Positions 1 to 64,000 of a DNA stretch of 64,000 nucleotides are shown here, piece by piece. How positions within the stretch are numbered: position 1 is the first letter of the stretch; each line of letters starts with the position of its first letter. Source of the stretch: Microscillaceae bacterium (GTDB lineage: Bacteria > Bacteroidota > Bacteroidia > Cytophagales > Microscillaceae). Below the pieces are notes generated by a model. It had not been told where the DNA came from and ran no database searches. It saw only the letters and a program-made list of their open reading frames with translations. The DNA lies in the NCBI GenBank assembly GCA_025054775.1, contig JANWZA010000059.1, positions 62,001 through 126,000 on the forward strand. The letters run 5' to 3'. The position numbers and the translations under genes were made by a program.

Positions 1-79
1 TGTCAATGCTTTGGGCTATGTTAGCAATTTGAGAAAGGGGCTTGTTGGTTCGCTCTAACCTGAAGTTATAGTCAGACAT
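1..79 (-). CDS. Unidentified protein, N-terminal fragment (cut by window edge)
   Basis: An ATG at 77-79 on the minus strand opens a frame that stays open to the window edge, giving 26 codons that begin MSDYNFRLERTNKPLS. It lies downstream of secG on the same strand, about 180 nt away. The fragment is too short to assign to a family, and no signal peptide or membrane segment is visible. Confidence 0.45.
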   Translation of the reverse strand, partial: MSDYNFRLERTNKPLSQIANIAQSID

Positions 80-261
80 ATTTCAATTTTAATATTTTTT
101 GCTTTTTAGGTTTGTTTAGAAAACACAAAAAAACAAGCAAAAGTTCTAATTATTTTAGCAAAAGTCTGAATAATTAGCAACACAATTATAATAAGTTCGC
201 TCACAAAGTCATAGAGAAAGCCTTCGGTAAGCCTTTAGGGTAATATTTCAACTTTTCAATC

Positions 262-639
262 TTATTTATTTTCGCTTTTCTTTTCAGTGGGTTTATTAGG
301 TACTGATTTACTGTCTGTTTCTTTTTTCTGGTTGTCTGATTTAGGTAAGATAGGCTTAGCTTCTTTGGCTTTTTTCACATTAGGGCTTTCAAAGCTTGCG
401 GGTTGGTCTAAACGCATTAAAGGCTTAGAGGCAAGGCAAAAAATCATTAAACTAATAGCAAATATCCATGTAATACGCTCTACCAAATCTATGCCTTGTT
501 TTACACCTACTACTTGCATCGTTGTTTCTCCAAAAGCAGGTCCTGCACCTGCACCTCCTCTAGAATTTTGAACTAACACAACTAATATTAACAAAATGGC
601 AGTAATGATAGCTAAAATAACTACAAACGTATAAAGCAT
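262..639 (-). CDS. secG: SecG, preprotein translocase subunit
   Basis: 125 aa. SecG is the small accessory subunit of the SecYEG channel in the inner membrane. Two hydrophobic segments (about residues 2-24 and 52-73) flank a Gly-rich loop with QNSRGGAGAG and a conserved FGE stretch, which is the SecG pattern. A Lys/Glu-rich, Pro-containing tail of about 45 residues follows the second segment; such charged tails are common in Bacteroidota SecG. The start is ATG. secY lies at 31.4 kb, so the translocon genes are not clustered. The tRNA-Ser gene lies upstream on the same strand. Confidence 0.93.
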   Translation of the reverse strand: MLYTFVVILAIITAILLILVVLVQNSRGGAGAGPAFGETTMQVVGVKQGIDLVERITWIFAISLMIFCLASKPLMRLDQPASFESPNVKKAKEAKPILPKSDNQKKETDSKSVPNKPTEKKSENK

Positions 640-686
640 TCTAAAAAGAAAGATAAAAAGAGGTTGTTATTTTCTACTATAAAGAG

Positions 687-773
<87 letters not shown>

Positions 774-787
774 TTATTTGGGGAATG

Positions 788-818
788 CAAAGATAATGCG
801 TTTTATTCAAATTACAAA
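788..818 (-). promoter_or_regulatory. Promoter of tRNA-Ser
   Basis: Read on the minus strand, TTTG (815-818), 19 nt, then TATCTTTG (788-795). This fits the Bacteroidota sigma-A consensus TTTG-N19-21-TAnnTTTG. The predicted start is a few bases before the tRNA 5' end. Confidence 0.75.
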
Positions 819-881
819 TTTTTTTGATATTTTTGTAAAACTTTTCCTGAGAAATATTTATCGGGCTTAATTATCAAGCAA

Positions 882-2024
882 TTACAACATTGTTTGGGCA
901 ATATGTATAGAAAGATCTAAAAACGTAATTTTAGGGTTGGCATTTCGCTCTAAATGATAAAGGGCTTCATTTAGTTTTTCATAAATTGTTTCAATCCCTG
1001 CCATATTGAAAAATTGAGCAAATTTGCTCACAAAATTTAGTTCTTCGGCTTGCAAACGTAGCAGGCTCTTGTCTCCATATTGGTAAAGCAATACTTCGCG
1101 GTAGATGCGAAGGCTGTAAAGTAATAAGTTTTTTTGTTCATCTTTGCTCAATTTGGCAATTTTTTCATTTTCTGCTACAATTTTATCAAAACGCATTTGG
1201 CGTTTTTGTTGTACTTTCTCTCCATAACAGGCAAGCATCCATTGGCGAAAAATGTCAAAAAAATTGTGTGTATTTTCCTGCAAAAGTTTAAGGGCTTCGT
1301 TTAAGTTTCCCTCACATAGATAAGCAATTTGCCTAGCTTTTTTTAGGTCAATTTGTTTATTTTTCACTAAAAAATTTACTACTTCTTCATCAGAAAAAGT
1401 AGGAATGGTAATACGCTGAGTGCGCGAAATAATAGTAGGTAAAAGTTTCTTATCTTCTTGAGTAACTAAAAGAAAAAGTGTTTTAGAAGGAGGTTCTTCC
1501 AAAATTTTGAGTAAAGCATTAGCGGCAGCAAGGTTCATGTACTCAGGTAGCCAAATTAGAATAGTTTTGTATTGAGCCATGAGTGGTTTAAGAGCTAAGA
1601 TTTGCAAAATATTACGGCTCTCTTCTACTGAAATATTCCCTTGCTTGTTATCTGCTTCAATGAAAGCTAACCACTGCGAAAAAGTTTGGTAAGGGCTTTC
1701 TAAAAGGAAACTACGCCACTCGTTAATAAAATCACGGCTTAAAGGTTTGGTTTCTACTTTTTTGGTAACAGCTACGGGATAGACAAAATGTACGTCAGGG
1801 TGAATAAGTTTTTTCATTTGCATACACGAAATGCAGTGCCCGCAAGCGTCTTCTACTTGGGGGTTTGGGCAATTCAAATAGGTAATGTATGCCCAAGCCA
1901 GTGCCAAATTGGCTGAGCCTTCTTGTCCACAAAAAAGTTGAGCATGAGCAATCTGCTGATTTTGAAGGGCTTGTAAAAGTATTCTTTTTGTACTTTCTAA
2001 ACCACCTATATGTTGAAAAAGCAT
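882..2024 (-). CDS. holB: DNA polymerase III delta-prime subunit (clamp loader)
   Basis: 380 aa. A clamp-loader AAA+ subunit that helps load the beta clamp at replication forks. The N-terminus (FQHIGG..., AHAQLFCGQEG) matches the delta-prime/DnaX family. The P-loop is degenerate (GQEGSANLAL, no GKT), as expected for the non-hydrolysing delta-prime. Four cysteines, C52, C61, C64 and C67, form the zinc module, and ILEEPPSKTLFLLVT with ISRTQR corresponds to the sensor/SRC region. It is the third gene of a probable operon bshC-thioesterase-holB, with gaps of 26 and 14 nt. dnaX itself lacks this degenerate P-loop, which favours delta-prime. Confidence 0.88.
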   Translation of the reverse strand: MLFQHIGGLESTKRILLQALQNQQIAHAQLFCGQEGSANLALAWAYITYLNCPNPQVEDACGHCISCMQMKKLIHPDVHFVYPVAVTKKVETKPLSRDFINEWRSFLLESPYQTFSQWLAFIEADNKQGNISVEESRNILQILALKPLMAQYKTILIWLPEYMNLAAANALLKILEEPPSKTLFLLVTQEDKKLLPTIISRTQRITIPTFSDEEVVNFLVKNKQIDLKKARQIAYLCEGNLNEALKLLQENTHNFFDIFRQWMLACYGEKVQQKRQMRFDKIVAENEKIAKLSKDEQKNLLLYSLRIYREVLLYQYGDKSLLRLQAEELNFVSKFAQFFNMAGIETIYEKLNEALYHLERNANPKITFLDLSIHIAQTML

Positions 2025-2038
2025 AGGAACTATAAAAT

Positions 2039-2449
2039 TTATACCTCAAAATAAGGTTTGAATAAATTTTTTAATGCCTCTGGGCAGCGCTTGATACGAT
2101 TAGTTTGCATATCTACAAATACTAACGTAGTTTCTCCTGTATTGAGCAAGGTTTGGGCTTGGTTGTACACTTCGTACTGAAACACGATTTTTGCAGCAGG
2201 AATTTCAGGAATTATGACCTTGATTGTAAGCAAATCGTCATATAAAGCAGGCTGAATGTATTTGCAATGCAATTCTAAAACGGGCATCATAATTCCTTCG
2301 GCTTCCAAATTTTTGTACGGATAGCCCAAATACCTAAACGTTTCTACACGTGCTACCTCATAGTATATGGCATAATTGCCATAGTAAACATATTTCATTT
2401 GGTCAGTTTCGGCATAGCGTACACGTACTTGTACCTCGTGTGTGAACAT
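2039..2449 (-). CDS. Acyl-CoA thioesterase, YbgC/hot-dog family
   Basis: 136 aa, the usual length of a single hot-dog-fold 4-hydroxybenzoyl-CoA-thioesterase-like protein. The catalytic region is RYAETDQMKYVYYGNY, with D16 as the expected catalytic Asp. The common glycine after DQM is replaced by Lys (K19). The substrate is probably a short- or medium-chain acyl-CoA, but the sequence does not fix it. It sits between bshC and holB in a tightly packed minus-strand operon. Confidence 0.85.
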   Translation of the reverse strand: MFTHEVQVRVRYAETDQMKYVYYGNYAIYYEVARVETFRYLGYPYKNLEAEGIMMPVLELHCKYIQPALYDDLLTIKVIIPEIPAAKIVFQYEVYNQAQTLLNTGETTLVFVDMQTNRIKRCPEALKNLFKPYFEV

Positions 2450-2475
2450 AGCTCTTTGCTAAACTTTGGTAAATA

Positions 2476-4044
2476 TTACAACTCTAAAAGGTGCATTTCA
2501 AAACGGAACGGGTGTAAATTTTGGAATAAAAATTCCAAAAACTGGGGATAATTAGCATAAAAATTCAAAAAGTTATCTTTTCGCTCTTGCAAATCTCCTT
2601 CAGGAAAAAGTTTGGCTTTTAGTCCTAAAATTTGTTGAATTGCTATTTCTTGGCGTTTTTCTTCGGCTCTTTGTAGTTTCTTTTCCAAATGAGAAATCCC
2701 TTGCAAAGCCTTGTGCTTTTCTGCCTTAACTGCATTTTCTAACGATTTCTCTATTTGTAATGCTTTTGCTAAGATTTGCTCATAAACACCTGCTAAAATA
2801 GCACTTTCTTGAGCAAGGCTAATTTCCTGTGAAGCATTTTGCTTGATAAATTGTTGCTTTAAGAGATGCTCAGCTTGAAAAAAATCTACTATATGTAGCC
2901 TTAATTTCTCTATTTTTTGTACCTGATTTTTTGTCAAGATAGTAGCAAAATTTCTTGGTAAAAGAATAGGAAAAGGTACCTGATAATGCTCAAAAGTGGG
3001 CATAAATTGTAGCCAGTATGCTAATTCGTTCGGTCCGCTGACGTATGCTAAATTAGGCAAAATAGTTTCTTGATAAAGAGGGCGAAGGACTACATTAGGA
3101 CTAAACCTTTCGGGATGATTCTCTATTTCTTGGGAAATCTCCTCGGCCGAGAAACGATAATCCGTACCTAAAACTTGGAATATGTTACCTTCTTGCACAA
3201 TGCGTTTACGGCTCTGCTCCGTGAGGTAGAAAAAGTTTATTTTGCGAGCCTGAACCTGCGTTTTGTAACCTAGTTTTTCTAACTCTTGGGTAGTTTGTTG
3301 GGTAATTTCAAAAGTTTTTTGCTCAAAGATATCCGCTTTAATAAGTGGTTTTATCAAACTTTTAAGTTCTGGATTATCAGCGTTTAAGCAAAGTAGCCCT
3401 TTTTGCCCAAACAACTCGTGCACTAATCTATGGGTAGCCTCTGCCAAGGTTTGAGATTGCGTATAAAAATATCGTAATTTTGCTAACAATTCAGGAGCAA
3501 TTTTACCTTCTAATTCAACCCAAAGCGGGGCTAATTCGTGCAGTTTCATTCGCCCAGTGGCACCTTGCTGTTGGGTTTGCCAGATGTATTTTTTGCCAAA
3601 AAGCCGAAAGTGATTCACCTCTTCAAAGTCGTGATCTTCAGAGGCAAGCCAATAAATAGGTATAAAATGAAAGTCAGGATATTGCTTTTTTAGTTCTTCT
3701 GCTAAGCGAATAGTAGTAATGATTTTGTAAATGAAATAAAGCGGTCCTGTAAGTAAGCACGGCTGATGTCCTGTGCAAATAGTAAAGGTATTGTCTTGTA
3801 ACAACAAATTGATTTGAGTTTGTGGGATATTAGGTAAGGTTGCATATTGTTGGCAAAGGGTTTGGTGTAAGAGTTTTCGCTTGTATGAGGCAAAAATACT
3901 TCGTTTTTTTATCTGACTATCAAAGGATTGCAAACTGGGTGAGTTCTGAAAAAATGGTTTTAAGTGTGAGGCGAGGTGTAAATAATCTAAAAAAAGTTTA
4001 CCAAAGGCTTGGGTTTTGGCTAATGGAATAGGAGTAAGGTTCAT
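2476..4044 (-). CDS. bshC: BshC, bacillithiol synthase (cysteine-adding enzyme)
   Basis: 522 aa. BshC is thought to couple cysteine to glucosaminyl-malate in the last step of bacillithiol synthesis. The conserved block CTGHQPCLLTGPLYF (C90 onward) is followed by IYWLASEDHDFEEVNHF, which is characteristic of BshC; a C-terminal coiled coil spans about residues 405-470 (Lys/Glu-rich). Length fits the family (about 530). It is the first gene of the bshC-thioesterase-holB run. bshA and bshB are not in this window. A -7 box lies 47 nt upstream of the ATG. Confidence 0.92.
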   Translation of the reverse strand: MNLTPIPLAKTQAFGKLFLDYLHLASHLKPFFQNSPSLQSFDSQIKKRSIFASYKRKLLHQTLCQQYATLPNIPQTQINLLLQDNTFTICTGHQPCLLTGPLYFIYKIITTIRLAEELKKQYPDFHFIPIYWLASEDHDFEEVNHFRLFGKKYIWQTQQQGATGRMKLHELAPLWVELEGKIAPELLAKLRYFYTQSQTLAEATHRLVHELFGQKGLLCLNADNPELKSLIKPLIKADIFEQKTFEITQQTTQELEKLGYKTQVQARKINFFYLTEQSRKRIVQEGNIFQVLGTDYRFSAEEISQEIENHPERFSPNVVLRPLYQETILPNLAYVSGPNELAYWLQFMPTFEHYQVPFPILLPRNFATILTKNQVQKIEKLRLHIVDFFQAEHLLKQQFIKQNASQEISLAQESAILAGVYEQILAKALQIEKSLENAVKAEKHKALQGISHLEKKLQRAEEKRQEIAIQQILGLKAKLFPEGDLQERKDNFLNFYANYPQFLEFLFQNLHPFRFEMHLLEL

Positions 4045-4090
4045 GCGAAAGTAATAGAAATGCGAATATAGCTTTTTACCAAAAGCGAAA

Positions 4091-4098
4091 CAAAGGTA
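4091..4098 (-). promoter_or_regulatory. -7 box upstream of bshC
   Basis: The minus strand reads TACCTTTG, a perfect TAnnTTTG. No TTTG sits at the expected -33 distance, so this is only a partial match. It predicts a leader of about 43 nt for bshC. Confidence 0.5.
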
Positions 4099-4138
4099 TT
4101 TGTAGCAAATATTTTTTAAGGTGCATAAATAGGTAAAT

Positions 4139-4172
4139 TAAGAAAACCTGCAATTCTTGCGACTTGCAGGTT
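4139..4172 (-). terminator. Terminator downstream of metK
   Basis: On the minus strand AACCTGCAA (4164-4172) pairs perfectly with TTGCAGGTT (4145-4153), followed by the T-rich run TTCTTAATTT. It lies just after the metK stop codon. Confidence 0.7.
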
Positions 4173-4187
4173 AAGATTGAAGCAATT

Positions 4188-5468
4188 TTATGCTAAACCA
4201 AATTCTTTTTTAATTATCTCTACATAGTCTAATTTCTCCCAAGGGAAGAAGGTAACGGTTTTTTTAGTTTTTCTGCGAATTTCTTCCTTATACTCTCCAT
4301 TCTCTTTTACTTCTACATAAAACACATCTACCTCTTTTTCGTATGGCTCGCGTCCCATGTGTCCATAAGCGGCAGTAGGAGAATAGATAGGATTTTTTAG
4401 TCCAAAACGTTCTATAATAGCTTTAGGGCGCATGTCAAATAGCTTATTAATTTTTTCTGCAATTTGTGCGTCAGTAAGGTTTACTTTGGCTTTGCCATAG
4501 GTATTGATGCTTAAAGAAACGGGACGAGCCACACCAATTGCATAAGCTACTTGCACTAACACCTCGTCAGAAATGCCTGCGGCTACCATATTTTTAGCGA
4601 TATGGCGTGCTGCATAAGCGGCACTTCTATCTACCTTAGAAGGATCTTTGCCTGAAAAGGCTCCCCCTCCATGGGCACCCTTGCCCCCATAGGTATCTAC
4701 AATGATTTTGCGTCCTGTGAGTCCCGAGTCTCCGTGTGGACCACCGATTACAAATTTTCCTGTAGGGTTGATGTGAAAAATGGTGTTCTTATCAATTAAA
4801 TTTGCAGGGATTACACGAGGGATAACGATATTCTTTACATCTTCAGAAATACGTTTAAGCATTGCCTCATCGGTATCAAAATTATCGTGTTGAGTAGAGA
4901 CTACAATGGTATGCACACGCTTGGGGTATCCTTTCTCGTCGTATTCGATTGTAACTTGTGATTTAGCATCAGGGCGAAGGTAAGGCATAAGATGAGGCTC
5001 TTCTTTTCGGATTTTGGCTAACTCTTTTACAATGCGGTGCGAGAAAGCGAGAGCCATAGGCATATATTCAGGGGTTTCGGTAGTGGCATAACCGAACATC
5101 ATGCCTTGATCGCCAGCTCCTTGTTCTTTGTCCAGTCCTTTGCCTTCATCTACGCCTTGGGCAATGTCAGGAGATTGGCTGTGAAGGGTAACTATTACAC
5201 CACAGGAGGCGGCTTCAAATTGATAGTCGGCTTTATTGTAGCCGATTCTAGCTATGGTTTCGCGTACTATGTCAGGTACTTCCACGTAAGCATTAGTAGT
5301 CACTTCACCTGCAATAACAACTAAACCTGTGGTAACCAAGGTTTCGCAAGCCACGCGTGAGTTGGGGTCTTGGCTGAGCATAGCGTCAAGTACTGCATCA
5401 GAAATTTGGTCTGCAATCTTGTCGGGATGTCCTTCAGAAACTGATTCAGAGGTGAATAAATAAGCCAT
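4188..5468 (-). CDS. metK: S-adenosylmethionine synthetase
   Basis: 426 aa. Makes S-adenosylmethionine from methionine and ATP in the cytoplasm. The start at 5468 gives the family N-terminus [17 protein letters not shown]; an upstream ATG 15 codons earlier is in frame but adds an unconserved piece. Motifs include GHPDK (residues 13-17), [12 protein letters not shown] and [19 protein letters not shown] (P-loop-like phosphate binding). It is monocistronic, with its own promoter and terminator. The leader is about 80 nt, and no SAM-riboswitch features were recognised. Confidence 0.97.
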
Positions 5469-5555
5469 TCCTTTTTGTTGTTTTAAGGTTTTAGAGATAT
5501 GTTTACTAACCAACTGATTTTCAAAAAATTAGCTTTACTTGAATGATTTAAGCCT

Positions 5556-5586
5556 CAAAATTACGGCTTTTTTGCGGATTTACAAA
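5556..5586 (-). promoter_or_regulatory. Promoter of metK
   Basis: The minus strand reads TTTG (5583-5586), 19 nt, TAATTTTG (5556-5563), a full match to the Bacteroidota consensus. The predicted start is near 5552, supporting the downstream metK ATG at 5468. Confidence 0.7.
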
Positions 5587-5642
5587 TATTTTGCAGCCAT
5601 TTAGCATGCCATAACTTTTTTGAACATGACTCCCGATTTGGA

Positions 5643-7904
5643 TTATTTGGCAAATTTCTTTTTCAGTTCCTCTAGTTTATCTACAAAAGTATCGGTTTGT
5701 TGTTTTGGAGAGGATTTCTGAAAATGAATAGGTTTTTCTCTACCCTCTACTTTGATAGACTTTTTGCCGTCCTCTTTAATTGTTTCGTCTTTCATGCTAA
5801 GCATAATTCTGCGGCGAGGTAAGTCAATTTCTAATACTGTAACTTCTACCTTTTGTTGTACTTTTACTACTTCGTGGGGGGATTTGATAAAGCGGTTTGC
5901 CATTTGGCTGATATGTACCAAGCCGTCTTGGTGAACGCCAATATCTACAAAAGCCCCAAAATTGGTTATATTAGTTACAATTCCTTTGAGTTTCATGCCT
6001 ACTTTTAGGTCTTCTATTTCTTTAATACCTTCGGCAAATTCAAAAGCTTCAAATTGTTCGCGAGGGTCGCGTCCAGGTTTGTTAAGTTCGGCTAAAATAT
6101 CCTGTAAGGTAGGCAAACCTACTTTGTCAGTTACATATTTTTTGAGGTCAATTTGCTTACGGAGTTCAGGATTTTTTAATAAATCGGCAACAGTACAGTT
6201 CAAATCTTTTGCCATTTGCTCTACAATAGGATAGCTTTCAGGGTGAACAGCACTGGCATCAAGCGGATGCTTGCCGTTGCGAATACGTAGGAATCCCGCT
6301 GCTTGCTCAAAGGCTTTTTCTCCTAATCGGCTTACTTTTTTCAACTCCTCGCGGGTTTGGAATGGTCCGTGCTCATTGCGATAGTTAATAATATTTTGTG
6401 CTAAAGTAGGTCCTAGTCCAGAAACATAAGTTAAGAGTTGCTTGCTTGCAGTATTCAATTCTACGCCAACGGCATTCACGCAACTAATTACAGTGTCATC
6501 TAATTCTTTTTTGAGCAAAACTTGATCAACATCGTGTTGGTATTGCCCTACTCCAATAGATTTAGGATCTATTTTTACTAATTCTGCCAAAGGGTCCATC
6601 AAACGCCTGCCAATGGAAACAGCTCCTCGCACTGTAAGGTCATAGTCAGGAAACTCTTCACGTGCTATTTCGGAGGCTGAATAAACAGAGGCTCCACTTT
6701 CATTTACTACAATAACAGGAATAGCAAAGCCGATGCCTTTCACAAAGCTATCAGTTTCACGGCTGGCTGTGCCATTGCCGATGGCAATAGCTTCAATAGC
6801 AAATTTTTGGACTAATTGTTTCAAAATTTCAGCCGCTTCGGTGGGGCGTTTGTCAGGGAAAATAACTTCGTGGTGTAAGAGTTTTCCTTGCTTGTCTAAG
6901 CAAACCACTTTGCACCCTGTCCGAAAGGCGGGGTCTATGGCTAATACGTTTTTTTGCCCTAATGGCGGGGCTAGTAGGAGTTGTCGTAGATTGTTAGCAA
7001 AAACTTTTATGGCTTCTTCGTCAGCTAATTGTTTGGATTTCAGCCTAATTTCGGTCTCTATAGAGGGTTTAAGCAAGCGTTTGTAAGCATCTTTCAAGGC
7101 AAGTTCTACTTGTTGTGAGGCTTGGTTATGAGCTTTGACAAAGATTTTTCTTAATAGTCCAAGAATTTCATTTTCGTCTTGTGGCTCAATGCTTAAAGAC
7201 AAAAAGCCTTCTTTTTCACCTCGTCGCATGGCCAATACGCGGTGTGAAGGTGCATTTTTTACGGGTTCAGAAGCGTTAAAATAATCTTTGAATTTTTGGG
7301 CTTCTTTTTGCTTGCCGTCAATCACTTTGCAGACGTAAATTCCTTTGTTCCAGAGTAATTCGCGGGTTTGGTTACGTGCTTCGGCGTGTTCGTTGATATG
7401 TTCGGCAATAATATCCCTTGCTCCTGCAAGGGCTTCGTCGGTAGTTTGCACACCTTTTTCAGGATTGATATATTTTTGGGCTTCGGCTGCAAGGTCAAAA
7501 TTGGTTTGTTGTAAAATAAGCCTAGCCAGAGGTTCAAGCCCTTTTTCTTTGGCAATAGTAGCACGGGTGCGTCGTTTAGGCTTGTAAGGCAGGTACAAAT
7601 CCTCTAGAATACTGATTGTATTGGCTTCTTGGATTTGCTGTTCTAACTCTGGGGTGAGTTTGCCTTGCTCTCGGATAGAAGCTAAAATTGCTTCTCGTCG
7701 TTTGTCTAATTCACGCAGTTGGTTAATTCTATTTCTAATTTGGGTAATTTGTACCTCGTTGAGCGAACCTGTGGCTTCCTTGCGGTAACGAGCGATGAAA
7801 GGTATAGTGGCATCATTATCCAAAAGAGAGACAGTTGCCTCTACTTGTTTAGTGCTAATTCCTAATTCTTGGGCAATAGTTGTGTAATGTGTAGGCATCG
7901 GCAT
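5643..7904 (-). CDS. tex: Tex-family S1 RNA-binding protein
   Basis: 753 aa. Tex is a conserved cytoplasmic nucleic-acid-binding protein linked to transcription and RNA turnover. Order: N-terminal helical region with YRKEATGSLNEVQI (residues 40-54), a YqgF/RNase H-like domain around LAIDPAFRTGCKV, helix-hairpin-helix repeats (LGPTLAQNIINYRNEHGPF, SRLGEKAFEQAAGFLRI), and a C-terminal S1 domain (ITNFGAFVDIGVHQDGLVHIS, about 650-720). Length is typical. The start may be 7904 or the second ATG at 7898. It is monocistronic. Confidence 0.95.
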   Translation of the reverse strand: MPMPTHYTTIAQELGISTKQVEATVSLLDNDATIPFIARYRKEATGSLNEVQITQIRNRINQLRELDKRREAILASIREQGKLTPELEQQIQEANTISILEDLYLPYKPKRRTRATIAKEKGLEPLARLILQQTNFDLAAEAQKYINPEKGVQTTDEALAGARDIIAEHINEHAEARNQTRELLWNKGIYVCKVIDGKQKEAQKFKDYFNASEPVKNAPSHRVLAMRRGEKEGFLSLSIEPQDENEILGLLRKIFVKAHNQASQQVELALKDAYKRLLKPSIETEIRLKSKQLADEEAIKVFANNLRQLLLAPPLGQKNVLAIDPAFRTGCKVVCLDKQGKLLHHEVIFPDKRPTEAAEILKQLVQKFAIEAIAIGNGTASRETDSFVKGIGFAIPVIVVNESGASVYSASEIAREEFPDYDLTVRGAVSIGRRLMDPLAELVKIDPKSIGVGQYQHDVDQVLLKKELDDTVISCVNAVGVELNTASKQLLTYVSGLGPTLAQNIINYRNEHGPFQTREELKKVSRLGEKAFEQAAGFLRIRNGKHPLDASAVHPESYPIVEQMAKDLNCTVADLLKNPELRKQIDLKKYVTDKVGLPTLQDILAELNKPGRDPREQFEAFEFAEGIKEIEDLKVGMKLKGIVTNITNFGAFVDIGVHQDGLVHISQMANRFIKSPHEVVKVQQKVEVTVLEIDLPRRRIMLSMKDETIKEDGKKSIKVEGREKPIHFQKSSPKQQTDTFVDKLEELKKKFAK

Positions 7905-8031
7905 AAAACATAAATGGGAAGTGGATTGTAATATAACATTTCTAAAAAAACAATCTTAAAAATTGATATGAATATCAGAGACTAAATACGCGTATCAATT
8001 TTCTATCTCTATACTTTAATAAAGCTTTTGT

Positions 8032-9069
8032 TTAGGTACAAGTAGTTGCTGCTCCTTTGTTTTTTACAAACTCTCTAACAGAAATTTCTAAATCAGTAAA
8101 AAAGAATTGCGTTTTAGTGAAATTATTAGCTCTTAAATCTGCTCCTTGCAGTCGTGTATAATTAAAATTAGCTTCCATAAGGTTGGCATCAAGCAGGTTA
8201 GCACCGCTAAGATTACTGTGCGAAAAATCAACTCTAATCGCATTTACTTTACTCAAATCTACATAGCTTAGGTCTGCATCTGAAAAATTGGCTTGAATAA
8301 GGCTTGCTTCTTTGAAGGAGCTATTTCGGCAAAGCGTTTGAGAAAAATTAGCATTAATAGCATCTATAGCTTGCATGTTAGTTCCATAAAGTTCTGATTG
8401 CCAAAGGTTTGCATAATTCAATGAAGCCCTGCTTAGGTTCGCACCTACAAACTTACTTTGTATAGCTTGGCAATGGCTCATTTGAGCTTTTTGCATATCT
8501 GCTCCTGAAAAATCGGCTTGGTCAAAGTGAGAATATGTTAATAAAGCCCCTGTTAAATTAGCAAAACTGAAATTAGGCTTTTTAAGAGTTGCGTAGGCGA
8601 GGTTTACATAGCTAAGGTCTTGATATTCTAAATTAGCTTGAAAAAGTTGAGACCTTTTGAGCCAAAAGGCAAATTTATTTCGTAGTATCTCATCAATAGG
8701 CATGAGGTTGTGTGAGTTGTTAGCATGGCTTAAAATAGTCCAGTAAGCGGCAAAGGTATTGGCGGCTATTTCAGCAGGGTTATGCCTAAGGTAGGTTTCA
8801 TCATCAGTTTTCCATACGAAGTCGCATTGCAGAAAAGAGACAAGAAAAAAACTTAATCGTTCTTTGAGCAAATTTTTAGTGGTAGAGTTCGTTTCTTGAA
8901 CAGCTCTTATGAGGGCTTGCGTCTCCTCATTGGTGAGTTTATACAAGCCAAAATTTTGGGTGAAGAGGGCTAATACCGTTTGGGCATAATTGATTTGAAA
9001 ATATTCTTGGTCCTTAGGCTGTAATATCCCTTTTTTAATATTCTCTACAGCCTGAGCAAGATTGAGCAT
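8032..9069 (-). CDS. Pentapeptide-repeat protein
   Basis: 345 aa. The first 130 residues are a helical region without a recognised family. From about residue 145 to 325 the sequence is built of A(D/N)LXX-type pentapeptides (for example LSYVNLAYATL, ANLTGALLTYS, ADLSYVDLSKV), which should fold as a right-handed quadrilateral beta helix. Such proteins are usually protein-interaction scaffolds; the target cannot be inferred. There is no signal peptide or membrane segment. It ends in CT just before the stop and shares no operon. Confidence 0.85.
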   Translation of the reverse strand: MLNLAQAVENIKKGILQPKDQEYFQINYAQTVLALFTQNFGLYKLTNEETQALIRAVQETNSTTKNLLKERLSFFLVSFLQCDFVWKTDDETYLRHNPAEIAANTFAAYWTILSHANNSHNLMPIDEILRNKFAFWLKRSQLFQANLEYQDLSYVNLAYATLKKPNFSFANLTGALLTYSHFDQADFSGADMQKAQMSHCQAIQSKFVGANLSRASLNYANLWQSELYGTNMQAIDAINANFSQTLCRNSSFKEASLIQANFSDADLSYVDLSKVNAIRVDFSHSNLSGANLLDANLMEANFNYTRLQGADLRANNFTKTQFFFTDLEISVREFVKNKGAATTCT

Positions 9070-9101
9070 AAGTTTTTAGGTAAAGCAGAAATAATTTTTC
9101 A

Positions 9102-9109
9102 CAAATGTA
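9102..9109 (-). promoter_or_regulatory. -7 box upstream of pentapeptide-repeat gene
   Basis: The minus strand reads TACATTTG, 32 nt upstream of the ATG. No TTTG is found at the -33 distance. Confidence 0.4.
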
Positions 9110-9142
9110 AAAAAATTGTAGGACTTTTGCCCAATGTAAATA

Positions 9143-9182
9143 AAAAAGCCTTTGTTGCTTTGCAATTTGCAACAAGGGCTTA
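9143..9182 (-). terminator. Terminator of tRNA-Pro
   Basis: A 13-bp stem, AAGCCCTTGTTGC paired with GCAACAAAGGCTT on the minus strand (one G-T pair), is followed by six T residues (A-run at 9143-9148 on the plus strand). It lies 27 nt downstream of tRNA-Pro. Confidence 0.85.
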
Positions 9183-9208
9183 TTGTTCCGTTTAACATAC
9201 GAACCAAG

Positions 9209-9283
9209 TCGGGATGGCGTGATTCGAACACGCGACCTCTCGCACCCTAAACGAACGCGCTAACCGGGCTGCGCTACATCCCG
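9209..9283 (-). tRNA. tRNA-Pro (AGG)
   Basis: 75 nt. Acceptor CGGGATG/CATCCCG with discriminator A, D stem GCGC/GCGC, T stem GCGTG/CACGC with TTCGAAT loop. The anticodon stem TTCGT/GCGAG closes the loop TTAGGGT, so bases 34-36 are AGG and base 37 is G, as in proline tRNAs. A34 is unusual for a bacterial proline tRNA. CCA is not encoded. Confidence 0.93.
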
Positions 9284-9301
9284 AGCTTTAGTTTTGGAGT
9301 G

Positions 9302-9332
9302 CAAATGTACGTATTGTTTTGAAATTGACAAA
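9302..9332 (-). promoter_or_regulatory. Promoter of tRNA-Pro
   Basis: The minus strand reads TTTG (9329-9332), 19 nt, TACATTTG (9302-9309), a full consensus match, 19 nt upstream of the tRNA. Confidence 0.8.
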
Positions 9333-9499
9333 ATTTTTTCCTACCTTTTTTAATTTTTTTTGCCAAAAAAATCTAACTAAAAAATATTCACAAAAAATGT
9401 CTTTTTTTAGCACTTTATAGCAAAACATAGCTATATTTACGTGATTTTCCTTTCAGTAAGTATTCAAGAAATCAATCACTAAACAATAAATATAAACCC

Positions 9500-10753
9500 A
9501 TGGAAACTACTCAAACTGCACAAGGGCAAATTGTAGATATGGTTGTAACACCATTTGCCGAATCTATTAGTGAAGTAACAATTGGAAATTGGCTAAAAAA
9601 AGATGGTGAATTTGTGAAACTAGACGAAAACATAGTAGAAATAGAAACCGACAAAGCCACCCAAGAAATACCTGCTATTGCCTCTGGTATATTGAAGCAA
9701 ATAGCTAAACAAGGGGATATACTAAAAATCGGAGATTTGATCTGTCAGATTATCGTAGGAGTAGAACAGCCCCAAAGCCAACCGCAATCTACTCCACAAG
9801 CTACTCAAAAACAGGAAGTTAGCACACAAACGCAAACAATTGATAGCTATGCCAAAGGGCACCCCTCTCCTGCCGCAGCTAAAATTATGGCTGAAAAAGG
9901 GCTCACCCCTAATGATATAAATGGTACAGGCATTGGAGGACGCATTACCAAAGAAGATGCTCTAAGAGCTGAAGCCAAATCTACCCCACAGCTCCAAGAG
10001 AGCAAAACCCAAGAACTAACTACTAGCTCTACCCCACCGCCCACTACAGGCTCAAGACAACAACGACGCGCACCACTCTCCCCTCTACGACGCACTATTG
10101 CGCGCCGTTTGGTTGCCGTGAAAAATGAAACAGCTATGCTTACCACTTTTAACGAGGTAAACATGAAGTCAATTATAGATTTACGCAATAAATATAAAGA
10201 TAAATTTAAGGAAAAATATGGTGTTAGCTTGGGCTTTATGTCCTTCTTTACAAAAGCAGTTTGTATCGCCTTGCAAGAATTTCCCGCAGTAAATGCTATG
10301 ATTGATGGTAACGATATTGTATATAATGACTTTTGCGACATTTCTATTGCAGTCTCCGCTCCCAAAGGTTTAGTAGTGCCTGTACTCCGTAATGCTGAAA
10401 GGATGAGCTTTGCCGAAATAGAAAAAGGCATAGCCGATTTAGCCACCAAAGCACGTGAAAATAAACTCTCCATTGAGGAGATGCAAGGAGGTACCTTTAC
10501 CATTACTAACGGAGGAGTATTTGGTTCGCTCATGTCTACTCCAATTATTAACGCACCGCAGTCAGCTATATTAGGCATGCATAACATCGTAGAACGACCT
10601 GTGGCTATCAATGGAGAAGTGGTTATTCGCCCTATGATGTATGTAGCTCTTTCGTATGACCACCGTATCATAGATGGGCGTGAATCGGTAGGTTTTTTAG
10701 TACGTGTAAAACAAATTTTAGAAGCCCCCGAAAGTATGTTGTTTGGATTATAA
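9500..10753 (+). CDS. Dihydrolipoamide acyltransferase (E2), probably 2-oxoglutarate dehydrogenase
   Basis: 417 aa. E2 core enzyme of a 2-oxo acid dehydrogenase complex, transferring an acyl group from lipoyl to CoA. One lipoyl domain at the N-terminus ([12 protein letters not shown], with the lipoylated Lys in DKA), a Pro/Gln/Thr linker, a peripheral-subunit-binding domain ([23 protein letters not shown], about 120-155), then the catalytic domain ending with the active-site motif SYDHRIIDG. The N-terminal stretch ([17 protein letters not shown]) resembles Bacteroidota succinyltransferases (odhB/sucB), but a pyruvate or branched-chain E2 is not excluded. No E1 or E3 gene is adjacent. Confidence 0.88.
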
Positions 10754-10771
10754 CCGTTGTACAACTTTATT

Positions 10772-10804
10772 AACTTTCCAAAAGTTTGTAACTTTTGGAA
10801 AGTT
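10772..10804 (+). terminator. Terminator downstream of the E2 gene
   Basis: Perfect 15-bp inverted repeat AACTTTCCAAAAGTT / AACTTTTGGAAAGTT with loop TGT, 18 nt after the stop codon. The T tract is weak (ATTTACC). Confidence 0.7.
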
Positions 10805-10882
10805 ATTTACCACAAATGGTAAATATTTGTTTTAATAATAGTAAATAAAGTAGCAGAAAAGTGATTAAAAATTTTGTTTTTT

Positions 10883-10915
10883 TTTGTTAATTTTAATTAT
10901 TTATATTTACCTTTG
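10883..10915 (+). promoter_or_regulatory. Promoter of the small Cys protein at the head of the copper-type locus
   Basis: TTTG (10883-10886), 21 nt, TACCTTTG (10908-10915). The expected start lies near 10920, leaving a leader of about 20 nt to the ATG at 10941. Confidence 0.7.
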
Positions 10916-10940
10916 CAAAGTAGGTTAAACCTTGAAAGCC

Positions 10941-11327
10941 ATGCGATCTCTCAAGGCAGTTCTCGTATGCTTACTTATTACAATGGTTATCTGCAAAATT
11001 GCAGGTAAGCTGTGGTTAGTGGCTTATGTAGAACTAAACCGAGAGTACATTGCAGAGGTGCTTTGTATCAATAAAAACAGACCCGAAATGGCTTGTCAAG
11101 GGCAATGTCACATAAACCAAATCTACCAAGAGACAGAAGAGCAAGAACAACCAAACCCTTTCCAATTATTACAACAAGATTTTTTTGAGCTATTTTTTCA
11201 AGAATTACCCATTTTTCAAAGTACTTCTTCATATTTTTTGCACCTTGTAAAGCATCAAACGCTTTATTTCATGCCTGCATTAGCTGATTTCTTTGAGAAA
11301 AGAACCAAGCCACCACAATTTATCTGA
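10941..11327 (+). CDS. Small membrane-anchored Cys-motif protein, function unknown
   Basis: 128 aa from the ATG at 10941; a TTG three codons upstream is in frame but less likely. One N-terminal hydrophobic segment (about residues 5-30) is followed by LNREYIAEVLC and a cluster C42, C52, C56, H57 in the form C-x9-C-x3-C-H (MACQGQCHINQ). The rest is Gln/Glu/Phe-rich and probably periplasmic. Similar short proteins with this spaced Cys motif are, from memory, often found beside metal-related genes in Bacteroidota. A metal-binding role is inference from the Cys/His cluster and from its position upstream of an MbnP-like gene. Confidence 0.7.
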   Translation: MRSLKAVLVCLLITMVICKIAGKLWLVAYVELNREYIAEVLCINKNRPEMACQGQCHINQIYQETEEQEQPNPFQLLQQDFFELFFQELPIFQSTSSYFLHLVKHQTLYFMPALADFFEKRTKPPQFI

Positions 11328-11756
11328 TTTTCCCCTCACCAATAAAGCAAGGATGAGTTATGAAAATTGAAGTTTCATAGCCGTAGGGTTAAATTATTAC
11401 TTTTAGGAATAGATGCGTAAAAACACTTACTCAAACCTTGCTTTACAATAATCATGTTTTCAGTTCAAAAAATTGCACTAGAGATTGAAAGGGCAAGCTC
11501 TTGAGAGCTTAGTGCGTAACACCAAAGCATTAGCGAAGCCCTTCAAAATTTACCCTTTTACCCTCTGAATGATAGCGATAAGAGTAAAAGGAACACCTTA
11601 ATTATTCCTAAAAAGCTATGCTATCATTTAGCAGAATTGTACAAAAATATAAATCAAAAATATAAATATAGTTAAATTTCTTTATTCAAGTAAAAATTGA
11701 AAATTTATTCACTTTCTAATAATTTATTGTACCACCCTTAAATTCTATCAAAGTTT
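11328..11756 (+). other. Gene-free gap rich in inverted repeats
   Basis: No credible ORF. The stretch holds several inverted repeats: 11343-11352 with 11436-11445 (10 bp, perfect), 11359-11365 with 11373-11379, 11400-11410 with 11604-11615, 11486-11494 with 11538-11546, a perfect 7-bp hairpin at 11495-11510, 11554-11566 with 11581-11591, and 11568-11576 with 11620-11628. Some of them cross. The last 115 nt are plain AT-rich sequence before the MbnP-like gene. It may be a structured leader or RNA, or the remains of a lost gene. Confidence 0.5.
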
Positions 11757-12581
11757 ATGAAAATTACATTTTCAAAATGGGTATTATTTCTAGTTTTTGG
11801 TGTGTTTTTCTACACCGCTTGCAACAAAAAAGACAAAGAGCCACAACCAAACTCTAATGTAATGGCAGAAATTAAGTTAGAATTTGACAATGTGGCGGGT
11901 AATCAAAATTTACAACTTAACAGCACTACGTACACCAACGCAGTGGGTGAGCAGTTTACAGTAAGTTTGTTCAATTACTATGTTTCAAATTTCGTGTTCA
12001 AAACGGCACAAGGCAATGAATATGTTGTACCACAGGATAGTTGCTATTTTTTGGTGCAAGAGAGCAACCGTAATTCGCAAGTGGTAAAAATGCGTGTACC
12101 TGAAGGAGACTATACCGAAGTTTCGTTTGTAATTGGGGTAGATAGCCTTCGCAATACGATGGACGTAAGCCGACGCACAGGTTCATTAGACGTAGCCAAC
12201 CTAACAGGTGAAAACAAAATGTATTGGTCTTGGAACTCAGGTTACATTTTTGTGAAACTAGAAGGGAACTCACCCGCTGCACCTGCCGATCCCACAGGTG
12301 CCCGCCGCTTCCGCTACCACATTGGAGGCTTTGGGGGCTATTCCAGCCGAACTATCAACAATATAAAAACAACTACAATTTCATTTGGAAATCAACATGC
12401 CAAAGTACGCAAAGGCAAATCGCCTCTTGTGCATCTCGAGGTAGATGTATTGAAAGTATTTAATGGTTCTACCAATTTGAGCATCGCAAGCCATCCTACT
12501 GTTATGTTCTCTCCTTTTTCTGTAAATATTGCGAATAATTACCAGAAAATGTTCAGTTTTCACCACTTACATAATGAATAA
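11757..12581 (+). CDS. MbnP-like periplasmic copper-binding lipoprotein
   Basis: 274 aa. A lipoprotein signal with lipobox-like YTAC (C22) is followed by an MbnP-type domain. Landmarks: GVDSLRN (127-133), MYWSWNSGYIF (155-165, with W157 and W159), FRYHIGG (185-191, H188), and a His-rich C-terminus (H269, H270, H272). MbnP proteins bind copper after a tryptophan is oxidised to kynurenine by the di-heme enzyme MbnH; that is known for the methanobactin system, and its operation here is inferred. A MbnH/MauG-like gene lies 1.4 kb downstream. A strong terminator follows, so it may be transcribed alone. Confidence 0.83.
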   Translation: MKITFSKWVLFLVFGVFFYTACNKKDKEPQPNSNVMAEIKLEFDNVAGNQNLQLNSTTYTNAVGEQFTVSLFNYYVSNFVFKTAQGNEYVVPQDSCYFLVQESNRNSQVVKMRVPEGDYTEVSFVIGVDSLRNTMDVSRRTGSLDVANLTGENKMYWSWNSGYIFVKLEGNSPAAPADPTGARRFRYHIGGFGGYSSRTINNIKTTTISFGNQHAKVRKGKSPLVHLEVDVLKVFNGSTNLSIASHPTVMFSPFSVNIANNYQKMFSFHHLHNE

Positions 12582-12597
12582 CTTTTTCTTTTGATTG

Positions 12598-12626
12598 AAA
12601 ACTACCCTAAATTTTAGGGTAGTTTT
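12598..12626 (+). terminator. Terminator of the MbnP-like gene
   Basis: Stem of about 13 bp, AAAACTACCCTAA paired with TTAGGGTAGTTTT, 16 nt after the stop codon, ending in TTTT. Confidence 0.85.
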
Positions 12627-12700
12627 ATCTATAAAAATAAGAAATTATTGAAATCTAATCAAAAACTTACTAATTATTAACATTTTTTATCCTTGTTTCT

Positions 12701-13090
12701 ATGAAATCACAAAAAATTAAACTCTCTCGTATCTATATCAACGAGTACGGAGAAATTGTAAAGCATCAAAGTAAAATAACAAAAATAGCTTTACATTTTT
12801 GTAAAATTTTGAAAGTATTACCTTTTATAGTAAGTATTACTCTTTGCGCGCTAATGATTATGGAAGTGTGTTGCTTTATAGGATTAGTACAAAGTCTAAT
12901 GAATTTGAGACAAAGTGGTGATACAAGTGTATATCTTTTTTTGTGTGTAGCTATCTTTTTGATTTGTTTAATTAGTTTAAGTATTGGTGATTATTTAGTT
13001 AAGATAGAGCAACCTAAGGCAATAGAACCTAAATTAAGCAAACTACAAAAGAAATTGAAAAATAATAGCTTTGACCATTTAAGCTATTAG
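12701..13090 (+). CDS. Small membrane protein, function unknown
   Basis: 129 aa. A basic N-terminus precedes two long hydrophobic segments (about residues 38-66 and 76-98), and a Lys-rich tail follows, so both ends probably face the cytoplasm. No family was recognised. Cys and Met occur inside the segments (MIMEVCCFIG), which would fit metal traffic but does not prove it. A weak -7-like TATCCTTG lies just upstream. It stands between the MbnP-like and PepSY genes, same strand. Confidence 0.6.
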   Translation: MKSQKIKLSRIYINEYGEIVKHQSKITKIALHFCKILKVLPFIVSITLCALMIMEVCCFIGLVQSLMNLRQSGDTSVYLFLCVAIFLICLISLSIGDYLVKIEQPKAIEPKLSKLQKKLKNNSFDHLSY

Positions 13091-13252
13091 TGGTAAATAT
13101 TCAGAAAAAGAGAATACTTTGCTTTGGAAAGTGAAGCCTGAGGTAGTCAATACAAAAAGGTTGACGCATGTAGCTCGTCCCAAAGGTGAATATGGATAAG
13201 TAGAATTTCGTTAGGAGCAACTTAAATTCATATTTCAAATAAAGCCTGCAGA

Positions 13253-13987
13253 ATGATAAGCAAAGTAAAAATTCAGAGATATGTAAGAAAAGTGCACCGT
13301 TATTTAGGTGTATTCTTGGGCATACAACTTTTGGCTTGGACAATAGGGGGATTATATTTTAGCTGGACAAACATAGAGCAAATTAGAGGAGAGAATTTGA
13401 GAGCAGAGAAAAAAAAATTACCTATTGTGTCGCAAAGTGCCTCCTTGGGGAATCTGTTGGATAGCTTACAAAAAAGTATACCTAAAATTGCGTTTAAGCA
13501 TATTCAAGTGGTAGAAATTTTGAATAAGGCGTACTATCAAATTCACGCAGAAGTTCCTGAAAAAAAGATATTTTTGTTTGATATGAAAACACTTTTACTC
13601 AAAAAACCGCTTACTAAGGAAGAGGCGTGTGCGGTAGCTCAAAGTAACTTGAAAAACCCTTCTAAAATTCTAAAAATTGAATACCTAACTCAAACGCATG
13701 GGCATCATGAGTACAGGGAGAAACCTCTACCCGCCTATGCCATTACCTTTGGTAAACCTAACAACACAACCGTGTACGTAGCTACCGAACTTGGCACTGT
13801 GCAAAGCTATCGTAACAATGCTTGGCGTATTTTTGACTTTTTGTGGATGCTCCACACTATGGATTATGAAAACCGAGATAATATAAATAATTGGTTATTA
13901 AGAGTTTTTTCACTTATAGGATTGATAACCATTTTATCAGGATTTGTATTATATTTTCTCACTTCAAAATCAGTTTTTGTGCGTTGA
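13253..13987 (+). CDS. PepSY-associated transmembrane protein
   Basis: 244 aa. The N-terminus VRKVHRYLGVFLGIQLLAWTIGG is the PepSY-TM start with the HR pair (H15, R16) and a first membrane helix (about 17-38). A periplasmic PepSY-like region follows (CAVAQSNL..EYLTQTHGHHEYREKPLPAYAITF), then WMLHTMDYENRDN, where H and D residues are typical, and a last helix (about 218-238). Relatives include ferric or cupric reductase-like proteins. It starts the run PepSY-cytochrome-barrel (gaps 43 and 12 nt), pointing to a shared metal or redox role. Confidence 0.8.
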   Translation: MISKVKIQRYVRKVHRYLGVFLGIQLLAWTIGGLYFSWTNIEQIRGENLRAEKKKLPIVSQSASLGNLLDSLQKSIPKIAFKHIQVVEILNKAYYQIHAEVPEKKIFLFDMKTLLLKKPLTKEEACAVAQSNLKNPSKILKIEYLTQTHGHHEYREKPLPAYAITFGKPNNTTVYVATELGTVQSYRNNAWRIFDFLWMLHTMDYENRDNINNWLLRVFSLIGLITILSGFVLYFLTSKSVFVR

Positions 13988-14030
13988 ATTGCATTTATTG
14001 CGTTTCGTTCTATAGTAAAATTACAAACTT

Positions 14031-15083
14031 ATGAAAAAAATATCCTTTTTGATAGTTGGTTTTTTGATTTTTGTATTAGTATTTTGGCTGAATAGCTGTA
14101 CCAAAAAATCAGAGGTTCAGCCTGAAATTACTTTTGTAAAACCCGCAAACTTTCCTGAACCTGTATATAAATTAGAGCGAAATCCAATAACAAAAGCAGG
14201 TTTTGAATTGGGGCGAATGTTGTTTTATGAACCGTTACTTTCCAGAGATGGAAGTATCAGTTGTGGCAGTTGTCATATTCAAGGTTCAGCTTTTACGCAC
14301 CACGGGCACGATGTAAGCCATGGGATTGACGACCGTTTAGGAAATCGCAATGCACCTGCTATTCAGAATATGGCATTTTATCCGCATTTCATGTGGGACG
14401 GGGGGATTTTCGACCTTGACCTTCAACCTATTGCCCCTATTGAGAGCCACGTGGAAATGGACGAACAACTAGAAAATGTATTAGAAAAATTGCGTAAAAC
14501 TCGCAAATACCCACCCCTGTTTCAAAAAGCATTCGGTACTCCTGAAATTACAACATCAAAATTTTTGAAAGCTCTTTCGCAATTCATGCTTATGATGATC
14601 TCCTCTAACAGTCGTTATGATAAGTATGTGAGAAAAGAAAAAGGCGGCGAACTTACACAAGAGGAGCTAGAAGGGTTGGCAATTTTTCGGCAGAAATGTG
14701 GCACGTGCCATAGTGGAGAATTGTTTACGGATTTTAGCTTTCGTAATATTGGTTTGAGTGATTTTGTGAATAAAGACGAGGGGCGTGCTTTAATTACACT
14801 CAACCCTGAAGACAAATACAAGTTCAGAGTACCGAGTTTGCGAAATGTTGCTCTTACGCAACCTTATATGCACGACGGAAGGTTTAGAACCTTGCAAGAG
14901 GTCTTGAACCATTATTCGGATAATATGCAAGATTTTCCGAATTTGGATAGTACTTTTCGTAGGGGGGGTAAGTTAGGAATACCTCTTAACGAGAATGAAA
15001 AAACAAAAATTATTGCTTTTTTACGTACTCTTTCTGATGAAACTTTTATTAGAGATAAGCGTTTTTCTGAACCCACACCTTAA
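14031..15083 (+). CDS. Di-heme cytochrome c peroxidase family, MauG/MbnH-like
   Basis: 350 aa. A lipoprotein-type signal (LNSC, C23) sends it to the periplasm. Two haem-c sites are present: CGSCH (78-82) and CGTCH (223-227). MWDGG (121-125) carries the Trp (W122) that lies between the haems in this family, and PYMHDGRFRTLQEV (278-291) is the usual distal ligand region. The family includes peroxidases and the protein-tryptophan-oxidising enzymes MauG and MbnH. The nearby MbnP-like gene makes an MbnH role the leading guess. It probably forms one operon with the PepSY gene upstream and the barrel gene 12 nt downstream. Confidence 0.87.
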   Translation: MKKISFLIVGFLIFVLVFWLNSCTKKSEVQPEITFVKPANFPEPVYKLERNPITKAGFELGRMLFYEPLLSRDGSISCGSCHIQGSAFTHHGHDVSHGIDDRLGNRNAPAIQNMAFYPHFMWDGGIFDLDLQPIAPIESHVEMDEQLENVLEKLRKTRKYPPLFQKAFGTPEITTSKFLKALSQFMLMMISSNSRYDKYVRKEKGGELTQEELEGLAIFRQKCGTCHSGELFTDFSFRNIGLSDFVNKDEGRALITLNPEDKYKFRVPSLRNVALTQPYMHDGRFRTLQEVLNHYSDNMQDFPNLDSTFRRGGKLGIPLNENEKTKIIAFLRTLSDETFIRDKRFSEPTP

Positions 15084-15095
15084 AAAATATTAAAA

Positions 15096-15998
15096 ATGAA
15101 AAAAATATCTTTGTTGATTTTAGTAATTATTTTTGCCCAAATACCAAGTTTTTCTTGTGATATTTGTGGTTGTGGTGCAGGAAGTTATTATTTGGGTTTT
15201 ATGCCTCAACTCAACCGAAATTTAATCGGTGTACGATATCGCTACATGGATTTTCATACCTACGGGCACCGCAGCTGGGAAAATACCCAAGAGTATTTTC
15301 ATATTACAGAGGTGTGGGCGCGTATTTATCCGCACAAAAAATGGCAAGTTATGGGTTTTTTACCTTATAGTTTTAACAGGCAACAAACCTATACAGGAAA
15401 TAAGTATTTGCAAGGTATCAATGATGTACTTTTTTTGGCTAACTATCAGCTAATCAATACCTTAAATGATACAATAAGTGAAAAAAAACATAGTCTTTGG
15501 CTTGGTGGAGGTGTAAAATTGCCTACGGGCAAATATCAATACAATGAAATGGATACACGTGTGGTTGCTAATCCAAATTTTCAGTTAGGCACGGGTAGTA
15601 CCGATTTCTTAGTGAATTTAGTCTATACTTTACGAAAAAATAAATGGGGAATTAACACAGAGGCAAGCTATAAAATTAACACATCCAATAGTGAAAATTA
15701 TAGGTTTGGAAATAGATTTATGACTACAACTTCGTTTTTTTACTTACGTCAAGTGAAAAATATAGCCCTCATGCCTCACGTAGGTTTTTACGCAGAATAC
15801 TCAGGCATGGATAGCCGTAACCAAACTGAAGTAGAACATACAGGCGGGGGGGCATTAGCTACTTCGGTTGGAGTAGATGTATTTTTCAAAAATTTTACTT
15901 GGGCTTTGCATTGGCAAAAACCTTTGATGCAAAATTTAGGACAAGGACATATTTTTGCTCAAAATCGGTTGGTAGTGCAAATGAATGTTACATTTTAG
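15096..15998 (+). CDS. Cys-rich outer-membrane beta-barrel protein of the copper-type locus
   Basis: 300 aa. A signal peptide (about residues 1-20) is followed directly by C21-D-I-C24-G-C26-G, a compact Cys cluster at the mature N-terminus. The rest consists of alternating amphipathic strands and ends in MNVTF, a terminal Phe as in outer-membrane barrels. It resembles transporter-like barrels of the phenol-degradation type in Bacteroidota. It follows the di-heme cytochrome by 12 nt. Metal passage or sensing is inferred from the Cys cluster and neighbours. A lipoprotein reading of C21 is possible, but the lipobox is weak. Confidence 0.75.
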   Translation: MKKISLLILVIIFAQIPSFSCDICGCGAGSYYLGFMPQLNRNLIGVRYRYMDFHTYGHRSWENTQEYFHITEVWARIYPHKKWQVMGFLPYSFNRQQTYTGNKYLQGINDVLFLANYQLINTLNDTISEKKHSLWLGGGVKLPTGKYQYNEMDTRVVANPNFQLGTGSTDFLVNLVYTLRKNKWGINTEASYKINTSNSENYRFGNRFMTTTSFFYLRQVKNIALMPHVGFYAEYSGMDSRNQTEVEHTGGGALATSVGVDVFFKNFTWALHWQKPLMQNLGQGHIFAQNRLVVQMNVTF

Positions 15999-16004
15999 CT
16001 ATGC

Positions 16005-17444
16005 TCAATACTTAATGGGTTTACCATTTTGTTTTAATAGTTTACCTTGTTTGTATGCTATTTCACCGTTCACAATTACGTAGTCAATGCCTTCAGAGAA
16101 TTGATTAGGATTAGCAACCGTGGCTTTTCCCTTAATAGTTTTAGGGTCGAAAATGGTAATGTCTGCGTGAAATCCATCCCTTAAATCGGCACGCTTATTG
16201 AGTGAGGGACGCATCAAACGGGCAGGTAGGGTAGTAAGTTTAGAAAGGGCTTTTTCTAATCCTAAACCAATATCTAAACAATGGCGAATAGCCGTAGCTG
16301 CAAAAGCGGCACCTCTAGGGTGGGAATTGGCTCGTGGCTCGCTTTCAATTCCACCATCAGAACCAAACATACAAAAATCGGCTTGGAGGGCTAAATTGAC
16401 AGTTTTTTCAAAAGGCATTGTCCCTTCGGGAACAGCCACTAACACACCGTATCGCTTGCGGTAAGCAGGAAAAGTGGCAGCAGTAAGTTTTTCACCTGTC
16501 CCTACGATGGTAAGGTCTTGGTAGGTTATTCCGTATCGGCTTTGCCAATCACCACTAAACCTTTCGGATACGATGTACGTAGCCCAAAAGCTATATGGAT
16601 ACACACAACACGTAATTTCACTTCCTGCAAAATTAGCATTTTGTATCATTTCTAAGGCTTTGGGCATATTGTAGGTGCCACCTGTGGAATGCAGATGGTC
16701 AATATGTACTCTTACGCCTGTTTCTTGGGCTAAACGTATGGCTTCTTGTACGCCTTTTAGTTCGTCTTTTTCAGAGGAGTAGCGAAGGTGCAAAAAGATT
16801 GGTCTATCGTATTTTTTAGCTAATTTGGCATATTCTTTTACTTCGGCATAGGTAGTATCAGGCTGATACTCAAGGCTATGGCAGACGGCAAGCCCTCCTT
16901 CAGCAAGCCCTTTTTCTACCATAGCATAACGCATAGCTAAGGAAGCATACTTTAAGCGAATAAGCATTACAAAGACACCCACACCATAGTTCACATAGTG
17001 AGGTTGAGTATCAAAATATTGGTGAAAAAGTGCGGGACTCTCTGCCCCACCGTGCATTTGCAAAACGGTAGTCAGCCCATCGCTCACTTTGTATTTTTCA
17101 AAAATAGAGTACGTCATTCTTGGATTAGCAGCATTATCAGCCAAAATATCAATTAAGCCTGGACTCACAATTTTACCTGTGGCATCAATTATAGTAGAAG
17201 CTTTAAGCGGCTTGTCGCTTAGTTTAATTTTATTATCTTGGGTAACACCTACAAAAATATCTTTTTTGAGTTCGTTGTGGGTAAATACTTTGCCGCCGTT
17301 GATAGCTATTTTGTAAATATTCTGTTCGCTCTCGTCTTGGGCTTCGAGCCAACTTGGGGCAAGCCAAACAGCTGAACCGACTACAGCAATACGTTTGAGG
17401 GCTTCACGACGACTAATTGTTTCAGCTAAGGAGTTTTCTTCCAT
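16005..17444 (-). CDS. Tat-exported amidohydrolase, D-aminoacylase-like
   Basis: 479 aa. A twin-arginine signal (SRREALKRIAVVG, R12-R13) implies export in folded form to the periplasm. The body is an amidohydrolase TIM barrel similar to N-acyl-D-amino-acid deacylases: INGGKVFTH, IVSPGLIDILADNAA (92-106), HLRYSS (219-224), HIDHLHSTGG (247-256) and FGSDGG. The usual HxH metal pair after PGxID is absent, replaced by L-A-D (101-103). H219, H250 and the late Asp remain. The substrate is unknown. It converges on the barrel gene, only 6 nt apart. Confidence 0.75.
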   Translation of the reverse strand: MEENSLAETISRREALKRIAVVGSAVWLAPSWLEAQDESEQNIYKIAINGGKVFTHNELKKDIFVGVTQDNKIKLSDKPLKASTIIDATGKIVSPGLIDILADNAANPRMTYSIFEKYKVSDGLTTVLQMHGGAESPALFHQYFDTQPHYVNYGVGVFVMLIRLKYASLAMRYAMVEKGLAEGGLAVCHSLEYQPDTTYAEVKEYAKLAKKYDRPIFLHLRYSSEKDELKGVQEAIRLAQETGVRVHIDHLHSTGGTYNMPKALEMIQNANFAGSEITCCVYPYSFWATYIVSERFSGDWQSRYGITYQDLTIVGTGEKLTAATFPAYRKRYGVLVAVPEGTMPFEKTVNLALQADFCMFGSDGGIESEPRANSHPRGAAFAATAIRHCLDIGLGLEKALSKLTTLPARLMRPSLNKRADLRDGFHADITIFDPKTIKGKATVANPNQFSEGIDYVIVNGEIAYKQGKLLKQNGKPIKY

Positions 17445-17853
17445 GTGGTTTGGTTTTGAATTCGGTTTAAGTCTCAGCTAATTAATATATGCTTCAAAGA
17501 TACGTAAAATTCAGTATATCCCTTATATACTAACCTAAGTGCAAGATTGTAATAAATACTACCTGTAAGGCACTACCTAGCCGCTGTCGTGAAAATAGCA
17601 TAACGTTTCTAATGCCGTTCAGAATATTAAACCTCAACTAAACTTAATGAAATGAAATAAAACAAGTAAAAAAAATTCTAATTTTTGAAACCTTTTAACA
17701 TCAATCACGTACAAGGCAATAAAGAAATCTGCTAAAAAACAGAAAAAAAATAAAAAAATTAGTTTTTCGTGAAACTTTTAATAAACACTATCGTATAAGT
17801 GGTTAATTTAAGATTGATTGTTTAATTGTCTTACACTTAAAACTTTTACCAAA
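17445..17853. other. Intergenic region between divergent genes
   Basis: About 400 nt of AT-rich sequence without a credible ORF. It holds a -7 box for the minus-strand amidohydrolase at 17495-17502 and a short inverted repeat AGTATA..TATACT near 17513-17531. Nothing else was recognised. Confidence 0.5.
17495..17502 (-). promoter_or_regulatory. -7 box of the Tat amidohydrolase gene
   Basis: The minus strand reads TATCTTTG, predicting a leader of about 47 nt. No exact TTTG at the -33 distance. Confidence 0.5.
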
Positions 17854-18114
17854 ATGAATATAGCAGCCTTATTCAGAAAAAAAACAACACCAAGCACACA
17901 CGTAGAAAGGATACAAACTGACGTGTTAAAACTTAAAAAAAATCAGCAATGTTACTATAGCCATTATAAAGAGCCTTTTACAGTTGTAGATGCAGGTGTT
18001 ACTCCTAAAGGTGTAAATTTTGTGGAAATCAAGCACACAGCTAGTGATCGTAAGTTTTTGTTTTTTGACAAGTGTTTTGTTTATGTAGATAATACACCTT
18101 CTTTTACTTCATAA
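17854..18114 (+). CDS. Small protein, function unknown
   Basis: 86 aa from the ATG at 17854; an in-frame start 12 codons upstream gives an unconvincing N-terminus. The sequence (KLKKNQQCYYSHYKEPFTVVDAGVTPKGVNFVEIKH, shown here in parts: basic N-terminus, then a beta-rich C-terminal half) has no signal peptide or membrane segment. No family recognised. It stands alone, divergent from the amidohydrolase gene. Confidence 0.5.
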   Translation: MNIAALFRKKTTPSTHVERIQTDVLKLKKNQQCYYSHYKEPFTVVDAGVTPKGVNFVEIKHTASDRKFLFFDKCFVYVDNTPSFTS

Positions 18115-18340
18115 TCGTGTGTTTTTTTAAGTTTAGGCGTTAGCTGAATAATTTAGCTGAATAATATAAGCGAAGGTGTAGGACAATTTTTCATTAAGGC
18201 TTTTAGTTAATGCACAATACGTTGATTTATGTGGTTGGGTTATATCATAAAAATTATATTTAAGGTCCAATTATAGTCGCAAGAGCTTAATTTTCGCATA
18301 ACTATTTAGTTTAGTTGTATTTTAGTTTTGTTTATTTGGG

Positions 18341-18379
18341 AAATGCTCATTAGGTATGCTTTTGAGCATTTTTTGTTTT
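18341..18379 (+). terminator. Hairpin with T-run, possible terminator
   Basis: AAATGCTCA (18341-18349) pairs with TGAGCATTT (18363-18371) across a 13-nt loop and is followed by a T-rich stretch. It is 227 nt downstream of the small gene that ends at 18114, so it may end a longer transcript or an RNA not recognised here. Confidence 0.5.
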
Positions 18380-18551
18380 TTTTACTCAACTAACTAAATC
18401 ATTCGGTACTCTTTATTAACTTCTGCATTTAGTCTATTCTTTCGCTACTTTGGGAACCTCCCTACCCTAAACTTTCAGTAATTGCTGACAAAATAGCTAA
18501 AATCTCATAACATCTTTTACACATATTCTAACTTTTTTTGTATTTTTCAAA

Positions 18552-18559
18552 TATTTTTG
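18552..18559 (+). promoter_or_regulatory. -7 box of the amylase gene
   Basis: TATTTTTG. It overlaps a possible upstream start at 18557, so a transcript starting here would only include the ATG at 18620, which supports that start. No TTTG at the ideal -33 distance. Confidence 0.5.
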
Positions 18560-18619
18560 CAAACTTGCATAACTAATCAAAAACTATCTGAAACATTATT
18601 CAAAAAGCAAAAAGCAGGT

Positions 18620-20515
18620 ATGAGAAAACATATCAACTTAATGATATTTATTGGAGGGTTACTTTCCACCTCTATGCTTTTAGCACAAAAAAATAGCCCT
18701 ATTCAGATTAGTCGCATAGAGCCTGCCAGTTGGTGGGTAGGCATGAAAAACCCCGAATTACAAATTTTAGTCTATGGTAATAAGATTGCCGAAACAGAAG
18801 TCAGTCTCGCAGGAGCAAAAACAGGTAAAACTTTTGCTAATTTAGAAGGGATTACCTTAAAAAGTATTGAAAAGGTTGAAAATCCGAATTACTTATTTAT
18901 CAATTTAGATCTTACTAATGCTAAAGCAGGCACTTTTCACATCATTTTTAGCAAAGGCAAGGAAAAACTAATTAAAGAATATACCTTACAAAATCGCCGC
19001 AAACCTGGGGAAAAGTATACTTCATTCGGTCCTGCTGATGCTATTTACCTAATTATGCCTGACAGATTTGCCAACGGAAACCCTAAAAATGATGAGATTA
19101 AGGGTATGAATCAAGGACTAAACCGCCAAGATCCTTTCGGCAGGCACGGCGGTGATCTATTAGGTATAGAAAAAAATTTGGATTACATTGCTGATTTAGG
19201 TTTTACAGCTATTTGGCTCAATCCTTTTGCTGAAAATAACCAACCTCACGAGTCTTATCATGGTTATGCCATCACTGATTTCTATAAAGCAGATGCTCGC
19301 CATGGCACAAACGAGGATTTCAAGCGCTTGGTAGAAAAAGCCCATAGTAAAAACCTTAAAATTATTATGGATATGGTGTTTGGGCATTGTGGCAGTGAGC
19401 ATTGGTTTATTAAAGATTTGCCTGAAAAAAGTTGGATACATCAGTTCCCTGAGTTTACCCGCTCCAACTATCGCCTCAGTACCATAGTAGATCCCTATGC
19501 TTCTAATTTTGATAAGGATAAAATGACCAAAGGTTGGTTTGATAAACACATGCCTGATTTGAATCAAAACAATCCACGCCTAGCAAGGTACCTCATCCAA
19601 AATGCAATCTGGTGGATAGAGACTTTTGAGATTGATGGGATAAGAACTGATACGCACCCTTACCCTTACAAAGAATTCACAGCACGCCTTTGCAAGGAAA
19701 TTTTTGAGGAGTATCCTAACTTTAATATGGTAGGTGAAGTTTGGGATAGACGTGTTTGGGTTACGGCTTATTGGCAAAAAAATTCTCTTTCGCGTGATGG
19801 ATATAATAGTTATTTACCTTCAGTTACAGACTTTCCCTTGTATTTCAGTTTATTAGAATCGCTTCACGAAGACGATAACGATTGGGACTGGGGCATGGCA
19901 AAAATTTACTATACTCTTGTGCAAGACGGCTTGTATAGTAACCCTTATCAAAACGTTATCTTTTTAGATAACCATGATCTCTCACGCATGGCTACCTCTT
20001 ATAACAGAAACCTTAAAATGCAAAAAATGGCCTTAGCTATGCTCGCTACCTTACGTGGAATACCGCAAGTATTCTATGGAGCAGAAATTTTGGCAGAGGG
20101 GGCAGGTGATAATCACGGTAAACTTCGCATAGATTTTCCCGGAGGTTGGGAAGGTGATAAAGTAAATGCCTTTACCAAACAAGGCCTTACCCCCGAGCAG
20201 ATTGATTTTCAAGAATATACCAAAAAATTATTTAACTGGCGAAAAACTGCCAAGGTAGTCCACGAGGGTAAGTTTATGCATTTCGTTCCCGAAAATAGTG
20301 TTTATGTGTACTTCCGCTATACAGACAGCGAAACACTCATGGTAATAAATAACAACCACAAAACTGAGGAACGCATAGTAGATACTAAACGATTTGTTGA
20401 AAGAATGAATGGTTTCAGTAAAGCCTACAATCCGCTAACAGGAGAGATGCTCAACGATTTGAGTCAAATTAAAGTCCCTGCTAAGACTTGTATGATTCTG
20501 GAATTGAAAAAATAA
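18620..20515 (+). CDS. Periplasmic GH13 alpha-amylase / cyclomaltodextrinase (SusA-like)
   Basis: 631 aa from ATG 18620, which starts directly with a Sec signal peptide (cleavage after LLAQ, about residue 23). Order: an N-terminal beta domain typical of cyclomaltodextrinases (about 25-125, IEPASWWVGMKNPELQILVYG), the GH13 TIM barrel and a C-terminal beta domain. Catalytic residues are D344 (GIRTDTH), E373 (VGEVW) and D453 (FLDNHD). It should cut starch oligosaccharides or cyclodextrins in the periplasm. No susC/susD pair, maltose transporter or regulator is adjacent, so it is a lone gene. Confidence 0.92.
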   Translation: MRKHINLMIFIGGLLSTSMLLAQKNSPIQISRIEPASWWVGMKNPELQILVYGNKIAETEVSLAGAKTGKTFANLEGITLKSIEKVENPNYLFINLDLTNAKAGTFHIIFSKGKEKLIKEYTLQNRRKPGEKYTSFGPADAIYLIMPDRFANGNPKNDEIKGMNQGLNRQDPFGRHGGDLLGIEKNLDYIADLGFTAIWLNPFAENNQPHESYHGYAITDFYKADARHGTNEDFKRLVEKAHSKNLKIIMDMVFGHCGSEHWFIKDLPEKSWIHQFPEFTRSNYRLSTIVDPYASNFDKDKMTKGWFDKHMPDLNQNNPRLARYLIQNAIWWIETFEIDGIRTDTHPYPYKEFTARLCKEIFEEYPNFNMVGEVWDRRVWVTAYWQKNSLSRDGYNSYLPSVTDFPLYFSLLESLHEDDNDWDWGMAKIYYTLVQDGLYSNPYQNVIFLDNHDLSRMATSYNRNLKMQKMALAMLATLRGIPQVFYGAEILAEGAGDNHGKLRIDFPGGWEGDKVNAFTKQGLTPEQIDFQEYTKKLFNWRKTAKVVHEGKFMHFVPENSVYVYFRYTDSETLMVINNNHKTEERIVDTKRFVERMNGFSKAYNPLTGEMLNDLSQIKVPAKTCMILELKK

Positions 20516-20857
20516 GAATCAAAAAAAGGCTTTTTTATTGAAGCTATCACAAGAATAAAGTTATAGCTTTCTATCAAAGTGATGTGAAACATCTAGCTAA
20601 ATAGAAAAGAGAAAATTAAGTTGGTAGCAGAAAAAGTAACTGATAGTTTACTCAATTATGATGATTTCATGGTATGATTGATAGTAAGAACCAAGGTCTT
20701 TTAAGGCACTCTACTTGGTTGCATAGAAGGATTAGAAGTAGCAGGTGTAGGTAGACGAACAGCAATTGCTTTCTCCCCCAAGTGCGAGCTGTTTACAAAA
20801 TGTTACTGCGGATAACAGTGCTGACCAACTTGGCATTGCATCTAACACCTAGTTACT
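20516..20857. other. Intergenic region between amylase and lpxB
   Basis: 340 nt between convergent genes. Short runs translate in several frames but each is interrupted by stops, and no family is recognised. There is no clear GC-rich terminator hairpin. It could hold a decayed gene, but nothing can be named. Confidence 0.4.
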
Positions 20858-21988
20858 TCAATAGGGATATACCGTTGTCAAATCAGCCCAAATCGCTTGT
20901 GCCGTTCTATACGAAGCACCCGCCTCGCCCATGCGGTTTTTCAGTTCTGCATAGTTTTGCAACATAGTTAGTCTTCGGGGAGAATTAATAGGTAAAATTT
21001 GCTCTAAATGTTGTATAATATTTGTTTTATTACATTTTTTTTGGATAAGCTCCTCAGCAATTTTGGCTTGTGCTACTAAATTTACCAAAGAAATGTAAGG
21101 AATTTTCAGTACTGCTTTGGCAAAATAGTAAGTAACATAGCTTGTAATATAGCAAACCACTTGTGGTACGTCCCAAAGAGCGGTTTCAAGTGTAGCCGTG
21201 CCTGAGGTTACAAGTGCAGCATGAGCGTGGGCAAGCAAATCGTAGGTTTGTTCATAAATAATTTTTATATAATTGCTTTGGTAAGGTTCATAAAGTTGTT
21301 TGGGCAAATTATTTACTCCTGCTACAATAAATTGATAATCAGGAAAATAAGAGGCAACACTTACCATTACAGGCAATATTTTAGCCACTTCTTGCTTTCT
21401 GCTACCAGGCAAAAGGGCTACGATAGGTTTTTCTGAAAGTTGGTTATGAGTACGAAAATATGGATTAGGTACAAAATCAGCGATAGCATCAATGAGCGGA
21501 TTTCCTACATAAAAGGCTTGAAAATATCCAAATTTTTGGTAAAAATCTACCTCAAAAGGTAAAATACAAAACATTTTATCAATATTTTCTTTAATATACC
21601 TCACCCGTTTTGTATTCCATGCCCATACCTTAGGCGAAATATAAAAATAGATTTTAATAGGTAATCTCTTTTTCTTAATATATTGAGCAATACGTAAGTT
21701 AAAGCCCGCATAATCAATCAAAATAAGGGCTTGGGGCTGGTATTGTTCAATATCTTGTTTACAAAATCGCAAAGCTTGCCAAATGGTACGTAAATTTGTT
21801 ACTACTTCAGCTATGCCCATAAAAGCTACCTCTTGGTAGTGTTTTACCAGGGTGCCACCTTGCTGTTGCATTGCCTCTCCTCCAAAAAAACGAAATTCTG
21901 CTTGTTGGTCCAACTTTTTAAGTTGCTTCATGAGGTTCGCCCCATGTAAATCACCTGAGCGTTCTCCTGCAATGAGATAATATTTCAC
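20858..21988 (-). CDS. lpxB: Lipid-A-disaccharide synthase
   Basis: 376 aa. Joins UDP-diacylglucosamine and lipid X to make the lipid A disaccharide at the inner membrane. The N-terminus KYYLIAGERSGDLHGANL and LLPGSRKQEV are LpxB signatures; SGTATLETALWDVPQVVCY is the C-terminal nucleotide-sugar site. The start codon is GTG (21986-21988), only 7 nt after the upstream exonuclease gene; no better ATG exists at the conserved N-terminus. It is the last gene of the run START-exonuclease-lpxB. Confidence 0.95.
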   Translation of the reverse strand: MKYYLIAGERSGDLHGANLMKQLKKLDQQAEFRFFGGEAMQQQGGTLVKHYQEVAFMGIAEVVTNLRTIWQALRFCKQDIEQYQPQALILIDYAGFNLRIAQYIKKKRLPIKIYFYISPKVWAWNTKRVRYIKENIDKMFCILPFEVDFYQKFGYFQAFYVGNPLIDAIADFVPNPYFRTHNQLSEKPIVALLPGSRKQEVAKILPVMVSVASYFPDYQFIVAGVNNLPKQLYEPYQSNYIKIIYEQTYDLLAHAHAALVTSGTATLETALWDVPQVVCYITSYVTYYFAKAVLKIPYISLVNLVAQAKIAEELIQKKCNKTNIIQHLEQILPINSPRRLTMLQNYAELKNRMGEAGASYRTAQAIWADLTTVYPY

Positions 21989-21995
21989 CTAAAAA

Positions 21996-22817
21996 TTATT
22001 GATTTAATTTAGAATTTCGTAATTTAATTTCAGTTAATTTTCGCTTAGTATCTAGGGCAAAGTCGCCTTTCATCATCCATTCGTAGTAAGAAGGTTCTTC
22101 CTTGTTTAGCACATCTTTCACTAATTTACCTTTATGCTTTCCAAAGTTAAACACTTCTTCATTTTTGTCATTAAACACCATACGTCCTGCTAGGTCTACG
22201 ACCTTATTAGTTGTTATTTCGTGAAGTACTTGCATATCATTCCGAATCACAATCGGCTCTTTGAATTCTTCACTCTTGGCAACCATTCCCTCGTATCGTT
22301 GTATTTGTGCATCTAGCACTTCCAAAGAGGCAAGGGCATCAGCTTCAGCAGAATGAGCATTTTTTAGTTCTTTGTTACAATAGAACTTGTAAGCGGCGGC
22401 TAAATTGCGAGGTTCCATCAAATGGAAAATGCGTTGCGCATCTATTAGCTTACGTTGCGAAACATCAAACTCCACTCCTGCCCGTAAAAACTCTTCTACC
22501 AACATCGGTACATCAAAGCGGATGATGTTAAAGCCTGCTAAATCTGCCCCTTCTAAGAACTTAGCTAATTCTTTAGCAATCTGCTTAAAAGTAGGAGCAT
22601 CAGCTACATCTTGGTCATAAATCCCATGAATAAGACTTGCCTCCAAGGGGATAGGCATTTGCGGGTTGATTCTTTTAGTTTGCACTATCACCTCTCCGTC
22701 AGGTAAGGCTTTTGCAATAGCAATTTCCACAATGCGGTCTTTGGTCATATTGACGCCTGTGGTTTCTAGGTCAAAAAATGCTAATGGATTTCGTAATTTA
22801 AGTTGATGTTTTAGCAT
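21996..22817 (-). CDS. DnaQ-like 3'-5' exonuclease with C-terminal DUF3820-like domain
   Basis: 273 aa. DEDDh exonuclease: FFDLETTG (D16, E18) is ExoI, AGFNIIRFDVPML ExoII and HSAEADALA ExoIII with its His. After about residue 210 comes a small domain (FNFGKHKGKLVKDV..YYEWMMKGDF) like that of proteins annotated DUF3820. The substrate could be DNA or RNA ends; it may be a polymerase III epsilon-like proofreader or a stand-alone nuclease. It lies between the START-like gene (54 nt) and lpxB (7 nt). Confidence 0.85.
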   Translation of the reverse strand: MLKHQLKLRNPLAFFDLETTGVNMTKDRIVEIAIAKALPDGEVIVQTKRINPQMPIPLEASLIHGIYDQDVADAPTFKQIAKELAKFLEGADLAGFNIIRFDVPMLVEEFLRAGVEFDVSQRKLIDAQRIFHLMEPRNLAAAYKFYCNKELKNAHSAEADALASLEVLDAQIQRYEGMVAKSEEFKEPIVIRNDMQVLHEITTNKVVDLAGRMVFNDKNEEVFNFGKHKGKLVKDVLNKEEPSYYEWMMKGDFALDTKRKLTEIKLRNSKLNQ

Positions 22818-22871
22818 AGGAGAAGAATAAAACCCAAAAAACCTTACAAATAATTTGAAACTATTGATTTA

Positions 22872-23273
22872 CTAACCACCTACCTTTTCTTTTAATTGAG
22901 CAATAAGCCCTTTCCATAGTTCATGTAACTCATCAAGGTCATTCATTTCAGAGTAATCTGTGATTTTGAGAAAAGTAGAGCCTGTCATATCGTTAGCTTC
23001 TATCTTAAACTCAATATATGAGGCATCGGCAGCGGGTCGGGCTGGGTTGGCATCATCCAAGAATTCAAACTTAACATATTTGTTCAACTTGTGAGCTGCC
23101 ATACGTGCATAATGGTCTTCGTTGTTCCAAACAAAATGATACAGTTTGTTATCTAAAACAGTTACTTTTTCAGCAAACCATTCAGAAAGCCCTAGTGGAG
23201 TTTGCAAGTAAGGATACAGTATTTTAGGAGAAGCTTGTATTTCATATTCATTGGTATATTTTAACTTCGCCAT
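22872..23273 (-). CDS. START-like (SRPBCC) domain protein
   Basis: 133 aa. Family of small START-like proteins common in Bacteroidota, with EIQASPKILYPYLQTPLGLSEWFAEKV and KFEFLDDANPARPAADASYIEF as recognisable blocks. The fold has a hydrophobic cavity that could hold a lipid or cofactor. The ligand is unknown. It is first in the run leading to the exonuclease and lpxB; a lipid link is possible but unproved. Confidence 0.8.
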   Translation of the reverse strand: MAKLKYTNEYEIQASPKILYPYLQTPLGLSEWFAEKVTVLDNKLYHFVWNNEDHYARMAAHKLNKYVKFEFLDDANPARPAADASYIEFKIEANDMTGSTFLKITDYSEMNDLDELHELWKGLIAQLKEKVGG

Positions 23274-23435
23274 ATTGCTTTGCTAATTTAAGTGTGAGCA
23301 CATTGGTATTTATTCAAAAATAAATTATACATATACTTAAAAGCTTACCAATTTTTTCAAGAAATTATATTTTCTAATTTTTTTCTTAGATTTTTCCTGT
23401 CTTTGCTCTCTTATTTGAACAAAGTTAGTTTTTTT

Positions 23436-23467
23436 TTTGGAAATATCAAAAAAGCAAACTATTTTTG
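23436..23467 (+). promoter_or_regulatory. Promoter of tRNA-Met
   Basis: TTTG (23436-23439), 20 nt, TATTTTTG (23460-23467), 18 nt upstream of the tRNA. Confidence 0.7.
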
Positions 23468-23485
23468 CAAGCAAATCGCCCAAAA

Positions 23486-23559
23486 GGCGAGGTAGCTCAG
23501 ATGGTTAGAGCGTAGGATTCATAACCCTAAGGTCGGGGGTTCGATCCCCCCCCTCGCTA
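23486..23559 (+). tRNA. tRNA-Met (CAT), probably elongator
   Basis: 74 nt. Acceptor GGCGAGG/CCTCGCT has a G1-T72 pair, D stem GCTC/GAGC, anticodon loop TTCATAA (CAT) and T arm GGGGG-TTCGATC-CCCCC. The anticodon stem TAGGA/CCCTA has one A-C mismatch next to the loop. Three G-C pairs typical of initiators are absent. A lysidine-type tRNA-Ile2 cannot be fully excluded. Confidence 0.93.
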
Positions 23560-23648
23560 CTAAAAGCTAACTCAGAAGCAGGGTTTCTTTACTTTTGTCA
23601 TTCTCCTCTTATTGAGAGTAAAATAGCTTTCCTACTAGTTATATCTTC

Positions 23649-24116
23649 ATGCGATTTGTTATCAAAACTCGGGTATCTCAACCGATAAGCCAAGTATTTG
23701 CAAACTTTAATGAAATTCTTTTTCGCAAATTAGCTCCTCCCTTTCTCCCTATCAAACTTCTTCGCTTTGATGGATGCAAAAAAGGCGATATTGTTTCCTT
23801 GGAATTAAATTTCATTCTTTTTCGGCAAATATGGACAAGCTATATTACTGATTTTCAGAGCCGAGCAGAAGAAATTTTTTTTATTGACGAAGGCAAACAA
23901 CTTCCTTTTTTCTTAAAAAGTTGGAAACACGTACACCGCATACAAGCAGTTGCTTACCAACCTATGCAAAGCTATATTATTGACGACATCACCTTTCAAA
24001 GCCCTTACCGCTGGTTAGACCTTTTATTGTTGCCAGTTTTGTATTTACAGTTCGCCTATCGCAAACCTATCTATAAGCGTTTATTTAAGGCTAATCAAAC
24101 AAAAATATTAAAATAA
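23649..24116 (+). CDS. SRPBCC-type ligand-binding protein
   Basis: 155 aa. The N-terminal strand MRFVIKTRVSQPISQVFANFN, the LLRFDGCKKGDIVSLELNF block and SYIIDDITFQSP are typical of the SRPBCC fold with a central cavity. There is no signal peptide; a hydrophobic stretch (DLLLLPVLYLQFAY) near the C-terminus is the long helix that lids the cavity. Ligand unknown. It follows tRNA-Met by 89 nt on the same strand and may be read from the same promoter. Confidence 0.7.
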   Translation: MRFVIKTRVSQPISQVFANFNEILFRKLAPPFLPIKLLRFDGCKKGDIVSLELNFILFRQIWTSYITDFQSRAEEIFFIDEGKQLPFFLKSWKHVHRIQAVAYQPMQSYIIDDITFQSPYRWLDLLLLPVLYLQFAYRKPIYKRLFKANQTKILK

Positions 24117-24230
24117 AGTTTTACCTCTGCTATTCAGAAAACAAAAAAGTTCATGTTTGTCTTTTCCTTTAAGATAAGTACGCTTCTTATCTATAGTAAT
24201 AAGGTCTAACCACAATAATAAAATAAAACG

Positions 24231-24470
24231 ATGGAGGAGTGTAAGTTTCATGCTTATAAGTTTGAATTCGTATGCGACTACTGCGGGTTGGTTAGTTCTT
24301 TTGGGATTGTAGGCTTTGGAGGTAAATATTCTAATATTTGTGATTTATGTTTAGTAAATGAACTTTCCGACTATTTTCTCAACACAGACAAGCATGACGG
24401 AGTAGATAATACTGCCTCTACTTCTAATTTTTCTGATAAGGAAAACGATAAAAAAAGTGAGCTCTCATAA
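24231..24470 (+). CDS. Small double-CxxC protein, function unknown
   Basis: 79 aa. Two CxxC pairs, C15-C18 and C37-C40, suggest a zinc ribbon-like fold in the first 45 residues. The remaining 35 are Ser/Asp/Lys-rich and probably disordered. No signal peptide. No family recognised. Neighbours give no hint. Confidence 0.6.
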   Translation: MEECKFHAYKFEFVCDYCGLVSSFGIVGFGGKYSNICDLCLVNELSDYFLNTDKHDGVDNTASTSNFSDKENDKKSELS

Positions 24471-24601
24471 AGACAAATCACTTTAAGTTTTTTCAATAAA
24501 ATAACTTTTTGTGAACTATAAACTTTTGTAAGTTATTCAATTTAATTGAAAAAGTATAATGTTTACTTTCTAAGTTTCACAATTAACCGAGTTTCAGTAT
24601 T

Positions 24602-26806
24602 TCAAGTAATTTTTATTCCTATCAAAGTTATATCATCGCGCTGCTCTTCGTATTGTTGATGATCGGCAATCATTTTAGATAAAATTCTTTGCTGTTCGGC
24701 TACATCTTTTTGATGATTTTCTAACAAAAACGCTTTTAAACGTTTTTCACCGAAACGTTCTCTTTGTGGGCTTGGGTTGTCGCACAGGCCATCTGTCGTG
24801 AGGTAAAAACTATCTCCTGGCTTCAGGATAATTTGCTTATTCTCAAAAACACGTTGTGCTTCTTTTCTTATACCTCCAATAGAACTGCGGTTTCCCTTCA
24901 TCTCTATGAGTTCGTTATCTTTAATACAGTACAGAGGTCTTTTGGCTCCTGCAAAAGTAAGCAGCCAGGTGGAGTCGGGTTGCTTTTCAAGCAATGTCAT
25001 AGCTAAATCCATACCATCATTGTTGTTAGATTCAGCCTGTTTAAGTTCTGTAACCACTTTGAAATGCAAAGTTTCTAAAATCTTAGCAGGATTGTAGATT
25101 TTCTGCTCGTTAATAATTTCATTGAGTAGTACATTTCCTATCATGCTCATAAATGCACCAGGTACACCGTGCCCTGTGCAATCTACAACAGCCAAAATTG
25201 CTTTTTGCGGTTGTTGATTTATTTCTTTATACCAATAAAAATCTCCCGAAACGATATCTCTGGGCTTATAAATTACAAAATGTTGAGGGAAGAATCTATC
25301 TATTTCGGTAGAATATGGGAGAATAGCTTGTTGAATATTTTTAGCATAGCGAATACTATCGTGAATACGTCTGTTAGTTTTTTCGATCAAAGTTAATGCC
25401 ATTTCAAGTTCCTTACTCTTCTCCTCAATAGCATCTCGTTGTGCTAATATTTCTTCTTTTTGTTGTTCAAGTTCAATATTTTTATTTTCAATCTCTTCTT
25501 TCTGTTGCATTAGCACCAATGATTTTGCCTCTATCTCCTCTTTTTGCTTTTTTAGGAGTTGGTTAGCTCTCTGTTGTAAGCGATTACTACGTATTACCAA
25601 ACCTAGTATAATTAACACTACCAGTACCAAAGCAATAGAGGCGTAAATGTACCGCCACTGACGTGCCTCTTTCTCTGCTTGTAGTTGTTTTTCACGTTCT
25701 AATGCAAGACGCGCTTCATTTTGTTGCTTTTCTAATTGATAGGCTGCTTGCATAGTCATAATCTTTTTAGACACCTCTTGGTCAATTGTGCTATCCTTAT
25801 AGGCAATGTGTAAGGTCTGATACTTATAGGCTTTCGCAAATTCAGCTTTGAGTGCATACACTTCAGAGAGCGTTTTTGTAGCAGAGCGTAGTACACGTTT
25901 CAAGTCAATACTTTTAGCTATTTCAATACATCTCAACAGGACTTTTTGTGCTTCATCTAACCTATTAGTCATTCTGTAATTATAACCTAAGGCATCTAGG
26001 GCTTCTACCAATACAAATTTGTCTTTTTTCCGTTCTGCAATCTTAATAGATTTGAGCAAATACTCTTCTGATTTTACATAATTTCTTACAGATTGGTAAA
26101 CAATCCCTATATTTTTGAGGATAGTAGCAATTCCCATGGTATCTTGCCTCTCTTCATTAGTTTTAAGGGCTTTCAGGTTGTACTCTAAGGCTTTACCATA
26201 ATTTTTTTCTTTTAAATAGACATTTGCAATATCATTTAAACTGTAAGAAATCCCGCGTTTATCATTCAACTCTTCTTTAATTTTGATAGCTTTCTCGTAA
26301 TATTCAACTGCTGTTTTGTAATTTTCCTGTTCATAATACACAATTCCCAAATTGCTGTAATTATTAGCAATACCTTGTTTATAGCCCTTTTGCTCTGAAA
26401 TTTTAAGTGCTTTGAGGTGTAAATCTACTGCCTTGGCATAATTCCCTTGAAATCGGTATATGATGCCCATGATATTGAAAGTTTGAGCTTCTCCAATTTT
26501 ATAGCCGATATTTTCTGATATTTTTAGGGCTTGGTTTGTGTATTTAATAGCATCTTCATAGGAATTGAAAATAGACTCGTAAGCTAGTTCGTTTAATATC
26601 ATGACACGAATAGTATCTTGTTTTACTTCTTTCAAAAGAGCTTTCAAACTATCGATACGGCTGGCATACTTCTGAGCAAATACAGGAAATACATTAGTGA
26701 GTCCACAAAAAGCAAGTACCAATGAATAACATAATAATTTATACCACCCGAGTTGATTAGCCATTAGTTTAGCTGGATTAAACAATTGATTAGCATTATG
26801 TTTCAT
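24602..26806 (-). CDS. TPR-containing membrane protein with SpoIIE (PP2C-like) phosphatase
   Basis: 734 aa. Signal peptide (about 20-44), then TPR repeats in the periplasm (about 70-335, for example AVDLHLKALKISEQKGYKQ), one membrane helix (385-405), a coiled coil rich in KQKEEIE (about 410-470), and a cytoplasmic SpoIIE domain (GDFYWYKE, VVDCTGHGVPGAFMSMIG, TDGLCDNPS, with the metal-binding Asp residues). Such proteins sense an outside signal and dephosphorylate an anti-sigma antagonist or other Ser/Thr target. No partner gene (anti-sigma factor or STAS protein) is near. Architecture is very common in Cytophagales. Confidence 0.93.
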   Translation of the reverse strand: MKHNANQLFNPAKLMANQLGWYKLLCYSLVLAFCGLTNVFPVFAQKYASRIDSLKALLKEVKQDTIRVMILNELAYESIFNSYEDAIKYTNQALKISENIGYKIGEAQTFNIMGIIYRFQGNYAKAVDLHLKALKISEQKGYKQGIANNYSNLGIVYYEQENYKTAVEYYEKAIKIKEELNDKRGISYSLNDIANVYLKEKNYGKALEYNLKALKTNEERQDTMGIATILKNIGIVYQSVRNYVKSEEYLLKSIKIAERKKDKFVLVEALDALGYNYRMTNRLDEAQKVLLRCIEIAKSIDLKRVLRSATKTLSEVYALKAEFAKAYKYQTLHIAYKDSTIDQEVSKKIMTMQAAYQLEKQQNEARLALEREKQLQAEKEARQWRYIYASIALVLVVLIILGLVIRSNRLQQRANQLLKKQKEEIEAKSLVLMQQKEEIENKNIELEQQKEEILAQRDAIEEKSKELEMALTLIEKTNRRIHDSIRYAKNIQQAILPYSTEIDRFFPQHFVIYKPRDIVSGDFYWYKEINQQPQKAILAVVDCTGHGVPGAFMSMIGNVLLNEIINEQKIYNPAKILETLHFKVVTELKQAESNNNDGMDLAMTLLEKQPDSTWLLTFAGAKRPLYCIKDNELIEMKGNRSSIGGIRKEAQRVFENKQIILKPGDSFYLTTDGLCDNPSPQRERFGEKRLKAFLLENHQKDVAEQQRILSKMIADHQQYEEQRDDITLIGIKIT

Positions 26807-26841
26807 GTATTAGTGTATAAGAAATCAGCAAAAACTTTACC

Positions 26842-26849
26842 CAAATTTA
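26842..26849 (-). promoter_or_regulatory. -7 box of the TPR-SpoIIE gene
   Basis: The minus strand reads TAAATTTG, about 36 nt upstream of the ATG. The -33 element is not exact (ATTG at 22 nt spacing). Confidence 0.4.
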
Positions 26850-26976
26850 TATGTATTATGCCAAAATAATACAATTTTTTCTAAAAAACAAAATATTTCA
26901 TATGTTTTTTTACGAAAAAACAATTTCCGTACTAAAAAAATAGCAAAATACAATTTTTTAAGTGTCTACTTTTTAC

Positions 26977-27023
26977 AAAAAAAAAGCTATCCAAATGCAC
27001 ATAAGTTGGCTTGGATAGCTTTT
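26977..27023 (-). terminator. Terminator of the ribosomal protein cluster
   Basis: A 13-bp stem, AAAAGCTATCCAA (27011-27023 on the minus strand) with TTGGATAGCTTTT (26982-26994), followed by a run of T residues on the minus strand. It is 52 nt after the rplQ stop. Confidence 0.9.
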
Positions 27024-27074
27024 ATTGGCTAAAATGAAATACAGTAAAAGCAATTCACTTAAGAATTACTTTTT

Positions 27075-27605
27075 CTAATTATTTTTACTCTCTTCACTTT
27101 GATTTTGCATATTTTCTGTTCCTTGTGTTTCAGTTTCAAGAGTGGCTTTTCCTTCACTTTCTTGTGCAGATGCCGTTTCAATTCTAGCACCGCGTTTTTT
27201 TCTACGGCTACGTCTTACTTTTTTCTCTGACTTCGCACCATAGACTTCATTAAAGTCTACTAACTCCATAAGACACATTTCTGCATTATCACCCTGACGG
27301 GGTGGCATTTTGATAATACGTGTATAGCCCCCAGGGCGATTCTCAATACGCTCTGCCACGGGTCCAAAAAGTTCCTTAACGCTTTCCTTATTGCGTAAAT
27401 AAGAAAATACTACTCGTCTTGAATGAGTTACATTGTTTTTGGCTTTGGTTAATAGTGGCTCAACGTATTTTCGCAGAGCTTTTGCCTTAGCTACGGTGGT
27501 GATAATTCTTTTGTTCAGAATAAGAGCAGAGGCCATATTAGAGAGTAAAGCCTTCCTGTGCGACGCAGTTCGCCCTAAATGATTTATTTTTTTTCCATGT
27601 CTCAT
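27075..27605 (-). CDS. rplQ: 50S ribosomal protein L17
   Basis: 176 aa. The first 117 residues are L17 ([23 protein letters not shown]). The C-terminus is extended by about 50 residues: a basic patch [14 protein letters not shown] and then an acidic, Gln/Glu/Thr-rich tail. L17 usually has 115-130 aa, so the tail is an addition seen in some Bacteroidota. Last gene of the cluster, after rpoA, with a terminator behind. Confidence 0.96.
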
Positions 27606-27619
27606 TGCTTTATGCTTTT

Positions 27620-28615
27620 TTAGTCTTCATCTAAATTATATTTTGACACATCCATACCAAATTGTAGATTTCTTTCGGCTACAATTTGTTCTAATTCCGT
27701 TAGAGATTTTTTTCCGAAGTTTCGGAACTTCATCATGTCTGCAATTTCTAATTTTACTAAATCACCTAAGGTTTTTATATCTGCTGACTTCAAGCAGTTG
27801 TAAGCCCTTACTGACAATCCCAAATCAGAAATAGGGGTTTTGAGAACTTTTCGCATTTGCAAGTATTGCTCATCTACCTCTTGTGCTTCCTCTTTTTTAG
27901 CTGTTTCTGTAATGATGTTCTGATCAGCAAAAAGCATAAAATGTTTAATTAAAATATTCGCTGCTCCTTTCAGAGCATCTTCGGGGTGGATTGAGCCATC
28001 TGTTTTAATTTCAAGGATTAGCTTTTCATAGTCTGTTCTTTGTTCTACTCGTGTATTCTCTACGGTGTACTGAACATTTTTGATGGGCGTAAATATAGCA
28101 TCAATCGGAATATAGCCAAGTGTTTGATCGTAGCCTTTGAGTTGTTGTTCCTCTGAAGGGACATATCCACGCCCTTTATCAATGATTAATTCTATTTCTA
28201 AATCTACGGACTCATCAAGATTACATATCACAAGCTCAGGGTTTAAGATCTTGTAAGTAGAGGTGAATTTACCAATATCACCTGCACGTAAAACATCTTG
28301 ATTTCTGGCAAACACGGTTATTTTATTTTCTACTACATCAGATATCTTTTTGAATCTCACTTGCTTTAAGTTCAAAATAATCTCCGAAACGTCTTGCATT
28401 ACTCCTTTTATGGTTGAAAACTCGTGTAATACGCCGGGTATGCGAATACAAACAATAGCATATCCTTCAAGTGAGGAGAGTAGAACCCTTCTTAAAGCAT
28501 GTCCTATGGTTACTCCATAGCCTCTTTCAAGTGGTTTGAACTCAAATTTTCCTTGAAAATCTGTTGTCTTATCCATGACAACTTTTTCAGGCATTTGGAA
28601 AGTGAGTAAAGACAT
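27620..28615 (-). CDS. rpoA: RNA polymerase alpha subunit
   Basis: 331 aa. N-terminal assembly domain (residues 1-235, [23 protein letters not shown] shown in part), linker, and C-terminal domain (about 250-320, [23 protein letters not shown]) for promoter and activator contacts. Normal length. It lies between rpsD and rplQ as usual for the alpha operon. Confidence 0.98.
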
Positions 28616-28696
28616 AGTGCAAAAAAAGATTGATTATGTATAATAAAAGGGAAATTACCGAATAATTTTCTTAATGACTTGTTAGGTATCACTTAG

Positions 28697-29302
28697 TTAT
28701 TTAGAATACAATTCTACGATGAGCTGCTCCTCTATCTTTTCAGGAATCTGTTCCCTTTCAGGATAGTTAATAAATTTGCCTGCCATTGCTTTGCTATCCC
28801 ACTCCAACCAATTGAACTTTTTTGCGTTTCTAGTAGCCAGGCTATTCGTAATTACTTGCAAAGATTTTGACTTTTCGCGCACAGCCACCACATCTCCAGG
28901 TCGAAGTGTATAGGAGGGTATATTTACAACTTTTTGATTTACGGTAATATGCTTATGTAAAACTAATTGACGCGCTAAGCGGCGAGTTGGAGCAATTCCT
29001 AGCCTATACACTGTGTTATCTAAGCGTGCCTCTAAAAATTTAAGCAGGTTTTCCCCTGTAATACCTTGTTTGCGAGAGGCTAACCTAAAAGTCTTAGCAA
29101 ATTGGCGTTCTAGTAAGCCATAAATGCTTTTCGCTTTTTGTTTGGCTGCTAATTGTACAGCATACTCCGATTGCTTACGCTTCTTTCCCTTGCCATGCTG
29201 TCCTGGAGGATAGTTTTTCTTTTTAAGAACTTTGGTTTCTCCTAGGATGGGTTCACCAAATTTTCTTGCTATTTTTGCTTTCGGACCTGTATATCTTGCC
29301 AT
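28697..29302 (-). CDS. rpsD: 30S ribosomal protein S4 (Cys-free form)
   Basis: 201 aa. Primary 16S binder and translational regulator of the alpha operon in other bacteria. [15 protein letters not shown] at the N-terminus lacks the zinc cysteines found in the C+ form; S4 domain [21 protein letters not shown]. Normal length and position. Confidence 0.98.
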
Positions 29303-29330
29303 TTTATTTCAACATTTTGTTTTATTAAGG

Positions 29331-29732
29331 TTAAACTCGTCTGCGTTTAGGAGGTCTGCAACCATTGTGAGGAAGTGGGGTTACATCTTTGATAGAAATT
29401 ATATCAATCCCTGAGGCACTAATCTGTCTAATTGCCGCTTCTCTACCTGCACCTGGGCCTTTTACAAACACTTCTACTTTGGATAAGCCCAATTCTTTGG
29501 CTGCTAGTATACAATTACTAGCTGCTACTTGTGCTGCATAAGGCGTATTTTTTTTAGAACCTTTGAATCCCATTTTACCTGCAGATGCCCAAGAAATGAC
29601 TTGACCGTTCATATTTGTAACTGAAATAATAATATTGTTGAACGTAGCCTTAATATGCACCTGCCCCAGCGCGTCTACCACCACTACTCTCTTTTTAGCT
29701 TTATCTTTTCTTTTCTGATTTTGAGTGCTCAT
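29331..29732 (-). CDS. rpsK: 30S ribosomal protein S11
   Basis: 133 aa from the ATG at 29732; a TTG two codons upstream is in frame. [15 protein letters not shown] and [17 protein letters not shown] are S11 hallmarks, ending in RPPKRRRV. Between rpsM and rpsD. Confidence 0.97.
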
Positions 29733-29778
29733 ATCCAAAAGTTTGTATTCTTTTTAAGAAAACGGTTCAAACATAATT

Positions 29779-30156
29779 TTACTTGGTAGCTTTTTTCTTA
29801 TTAGCTACTGTTTTTCTCTTACCTTTTCGTGTTCGTGCGTTGGTCCTGGTTCGCTGTCCCCTTAGGGGAAGTCCTTTACGATGCCTTATTCCTCGGTAGC
29901 AGGCAATATCCATGAGGCGCTTTATACTTAACTGTACTTCTGATTTCAAAGCACCTTCTACCTTGTATTCCGAGTTAATGATATTACGAATCGTATTAGC
30001 TTCTTCATCTGTCCATTCTCCTACTTTCTTATCAAAGTCAACACCTGCCTTCTCTAAAATTTTACGAGCAGAGCTACGACCTATTCCATAGATATAGGTT
30101 AGAGCTATTTCGCCTCGCTTTTTGTTTGGAATATCTACTCCTGCAATTCTTGCCAT
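29779..30156 (-). CDS. rpsM: 30S ribosomal protein S13
   Basis: 125 aa from the ATG at 30156 ([19 protein letters not shown]); an upstream ATG is in frame but the conserved start is this one. [20 protein letters not shown] is the C-terminal rRNA-binding signature. 13 nt after rpmJ. Confidence 0.97.
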
Positions 30157-30169
30157 AGTTATCAATGAA

Positions 30170-30286
30170 TTATCCCTGTCTTTGTTTATATCTTGGATTT
30201 TTTTTATTAATTACATAAAGTTTACCTTTACGTCTAATAATTTTACAATCCTCACTTCTTTTTTTAATTGATGCTTTTACTTTCAT
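30170..30286 (-). CDS. rpmJ: 50S ribosomal protein L36 (zinc-free form)
   Basis: 38 aa, between infA and rpsM. Sequence begins [15 protein letters not shown] and ends with NPRYKQRQG. The zinc ligands of C+ L36 (C-x2-C..C..H) are reduced to one cysteine: the first is Ser, the third is Asn and the His is Tyr. Such C- forms are known in bacteria coping with zinc limitation; here it is the form in the main cluster. Confidence 0.95.
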
Positions 30287-30313
30287 ATTTCCTTAGGTGT
30301 TATTATACTTAAT

Positions 30314-30532
30314 CTACTTATATCTAAAAACTATTCTACCTTTTGTCAAATCATAAGGTGACATTTCTACTTTCACTTTATCACCTGGAAGAATCTTAAT
30401 ATAGTTAAGTCTCATTTTCCCTGCAATATGGGCTGTTATTTGATGTCCACTCTCTAATTCTACTCTAAACATAGCATTAGAGAGAGCTTCTGTTATTATA
30501 CCATCTTGTTCTATAAAAGGTTGTTTCGGCAT
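30314..30532 (-). CDS. infA: Translation initiation factor IF-1
   Basis: 72 aa, one S1-like OB domain. [20 protein letters not shown] and KGRIVFRYK are IF-1 signatures. 6 nt downstream of map. Confidence 0.97.
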
Positions 30533-30538
30533 AATTCT

Positions 30539-31363
30539 TTAAGCGAGTTGATAAGTTTCTTCTATATATTTGAAAGTTGTCAAGACTTCGGGTTTGCCAT
30601 CTAAAAATGCAACGGTATGCTCAAAATGAGCCGATGGCTTTCTATCCGATGTTTTAATAGTCCATCTATCTTTACTTGTATAAACACTTTTACCTCCCAT
30701 ATTTATCATAGGCTCTATGGCTAATACCATACCTTCTTTGATAAAAATTGGACGTATCGGCTTTTGCACAAAATTAGGTACCTCTGGGCTTTCGTGCAGC
30801 TCACGTCCTATACCGTGCCCTACTAATTCTCTTACTACTGAAAAGCCATTTTTTTCCACATATTGCTGTATAGCTCTGCTTAGGTCGGCTATTTTAGCAT
30901 TCTCTTTCATTTGTGCAATTGCCTCAAATAAAGCTTGTTTAGTTACCTGAAGCAATTTTTTTGCTTTTGGGCTAATTTCCCCTATGGCATAGGTGTAGGC
31001 ACTATCGCTATGAAACCCTTCGTAAAATACCCCACAATCAATAGAAACTATATCTCCCTCTTTAAGTTCATAATGGTTAGGCATACCATGTACTACCTCG
31101 TCATTAACTGATATACAGAGAGAACCTGGAAAGGGTATTCCCCGACTGTCAGGATTAGGAAAGTTCTTAAAAGAAGGTATTGCTCCATTGTCTCTAATAA
31201 ACTCCTCTGCTCTCTTGTCTAAATCAAGTGTTTTTACGCCTGGTTTTATCATTTTGGCTATCTCTCCATGTACTCTCCCAAGTATATCAGCACTTTTACG
31301 TATTAGCTCTATCTCCTCACGAGTTTTATAGATAATATTATTAGCAGTAACAGACTTCTTCAT
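30539..31363 (-). CDS. map: Methionine aminopeptidase, type I
   Basis: 274 aa. Removes the initiator Met from new proteins. Metal ligands are D (VSIDCGVFYEGFHSDSAYT), H (VGHGIGRELHESPEV) and E (AIEPMI..FEHTV), the pita-bread pattern. Lies between secY and infA, its usual site in Bacteroidota. Confidence 0.97.
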   Translation of the reverse strand: MKKSVTANNIIYKTREEIELIRKSADILGRVHGEIAKMIKPGVKTLDLDKRAEEFIRDNGAIPSFKNFPNPDSRGIPFPGSLCISVNDEVVHGMPNHYELKEGDIVSIDCGVFYEGFHSDSAYTYAIGEISPKAKKLLQVTKQALFEAIAQMKENAKIADLSRAIQQYVEKNGFSVVRELVGHGIGRELHESPEVPNFVQKPIRPIFIKEGMVLAIEPMINMGGKSVYTSKDRWTIKTSDRKPSAHFEHTVAFLDGKPEVLTTFKYIEETYQLA

Positions 31364-31381
31364 GTAGTAATTTAATTAAAC

Positions 31382-32710
31382 CTAAACCGTTACTATATTT
31401 TCTCCGCCTTTCACCTTTCCTGTTTCCATTAAGCCATCATATTTGCGTTTCAACAAATATGAGTTGATTTGTTGTAATGTATCTACTATCACTCCTACCA
31501 TAATAAGCAGTGAGGTTCCTCCGTAAAATTGCGAAAAGTTACTTACAATGCCAAACCTAATGGCAATGGCTGGTAAAATAGCTATCAAGGCCAAAAACAA
31601 AGCACCTGGAAAGGTAATCCTTGACAAAATAGTATCTATATATAAAGCAGTTGGCTCACCTGGTTTCACGCCTGGAATAAATCCATTGCTTCTCTTCATG
31701 TCATCGGCTATTTGCTTAGGGTTGATTGTAATAGCAGTATAGATATATGTAAAAACAATAATTAAAATAGCAAAAAGCAGGTTATAGGCAACAGAAGTGT
31801 AATCAGCAAAGGTAGCTCCTACGGCTGCTAAAAAATCATTTTCAGCAGATAGGGAGGGGATTAGTGCTGGAAAAAACATAATAGATTGTGCAAAAATAAT
31901 CGGCATTACTCCTGAAGCATTTAACTTAAGGGGGATATATTGTCTTCTACCTCTATAAACTTTATTTCCCACTACTTGCTTTGCATATTGTATAGGTATA
32001 TGCCTTACTGCCTGTGTTAGCAAAATTACTAGCATAATAACAAAGAAAAACACAATGATTTCTAAAACAAAAAGCAATAGACCGTCTTTGGATCTTGACA
32101 AGAATTCCTCTACAATAGCTTGTGGGAATCGCGAAATAATTCCTATCATAATAAGCATAGAAATGCCATTACCAATTCCTTTTTCTGTAATTTTTTCTCC
32201 GAGCCACATACAGAAAATTGTCCCTGCGGTAAGAATAAATACAGAACTAAATATAAACCAAAATGTGTTCTGTACCATAACAGCCCCTGTGGGTAAGATT
32301 GTCGTGGTAAGATAGCCAATAGCTTGCACCATAGTAATAGCTATCGTAAGTACACGCGTGATTTGGTTCAGTTTTTTCCTTCCAGATTCACCTTCTTTTT
32401 GTATCTTTTGGAATTGAGGCATAGCCACGGTTAATAGCTGCACCACAATAGAGGCAGAGATATAGGGCATAATACCCAAAGCAAAAATAGATGCTTTACT
32501 AAAAGCACCACCTAAGAAGGTATCAATAAACCCTAGTAGACCTTTCTGTGTCTTTTGCGTGGCAGCTGCTAGCTGCTCGGAGCTTACGCCTGGTAGAACA
32601 ATAAAAGAACCTAACCTAAATACCAGCAATAATAATATGGTATGAAGAATGCGTACTCTTAGCTCTTCTATAGAAAATATGTTCTTTAAGGTAGTGAATA
32701 TTTTTTTCAT
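31382..32710 (-). CDS. secY: SecY, protein translocase channel
   Basis: 442 aa with ten membrane helices. Conserved blocks FALGIMPYISASIVVQLL (channel ring) and the cytoplasmic loop RRQYIPLKLNASGVMPIIFA. Central pore of SecYEG; secG is at 0.3 kb. In the ribosomal cluster after rplO. Confidence 0.98.
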   Translation of the reverse strand: MKKIFTTLKNIFSIEELRVRILHTILLLLVFRLGSFIVLPGVSSEQLAAATQKTQKGLLGFIDTFLGGAFSKASIFALGIMPYISASIVVQLLTVAMPQFQKIQKEGESGRKKLNQITRVLTIAITMVQAIGYLTTTILPTGAVMVQNTFWFIFSSVFILTAGTIFCMWLGEKITEKGIGNGISMLIMIGIISRFPQAIVEEFLSRSKDGLLLFVLEIIVFFFVIMLVILLTQAVRHIPIQYAKQVVGNKVYRGRRQYIPLKLNASGVMPIIFAQSIMFFPALIPSLSAENDFLAAVGATFADYTSVAYNLLFAILIIVFTYIYTAITINPKQIADDMKRSNGFIPGVKPGEPTALYIDTILSRITFPGALFLALIAILPAIAIRFGIVSNFSQFYGGTSLLIMVGVIVDTLQQINSYLLKRKYDGLMETGKVKGGENIVTV

Positions 32711-32719
32711 TTCAGTAGA

Positions 32720-33166
32720 TTAGACAATAACTACTTTTCCGCCAACTTTTTCTATTGCTTCTTGGGCTGTCTTAGAAAATGCATTTGCTTTCACTTCAAC
32801 AGCTTTAGTTAAAGTTCCCTTTCCGAGTATTTTTATCTTATCTTTTTTTGAAGCCAGTCCTTTACTAACTAAAACATTTATATCTATTTGCGTAATTCCA
32901 GTATTTTCTGCTAAAGTTTGCAGTGTATTCAGATTTATAGGCTTGTAATAAATCTTGAAGGGGTTAGAGAAGCCAAATCTAGGTATTCGCCTTTGCAATG
33001 GCATTTGTCCACCTTCAAAACCTACTTTTTTGCTGTATCCTGAACGTGATTTAGCTCCCTTGTGGCCTCGGGTAGAAGTACCTCCTAATCCAGAACCTTC
33101 TCCTCGTCCTAAGCGTTTCCTAGTTTTAACAGAGCCCGGTGCGGGCTTTAATGTATGTAGTTTCAT
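32720..33166 (-). CDS. rplO: 50S ribosomal protein L15
   Basis: 148 aa. LGRGEGSGLGGTSTRGHKGAKS at the Gly-rich N-terminus (seen in two halves) and FEGGQMPLQRRIPRFGF are L15 signatures. 9 nt before secY. Confidence 0.98.
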   Translation of the reverse strand: MKLHTLKPAPGSVKTRKRLGRGEGSGLGGTSTRGHKGAKSRSGYSKKVGFEGGQMPLQRRIPRFGFSNPFKIYYKPINLNTLQTLAENTGITQIDINVLVSKGLASKKDKIKILGKGTLTKAVEVKANAFSKTAQEAIEKVGGKVVIV

Positions 33167-33187
33167 GATGCTTCTCTTGATTTGAAT

Positions 33188-33370
33188 TTAATCAATAATT
33201 TCGTACACCACTAAGTGGCTTACCTTGTTAATCATACCTCGTATTTGAGGTGTAAGTTCTAGCTCTCTTTCACGACCAATCTTGCCTAAGCCTAAGGCTT
33301 TGATAGTGTCTTTCTGTTTCTGTGGTCTATCTATGGTGCTTCTTATCTGCTTAATTCTCACTCTTGCCAT
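33188..33370 (-). CDS. rpmD: 50S ribosomal protein L30
   Basis: 60 aa. [21 protein letters not shown] is the L30 N-terminus, [20 protein letters not shown] follows (each shown in part). Directly after rpsE (6 nt). Confidence 0.97.
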
Positions 33371-33376
33371 TGTATT

Positions 33377-33898
33377 TTAGCCTTTGAAAACTTTAGTAAT
33401 CGTAATACCTCTTAATTCTGCAATCATCTGAGGGGACTTCATTTTTGAAAGCGCGTCAAAAGTTGCTTTTACTACGTTATGTGGATTTGAAGAGCCTTTT
33501 GACTTTGCTAAAACGTCTTTAATTCCTGCACTTTCTAGTACTGCACGCATGGCTCCACCCGCGATTACTCCTGTACCAGGAGCAGCAGGTTTTACCAGCA
33601 CTACTCCTCCACTATATTTTCCAATCATTTCGTGAGGAATAGTATTTTTTTCTAAATGCACTCTGATAAGATGCTTTTTAGCATCCTCTACCGCTTTAGT
33701 AATCGCATCAGTAACTTCATTAGCCTTACCGAGGCCGTAGCCTACAATTCCATTTCCGTTTCCTACTACTACAATAGCTGAAAAACTAAATCTTCTTCCC
33801 CCTTTTACTACCTTGGCTACACGATTTACAGCTACTACTCTTTCTTTTAATTCACCTACCTCTGATGCTTTAATAATTCTATTTGAAAACTGCAACAT
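33377..33898 (-). CDS. rpsE: 30S ribosomal protein S5
   Basis: 173 aa. [18 protein letters not shown] and [17 protein letters not shown] are the two signature regions; double-stranded RNA-binding fold. Between rplR and rpmD. Confidence 0.98.
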
Positions 33899-33916
33899 AT
33901 TCTTTTAATTTTACGG

Positions 33917-34267
33917 TTAAAAGTTTAGTCCACCTTCTCTTGCGCCTTCGGCAAGGGCTTTAACGTTTCCATGATAAAGGTAGCCGTTTCTATCAAAAAC
34001 TATTTTTGAGATACCCACACTTTTTGCTTTTTCGGCAATCAACTTTCCTACGGCTCTAGAAATTTCAACATTGTAGGATCTCGTACTATCAATTTCCATT
34101 GAAGAGGCACTTACTAACGTATGTGCTTTAGTATCATCTATTATTTGAGCATATATTCGCCTGTTAGAACGAAATACACTCAATCGTGGTCTATCCTGAG
34201 TTCCAAAAATTTTTTTTCGAATACTATATTTTAAGCGTAACCTTCTCTTTTCTTTTATGTTTTTCAT
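33917..34267 (-). CDS. rplR: 50S ribosomal protein L18
   Basis: 116 aa. Binds 5S r[23 protein letters not shown] and the C-terminal [24 protein letters not shown] (partly shown) are typical. Confidence 0.98.
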
Positions 34268-34275
34268 GGCATTAC

Positions 34276-34833
34276 TTATTTTTTACTTGCTGTTTTGCCT
34301 GCTTTTCTTCTAAGCACCTCATTTAGCATTTTTATACCTTTACCCTTGTATGGCTCTGGTTTACGTAAGGATCTTATTTTTGCTGCTACTTGCCCTAAAA
34401 GTTGCTTATCTATTCCTTGAAGCGTAATGATTGGGTTTTTTCCTTTCTCAGTTAAGGTTGTAGCACTTATCTCTTTTGGGAGAGCAAAAAAGATAGCGTG
34501 TGAATAACCCAAACCTAGTTCCAAGACATTGTTATTAACATTAGCTTTATATCCTACTCCCACAACTTCCAGGTCAATTTTATACCCTTGAGTAACTCCT
34601 ATTATCATATTGTTAAGCAAGGCTCTATAAAGCCCGTGCATTGCTTTATGTCTTTTCTGATCGGTTGGTCGCTCAATGGTAAGTATGCCATTTTCAATTA
34701 TGACTTTTATATCAGGATGAACTTGTTGGCTAAGTGTCCCTTTAGGTCCTTTAATAGTAACAAGATTATCCTTTCCTACCTCTACCGAAACCCCTTTTGG
34801 AATTTCGATAGGTTTTTTTCCTATTCTTGACAT
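34276..34833 (-). CDS. rplF: 50S ribosomal protein L6
   Basis: 185 aa, two L6 repeats. [19 protein letters not shown] at the start and [17 protein letters not shown] near the end. Normal length. Confidence 0.98.
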
Positions 34834-34854
34834 ATATTTACTTAGTTGTGTACA

Positions 34855-35253
34855 TTAATAAACATAACATAAAACTTCTCCTCCTACATTTAAGGTTCTA
34901 GCTTCCTTGTCAGTCATTACTCCTTTTGAGGTGGAGAGTATAGCGATACCTAGACCGTTAAGTACACGTGGCAACTTATCTGCTTTCACGTACTTACGTA
35001 ATCCTGGCTTACTTACACGTGTAAGTTGGGTAATAGCTGATTCTTTGGTAATAGGTGCATATTTTAGGGCTATTTTAATAACACCTTGTACATTTGAGTC
35101 ATCAAACTTATAATTTTGGATATACCCTTTCTCAAAGAGAACTTTGGTGATCTCTTTCTTTAGGTTTGAGGCTGGAATCTCAACTATTCTATGTTTTGCC
35201 TTAATTGCGTTTCGTATTCTTGTCAGGTAATCACCTATTGGGTCTGTAACCAT
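34855..35253 (-). CDS. rpsH: 30S ribosomal protein S8
   Basis: 132 aa. [13 protein letters not shown] at the N-terminus and [14 protein letters not shown] at the C-terminal rRNA-binding loop. It follows a 75-nt gap that holds a full promoter, unlike the other tightly packed genes in the cluster. Confidence 0.98.
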
Positions 35254-35293
35254 TTTTCTACTATGTTTTTTATTAGCTTATTTTTTTGGACTG

Positions 35294-35324
35294 CAAAGGT
35301 AAGCAAGTTTTTTGAAACTTCAAA
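35294..35324 (-). promoter_or_regulatory. Internal promoter before rpsH
   Basis: The minus strand reads TTTG (35321-35324), 19 nt, TACCTTTG (35294-35301), followed by CAGTCC. Full consensus in the only sizeable gap of the S10-spc part, so the rpsH-rplQ half can probably be transcribed on its own. Confidence 0.7.
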
Positions 35325-35328
35325 ATTA

Positions 35329-35598
35329 TTACCAACTTGCTTTTGTTATTCCTGGAATTTTTCCTTCCGAAGCCATTAGTCGGAACATATTGCGGCAAAT
35401 ACCGAAGCGTCTCATATAGCCTCTGGGTCTTCCTGTCAATTTGCATCGGTTACGTAGCCTCACTGGTGAGGCATTTCTCGGTAATTTATCAAGTGCTTCG
35501 TAATCTCCTTTTTCTTTTAGTTCTTTTCTTTTTTTAGCATATTTAGCCACTAATCGTTCTCTTTTACGTTGTCTTGCTTTGATTGATTCTTTCGCCAT
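35329..35598 (-). CDS. rpsN: 30S ribosomal protein S14 (Cys-poor long form)
   Basis: 89 aa from the ATG at 35598 ([20 protein letters not shown]). Ends in [11 protein letters not shown]. It is the longer zinc-free type, with single cysteines (NRCKLTG, FGICRNM) rather than CxxC pairs. The start is 5 nt past the rplE stop. Confidence 0.97.
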
Positions 35599-35602
35599 AG
35601 TT

Positions 35603-36157
35603 TTAATTATTTTTAATATTTGCAAAAGGCATTCCCATGAGTTTCAATAATTCGTAACACTCTTCGTCACTTTTGGCAGTAGTAACAAAAGTAATATCCA
35701 TGCCACTAATTCTTGTTACTTTATCAATGCTGATTTCAGGGAATATTATCTGCTCTTTTATACCTAATGTGTAGTTTCCTCTACCATCAAAACTTTTATC
35801 GCTTACTCCTCTAAAGTCGCGTACACGAGGTAAGGCAATGGTAGTAAGTCTGTCTAAAAATTCATACATGATATTTCCTCTGAGAGTAACTTTTACGCCG
35901 ATGGCAACGTTTTCTCGGAGTTTGAAGTTAGAAATGGCTTTTTTAGAATAAGTTGGTACTGCTTTTTGTCCTGTGATAGCAGCAAGTTCCTCAATACCAG
36001 CATCTATTAGTTTTTTGTCAGAGGTGGCAGCACCTATTCCTTTATTTATTACGATTTTGGTAATTCTAGGTACTTGCATCACGGACTTGTAGTTGAATTT
36101 CTCTTTCAAAATCTTTACTACTTCGTTATTATATTTTTCTTTGAGACGTGGCTTCAT
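35603..36157 (-). CDS. rplE: 50S ribosomal protein L5
   Basis: 184 aa. Binds 5S r[25 protein letters not shown] and [16 protein letters not shown] are signatures (first shown in part of its block). Confidence 0.98.
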
Positions 36158-36194
36158 CTTATATTGAATATTTTAGTAACCTAACAGTATTGAG

Positions 36195-36548
36195 TTAGAC
36201 TGTTCTTCCACCATGTAGGGCATGGGGCTTGAACACTCTTTCTTTTTTACCTGTTTTGCTATTGATTTGCTTTCCAGTTCTTTTAGCCTTTCCGGTAGCT
36301 TTGTCTATCAGCATAAGATTGCTTATGTGAATAGGGGCCTCTTTTTCTATGATTCCCCCTTGTGGGTTTTTTGCACTTGGCTTTACGTGTTTTTTTACTA
36401 TATTCAAACCTGCTACAATGGCTCTTTGCTTTTTAGTATCTACTGAGAGTATTTCTCCTTGCTTTCCCTTGCTATCTCCTGCAATAACAAGCACCCAGTC
36501 TCCCTTTTTTACGTGCAGTTTAGTTGGTTTTGTACTTTTTTTCTCCAT
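36195..36548 (-). CDS. rplX: 50S ribosomal protein L24
   Basis: 117 aa from ATG 36548; a GTG two codons upstream is an alternative. KOW motif [19 protein letters not shown] and [20 protein letters not shown] (in part). Assembly-initiating protein of the large subunit. Confidence 0.96.
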
Positions 36549-36569
36549 TTTCACAATAAAAAATTAAGT

Positions 36570-36938
36570 TTACAGTACTTCGGGCGCAAGAGAAATAATT
36601 TTCATAAATTCTTTTTCACGTAATTCTCTTGCTACTGGTCCAAAGATTCGTGTACCACGTGGTTCGTTATTGTTGTTAATAAGTACAGCAGCATTATCTT
36701 CAAAACGGATATAGGATCCGTCGCTTCGTCGTATTTCTTTTTTAGTACGCACTACTACAGCTTTGGAGATAGTTCCCTTCTTAATACTTCCTGAAGGTAT
36801 TGCACTTTTTACTGTAACTACAATTTTATCTCCTACTGTAGCATATCGTTTTTTGGTTCCACCTAATACGCGTATGCACAATACTTCTTTGGCACCGCTG
36901 TTATCAGCTACGTTTAATCTTGTTTCTTGCTGTATCAT
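36570..36938 (-). CDS. rplN: 50S ribosomal protein L14
   Basis: 122 aa. [18 protein letters not shown] and [16 protein letters not shown] are L14 hallmarks. Confidence 0.98.
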
Positions 36939-36947
36939 ATCTTTGAA

Positions 36948-37250
36948 CTATTTAGCTTTTTCTAAAATTTCTACCAATCGCCATCTTTTAAGTTTACTTA
37001 AAGGACGGCACTCCATGATTTTTACAACATCTCCGATGTTACATTCTTGATTCTCATCGTGAGCCATAAACTTTTTAGTTTTTGTAATAAACTTACCGTA
37101 TTTAGGATGCTTTACTTTCCGCTCTACTAGTACGGTAATGGATTTTTGCATTTTATTACTTACCACACGCCCTACCCTTACTTTACGTTCGTTACGTACT
37201 ACTTTGGGAGGGGTAGTAGTAGTGGTTGTTTGTATTTCTTGCTCTTGCAT
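36948..37250 (-). CDS. rpsQ: 30S ribosomal protein S17 with N-terminal extension
   Basis: 100 aa; most S17 have about 85. The first 18 residues are an unconserved Gln/Glu/Thr/Pro lead ([12 protein letters not shown]). The core begins at [37 protein letters not shown] is typical. Confidence 0.96.
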
Positions 37251-37266
37251 ATTCCTTACGACTTAA

Positions 37267-37470
37267 TTATTTAGAATTTCTTGCTAACTCTCTTCGCCTA
37301 AGTTCGGTGAGTAGCCTTGCGATTAACCTACGAGTATGTCTAATTTGCATTGGATTTTCAATAGGTGAAATTGCATGAGCGAACTTCAATTTTTTCAAGG
37401 CTATTTTTTCGGCTTGTATTCTTTCTTTGAGTTGCTCTTCGGAGAGCATACGAATTTCTTTGTTCCTCAT
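37267..37470 (-). CDS. rpmC: 50S ribosomal protein L29
   Basis: 67 aa, helical hairpin. LSEEQLKERIQAEKIALKKL and NPMQIRHTRRLIARLLTEL (each typical of L29). At the tunnel exit near L23. Confidence 0.97.
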   Translation of the reverse strand: MRNKEIRMLSEEQLKERIQAEKIALKKLKFAHAISPIENPMQIRHTRRLIARLLTELRRRELARNSK

Positions 37471-37485
37471 TTGTTATTAATCTGC

Positions 37486-37911
37486 TTAATGTACTTGCTG
37501 TAATTCTCTTTTAACCACGAATTTGGTTTTTACAGGTAGTTTTTGTGCTGCTAAATACATAGCTTGCTCTGCTAATTCTTGGCTTACCCCATCTACTTCA
37601 TACAAGATAGTACCTGGCTTTACAGGTGCAACCCAGTACTCTGGTGATCCCTTTCCTTTTCCCATACGTACTTCTGCGGGTTTTTTGGTAATAGGTTTAT
37701 CAGGGAATACACGCAACCAAACTTTTCCTTCTCTTTTCATAGTGCGTGAAATAGCTATCCTGCAGGCTTCTAGCTGTCGGCTGGTAATACGTCCTGCTTC
37801 TAAAGATTTAAGTGCAAAGGAGCCAAAAGCTATCTCTGCACCTCTGGTAGCAATGCCCTTTATGCGTCCTTTTTGCTGTTTTCTATATTTAGTTTTTTTA
37901 GGCTGCAACAT
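37486..37911 (-). CDS. rplP: 50S ribosomal protein L16
   Basis: 141 aa. [19 protein letters not shown], then [19 protein letters not shown] (signature). 16 nt before rpmC. Confidence 0.98.
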
Positions 37912-37938
37912 AGGATTTTGAAAAATTATTTTTTAGAC

Positions 37939-38748
37939 TTATCGTTTAGATTTAGTACTGCGTTGCTGTTTCTTTTTACTGTCACTGCCTTTTGCACTAC
38001 TCTGCTTTTTACGGCTGCTTTTCTCTTGTCGGCTTTCATACTTTTCAGTTCCACTTTGGCCACTTCCACCTCCCGCATAGCTTGCTCCTGAGGTAGAGCT
38101 ATTAGGCGAGAGGTCAGGTTTTCCGTATATTTCCTTCTTAAATATCCATACTTTGATTCCTATTTTGCCATATATTGTGTTAGCTTCTGAAACAGCGTAA
38201 TCTATATCTGCTCTTAAAGTATGTAGAGGCACACGTCCTTCTTTATATTGCTCTGTACGTGCCATATCTGCCCCTCCTAAGCGTCCAGAGATTTTTATTT
38301 TAATTCCTTGTGCTCCGTTGGGGCGCATGGCTTCGGCAATTGCCTTTTTCATAGCTCTACGATATGAAACACGTGCCTCTATTTGCTGTGCAATCTGCTC
38401 GCTGACCAGCTTGGCATCAAGTTCGGGTTTCTTTATTTCAAAAATGTTAATTTGTACATCTTTATTAGTTAGTTTACTTAATTCACTTTTTATCATATCT
38501 ACCTCTGCTCCTCCCTTACCAATCACCACCCCAGGCCTGTGCGTATTGATAGTAAGAATTATTCTTTTAAGTGTTCTCTCAATAATAATTCTTGAAATTC
38601 CTCCTTTTGGAATACGCTTATAGATGTACTTTCTAATTTGCTCATCTTCTAAAAGCTTATCCGAAAAATCTTTTCCACCGAACCAGTTAGAGTCCCATCC
38701 TCTGATAATACCCAACCTTAAACCAATTGGATTGACTTTCTGTCCCAT
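37939..38748 (-). CDS. rpsC: 30S ribosomal protein S3 with long C-terminal tail
   Basis: 269 aa. N-terminal [15 protein letters not shown] domain with [13 protein letters not shown], and the C-terminal domain with [12 protein letters not shown]. After about residue 215 comes a low-complexity tail of 50 residues, first Ser/Gly-rich, then Ser/Lys/Gln/Arg-rich and strongly basic. Typical S3 has 210-235 aa. Confidence 0.97.
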
Positions 38749-38785
38749 ATTTTATTCTTTTTTTTGACCTTTAATATGAATTTCT

Positions 38786-39232
38786 TTAATTTTGACTTAT
38801 GTTTGCTCTATCTAGAACGATAGTAAGGTGATTAGAACGCTTGCGAATCCTATATCCTCTACCTTGTGGGGCGGGGCGCAACCTTTTTAGCATTCTTCCG
38901 CCATCTACATAAATTTTAGAAATTACCAGTTCTTCTTCTTCTATATTGAAATCTGGATTTTTAAGTTCCCAGTCAGCAATAGCAGTTTTGAGTAGCTTTT
39001 CAACTATTCGCGAAGCGTGTTTGGGATTGAACTTCAAGATATTCAAAGCTTGCATTACACTTTTTCCTCTGATTAAATCTGCAACGAGCCGCATTTTTCG
39101 CGGTGATGTAGGTACATTCCGCAAAGAGGCCTTGGTGGCTTTCAGGGCGCCTGCGTTCTGTTGCTCGTATTCAGCAATTTGCTTTTTTCGAAGTCTTATT
39201 TTAACCGATTTTTTCAGTTTTTTTGCTTCCAT
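38786..39232 (-). CDS. rplV: 50S ribosomal protein L22 with N-terminal extension
   Basis: 148 aa; common L22 has about 110. A basic lead of about 33 residues ([20 protein letters not shown]) precedes the core [20 protein letters not shown]; the C-terminal hook region [20 protein letters not shown] is normal. The start codon overlaps the rpsS stop (TAATG). Confidence 0.96.
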
Positions 39233-39510
39233 TATTTTTTCTTTTTGTCTTTTTTACCAACGTGTCCTCTGAAATTTCTTGTAGGTGCAAATTCGCCTAA
39301 GCGGTGTCCCACCATATTTTCTGTTACATATATAGGAATAAATTTATTGCCATTATGTACGGCAAAATTATGCCCTACAAAATCGGGAGAGATCATTGAA
39401 CGCCTTGACCAGGTTTTGATAACAGCCTTTTTGCCTGAGGCATTCATGGCATCTACCTTTTTTTTGAGGTGATGCTCTATATAAGGACCTTTCTTAAGTG
39501 AACGTGCCAT
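39232..39510 (-). CDS. rpsS: 30S ribosomal protein S19
   Basis: 92 aa. [19 protein letters not shown] and [25 protein letters not shown] overlaps at both ends, with rplB and rplV, suggest translational coupling. Confidence 0.98.
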
Positions 39511-40334
39511 TATTTTTTCCTCCTTACTTTAATCAGTGGATTAGAATATTTTTTAAGTTTTCTTGTCTTTTTACCTTTGGCATATAAGCCATTTCTAGAG
39601 CGAGGGTGTCCGCCTGAAGCTCTTCCTTCTCCACCGCCCATAGGGTGATCGATAGGATTCATAGCTACTCCACGCACACGTGGACGTATACCGAGCCAAC
39701 GTTTTCTACCTGCCTTTCCATAGCTTATGTTCATGTTATCAGGATTAGAAACGGAGCCGATTGTTGCCATGCAAGTTTGCAAAATTAGGCGTGTTTCACC
39801 TGAGGGTAACTTCACTACGGCATATTTGCCTTCACGACCTAATAGCTGTGCATAAGTTCCCGCACTTCTCACGATAGCTCCTCCTGCACCTGGATGGAGT
39901 TCTATATTATGAATCACAGAACCGATTGGAATTTCTGAAAGTGGAAGCGCATTACCCACTTCTGGGGGTACTCCTTTGCCTGACATGATAGTCTGCCCTA
40001 CAGTGAGGCCTTGGGGAGCTAAAATATAACGTTTTTCTCCGTCCTGATATTGTACTAGGGAGATTCTTGCGGTTCGTATAGGATCATATTCCACCGAGAG
40101 TACTGTGGCAGGTATATTATGCTTGTCTCTCTTAAAGTCAATAATGCGATAACGTTTTTTATGACCGCCACCAATGTATCTCATGGTGCGTCGTCCGGCA
40201 TTATTTCTACCACCTGTTTTTTTATAGGGAGCAAGCAAAGATTTTTGTGGCTTACTCGTAGTAATATCATCAAAAACAGGTGCTATTCTAAACCTTTGTC
40301 CAGGTGTTGTCGGTTTTAATTTTTTAACTGACAT
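39510..40334 (-). CDS. rplB: 50S ribosomal protein L2
   Basis: 274 aa. Near the peptidyl transferase centre. [20 protein letters not shown] is the signature; N-terminal [14 protein letters not shown]. Its stop overlaps the rpsS start. Confidence 0.98.
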
Positions 40335-40363
40335 GGTACATTTCTCTATAAGTTATTCCCTTA

Positions 40364-40660
40364 TTACTCATTAAATAGGTCAATAAATTGCCCTTCTTTC
40401 AGTCTGACAATCGCTTTTTTCTGTTCACTAGTACGTCCAGTAACTACTTTTGATTTTGTATAGCGATTTTTAGGTTTGCCCTTATGAATACTTGTATTAA
40501 CGCTGTAAACCTCTACGCCATACATTTTTTCTATTGCTTTGGCAATTTCTATTTTATTAGCCCTTTTATCTACAATAAAAGTATAGATGCCCTTTTCATT
40601 TTGAGCGGCAGTTTTTTCTGTGATTACTGGCTTTTTGAGTATATCGTTTAGATCTTTCAT
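40364..40660 (-). CDS. rplW: 50S ribosomal protein L23
   Basis: 98 aa. LKKPVITEKTAAQNEKGIYT and VDKRANKIEIAKAIEKMYGV. Docking site for trigger factor and SRP at the tunnel exit. One nt after rplD. Confidence 0.97.
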   Translation of the reverse strand: MKDLNDILKKPVITEKTAAQNEKGIYTFIVDKRANKIEIAKAIEKMYGVEVYSVNTSIHKGKPKNRYTKSKVVTGRTSEQKKAIVRLKEGQFIDLFNE

Positions 40661-40661
40661 C

Positions 40662-41300
40662 TTATTTATTGAATTTATTGAAAAAATTTTCTATTTTAGC
40701 TATTGAGCTTTCTGTAATAATGAGTCTTTCTGCATTCAAGATTGCATAAGTATTTATCTCATTATAGGGTAATACATGTGCTTTTTGCAAATTTCTACTT
40801 GACAGGTAAATAGTTCTGTTGTTCTCAGGGAGAAGTAACAGAGTCTTAGTATTTTCTAAGGAGAAGTTTTGCAAGAATTTCAAGAAGTCTTTGGTTTTGG
40901 GTTTCTCAAAGCTAAAGTCCTCTACTACTGTAATTTGGGCTTCTTTGGCTTTGTAAGTCAAAGCAGAACGCCTTGCTAAATCTTTTACTTTTTTGTTTAG
41001 CTTAAAGCTATAGTCTCGTGGTTTAGGCCCAAATACTCTGCCTCCACCAATAAAAATAGGAGATTTTATACTACCCGCTCTTGCTCCTCCTGTCCCCTTT
41101 TGTCTTTTTATTTTTCTAGTAGAGCCGGCTACTTCACTTTTCTCTTTGGATTTGTGTGTTCCCTGGCGTTGGTTAGCCAAGTATTGTTTCACGTCTAAGT
41201 AAACAGCGTGATCATTAGGGGTAATATTGTAAATAGCTTCTGATAATGTAACCGTTCTATTAGTTTCTTTACCGTTTATATCAAATACTGTAAGTTCCAT
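40662..41300 (-). CDS. rplD: 50S ribosomal protein L4
   Basis: 212 aa from ATG 41300 ([17 protein letters not shown]); an in-frame ATG five codons upstream would overlap rpl[20 protein letters not shown] is the L4 tunnel-loop signature. Confidence 0.97.
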
Positions 41301-41304
41301 AATC

Positions 41305-41940
41305 TTATTTTTCAATAATTACATATGAGTTTTTTGCACCTGGTACTGAACCGCTTACCAATAAGAGACTATATTCAGGTTGAGGAATTATTTGCAGAAC
41401 TTTTAAGTTGCGTATTTTTACTCTCTGGTTTCCTGTTCTACCTGCCATTCTTGTTCCCTTAAATACACGTGAGGGGAAGGAGCAGGCACCTACTGAGCCT
41501 GGGTGTCTTTGGCGGTTATGTTGTCCGTGGGTTTGCCCTCCCACACCACTAAAACCGTGTCTTTTTACAACCCCCTGAAAACCTTTCCCTTTGGAGATTC
41601 CTATGACATTTACTATGTCACCTTCTACAAATATATCTTCAGCTTTAATTACTTCTCCTAATTGTACTTCTTTGGTAAAGTTTCTAAACTCTACTAATTT
41701 GCGTTTAGGTGTAGTGTTTGCTTTCTTAAAGTGCCCTAGCAGGGGTTTGGTAGTATTTTTTTCTTTGCGTTCGCCACAACCTAACTGTACCGCTCTATAC
41801 TTGTCTTTCTCCTCAGTTTTTATTTGAGTTACAACGTTAGGAGTTACTTGGATGACAGTACAAGCTATTTGTTTCACAGTTTTGTCGTCAGTTCTGAAGA
41901 TGCTCGTCATTCCGAGCTTTTTTCCTATAATACCAGACAT
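41305..41940 (-). CDS. rplC: 50S ribosomal protein L3
   Basis: 211 aa. [15 protein letters not shown] and [21 protein letters not shown] (in part), [20 protein letters not shown] (in part). First gene of the cluster; rpsJ, usually just upstream, is absent and a promoter is found instead. Confidence 0.98.
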
Positions 41941-42036
41941 CCCTAATGAGTAAAAATGTTATGAAATAGAAATCACTTCTAAAACTTTGATTAATAGGCT
42001 ATTAGTACCCCTCAAGTTAGTTTTGAAATTGGACTG

Positions 42037-42065
42037 CAAAGTTACAAACATATTTTGAAAACAAA
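42037..42065 (-). promoter_or_regulatory. Promoter of the S10-spc-alpha cluster (before rplC)
   Basis: The minus strand reads TTTG (42062-42065), 17 nt, TAACTTTG (42037-42044), then CAGTCC. The spacing is slightly short. It leaves a leader of about 95 nt before rplC, room for an autoregulatory structure. Confidence 0.6.
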
Positions 42066-42190
42066 AATATTTTTTTATTTTTTTATGCTTTTTTGCGAAT
42101 TTAGCTCAATTGATAAGTTTGATTTTCAGGGATTTATTTCTTCTGAACAGGGCTAGATTGTTTTATTTAGTATAAAAATATACCTCAAAC

Positions 42191-42221
42191 AAAAAAACGC
42201 AAGTACCTTTGCTGTACTTGC
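42191..42221 (-). terminator. Terminator of tRNA-Cys
   Basis: Perfect 8-bp stem GCAAGTAC/GTACTTGC (42199-42206 with 42214-42221), followed on the minus strand by GTTTTTTT. 10 nt beyond the tRNA. Confidence 0.85.
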
Positions 42222-42230
42222 TTTTCGGGG

Positions 42231-42301
42231 AGGTCAAGAGCGGAGTCGAACCGCTGTAAAGGGTTTTGCAGACCCGTGCCTAGCCGCTCGGCCACTTGAC
42301 C
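42231..42301 (-). tRNA. tRNA-Cys (GCA)
   Basis: 71 nt. Acceptor GGTCAAG/CTTGACC, discriminator T (U73, the Cys identity base), anticodon loop TTGCAAA in the stem GGGTC..., T loop TTCGACT. CCA not encoded. Lies 77 nt downstream of rpsA on the same strand. Confidence 0.96.
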
Positions 42302-42310
42302 TTATTTTGC

Positions 42311-42339
42311 AAGCGATTAAATTAGTCAGTTAATCGCTT
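42311..42339 (-). terminator. Perfect hairpin between rpsA and tRNA-Cys
   Basis: 10-bp perfect inverted repeat AAGCGATTAA/TTAATCGCTT with 9-nt loop. No real T tract follows, so it may be a weak terminator or a processing site if rpsA and tRNA-Cys share a transcript. Confidence 0.5.
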
Positions 42340-42378
42340 ACATTTATTTTTTTCTACTTTTTATTTTGAAACTAAACT

Positions 42379-44187
42379 TTATATTTGATTTGTACTTTCT
42401 GATGTGGTGTTTTCTGTTTCAACCTCTGTATTATTAGTATTCTCCTCTTCTGTTTTATTAGTATTTTCCTCTTCTGTTTTACGTTTTTTAGGCTCTTTTT
42501 TAGATGCTGTTGTATCTGTTCTCTCCTCTGGTTTTGCAAAGGTTTTCGTGTGAGAAACTACGATTTTTTTATCTTCTTTTGAGAATTCCACCACAATAAA
42601 GTCTAACGTTTCACCTACTTCCGCTTCTTTACCATCTTCTTTGATAATGTTTTTAGTAGTGGCAAATCCTTCTATACCATAAGGTAACTCTAATATAGCA
42701 CCTTTTTCATTTTTTCCTACGATAGTACATTTATGAATTGAATTAGGCAAAAAGATAGTCTCAAAGGTATCCCAAGGATTTTCCTCTAATTGTTTATGTC
42801 CTAATGCTAAACGCTTGTTTTCTACATCAAGTTCTAACACAACTACGTCTAGGTATTCTCCTACCTTAATAAATTCGGAGGGGTGTTTGATTTTTCTTGT
42901 CCATGAGAGGTCTGAAACATGTACTAAACCATCTATTCCTTCCTCTAATTCTAAAAATAAGCCGAAGGTAGTCATATTTCTTACTAGGCCTCTGTGCTTT
43001 GTACCTACGGCATACTTAGTGGTTAAGTCTGCTCTTGTCCATGGATCTTGGGTAAGTTGTTTAATTCCTAAAGACATTTTGCGCTCCTCACGGTCTAGGG
43101 TAAGGACTACGGCATCTAACACGTCTCCTACTTTTAGGAATTCTTGTGGATTGCGTAGATGTTGCGACCAGGACATTTCGGATACGTGTATTAAACCTTC
43201 TACGCCGGGAATAACCTCTAAGAATGCTCCATAGTCAGCTACATTTACTACACGTCCACGCACTTTTGTACCTACTGTAATTTCCTCGGGTAATGAAGAC
43301 CATGGGTGGGGTGTAAGTTGTTTCATACCTAAGGAAATACGTTTTTTCTCCTCATCAAAGTCTAATACTACTACATTCACTTTTTGGTCATAGTCTAGTA
43401 CATCTCTTGGGTCGTTAATTCTTCCCCAGGAGATATCTGTAATGTGTAGTAAGCCATCTACTCCGCCTAAGTCTATAAATACTCCAAAGTTGGTCATGTT
43501 TTTGATAGTTCCTTCCAAAACTTGACCACGTTCTAGATTGTTTAGAATAGCTTGGCGTTGTTGTTCTATATCTTTTTCTATAAGTACTCTGTGGGAGACC
43601 ACAACATTGTCATTAGCGTAGTTAATTTTGATTACTTTTACATCTAGCTTTTTCCCTACGTACTCGTCAAAAACGTTATCATCATTACCCTTACTTCGTA
43701 TAGGTTTAACATCTACTTGTGAACCGGGAAGGAAAGCCTCTATACCAAATATATCTATGATTAGCCCACCCTTTGTTTTTCTTTTTACTAGTCCTTCTAT
43801 TACTGTATCGTTATCTAAGGCGCTTTGTATTTTATTCCATGCAGAGATTACTTTTGCCTTTTTACGTGATAATACTACGCGTCCGTTGCTATCTTCGGTA
43901 TTTTCTACATACACTTCTACCTCATCTCCCACTTTAATTTCCTCTAGGTCTTTGAATTCGGAGAGAGGTATAATTCCATCCGATTTGTAGCCAATATTTA
44001 CTAATACCTCACGTTCTTTGATACCTACAATAGTACCTTTAACAAGCTCTCTTGCTTTTACTTCTTTGAGTGTACTGCCATAAAGAGCGGCTAATTCTTG
44101 TCTTTCTGAAGCTGAGTAGCTGTCGCCAAAACCTTTTTTAGATGCCTTTTCCCAGTCAAAATCGTTTTCGTTATGGTTATTTGTCAT
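42379..44187 (-). CDS. rpsA: 30S ribosomal protein S1
   Basis: 602 aa. Six S1 domains, for example VKGTIVGIKEREVLVNIGY, VLEGTIKNMTNFGVFIDLGG and KHRGLVRNMTTFGLFLELEE. Binds mRNA on the small subunit, important where Shine-Dalgarno sites are lacking. The C-terminal tail is Thr/Glu/Asn-rich and contains KTEEENTN twice in tandem. It has its own promoter and is followed by tRNA-Cys. Confidence 0.96.
   Translation of the reverse strand: MTNNHNENDFDWEKASKKGFGDSYSASERQELAALYGSTLKEVKARELVKGTIVGIKEREVLVNIGYKSDGIIPLSEFKDLEEIKVGDEVEVYVENTEDSNGRVVLSRKKAKVISAWNKIQSALDNDTVIEGLVKRKTKGGLIIDIFGIEAFLPGSQVDVKPIRSKGNDDNVFDEYVGKKLDVKVIKINYANDNVVVSHRVLIEKDIEQQRQAILNNLERGQVLEGTIKNMTNFGVFIDLGGVDGLLHITDISWGRINDPRDVLDYDQKVNVVVLDFDEEKKRISLGMKQLTPHPWSSLPEEITVGTKVRGRVVNVADYGAFLEVIPGVEGLIHVSEMSWSQHLRNPQEFLKVGDVLDAVVLTLDREERKMSLGIKQLTQDPWTRADLTTKYAVGTKHRGLVRNMTTFGLFLELEEGIDGLVHVSDLSWTRKIKHPSEFIKVGEYLDVVVLELDVENKRLALGHKQLEENPWDTFETIFLPNSIHKCTIVGKNEKGAILELPYGIEGFATTKNIIKEDGKEAEVGETLDFIVVEFSKEDKKIVVSHTKTFAKPEERTDTTASKKEPKKRKTEEENTNKTEEENTNNTEVETENTTSESTNQI
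42433..42480 (-). repeat. 24-bp tandem repeat in rpsA
   Basis: Two nearly identical 24-bp copies encode the octapeptide KTEEENTN twice in the disordered tail of S1. Such a repeat can change copy number by slippage without breaking the frame. Exact borders are approximate. Confidence 0.7.
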
Positions 44188-44246
44188 AAATTATTAAATT
44201 AGAGATATTGACACTAGAGATACGCTAACTTTCGTGTCTAAAGGTT

Positions 44247-44273
44247 AAGATTTAAGGTTAATTTAAGGTTAAA
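44247..44273 (-). repeat. Short direct repeats in the rpsA leader
   Basis: AAGGTTA occurs three times in 27 nt of the leader between the rpsA promoter and start codon (spaced by 12 and 13 nt). On the minus strand they read TAACCTT. Purpose unknown; autoregulation by S1 is a guess. Confidence 0.5.
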
Positions 44274-44305
44274 GAATAAGAACAATGTAATATTAAAACG
44301 GACTA

Positions 44306-44337
44306 CAAAGATAGCACATTTATTTGAGGTTACCAAA
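44306..44337 (-). promoter_or_regulatory. Promoter of rpsA
   Basis: The minus strand reads TTTG (44334-44337), 20 nt, TATCTTTG (44306-44313), then TAGTCC. Predicts a leader of about 115 nt. Confidence 0.75.
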
Positions 44338-44340
44338 AAA

Positions 44341-44865
44341 TCAATAAATATTTTTACTTTTTTTTCCAAGATATATTTCCCAGCTTTTGTCTATGTAGCC
44401 TGAGAAATCTCTAATAAACATAATAAAAGAGGGTTTGTAAGGGCTTCGTTGGAGTTTCATTTTAGCTTCTTCGGGGGTAAAATCTCCTTTTTTTGAGTTG
44501 CAGGGCTTGCAAGCAGTAACTAGATTATCCCAGCTTGATTTTCCGCCTCTAGAACGTGGGAGAACATGGTCTAAGGTCAAGTCTTTAGTAGAACCGCAAT
44601 ATTGGCATTTGTATCCGTCGCGTTTGAATATATTTTGTCTGCTTAGCATTACACCTTTGTATGGAATATGTACATATTTCACGAGCCTAATTATAGAAGG
44701 CAGTGGGAAGGTAGAAGTTATGGTACGTATAACTTTGTCTTCAGCTTGGGCTACTACTTCAGCTTTATTCAAGTACACCAGAATAAAAGCCTTCTGCACT
44801 GTGCAGATAGTTAGTGCTGAATAGTCTTGGTTTAGGATGAGTACTTTTCTACCTTGAAAACTCAT
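44341..44865 (-). CDS. HNH endonuclease family protein
   Basis: 174 aa from the ATG at 44865 (MSFQGRKVLILNQDYSAL); a longer frame starts at 44910. HNH domain with zinc CxxC pairs: CQYCG, LTLDHVLPRSRGGKSSWDN and ACKPCN. Widespread in Bacteroidota next to housekeeping genes and not tied to a restriction system or phage; likely a conserved DNA-repair or RNA/DNA-processing protein of unknown role. Confidence 0.85.
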   Translation of the reverse strand: MSFQGRKVLILNQDYSALTICTVQKAFILVYLNKAEVVAQAEDKVIRTITSTFPLPSIIRLVKYVHIPYKGVMLSRQNIFKRDGYKCQYCGSTKDLTLDHVLPRSRGGKSSWDNLVTACKPCNSKKGDFTPEEAKMKLQRSPYKPSFIMFIRDFSGYIDKSWEIYLGKKSKNIY

Positions 44866-44942
44866 AGCTTTGCGTGTACCTTTCGGTAGTGCTGGGCTGT
44901 GTAAAAGCAATTATAATAGTTATGTTTTGCTTTTTACGGATG

Positions 44943-44973
44943 CAAAATTATAAATAAATTACTGAAAATCAAT
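44943..44973 (-). promoter_or_regulatory. Promoter of the HNH gene
   Basis: The minus strand reads ATTG (44970-44973, one mismatch to TTTG), 19 nt, TAATTTTG (44943-44950). About 78 nt upstream of the ATG at 44865, and 33 nt upstream of the alternative start at 44910. Confidence 0.45.
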
Positions 44974-45050
44974 AAAAATCGCATAATTTTTTCTAATTTT
45001 TTCAAGGCTTACAGCTTTGTGGGGATTAGCAAGGGATTTTATTGGAGTTA

Positions 45051-47087
<2,037 letters not shown>

Positions 47088-47144
47088 CTAAAATATCTCT
47101 TTCCAAGCTGCTTAATAAGAATGCAACAATTTTCTTTCAGACTG

Positions 47145-47152
47145 TAAAGATA
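47145..47152 (-). promoter_or_regulatory. -7-like box upstream of gyrB
   Basis: The minus strand reads TATCTTTA, one mismatch to TAnnTTTG, followed by CAGTCTG as at the ribosomal promoters. No -33 element. Leader would be about 105 nt. Confidence 0.4.
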
Positions 47153-47276
47153 GTAGTTTTTTTTCGTTTCTACATTATTTTTTGGAATAAAATTGCACTT
47201 TTTAGTTAGTAAGAGGTAATAATGAGGCAGTAATCAATTGAGGCTAGATTAGCCATGCAGTATGGGTATAGCAAGG

Positions 47277-50200
47277 CTAATCCATTTTGTAGCGTTGATA
47301 CAGGCGATCGAATTTATCTTTGTAAGTTTGGGCTTCTTTAATTTTACCTTCGGATTCTAAGATAGAGATAATTTGGCTCATTATCATTAGGTTAGAGGAG
47401 ATAGTTACTTCATCGTTAATTCGGTGTTCAAGCAAATACTCTAACATTTCAGTAGCACGCTTTGCCATAATTTTCACCATTTCGTCAGCTTTTTGGGTCT
47501 CTTCTACTTTGTACAAACCTGAAATGAGTTGAGTAGAATAAACATCGTAAGGAATGGCTTTATCAGGAATTTTATTAAGACAAAACAGTAAAACTTCTTT
47601 GGCTTTTTGAGTTTTGCCTTCAGCGATGAGTTGATTTGCTAATCGTGCAAAAGAGCTTCGCAAATTGAGAATAAAGCGTGCATAGTTCTCGTCATAGTAG
47701 GTATTGGGGTTATCCAACTCTCTGAAAAAGAACTTTTTAGTCATATTTTCGTACATAATTTCCGAATTGACAAAACCCTGCTTTGCTCCCTCTACCTTAA
47801 AAGGCATAAGTCGGAAGGCTAATCCTTCTACTTGCATATATTCTTTCAACCCTAAATAGCTACTTGACGAGAGCGTGCTTGAAAAATAGATTGGTCTTTG
47901 CCAGTTATTATGAGCAATCATATCCAGTACTATCAAATCGTGCTTGTAAAGTTCTGTACTACCCAAATCCCAAACCATATTGTCTTTTATGAGCGAGTCT
48001 AACCCTTTGGGTATAAATCCTAGTTTGAGAATGTGTTGCTTATCCAGTGGTAATACAAATTTTTTAGTTGGGAAAATTGTCAGGTCTGTGTCTCCTGTTC
48101 GTTTAGAGTAGGCTTTGATAAGTTTATCATTTTTACGAATAAGGTTTAGGTAAGCTTTTAGATTCATGCCTTGTTTATCAAGGGCTTCTAGTTGTTCTTT
48201 GGAGATGTAAGTTTCAATATTATAAGATGGTGCGTGCAAAAGTTGGTCATTTTTACCTGAAATGTATTGCTCAAATTCCAAAGAAATAGGCAAAGCAGCA
48301 GATTGATATACAGGGCGTTTCATTTGGCTAATATACCAGTCTGTGCCCAAAAGGCTCAAATTACAGACGCGCACATCAGTTCTAAAACCTTCCACCTCCT
48401 GCACGTACCAAAGCGGGAAGGTATCGTTATCTCCTCCTGTGAAAAGGATAGCATTAGGGGCACAAGAGTTCAATAAGTTACGTGCCGAGTCAACGGAATG
48501 ATAGCGGTTTGAGCGGTTATGATCATCATAACCTTCAGAAAGCATAATAGCAGGCACACTCAAAGAAACAAAAGTGGCTAAAATTGGAGCTATAATCCGA
48601 TTTCTAAAATAGCGATTAAAACTTTCTGTCAAAGCCATTACGCCAAAGCCAATCCACATGGCGAAGGCATAATATGAACCTACGTAAATATAGTCGCGTT
48701 CACGCGGCTCTACAGGAGGAGAATTGAGATAAATTACAAGAGCAATCCCTGTAAGGAAAAATACCATTACAGTAACAAGCGAAGTTTGCTTGTGCCTTGT
48801 GAGCATAAAGGTAAGGCCGATAATTCCCAAAATAAAAGGCAACGCAAAATACTGATTACGGGCTTTGTTACGGGCTAATTCTTCAGGGACATTTGTTTTA
48901 CTTTCAAAAGGAGACAGCCAACCTGCATCTTGAATATCGCTTTGTCTGCCTACAAAATTCCAAAGCAGATACCGAAAGTACATATGTCCAAGTTGGTGCT
49001 TAAAGAGAAAGTAAAGATTATCGCCCATGGTGGGCAATTTGTCTTCAGGAACTTCCTTTGAGCCATAAATTATGGATTTATACAATTCAGGATGCCCCTC
49101 GCCACGGCTGTAAATACGTGGGAATAAAATATTATGGTCATATTCATATTGAGTACGGTAATCATAAATTTCGTATTTACCTTTTTCAGGAACTTTTCTG
49201 TATAAAGCTGCTCCTTTTTCTTGTCCAATCACATTAGAGGCAAAAGTATGTCCATACAAGAGCGGTCTATCACCATACTGCTCACGTTTAAGATAAGAAA
49301 CGAATTTCAACACTTCACTGGGGTCATTTTCATTGATAGGTGGATTGTAATTAGAACGAACCAACACGATGCCATATGAGGCATACCCAATCAGGATAAA
49401 AGCCAAACTATTTAATACCAAATTAAGCAGGGCTTTTTGCTTTCGGATAGAATAATAGATACCATACACCAAAGACCCTAAAAAAGCAAGCATAAAAAAG
49501 GTAATCCCCGAACCAAACGGAAGCCCTAAACTATTGACAAAAAATATCTCAAAATTACCTGCCACCGAAGGCAACCCAGGAATAATACCATACATTATCA
49601 CGATAACAATACCTAAACTGATGCTCAAAGCTAAAATCTCCCCGAAACTAAAAAAGCGGATAGCACTTTTTTTTGCATCTTTTGAAGGAGGAATTAGATA
49701 AATGCCTTGGGGATGTTTTTTGTAATAATAAATTAGCCCTAAGGCAGGAAGGATTGTAAGATTTAGGAGATGAACTCCTATAGCAAGTCCTGTAAGATAA
49801 GCAATAAATAAAATCCATCGGTTTGCTAAATTCTCGTCTCCTATGCGTTCCCATTTGAGCATTGCCCAAAACACAATCGCCATAAAAAAAGAGGACATAG
49901 CATATACCTCTGCCTCTACTGCAGAGAACCAAAACGAGTCGGAAAAAGTATAAGCCAACGAACCGACCACTCCTGCTCCCAAAAGGCTAATAATTTGGTT
50001 CTGAGTAATTTCCTGTTCGGAATTAGGCAAAAGTTTTAAGCCTAAAAGGGTAATTGTCCAAAACAAAAATAAAATTGTAAAAGCACTGCAAATTACTGAA
50101 AGCATATTCACCCAATAGGCCACTTGCGTAACATCACCCATGGCTAACATAGAAAAAAGTCTACCTGTAAGCAAGAAGAAGGGAGCCCCTGGCGGGTGTG

Positions 50201-50411
50201 GCACTTGTAGCTTATAGGAACAGGCAATAAACTCACCACAATCCCAAAAACTGGCAGTACGTTCTACAGTGAGGGTATAAACCACCAATGAGATTGCAAA
50301 ACAAACCCATGCAACGAGGTTGTTTAGTTTCTTAAACTGCTGATAGTAAGGATTTTCTTGCCGTTGAGTAAGCGTATTGGCTTCCAGTTCTGCACTCAAA
50401 TTTTTAGGCAT
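47277..50411 (-). CDS. DUF2723 large membrane protein, GT-C glycosyltransferase-like
   Basis: 1044 aa from the ATG at 50411; an in-frame start 37 codons earlier exists, but the -7 box at 50465 lies inside that extension. N-terminal half has 12 or so membrane helices; after the first comes TASFWDCGEFIACSYKLQVPH in part (D57, E60), a likely catalytic acidic pair in the first outer loop, as in GT-C enzymes. A soluble periplasmic C-terminal half has TPR-like helices at the end. DUF2723 is thought to be a protein O-glycosylation enzyme in Bacteroidota; that is inference here. Confidence 0.85.
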   Translation of the reverse strand: MPKNLSAELEANTLTQRQENPYYQQFKKLNNLVAWVCFAISLVVYTLTVERTASFWDCGEFIACSYKLQVPHPPGAPFFLLTGRLFSMLAMGDVTQVAYWVNMLSVICSAFTILFLFWTITLLGLKLLPNSEQEITQNQIISLLGAGVVGSLAYTFSDSFWFSAVEAEVYAMSSFFMAIVFWAMLKWERIGDENLANRWILFIAYLTGLAIGVHLLNLTILPALGLIYYYKKHPQGIYLIPPSKDAKKSAIRFFSFGEILALSISLGIVIVIMYGIIPGLPSVAGNFEIFFVNSLGLPFGSGITFFMLAFLGSLVYGIYYSIRKQKALLNLVLNSLAFILIGYASYGIVLVRSNYNPPINENDPSEVLKFVSYLKREQYGDRPLLYGHTFASNVIGQEKGAALYRKVPEKGKYEIYDYRTQYEYDHNILFPRIYSRGEGHPELYKSIIYGSKEVPEDKLPTMGDNLYFLFKHQLGHMYFRYLLWNFVGRQSDIQDAGWLSPFESKTNVPEELARNKARNQYFALPFILGIIGLTFMLTRHKQTSLVTVMVFFLTGIALVIYLNSPPVEPRERDYIYVGSYYAFAMWIGFGVMALTESFNRYFRNRIIAPILATFVSLSVPAIMLSEGYDDHNRSNRYHSVDSARNLLNSCAPNAILFTGGDNDTFPLWYVQEVEGFRTDVRVCNLSLLGTDWYISQMKRPVYQSAALPISLEFEQYISGKNDQLLHAPSYNIETYISKEQLEALDKQGMNLKAYLNLIRKNDKLIKAYSKRTGDTDLTIFPTKKFVLPLDKQHILKLGFIPKGLDSLIKDNMVWDLGSTELYKHDLIVLDMIAHNNWQRPIYFSSTLSSSSYLGLKEYMQVEGLAFRLMPFKVEGAKQGFVNSEIMYENMTKKFFFRELDNPNTYYDENYARFILNLRSSFARLANQLIAEGKTQKAKEVLLFCLNKIPDKAIPYDVYSTQLISGLYKVEETQKADEMVKIMAKRATEMLEYLLEHRINDEVTISSNLMIMSQIISILESEGKIKEAQTYKDKFDRLYQRYKMD

Positions 50412-50464
50412 AGCTTTCGTGAGAAAGAGAAAAATGATTGGCTTTGTATTTTGATTTTGAACGG

Positions 50465-50472
50465 CAAAAATA
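50465..50472 (-). promoter_or_regulatory. -7 box of the DUF2723 gene
   Basis: The minus strand reads TATTTTTG, 54 nt upstream of the ATG at 50411. No exact -33 element. Confidence 0.4.
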
Positions 50473-50605
50473 GCAAATTTTTTATTTTGGAAAAACCTTC
50501 GGCAAGGTAATAAAAAATACAACTTTTCAAAAAGTTTTCAACCTTTGGATAATGAAAATGTATTTTTTTGTAATTCTCCAAAAATTTAGAACTTTGATTA
50601 GAACT

Positions 50606-50638
50606 TTTGAAAAGTTTGGTCAAATCTATTTATCTTTG
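50606..50638 (+). promoter_or_regulatory. Promoter of the OmpL-like gene
   Basis: TTTG (50606-50609), 21 nt, TATCTTTG (50631-50638). The ATG is 25 nt further on. Confidence 0.65.
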
Positions 50639-50662
50639 TCTTGAACCTAACTTTCACACAAA

Positions 50663-51775
50663 ATGAAGCCTTATTTATTTTCTTTTATTTTGCTTACAAT
50701 TACAATACTTTTCCACCTAAAACCACTTTTTGCACAACTCCGCAACGACACTACCAACCATTGGAAAATAGAAACCTCTGCCTATATTGAAACTTACTTT
50801 GCCTTTGATTTCGCCCAACCTACTGATAACGAACGCCCTGCTTACGTATTTAACCATAAGCGACACAATGAATTTAATGTAAATCATGGCATCATAGAAA
50901 CTACTATTCGTTCTGAAAAAGTACGTGGAAATATCGCTCTTATGATTGGCACATACTCGCAGTATAACCTCATAAACGAGCAAGAATTGATACGCAATAT
51001 TTACGAAGGAAATGCAGGATTTAAGCCCTTTGAAAAGCACAATTTTTGGATTGATGCAGGCATTTTTGCTTCGCACATCGGCTTTGAGAGTGCTATTTCT
51101 AAAAACTGTTGGACGCTCTCGCGTAGCCTCTTGGCTGATAACACACCCTACTACGAAGCAGGTATTAAAGGAACTTATACCTCTAAAAATGAAAAATGGA
51201 TTTTGGTAGGGCTTATTCTAAACGGTTGGCAACGCATACGAAAACTACCAAACAACTCTATGCCCTCATTTGGGACGCAAGTGCAATACAAACCTACTCA
51301 AACGATTTTGCTCAATTCCAGCACTTACATAGGCAACGAAGGCACAGACAACCTGAAACAAATGCGGTATTTTCATAATTTCTATGGGCAATTTGATCTC
51401 AGCCCTCGCTCGGGGCTTATTGTCGGTTTTGATTATGGCATACAAACACACCCAAGCATAGCCCAAATACGCTCTTGGCACGCCTCCTCTACTATACTAC
51501 GCTACAGAATTAGTCCTAAGTGGACTCTATGTTGCCGTATTGAACATTATTGGGACAGGGACAACCTATTTGTTTTTGCTGACTTACCCTCTCCACCTGT
51601 ACAAGGATTCCGCGTCTGGGGCTATTCCTTAAACCTTGACTACGCCCCTGCCCCTAACATGTTAGTCCGTATAGATGCCCGCCAACTCCACAGCCCTGAC
51701 CAAATACTTACTACTCATCAATCCCCCAGCCAACACAACCTCACCATCCTTGCTTCCATAGCAGTGGAGTTTTGA
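50663..51775 (+). CDS. OmpL-like porin, putative beta-barrel porin 2 family
   Basis: 370 aa. Signal peptide (about 1-25, ending LFAQ), then amphipathic strands and terminal Phe (ASIAVEF). Blocks IETSAYIETYFAFDFAQP near the N-terminus, FWIDAGIFASHIGFESA and FRVWGYSLNLDYAPAPNMLV (in part) match the bbp2 family. It should be a small-solute outer-membrane channel. Divergent from the DUF2723 gene, on its own promoter. Confidence 0.85.
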   Translation: MKPYLFSFILLTITILFHLKPLFAQLRNDTTNHWKIETSAYIETYFAFDFAQPTDNERPAYVFNHKRHNEFNVNHGIIETTIRSEKVRGNIALMIGTYSQYNLINEQELIRNIYEGNAGFKPFEKHNFWIDAGIFASHIGFESAISKNCWTLSRSLLADNTPYYEAGIKGTYTSKNEKWILVGLILNGWQRIRKLPNNSMPSFGTQVQYKPTQTILLNSSTYIGNEGTDNLKQMRYFHNFYGQFDLSPRSGLIVGFDYGIQTHPSIAQIRSWHASSTILRYRISPKWTLCCRIEHYWDRDNLFVFADLPSPPVQGFRVWGYSLNLDYAPAPNMLVRIDARQLHSPDQILTTHQSPSQHNLTILASIAVEF

Positions 51776-51847
51776 GGTTAATTATCATTCAGTTTCTTCT
51801 ATGTAGATTAAACTTTTATGTAGATTAAAGTTATGTGCCAAAGAGTT

Positions 51848-52132
51848 TTACCACTTGCACAACCCTACCTTTTCAGTTACCTGCACATATTCATTAGGTA
51901 CATTTTGTTTGCCACTTTTTGGATAAACTACTACTTCTCCTGCATCAACTTTCAAAGTGTAGTACTTTGTAAGAAAAGGAATATTCCCAGAAGACACTAC
52001 CAAGTCTGAAGCTGTAATTATCTTACCATCATATTGAGCAGAACTTGCCCACATATCCTTTACTTTTATATTCACTTGGCAGGAAACTACAATAAAAGAA
52101 AGTATGAGAAAAAAACAAAACGTAATTTTCAT
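51848..52132 (-). CDS. Small lipoprotein, function unknown
   Basis: 94 aa. Lipoprotein signal with FIVVSC (C18). The mature part is a short beta-rich region (residues 20-90) ending in CKW. No family recognised. Stands alone, convergent with the porin gene. Confidence 0.65.
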   Translation of the reverse strand: MKITFCFFLILSFIVVSCQVNIKVKDMWASSAQYDGKIITASDLVVSSGNIPFLTKYYTLKVDAGEVVVYPKSGKQNVPNEYVQVTEKVGLCKW

Positions 52133-52356
52133 GGTAAATTTTAGGAAAATTAAGTTTAAGAGTTTAAGGTTTTAGAATTTACTCAAGATTATAAAATAAG
52201 ATTTATTCTTAGGTGTCTAATTTAGGTGTCTAATCTAAAATATAGCCCTTTTATAGAAATCTTAGATAAAGATAATATTCGTAAGTATTATATTTATTCT
52301 ATTTTCATTAGGTGTAATAAACAAAAAAATAAATCCTAAATAACTTCTCTTACTTA

Positions 52357-53307
52357 ATGAAAAAGTTTTTTGTAATGATTGGGTGGCTTTTAGGGCTTTG
52401 TCATGGAGTAAATGCCCAGCAATACATTCAAATTAAAAAGCCAAAAGATTTGAAAAAATTTATTCGCTATCAGCCCAAAGATTACTTTCCGCTTATTTCG
52501 GCACACCGTGGAGGCATAGCTGAGGGTTTTCCTGAAAATTGTATTCCTACCTTTGAAAATACACTTAAAACGACCTATGCGATTATAGAGTGCGATATAC
52601 AAATGAGCAAAGATAGTGTATTGGTAATGATGCACGATAAGGAACTTGACCGCACTACGGATATGGTAGGAAAGGTGCGAAATTTTACGGTAGCTGAACT
52701 CAAAAAACGTAAACTAAAAGACAATGAGGGCAAAATTACGCCTTATACCATACCTACGCTTGCCGAAGTGTTGGCTTGGGGCAAAGGCAAAACGGTGTTT
52801 ACGTTGGATATAAAAGATAATTTTCCATTAGAAAAATTAGTGCATGAAATCCAAAAGGCAAAGGCACACGCTTACTCCGTAGTGATAACTTATACTTTTG
52901 AGCAAGCGAAAAAATTGTATGATTTGGATAAAAAATTGTGTTTTTCGGTGTCGTTCAAACAGCCAAAAGATTGGGAAGCCTTTGAAAAAACAGGCATACC
53001 ACCTTCGCAAGTTATGGCTTTTGTAGGTGTGGGCAGAGTCAATGAGGAGTTGGTGCAATTTTTACACAAGAAAAAAATCATGTGTATCTTGGGAACTATG
53101 GGTAAAATAGATAGCCTTGCAGAAGCACAAGGCGGGGAAGTGTATGAAACTTTGTACCAAAAAGGGGCTGACGTGCTTTCTACGGATAAGGTAGGAATAT
53201 TGGCACTGCACTTGCAAAAATCGCAACGCTTGAAACCAATTAAAAGCAAAAAATTGAAATACATTAAGTTTGCTACCCAAACCACTGCAAAAGCAAGTAA
53301 AAAATAA
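52357..53307 (+). CDS. Glycerophosphodiester phosphodiesterase, exported
   Basis: 316 aa. Signal peptide (1-20, ending VNAQ). GDPD TIM barrel with catalytic H50-R51 (SAHRGG), E60-N61, metal ligands E78 and D80, and H93 (MMHD). Splits glycerophosphodiesters to alcohol and glycerol 3-phosphate in the periplasm. Basic C-terminal tail. A glycosyltransferase gene follows within 8 nt or overlaps by its GTG start. Confidence 0.92.
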   Translation: MKKFFVMIGWLLGLCHGVNAQQYIQIKKPKDLKKFIRYQPKDYFPLISAHRGGIAEGFPENCIPTFENTLKTTYAIIECDIQMSKDSVLVMMHDKELDRTTDMVGKVRNFTVAELKKRKLKDNEGKITPYTIPTLAEVLAWGKGKTVFTLDIKDNFPLEKLVHEIQKAKAHAYSVVITYTFEQAKKLYDLDKKLCFSVSFKQPKDWEAFEKTGIPPSQVMAFVGVGRVNEELVQFLHKKKIMCILGTMGKIDSLAEAQGGEVYETLYQKGADVLSTDKVGILALHLQKSQRLKPIKSKKLKYIKFATQTTAKASKK

Positions 53308-53315
53308 TTGTGAGC

Positions 53316-54479
53316 ATGGTGCAGAAAATAGCAGTATTGGCAAGTTCTAAGAGTTGGGGCGGGCTGGAACTCAATTTAAGCCGTTGGATTGCTTGGCTGT
53401 GGGAACGCAAATGGAAAATTATTTTTTTGGGTAATAAGGATAGTACGATTTTTGAAAAAATAGCTCCATTTTGTGAAAAAAGCCTACATTTTCAACCTAA
53501 ACAAAAGCACTTAAATCTGCGAAAAGCCTACCAATTAGCCCAAATACTAAAAAAAGAGCAAATTACCATACTTTGGATTGGACACCCTGACCAAATTTAT
53601 CTTGCTACGCTTTGCAAAAAACTATTTGCCCCACACCTCAAATTAGTGTATTGGCAACAAATGCAAATTACTGTCAAAAAAAGAGATATTTACCACAACA
53701 GTTTATTTCGGCAAATTGATATTTGGGTGGCCCCTTTGGAAATTTCTGCCCAACAAGTAGCCCAAAATACGGCTATACCTCGTAGCAAAATTCACGTGTT
53801 GCCGTTGCCTGCAAACCTTACCAAATTTCGCACTAAGCAAGGGCATAACCATAAGGAAATCAATCCATTAGCTTTGCCTCTAAATAGTTTGAACGCTTTT
53901 TTAGCGGGTATCGTAGGGCGAATAGATAAACAAAAAGGACAAGCTACTTTGATTGAAGCCCTCGCAATTTTGCAACAAGACCCAAAAACGAAACTACTAT
54001 TAGCTCAAAATCAATTTACGGATATTCAAGTGATTATAGTAGGAGAGGAAACGGTAGGAAGCAAAGACAATTACTTAAAATACTTACAAACGCTCACCCA
54101 AAAATTGGATTTACAAGAAAAAGTACACTTCCGACCATTCAGAACGGATATTGAGCAAGCATTTTTTTGTTTTGATGCCTTTGTAATGGCTTCGTGGGAG
54201 GAGACTTTTGGTATGGTTACGATAGAAGCGATGGCAGCAGGTGTACCTGTCATTGGCACAAATAGTGGGGGCACTCCAGAACTTTTACAGTATGGCAAGT
54301 TAGGACAATTATTTAGCCCTAAAAATCCATCGGAGCTTGCAGAGTGCCTGCGCAAATTACTGAGTAATTTGCCCCAACACCAATCTATTGCCCAAATAGC
54401 CCAAGAAGTTGCTTTTCAAAAATTTGATTTTCAAGAGGTTATGCCTCAATTTGAACATCTGCTTACTAAGGCGCTTTAG
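53316..54479 (+). CDS. GT4 family glycosyltransferase
   Basis: 387 aa from ATG 53316 (GTG 53310 also possible). N-terminal Rossmann half starts QKIAVLASSKSWGGLE. Donor-site GT-B motif E-x7-E in WEETFGMVTIEAMAAGVPV; also SGGTPELL. Cytoplasmic or membrane-peripheral, adding a sugar to an envelope glycan or lipid. Acceptor unknown. Follows GDPD closely, probably same operon. Confidence 0.88.
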   Translation: MVQKIAVLASSKSWGGLELNLSRWIAWLWERKWKIIFLGNKDSTIFEKIAPFCEKSLHFQPKQKHLNLRKAYQLAQILKKEQITILWIGHPDQIYLATLCKKLFAPHLKLVYWQQMQITVKKRDIYHNSLFRQIDIWVAPLEISAQQVAQNTAIPRSKIHVLPLPANLTKFRTKQGHNHKEINPLALPLNSLNAFLAGIVGRIDKQKGQATLIEALAILQQDPKTKLLLAQNQFTDIQVIIVGEETVGSKDNYLKYLQTLTQKLDLQEKVHFRPFRTDIEQAFFCFDAFVMASWEETFGMVTIEAMAAGVPVIGTNSGGTPELLQYGKLGQLFSPKNPSELAECLRKLLSNLPQHQSIAQIAQEVAFQKFDFQEVMPQFEHLLTKAL

Positions 54480-54677
54480 CAGCGTTCAACAATATATAAG
54501 CAAGCCAAAGACTGTATTCCTCGTTATTTTTTTCTGAAATACCGAATAAAATTTTTAATATTATCTTCAAGACCATAGATAAATTGGCAAATCTACTCTT
54601 TAACCAAAAAAGTACAATTTTTTCTTACTATAGTAATATTTTTTTGAAAAAAATTTTTTTAATCTACAAAAAGTGCT

Positions 54678-54685
54678 TACCTTTG
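54678..54685 (+). promoter_or_regulatory. -7 box abutting the start codon of the adenosyltransferase gene
   Basis: TACCTTTG, followed by CAGT and then the ATG at 54690. With the usual distance to the start site, transcription would begin at or within a few nt of the ATG, i.e. a leaderless mRNA. No TTTG at the -33 distance. Confidence 0.5.
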
Positions 54686-54689
54686 CAGT

Positions 54690-55247
54690 ATGAAAATCTA
54701 TACAAAGGCAGGCGATAAAGGTAAAACTTCGCTCATAGGAGGTAAGCAAGTTTCTAAGGCTCACCTACGCATAGAAGCGTATGGTACGATAGATGAACTT
54801 AATTCATACATCGGCTTGGTAAGAGACCAACCCGTAAATCAAAACAGGCAGGAAATCTTGAAAGAAATTCAAGATCGCTTATTCACGATTGGCTCCTCGT
54901 TAGCTGCTGACCCAGATAATGTAGCTATGCGACTGCCAGATTTGAAAGAAGAAGACGTACTGCTTTTAGAACGAGAGATAGATGCTATGACCGAAAAGAT
55001 GCCTCCCTTGCGAAATTTTATTCTCCCAGGAGGGCATTCCTCTATTTCGTTTACACACCTTGCAAGGTGTGTATGTAGGCGTGCAGAAAGAAACGTGATT
55101 GCTTTGAGTGAGAGCGAATTTGTTGCACCTTTGGTAATACAATATTTGAATAGACTGTCAGATTACTTATTCACTCTGTGCCGCATGATGCACGAGGAGC
55201 TGCAAATACCTGAACAGCCTTGGAAAGCTCGCATAGAAAAATCATAA
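54690..55247 (+). CDS. Cob(I)alamin adenosyltransferase, PduO type
   Basis: 185 aa. Adds the adenosyl group from ATP to cobalamin. N-terminal YTKAGDKGKTSLIGGKQVSK is the ATP loop; AYGTIDELNSYIGL and CRRAERNVIAL are the other signatures. Helical trimer fold. No cobalamin riboswitch-like element or B12 gene is adjacent. Confidence 0.93.
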   Translation: MKIYTKAGDKGKTSLIGGKQVSKAHLRIEAYGTIDELNSYIGLVRDQPVNQNRQEILKEIQDRLFTIGSSLAADPDNVAMRLPDLKEEDVLLLEREIDAMTEKMPPLRNFILPGGHSSISFTHLARCVCRRAERNVIALSESEFVAPLVIQYLNRLSDYLFTLCRMMHEELQIPEQPWKARIEKS

Positions 55248-55360
55248 CTAAAATAAGTAAAAAATAAAAAGCCTCAAACCTAACTGCTATAAGCTAAAGC
55301 ACAGAACTAAAAAACTTCTAAAAAATCATTTTTTCACCTCACAAACTTTAGTCATAGGGC

Positions 55361-56428
55361 ATGGTAGAGACAACACAATTTGAAGTACAAAAAGTAGCTC
55401 AATCGCACATTACACAGGTAGATTTTGATAATTTGCCTTTCGGTAGAATATTCGCTGACCATATGCTGGTAGCTTATTACGCTCAAGGGCAATGGCAAGA
55501 GGTGAGAATTCAACCTTATTCACCGCTTCCTATTTATCCCTCACTTTCTGCACTGCATTATGGGCAATCCATTTTTGAAGGTATGAAAGCCTATCGTACC
55601 GTGCAAGACGAGATAGTCATTTTTAGACCTTATGATAATTTTGAACGCATGAATCGCTCTGCAGAGCGTATGTGTATGCCTGCTATCCCTGAAGAGCTGT
55701 TTATAGGTGGTATTTTACAATTAGTCCAATTAGACCAAGCATGGGTTTCAGGTAAGCCTGGAAATTCGCTTTATATACGTCCTTTTATGTTCGGAGCAGA
55801 TAATGCGATAGGGATTCGCCCTTCAGAGACTTACTATTTTATCATTTTCTGCTGTCCTGTAAGTAGTTATTATAGTGAGCCTGTAAAAGTCAAGATTGAG
55901 CAACATTATGTCCGTGCTGTGGAAGGTGGTACAGGCTACGCTAAAACCGCAGGTAACTATGCTGCTTCGCTTTACCCTGCTCAATTAGCTCAAAAACAAG
56001 GCTATCACCAACTTATATGGACCGATGGCAAAGAGCATAAATATATAGAGGAGTCAGGTACAATGAATGTGATGTTCATAATTGATGAAAAACTCATTAC
56101 TGCTTCGCTTGGAGATACAGTGTTAGATGGTGTTACACGTAAATCGGTACTACATTTGGCTCGTGAGTGGGGCTACATTGTAGAAGAGCGTAAAGTAACT
56201 GTAGCCGAGGTGGTAACAGCCCTTGAAAACAATACTTTACAAGAAGCCTTCGGGGTGGGAACAGCTGCCGTAATCTCCCCCATTCAACTAATTGCGTACG
56301 AAGGTACAGACTACCCTGTACCACTTCCTACTGAAAAGTCATTTTCTAATCGTGCTAAGAAATATTTAGACGATTTGAAAAGAGGCAGAATTGCTGATGA
56401 ATATGGCTGGTTACTAAAAGTGTGTTAA
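55361..56428 (+). CDS. ilvE: Branched-chain amino acid aminotransferase
   Basis: 355 aa. PLP fold-type IV enzyme moving amino groups between Val/Leu/Ile and 2-oxoglutarate. LHYGQSIFEGMKAYR, the PLP Lys region GTGYAKTAGNYAASL, EESGTMNVMFI, and GVGTAAVISPI match the long (about 350 aa) type II IlvE. Has a terminator behind. No other ilv or leu gene in the window. Confidence 0.95.
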   Translation: MVETTQFEVQKVAQSHITQVDFDNLPFGRIFADHMLVAYYAQGQWQEVRIQPYSPLPIYPSLSALHYGQSIFEGMKAYRTVQDEIVIFRPYDNFERMNRSAERMCMPAIPEELFIGGILQLVQLDQAWVSGKPGNSLYIRPFMFGADNAIGIRPSETYYFIIFCCPVSSYYSEPVKVKIEQHYVRAVEGGTGYAKTAGNYAASLYPAQLAQKQGYHQLIWTDGKEHKYIEESGTMNVMFIIDEKLITASLGDTVLDGVTRKSVLHLAREWGYIVEERKVTVAEVVTALENNTLQEAFGVGTAAVISPIQLIAYEGTDYPVPLPTEKSFSNRAKKYLDDLKRGRIADEYGWLLKVC

Positions 56429-56454
56429 AGTCTTGTTTTTCGCATACATTTTTT

Positions 56455-56490
56455 AATCTCTTTACAAGTTTTTCTTGTAAAGAGATTTTT
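56455..56490 (+). terminator. Terminator of ilvE
   Basis: 14-bp perfect stem AATCTCTTTACAAG/CTTGTAAAGAGATT with T5 loop, followed by TTTATTT. 26 nt after the stop. Confidence 0.9.
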
Positions 56491-56700
56491 ATTTCACACA
56501 GAGGGCAGTGTAAGTATAAGTATAATACTGTGAAATACAAAATAGCTATAAGTACGCCTCCGTAAAAGATTCTAACTCTTTATTGAGCTATAAAGTGCTA
56601 TCAATTCAGCTACTTAATCCTAAAAAAATAAACTTAACCACTCATCCTGTTCCTAGATATGAAACTATACGTATCATTATTTTGAGTCGCTACCGCTTAC

Positions 56701-57363
56701 CTATTCTATTTGCATTTCCTTCAAGTCTGGAGCCACTATGAGTTTACCTTCGGTAGCTTTTTGCACCTCTTCTACTGTTACGTCAGGAGCGATTTCCACC
56801 ATATAAAAACCTCCTTCTGGTAAAATATCAAAAACTCCTAATTCAGTAACTACTTTTTTCACGCATCGTACCCCTGTCAGCGGGAGCGTACACTTTTTCA
56901 AAAGTTTAGATTTGCCATATTTATCAGTGTGTTGCATAGCTACAATAATATTTTTGGCTGAAGCAACCAAATCCATAGCTCCACCCATACCTTTTACCAT
57001 TTTACCAGGGATTTTCCAATTAGCAATGTCGCCGTTCTCCGAAACTTCCATCGCTCCTAAAATGGTCAGATCAATATGTCCACCGCGAATCATAGCAAAG
57101 CTATCAGCAGAGCTAAATAGAGAAGCTCCGATTTGCATAGTGATTGTCTGTTTTCCTGCGTTAATCAAGTCTGGGTCTACTTCTTCTTCCGTAGGAAAGG
57201 GACCGATTCCTAGCAATCCATTTTCAGATTGTAAAACCACATCTATACCCTCTGGGATATAATTAGCCACTAAAGTAGGAATGCCAATTCCTAAATTTAC
57301 ATAGTAGCCGTCTTTCAGTTCTTTGGCAATACGTTTAGCGATAGCGTTTTTGTCTAAAGGCAT
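56701..57363 (-). CDS. 3-oxoacid CoA-transferase, subunit B
   Basis: 220 aa from ATG 57363 (MPLDKNAIAKRIAKEL); the in-frame extension upstream would cover the promoter. Catalytic Glu E47 in the SENG motif (QSENGLLGIG); GGHIDLTILGAMEV and the C-terminal TVEEVQKATEGKL match the beta subunit of succinyl-CoA:3-ketoacid CoA-transferase (ScoB/AtoA-like). The alpha subunit, normally adjacent, is not present in the window. Confidence 0.92.
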   Translation of the reverse strand: MPLDKNAIAKRIAKELKDGYYVNLGIGIPTLVANYIPEGIDVVLQSENGLLGIGPFPTEEEVDPDLINAGKQTITMQIGASLFSSADSFAMIRGGHIDLTILGAMEVSENGDIANWKIPGKMVKGMGGAMDLVASAKNIIVAMQHTDKYGKSKLLKKCTLPLTGVRCVKKVVTELGVFDILPEGGFYMVEIAPDVTVEEVQKATEGKLIVAPDLKEMQIE

Positions 57364-57423
57364 AATTATAGAAGAGTGTTTAGAATACAAAAGAAGAAAA
57401 GTGTAAATTGCGAAACGTGTAAG

Positions 57424-57454
57424 CAAAAATACGCTTTTTTTTTCATTTGCCAAA
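57424..57454 (-). promoter_or_regulatory. Promoter of the CoA-transferase B gene
   Basis: The minus strand reads TTTG (57451-57454), 19 nt, TATTTTTG (57424-57431). Full consensus; supports the ATG at 57363. Confidence 0.7.
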
Positions 57455-57469
57455 TATTAATTTCTGTTT

Positions 57470-58447
57470 ATGGTTTCAGTCATTGCTCTGTGCTATAATC
57501 ACGAAGAGTACGTGCAGGAGGCTTTGCTTTCAGTAGTTGAGCAGGATTTTAGCCATTTTCAGCTTATTATTGTTGATGATGCCAGTCAAGATAAAAGTGT
57601 GGCAGAGATTGAATATTTTTTACAAAAAAACCAAGAAAAATTAGCAGAAAAATACATAGAAACTACTTTTATACGCAACGAAAAAAATATAGGAAATTGC
57701 AAATCCTTTAACAAAGCCCTTGCCTTAGCTACACAAAAATACGTAATAGATTTTTCTACTGATGATATTCTTTTACCTCAAAGATTAAAAAAACAAGTTG
57801 AAATGTTAGAAAAATTACCTAACCACTATGCTGTCTGTTTTAGCAATGCACAGCTCATTAGCCATGATAAAAAACCCTTATGTTACCATTATCCTATCAA
57901 CTCAGAAGGTAGAGCTATAGAAAAGATACCCTCAGGAGATATTTATGCCGAAATTTTGCAACGATATTTTGTTTGCACACCTACCATGCTCATTAAGCGA
58001 GAGGTTTTATTAGCCATAGGAGGCTACGACGAAACATTAAGCTATGAAGACTTTGACTTTTGGATACGCACTGCACGCCACTACCACTATGCCTATCTTG
58101 ACGAAGTAACTACTCTGAAACGCATAGTAAAAAATTCGCTTTCTAGTCATTTTTTCCAGAAAAGACCTGTTAGTTTTTTGCACTCTACACACAAAGTTTT
58201 TGCCAAAGCCATTGCCCAAAATACACCTTACGAGAATCAGCTTTTAGCAAAGCAAATTCGGTATTATTTACGGTTGGCTTTTTTTACACAAACCTTTGAA
58301 TATGTGTCGTTATTCTATGCTCAACTACAAGTGTGTCGTTCAGTAGATTTTTTATCGCTAATAATCAAGCAGTTAAGTCGTTGGAAAGTACCTGTTTATA
58401 GGTTGTATCGTTGGTATAAAAAATGGCAAACTCTAGCTCTCTGTTAG
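57470..58447 (+). CDS. GT2 family glycosyltransferase
   Basis: 325 aa. GT-A fold: VSVIALCYNHEEYVQEALLS, LIIVDDASQDKS (UDP-sugar site), the DxD-like STDDILLP, and YDETLSYEDFDFWIR (catalytic-base region). No membrane segment. Acceptor unknown; envelope or exopolysaccharide sugar transfer is likely. Confidence 0.9.
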   Translation: MVSVIALCYNHEEYVQEALLSVVEQDFSHFQLIIVDDASQDKSVAEIEYFLQKNQEKLAEKYIETTFIRNEKNIGNCKSFNKALALATQKYVIDFSTDDILLPQRLKKQVEMLEKLPNHYAVCFSNAQLISHDKKPLCYHYPINSEGRAIEKIPSGDIYAEILQRYFVCTPTMLIKREVLLAIGGYDETLSYEDFDFWIRTARHYHYAYLDEVTTLKRIVKNSLSSHFFQKRPVSFLHSTHKVFAKAIAQNTPYENQLLAKQIRYYLRLAFFTQTFEYVSLFYAQLQVCRSVDFLSLIIKQLSRWKVPVYRLYRWYKKWQTLALC

Positions 58448-58507
58448 TTTGCTTCATGGCTTGCCACATATCTAGATTGAAAGCCGATAAGAGTTTGTAC
58501 ATTAAAT

Positions 58508-59488
58508 TTAGGCTAATTTTTCCAAAATAGCTACCTCCTTGAAGTGTGCTTCGCCCCAGGCATTGCGTTCAGCTTCAGACCAGAGAGCAGGAAAAAAGAT
58601 GCGTTTTTGGAAACGTGGGGGCAGATATTTTTGCCAATTTGTGCCACCCGTCGCTTTAATAACTTGGTTGTCTCTTTGTAAATATTTAGCTGCGGATTTA
58701 AGGTGTGCCATTCGCCACTGGATATTGATTTCATAATCTAATTTTCGTAAAAGTTGAGCCATAGTGCCATCATCTTGGGCTTGAAATTGTTTTTGGTAAA
58801 TTTTCCAAATATTTTTGGGCTTGTATTCTTGGGCAAGTTGTAAGAGCATTGCTCCGTATTTTTCTTGAAAATATTGTGAAGTTATGGTTTCTTTTTGTGT
58901 GGTAGTTTCGGTAGCTCCTTGTTTCCAGTAAACAAAAGGCATCATAGCAGAAATACCTGTTTCTTCGTTGAAGAGCGATTGTGCCGAGGAGTTAACAAGG
59001 TGAATAAAATCGGTGAGGCAAATCTCAATCATTCTAAATTGTACCGATTGAAACCCACTAGCAGGCAAGAGTGCCATCCTAAACTTACGAAACTGCTCTA
59101 CTTCCATGCCTTCGGTCATGAGGTCAAAAGAAGCAGAGAGGTGCTTAAAATAACGGATAATTCGTTGTATTTTCTCCTCAAAAGTGGCTTTTTGTAGTTT
59201 TTTTTGAGTATATTGCTGCGTAATTTGCTCAATTTCCCACAAAATGAGCTTAAAGTATAGTTCGGTAATTTGGTGATAAATAATAAAAACCATCTCATCG
59301 GGAAAGTCAGTTCGGGGGCTTTGTAAACTCAAAAGCGTATCTAAGCGAATATAGTCCCAATATTTGAGGTAATGGCTGTAGAGCAATCCTTCTAAGTTAT
59401 CAATCAAATTTTGCCCTGTGAGGCTGTATTTTTGCTCTAATTCAGTAAGTTTTTGTAAGATATTTTCGTTCAGGTTTTCTGCATTCAT
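58508..59488 (-). CDS. Tryptophan 2,3-dioxygenase family
   Basis: 326 aa. Haem enzyme that opens the indole of tryptophan to N-formylkynurenine, first step of Trp breakdown or NAD precursor synthesis. SHYLKYWDYIRLDTLLSLQ (36-55), MVFIIYHQITELYFKLIL with distal His H72, WRMAHLKSAAKYL with the proximal haem His, and ATGGTNWQKYLPP match the TDO family. Length (about 280-400) fits. No kynurenine genes are adjacent. Confidence 0.88.
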   Translation of the reverse strand: MNAENLNENILQKLTELEQKYSLTGQNLIDNLEGLLYSHYLKYWDYIRLDTLLSLQSPRTDFPDEMVFIIYHQITELYFKLILWEIEQITQQYTQKKLQKATFEEKIQRIIRYFKHLSASFDLMTEGMEVEQFRKFRMALLPASGFQSVQFRMIEICLTDFIHLVNSSAQSLFNEETGISAMMPFVYWKQGATETTTQKETITSQYFQEKYGAMLLQLAQEYKPKNIWKIYQKQFQAQDDGTMAQLLRKLDYEINIQWRMAHLKSAAKYLQRDNQVIKATGGTNWQKYLPPRFQKRIFFPALWSEAERNAWGEAHFKEVAILEKLA

Positions 59489-59633
59489 TTTAGTAGTAGG
59501 TTAGTTTTAGGTAAAACATAAATTGTTGTAACTTGTAATCCTCTAAACTTCGGCACAATTGCTCAGTTATGCAGTTTTTTTAAGGCTAAACCCTACCTCC
59601 TCAAAGCATAGGCATAATGAACTAATAGTAAGA

Positions 59634-61190
59634 CTACTTATTCATTTCATACTTACTAATAAACTCTTTCCATTCAGTGTGTTGTGCTTCTTTTAGCACA
59701 CGTGGAAACTTATTCTGTCCTCCTTCTTTTCCTTTGGCACGCATCCAATCATAGAAGGCTTCTTTGGGCAATTTCTTTACAAAGATTTCTTTTAGAGCTG
59801 CAGAGCGTTCTACGCGATAGTCATCGTTTAGGATTTTCAATTTTTCGTCTAAACAGGCTTTGATAGTTGCCTCAGGAATATCTTCGCTACAACTCACGTA
59901 CCATTGATGAGCAAAGAGCGTATCGTAAGGAATTCCCACCACGGTAAATTCTTTTATATCCAAATTTAGTTCTTGATTTACTAACTCAATAGCTTTATTC
60001 ATATTATCCACCGAGAGATGCTCGCCGCAGAGGCTTAGAAAATGTTTGGTACGTCCTGTAATAATCATTTCGCTTCGCTCTCGGTCAGTAAGCCGAACTG
60101 TATCTCCAATAAGGTAACGCCATGCCCCTGCACAGGTATTAAGCAAAATCGCATAGTCTTTATTCTCTTCTATTTCGTGAATCATGTAAGTTTCGGCGTT
60201 AGGGTTAAGTTCACCATTGGCATTAAAATTTTTTTCATTAAAGGGTACAAATTCTAGGAAGATACCATTATTGAGTACAAAACGCATGTTTCGGTTAGGG
60301 TACTCTTGGTAGGCAATAAAACCTTCGGAGGCAAGATAAGTTTCTATATAGATAAGTGGCTTACCGAGTAATTTTTGAAAGCCCTTCTTGTAAGGTTCAA
60401 ATGAAACCCCCCCATGCGTGTAAACTAATAGATTAGGCCAGATTTCATGAATATGTTTGAGGTTATAGTGGGCAATAATTCGTTCAAGCATAATTTGTAT
60501 CCAAGCAGGCACTCCCACTATAAAGCCGATATTCCATTTAGGAGCTTTGAGTGTTATTTCCTCTAATTTGGTGTTCCAGTCTGTATGTTTGGCAATACGC
60601 TTACCTGGCTTGTAAAAATGCTGAAACCAAAAAGGAATTTGACTGGCTGTAATCCCACTTAAATCTCCTTCAAAATAAGTACTTTTATTATTTAGGTGAG
60701 TGCTACCACCGAGCATAAGCATACCACTAGTGAACAGGCTGTCAGGCAAGTTATCATAATTAGACAGAGATAAGATTTGCCGAATACTAGTGCGTTGGAT
60801 AGCTCGTATCATATCCTTAGTAACAGGAATGTGCTTACTGCTTGCTTCTGAAGTACCTGAGCTAAGGGCAAAATATTTAGTTTTACCACGCCAAGTAACA
60901 TCAGGAACACCTTCTAAAGATTTATACCACCATTCCTTAAAAATCTTGTTATAGTCAAAAAGAGGTATAGTTTCTTTAAAGGCTTTGTAAAAATCTTCTT
61001 TGGGTTGGGTTTTGCCGAAATAGCGAATTAGCTTCTCAAATTTATAGTATTTTCCAAACTCGGTTTGTTTGGCAGTAGTGAGTAATTGCAACAATAATTT
61101 TTTTTGTAAATCAAAAGGCTTTTTCTTTTCTTGTTCTATGCTCTTACGAAGCCGAATCCCTTGCTTTAATAATTTACCGATTATTGCCAT
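59634..61190 (-). CDS. GH3-family acyl-adenylate-type protein
   Basis: 518 aa from the ATG at 61190 (MAIIGKLLKQGIRLRK); a longer frame starts at 61343. The family is named after plant auxin-responsive GH3 amido synthetases, relatives of acyl-adenylate enzymes. YFALSSGTSEASSKHIPVTK in part (ATP loop), YIETYLASEGFIAYQE and GEHLSVDNMNKAI are the motifs. Bacteroidota homologues are common, substrate unknown. Divergent from the YggS-type gene. Confidence 0.87.
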   Translation of the reverse strand: MAIIGKLLKQGIRLRKSIEQEKKKPFDLQKKLLLQLLTTAKQTEFGKYYKFEKLIRYFGKTQPKEDFYKAFKETIPLFDYNKIFKEWWYKSLEGVPDVTWRGKTKYFALSSGTSEASSKHIPVTKDMIRAIQRTSIRQILSLSNYDNLPDSLFTSGMLMLGGSTHLNNKSTYFEGDLSGITASQIPFWFQHFYKPGKRIAKHTDWNTKLEEITLKAPKWNIGFIVGVPAWIQIMLERIIAHYNLKHIHEIWPNLLVYTHGGVSFEPYKKGFQKLLGKPLIYIETYLASEGFIAYQEYPNRNMRFVLNNGIFLEFVPFNEKNFNANGELNPNAETYMIHEIEENKDYAILLNTCAGAWRYLIGDTVRLTDRERSEMIITGRTKHFLSLCGEHLSVDNMNKAIELVNQELNLDIKEFTVVGIPYDTLFAHQWYVSCSEDIPEATIKACLDEKLKILNDDYRVERSAALKEIFVKKLPKEAFYDWMRAKGKEGGQNKFPRVLKEAQHTEWKEFISKYEMNK

Positions 61191-61441
61191 AGTTTTAATT
61201 AGATTGTTTTGTTCACAAATAAAATCTCTTATCTCTTTATTTTTATATTTTGGGGAATGACTATATATGCTAAAAAATCTTGAAAGTACAATTTTTTCAT
61301 AAAGATATACAATTTTTTTAGAACTTTCATATTTTTTTTGCAAAATTAACTAACAAAACCTTGAAAAATACAATTTATTTCAAGAAAATTGCTATAAATT
61401 TTCAAAAAAATAAAAGCAAAACCCTTGAAAATCAAAGTACT

Positions 61442-62122
61442 ATGAGCATAAAAGAAAATCTTGAAAAAGTAAATGAAAAACTGAAAAATGCTATTCAAAA
61501 AGTACAATTAGTGGTAGTAACCAAAACTCACTCCATAGATACTTTACAAGAAGCCTATGAGGTAGGATTACGGCACTTTGGCGAAAATAAGGTACAAGAA
61601 TTACTACCCAAATACCAAGCCTTGCCCAAGGATATTTGCTGGCATTTAGTAGGGCATCTGCAAACTAATAAAGTGAAATACATCGCCCCGTTTGTGCATC
61701 TTATCCACTCGGTGGATAGCTACAAACTTTTGCAAGAGATTAACAAACAAGCCCTTAGAAATCAGCGTGTTATAGATTGTTTATTGCAAATTTATATTGC
61801 CCAAGAGGAAACCAAATTTGGGCTTTCGTTCCAAGAGGCACAAGCAATTTTGCAAAGCCCTGACCTAGCCAAGCTACAAAATATTCGGATTGTAGGACTT
61901 ATGGGCATGGCAACCTTTACCTCTGATACTGAGCAAATACGACAGGAATTTTTATCACTTAAAACTTTTTTTGAACAAATGCAAACCGTTGTAAATCAGC
62001 CTAATGTATTTCTTAAAGAACTTTCCATGGGCATGAGCCAAGATTTTGAAATTGCCATTGCTTGTGGCAGCACAATGGTTAGGATAGGCAGCGCCATTTT
62101 AGGCAACCGCTCTTATGCATAA
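61442..62122 (+). CDS. YggS-type PLP homeostasis protein
   Basis: 226 aa from ATG 61442. Single-domain TIM-barrel PLP-binding protein (PLPBP). The PLP Lys is K28 in VVVTKTHS; HFGENKVQELLPKY, WHLVGHLQTNKVKYI, LSMGMSQDFEIAI and GSTMVRIGSAILGNR follow. Keeps free PLP low in the cytoplasm. Regular length. Confidence 0.94.
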   Translation: MSIKENLEKVNEKLKNAIQKVQLVVVTKTHSIDTLQEAYEVGLRHFGENKVQELLPKYQALPKDICWHLVGHLQTNKVKYIAPFVHLIHSVDSYKLLQEINKQALRNQRVIDCLLQIYIAQEETKFGLSFQEAQAILQSPDLAKLQNIRIVGLMGMATFTSDTEQIRQEFLSLKTFFEQMQTVVNQPNVFLKELSMGMSQDFEIAIACGSTMVRIGSAILGNRSYA

Positions 62123-62141
62123 TAAAAAACGATAAAAAACC

Positions 62142-62149
62142 TATCTTTG
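62142..62149 (+). promoter_or_regulatory. -7 box of the VWA-like gene
   Basis: TATCTTTG, 32 nt upstream of the ATG. No exact -33 element. Confidence 0.45.
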
Positions 62150-62181
62150 TAGAAATTTATAAATATTCTCCTTCAAATCCT

Positions 62182-63441
62182 ATGAAACATATTATCCTAA
62201 TTATACTAGCGACGACCAACATAGTTTTCTCTTATCTCTCCTTTGCCCAAAGCTCACCTCCCCCCGAAGTAATGAAAATAGAGGTAAAAGCAGAACGGCA
62301 GGCTATTGCTCGTTATGATTTGAGCCAACCCGATACTAACCGCATCACCCTAGAAATGGCTTTTGACAAGTCGGAAATTCGCAACCCTGAACTTACCCGC
62401 AAATTACAACTACAACCTATCAAGTCAATTGATTTGGTGTATACGCTTTATCCTAAAAATAAAGATTTTACCGAACTTAATCGTAACCGCTTGATTGCTC
62501 TCTATAACGCCGCCCCTGATATTTTTCAGCATAAAGACATTAAATGGAAGTATGTTGGGCAAAACGGCTGCGAAACTTTTGAGCAGGCAAATGCCATGTT
62601 TCACGGCTTTGTGGTGTATTTCAAGCCTAAACTTTTGCCACAAGCAACCCCAAAAACCAAAGAAAAAGAAGCAAAGAAAACTGAGAAAAAAACCACCCAA
62701 AAACCTCCTAAAAAAATTGACATTGACAAAGTAGACTTCGGAAGTAAAGAGGCAATAAAAGAACTTATTGACCAAGATTACGTGTACGAGGACTCTACAG
62801 TGTATAAAATTTTTGAACGTAATAAAGACTGGAACGATATGCTTATCGTTACAGATTGGACGGGGAGTATGTATCAATATGGCTTGCAAGTACTTACATG
62901 GATGAAATTAAATCAAGAATTAAGCAAAAGAGTAAAAAAATTTATCTTTTTTAATGATGGCGACAAAAAACGCGATAGCGAAAAGATAATCGGTAAAACA
63001 GGCGGAATTTATCATGTTTCAGCAGATAACATGGATTTAGTTATGGAAACCATGGCAAAAGCCCAACGAGGAGGTACAGGCGGTGATATCCAAGAGAATG
63101 ATCTAGAGGCGTTACTCTTTGGCGTAACTTACTTCAAAGAGTGCAAAACCGTTGTCCTAATTGCGGATAGTCAATCTCCTATACGCGACATGATGTTACT
63201 GCCACAAGTGGTAAGTAAAATGAAAGCTAATAATCAAAAACTCAAAATTATCCTTTGCGGGGCAAAAAAATACATTCAACCTGAGTACGTAGGGCTTGCT
63301 TATGAAACACGTGGCAGCCTACACACCATAGAGCAAGATATTGATAACCTAATCCGTATGTCTAAAGGAGAGAGCATAAAAATAGAAGACACAGAATTTA
63401 GCATTAAGCAAGGTAAATTTATGCAAACTAAAAGAAAATAA
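62182..63441 (+). CDS. Exported protein with VWA-like domain, function unknown
   Basis: 419 aa. Sec signal peptide (1-23, ending FAQ). Residues 30-150 form an unrecognised beta-rich domain, then a Lys/Thr/Pro-rich hinge (about 152-178). The C-terminal half looks like a VWA domain: LIVTDWTGSM (D225-W-T-G-S229, MIDAS-like), FIFFNDGD (254-261), GTGGDIQEN with a Thr/Asp pair and VVLIADSQSP (324-333). Likely a periplasmic metal-ion-dependent adhesion module. Converges with ftsX. Confidence 0.75.
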   Translation: MKHIILIILATTNIVFSYLSFAQSSPPPEVMKIEVKAERQAIARYDLSQPDTNRITLEMAFDKSEIRNPELTRKLQLQPIKSIDLVYTLYPKNKDFTELNRNRLIALYNAAPDIFQHKDIKWKYVGQNGCETFEQANAMFHGFVVYFKPKLLPQATPKTKEKEAKKTEKKTTQKPPKKIDIDKVDFGSKEAIKELIDQDYVYEDSTVYKIFERNKDWNDMLIVTDWTGSMYQYGLQVLTWMKLNQELSKRVKKFIFFNDGDKKRDSEKIIGKTGGIYHVSADNMDLVMETMAKAQRGGTGGDIQENDLEALLFGVTYFKECKTVVLIADSQSPIRDMMLLPQVVSKMKANNQKLKIILCGAKKYIQPEYVGLAYETRGSLHTIEQDIDNLIRMSKGESIKIEDTEFSIKQGKFMQTKRK

Positions 63442-63456
63442 GCCCCTTTGAGGGAG

Positions 63457-64000
63457 CTAATACAACTCGTCAAGAGGTTTATGTAAGTATTTGTTCACTG
63501 CTCTAAAAGTACTTACCCATGCAACCACTGCTCCCAAGGTTGTAAGCCCTACACAAAGCACAACAAACGAGGTGAGGTCATAAAGCAATGCCAACTCTTC
63601 TATTTGAATTTGGAAATATTGCGTAAGAAAAAATAGCAAAATCGAGGCTAACAAACCGCTGAAGGCACCTTGCAAAAGGCTCTGCGAAAGAAACGGCTTC
63701 CGAATAAAGGCATCAGTGGCTCCTACTAATTGCATACTCCGAATAAGCAGTCGCTGAGAAAACATAGCAATTTTTATCGTATTATCAATTAGAATAACTG
63801 CCGTAAAAAACAAAAGCAAAACAAAGAGCAATAGAATAACACTTATTACCCACACATTACGGTGAAGGGCATGAATTAAATTCTCTTGGTAAACCACTTC
63901 ATAAACTCCACGCACTTTTTCTAATTCCTTCTTGATAGTGAGCAAGCTATCCGCTTCAAAATAACTCTCTTTTAAGCGAATGACAAAGGCATCACGTAAC
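63457..64000 (-). CDS. ftsX: FtsX, cell-division ABC-type permease (C-terminal part, cut by window edge)
   Basis: 181 codons are visible; the frame stays open to the window edge, so the N-terminus lies outside. The visible part starts in the extracellular domain (DAFVIRLKESYFEADSLL) and continues with three membrane helices (about residues 50-75, 105-125 and 150-170 of the fragment), with RSMQLVGATDAFIRKPFLSQ between them, the FtsX signature. Partner of FtsE at the division site. Confidence 0.88.
   Translation of the reverse strand, partial: LRDAFVIRLKESYFEADSLLTIKKELEKVRGVYEVVYQENLIHALHRNVWVISVILLLFVLLLFFTAVILIDNTIKIAMFSQRLLIRSMQLVGATDAFIRKPFLSQSLLQGAFSGLLASILLFFLTQYFQIQIEELALLYDLTSFVVLCVGLTTLGAVVAWVSTFRAVNKYLHKPLDELY

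Follow-up and report, generated by a model that had tools for sequence, protein, structure and literature searches.

The window analysed here is a stretch of 64,000 nucleotides from a Microscillaceae bacterium, and it holds a locus in which an MbnP-like lipoprotein and a MauG/MbnH-like di-heme enzyme are encoded together with several membrane proteins. The locus raises the question of what such a pair does away from methanobactin genes, and of what part is played by the small cysteine-containing ORF at its head. All six ORFs of the locus (10941–15998, + strand) were found where a preliminary description had placed them, co-oriented and running in one direction. The features are:

10884–10915, + strand: Bacteroidota-type promoter, with TTG at 10884–10886, a 21-nt spacer and TACCTTTG at 10908–10915
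10941–11327, + strand: leader ORF, 128 aa, with an N-terminal membrane segment and C42-x-N44...C52-x-G54-x-C56 (codons 11064–11108)
11310–11315, + strand: codons of the leader C-terminal P124-P125, three residues ahead of the stop
11328–11756, + strand: gap between leader and MbnP, with a 10-bp perfect inverted repeat (11343–11352/11436–11445)
11757–12581, + strand: MbnP-family lipoprotein, with lipid Cys C22, M155-Y-W157-S-W159 (codons from 12219) and H188 (12318–12320)
12701–13090, + strand: small membrane protein of no family, recurring in the leader-headed operons of relatives (L221, L226 and L227)
13253–13987, + strand: PepSY_TM protein, 244 aa (PepSY_TM 34.9 bits, cut-off 28.8)
14031–15083, + strand: di-heme MbnH/MauG-like lipoprotein, with CxxCH at 78–82 and 223–227 and Tyr295 at the MauG/MbnH axial position
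15096–15998, + strand: FapF/COG4313-like outer-membrane beta-barrel of about 12 strands, with a conserved N-terminal C21-D-x-C24-G-C26

We noted that the conservation of the leader was concentrated at its cysteines and at its C-terminus. In the 111 unique homologues, the C-x-N...C-x-G-x-C motif is followed by 62–72 poorly conserved residues, counted from the last cysteine, and then by Pro-Pro. The mean frequency of the most common residue was 0.66 in the Cys block and 0.99–1.0 at the two prolines, and only 0.19–0.22 for the residues in between. Pro-Pro lay within the last 12 residues of 108 of the 111 homologues; as a background, it was present in the last 10 residues of 8 of 820 other ORFs. 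The copy in this locus ends in TKPP, where the family consensus is FHPP. Judging by its hydrophobic N-terminus, the product is probably exported. A small ORF with predicted export, a metal motif, a C-terminal Pro-Pro and a metal gene downstream on the same strand is the arrangement expected of a CruR/CutF-like leader. DUF2946 (PF11162) is the family of CruR and CutF. Its profile matched neither the leader nor anything else in the window or the genome, and the matches on a Cupriavidus plasmid were all below threshold. At the profile level, DUF2946 homology of the leader was rejected; the weak DUF2946 matches seen in Bacteroidota are other genes, located elsewhere.

The position of the leader was then compared across its homologues. 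A scan for sigma-70-type promoters gave nothing above shuffled sequences, and it was the Bacteroidota −33/−7 pattern that proved informative. In 57 of 112 homologues a −7 box lay in the −100/+30 interval around the start of the leader ORF. Elsewhere in the operon it was seen ahead of MbnP in 0/66 cases, ahead of MauG in 4/63 and ahead of the barrel in 1/51. The leader family was upstream in 61 of 62 adjacent family pairs, and the median distance from the leader to the next gene was 120 nt, compared with 8 nt elsewhere in the operon. A same-strand ORF ends just 5′ of the leader in 39/111 homologues, so that the leader is not proven to be the first gene in every locus. In the present locus the length of the gap is inflated by an interspersed repeat (∼11466–11615) that occurs 28 more times in the genome. 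A search of the gap for an intrinsic terminator found none. Strong RNA structure was also considered and rejected, the gap being slightly more stable than shuffled sequences (z −1.4) and containing the genome-wide repeat.

Depending on the locus, the leader sits upstream of MbnP, barrel, TonB receptor, YtkA or SCO1 genes. In an evenly drawn sample of 198 genomes, 29 of 68 MbnP genes had a leader within 6 kb on the same strand, and the leader was always upstream. Where MbnP was absent, the gene following the leader encoded a TonB receptor (33/49 with Plug), YtkA (7) or SCO1/SenC (2). Given the promoter motif ahead of the leader ORF, and copper control by analogy, 10941–15998 is probably a single copper-regulated operon.

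The leader product might instead be a working protein, namely a copper chaperone anchored in the inner membrane that passes copper to or from MbnP, with Pro-Pro as a docking motif and regulation taking place elsewhere. Three invariant cysteines and an N-terminal membrane segment would suit such a role, as would the fact that the gene accompanies copper genes. However, some 50 residues between the Cys block and Pro-Pro are unconserved and yet the length is held at 62–72, the leader is promoter-proximal with a long gap on its 3′ side, and it heads downstream genes that are unrelated to one another. We therefore regard a chaperone as rather unlikely. The ‘small Cys/His membrane protein’ of the preliminary description is a real gene, but a CutF/CruR-type leader accounts for it better than a working member of the copper path does.

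By analogy, we favour the reading that the leader is a nascent-chain copper sensor heading a modular copper-acquisition operon with a kynurenine-type copper site, and consider this probable. Transcription would begin shortly 5′ of 10941, as suggested by the promoter motif, which is enriched at this place in the homologues too. With the leader under export, the C-x-N...C-x-G-x-C motif, ∼68 residues ahead of Pro-Pro, would be outside the ribosome when the Pro-Pro codons are reached. Following CruR and CutF, copper on the cysteine motif would alter ribosome stalling at Pro-Pro, and the stalling state would set the transcription or translation of the downstream genes. If the operon behaves like that of CruR, or like the copper-repressed systems CorA/CorB and MopE, it would be expressed at copper starvation. 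Its products would form an extracytoplasmic copper-acquisition module. Against the arrest model, a conserved C-terminal Pro-Pro could serve a mature protein. The CutF proline motif alone gave no stall in a fusion assay (PMC9973294). The missing DUF2946 match, the TKPP ending of this copy, the repeat in the gap and its weak RNA fold, the homologues with an ORF ending just 5′ of the leader and the sub-cut-off MbnH score given below also count against the favoured reading.

The same architecture could belong to an operon that, like cutFO, is switched on by copper excess and serves detoxification or export of the metal, not its acquisition under starvation. CutF raises expression of the gene behind it in the presence of copper (PMC9973294), and FapF-like barrels are export channels, taking the role of FapF from its PDB title. 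However, the 25 families listed for leader-adjacent genes include no RND, OEP or multicopper-oxidase family, TonB receptors, YtkA and SCO1 are present, and copper represses those relatives of the MbnP/MbnH pair that have been characterised (PMC3621798). Detoxification or export is thus an unlikely function for the operon.

The product of 11757–12581 matched PF20243 with 183.9 bits (Pfam profile search, cut-off 27), the di-heme enzyme matched CCP_MauG with 179.9 bits, and the PepSY profile was above its cut-off as listed. Against the PDB, the MbnP model had a sole strong match, MbnP 7l6g (E 4e-11, Z 17.8, 222 residues, 3.2 Å). The score with the MbnP equivalog model TIGR04052 was 53.4 bits, below the 140-bit cut-off, and the protein is therefore a family member and not an equivalog. 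In the alignment, M155, W157, W159 and H188 are in register with 7l6g; these are positions that we take to be the copper-site residues of the MbnP family. W157, W159 and H188, which had been singled out beforehand, are kept in 82/83, 81/83 and 80/83 homologues, and M155 in 75/83. The His-rich tail is real here (FSFHHLHNE) but variable across homologues. Both partners are predicted lipoproteins, as proposed, through C22 of MbnP and C23 of the di-heme enzyme, with a cysteine at the lipobox position in >90% of the relatives of each.

The di-heme enzyme is, by its sequence, closest to MbnH (6e1c). C78–H82 and C223–H227 are invariant, and Tyr295, at the position of the high-potential heme ligand, aligns with the Tyr of 6e1c and with the Met of 1iqc. 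The MbnH model TIGR04039 gave 225 bits, below its cut-off of 363, yet it was the top hit among all NCBIfam models; since the cut-off was not reached, MbnH function is assigned here by homology only. An ordinary H2O2-removing cytochrome c peroxidase protecting the module, beside a plain copper lipoprotein with unmodified Trp, is improbable: classical bCcPs do score as high as MbnH (4aal and 6e1c, both 145 bits), but Tyr295 replaces Met and is kept in 97% of relatives, TIGR04039 ranks above MauG and other models, MbnP and MauG genes are adjacent in 60 pairs, and one relative's locus without a MauG gene (L038) has an MbnP that lacks W159.

In the methanobactin system, a Trp of MbnP is oxidised to kynurenine by MbnH, giving a copper site. 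The Trp-oxidation and copper-site mechanism put forward earlier for W157/W159 is plausible. On the preferred reading of an acquisition operon, the MbnH-like enzyme would convert W157 to kynurenine, and this residue with M155 and H188 would form a Cu(I) site, as suggested by conservation and by the characterised family. A profile search of the genome for an MbnB-type gene (PF05114) gave no match. A methanobactin operon was rejected on this basis, and the earlier statement that the pair occurs here without methanobactin genes is borne out. The pairing of MbnP with MauG/MbnH outside methanobactin operons was stated in 2013 (PMC3621798), so the pair is not new in itself; it is a fresh example of a published arrangement.

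We read the conserved core of the modular operon as MbnP, the MbnH-like enzyme and the FapF-like CDxCGC barrel. The mature barrel N-terminus predicted earlier, C21-D-I-C24-G-C26, is conserved (C24 in 100%, C21 and C26 in 96%), and the protein may be an outer-membrane channel with a metal-binding N-terminus. Neighbourhood comparison gave strong co-occurrence for four of the six genes; with this and the MbnP domain match, two of the refutations foreseen in the preliminary description do not hold. Neither the PepSY nor the small membrane protein was found in the contigs of 31 relatives. They are therefore placed outside the core, as lineage-specific additions in our reading. The two recur jointly in a same-family genome, in a leader–TonB–small membrane protein–PepSY operon whose PepSY protein is 77% identical. 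Following the example of CrpH, reducing power at the inner membrane may come from the PepSY_TM protein; the complete copper route from barrel to inner membrane is one that we infer.

A 2025 survey found the RAPP/RGPP uORFs of copper genes to be missing from Bacteroidota (PMC12992588). It is an even chance that Bacteroidota have a copper-sensing arrest peptide class of their own (C-x-N...C-x-G-x-C with a C-terminal FHPP, unrecognised by the DUF2946 profile) heading a phylum-wide modular copper regulon of MbnP/MbnH/barrel, TonB receptors, YtkA and SCO1, with a kynurenine-type copper site under nascent-chain control. If so, nascent-chain copper sensing would also operate in Bacteroidota, through another arrest motif. 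For MbnP/MbnH pairs outside methanobactin producers, the locus provides conserved partners and a putative regulatory switch that can be put to the test.

Compared with the MbnP/MbnH pair of Methylosinus trichosporium (7l6g, 6e1c), the locus shares adjacent genes, the MbnP fold with an aligned M-x-W-x-W motif and His, and a di-heme enzyme whose Tyr occupies the MauG position. It differs in having other operon partners and no methanobactin genes, in an MbnP that is not the four-Cys equivalog, and in the predicted lipidation of both partners. CorA/CorB and MopE/SACCP of methanotrophs likewise combine a surface Cu(I) protein carrying kynurenine (presumed here) with a di-heme bCcP/MauG-like partner. 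They are copper-repressed, as would be expected here by analogy; their copper proteins belong to a different sequence family (two-His site) and phylum. The barrel resembles FapF/COG4313 channels in predicted fold (TM 0.6–0.7), and differs in its 13% identity, conserved CDxCGC and copper-operon context. The PepSY protein, at 244 aa, is shorter than those of the CrpH subfamily of PepSY_TM; CrpH is the precedent for its proposed role (PMC13038864).

For the leader there are two precedents. Rhodobacter capsulatus CutF and other CutF-like proteins, a class reported in Bacteroidota, are small exported proteins with a metal motif, Pro-Pro within the 15 C-terminal residues and metal genes downstream; CutF differs in that a multicopper oxidase follows it and in its positive response to copper (PMC9973294). 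The main text of that paper names neither MbnP/MbnH nor MauG, and its supplementary lists may include the leader family. CruR (Bp2923, DUF2946), in the cruR-crtA-crpH operon of Bordetella pertussis (PMC9426467), is likewise a small exported ORF heading a copper operon, with a Cys metal motif, a long gap, Pro-Pro three residues before the stop, and TonB and PepSY_TM genes downstream. In contrast to CruR, the leader is not DUF2946 by profile, and has C-x-N...C-x-G-x-C in place of CxxC, FHPP in place of RAPP and a Cys-to-PP spacing of 62–72 in place of 45. The predicted anatomy of the leader is that of CruR and CutF, the copper-sensing leader peptides described in Proteobacteria.

The region 10941–15998 contains six ORFs on a single strand. 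A Pfam search gave no family for the first, third and sixth ORFs.

10941–11327 (+): first ORF, the putative leader, 128 aa, with a Cys block (C-x-N...C-x-G-x-C) and a C-terminal Pro-Pro
11757–12581 (+): second ORF, MbnP-domain lipoprotein (Pfam, 183.9 bits against a cut-off of 27)
12701–13090 (+): third ORF, small membrane protein
13253–13987 (+): fourth ORF, PepSY_TM protein (Pfam match)
14031–15083 (+): fifth ORF, di-heme CCP_MauG lipoprotein (Pfam match)
15096–15998 (+): sixth ORF, barrel

Elsewhere in the window, a 345-aa pentapeptide-repeat protein is encoded at 8032–9069 (−), near a tRNA-Pro gene.

When the MbnP protein was modelled with AlphaFold2, the sole strong structural match was MbnP itself (7l6g; Foldseek E 4e-11), with a Z of 17.8 over 222 residues compared to 7.2 for the next-best structure. 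The residues of the M155-Y-W157-x-W159 motif and the histidine H188 are kept in most of the 83 homologues (M155 in 75, W157 in 82, W159 in 81 and H188 in 80). For the di-heme protein, the best solved relative is MbnH (6e1c), with a score equal to that of a classical peroxidase (145 bits each), and its Tyr295 aligns to a Tyr in 6e1c and to a Met in peroxidases such as 1iqc. We found no MbnB-type gene in the genome. Given the domain matches, the two solved relatives, Tyr295, the kept Trp, Met and His residues and the absence of an MbnB-type gene, the preliminary description was therefore correct in reading this locus as an MbnP-like lipoprotein with a MauG/MbnH-like di-heme lipoprotein and a PepSY-type membrane protein, without methanobactin genes. 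MbnP/MbnH pairing beyond methanobactin loci has been on record since 2013 (PMC3621798).

Two further MbnP genes were noted. The same genome carries a second, orphan copy (L182:7559-8305; G000:C43:57642-58208), with an intact MFWTW motif and neither a di-heme enzyme nor a leader adjoining it. At another locus (L038:2458-3249), leader, MbnP and barrel occur without MauG and the second Trp of WxW is replaced by Leu (MYWNL), a possible natural instance of lost modification.

The preliminary description inferred a periplasmic copper-handling path running from the barrel to the inner membrane. Neighbourhoods were compared across Bacteroidota, with the genes defined from mechanical ORFs rather than curated gene calls. 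Among 31 relatives identified through sequence searches, the genes that keep recurring together are the small Cys ORF (the leader), MbnP, MauG and the barrel, with the barrel preceding MbnP in some loci; neither the small membrane protein nor the PepSY protein was found in these 31 loci. Among 198 evenly drawn Bacteroidota genomes, 29 of the 68 MbnP genes share their strand with a small Cys ORF no more than 6 kb away, upstream every time, and 22 of the 68 are accompanied by the barrel. The genome-level association over the 198 genomes has an odds ratio of 8.6 (p ∼1e-9, uncorrected for phylogeny).

The two genes missing from the 31 loci do occur in other leader-headed operons. In a genome of the same family (L221), the order is leader, TonB receptor, small TM protein, an unknown gene, DUF2911 and PepSY; in two further operons (L226 and L227), the small membrane protein comes after the barrel. 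The operon in the window thus looks as if two copper cassettes, each headed by a leader, had been joined in it. An unnamed secreted protein family without a Pfam match (SIFDxWxEL...TFHPSE; L221:7607-8047 and L226:3460-3864) also sits in leader-headed operons, where it adjoins the small membrane protein.

The leader family is present in 78 of the 198 genomes. Conserved positions cluster in two places, the Cys block and the Pro-Pro; the stretch between them is almost unconserved, and the distance from the last Cys to the Pro-Pro is 62–72 residues, most commonly 67–68. Pro-Pro lies inside the last 12 residues of 108 of the 111 unique members, compared to 8 of 820 other ORFs for the last 10 residues. 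His directly precedes the Pro-Pro in 66 members, and Phe stands one position further upstream in 73; beyond the Pro-Pro there are mostly only 2–4 residues.

A Bacteroidota-type −7 box was seen near the leader start in 57 of 112 cases and before MbnP in 0 of 66, and a scan of downstream gaps totalling 25 kb found no full promoter. The median gap behind the leader is 120 nt, compared to 8 nt in the rest of the operon. Where MbnP does not come next, TonB receptors and YtkA or SCO1 genes are frequent neighbours. In the window the leader–MbnP gap is 429 nt, which is not to be taken for a designed regulatory length because a repeat element lies in it: an interspersed repeat of ∼130–150 bp (11466–11615), with 28 further partial copies genome-wide at 68–86% identity.

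These features are consistent with a model in which a copper-poor or copper-rich state would be sensed once the Cys block has emerged and the ribosome stands at the Pro-Pro codons, the outcome setting whether the remaining genes are expressed; the direction of copper control over the operon is a prediction. As in the characterised family, MbnH-type chemistry would create a kynurenine copper site in MbnP. The barrel is a FapF/COG4313-like channel, whose CDxCGC N-terminus is conserved but disordered, and could hand on or take up copper at the outer membrane. The PepSY protein could act as a copper reductant, as has been proposed for CrpH, the PepSY_TM protein of the Bordetella cruR-crtA-crpH operon (PMC13038864).

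Arrest by CruR, a proteobacterial copper-sensing leader peptide, has been demonstrated in vitro (PMC12992588), and its relatives stand upstream of TonB, PepSY_TM, SCO, PCuAC and MbnPH-like genes (PMC9426467). CutF of Rhodobacter operates similarly with the opposite sign, and Bacteroidota are among the phyla where CutF-like proteins were counted (PMC9973294); copper-gene RAPP/RGPP uORFs are reported to be absent in Bacteroidota (PMC12992588). Unlike CruR and CutF, which belong to DUF2946, the leader family of the window lies outside DUF2946 and ends in FHPP, and so appears, by an analogy drawn from its anatomy, to work like the CruR/CutF systems without DUF2946 membership.
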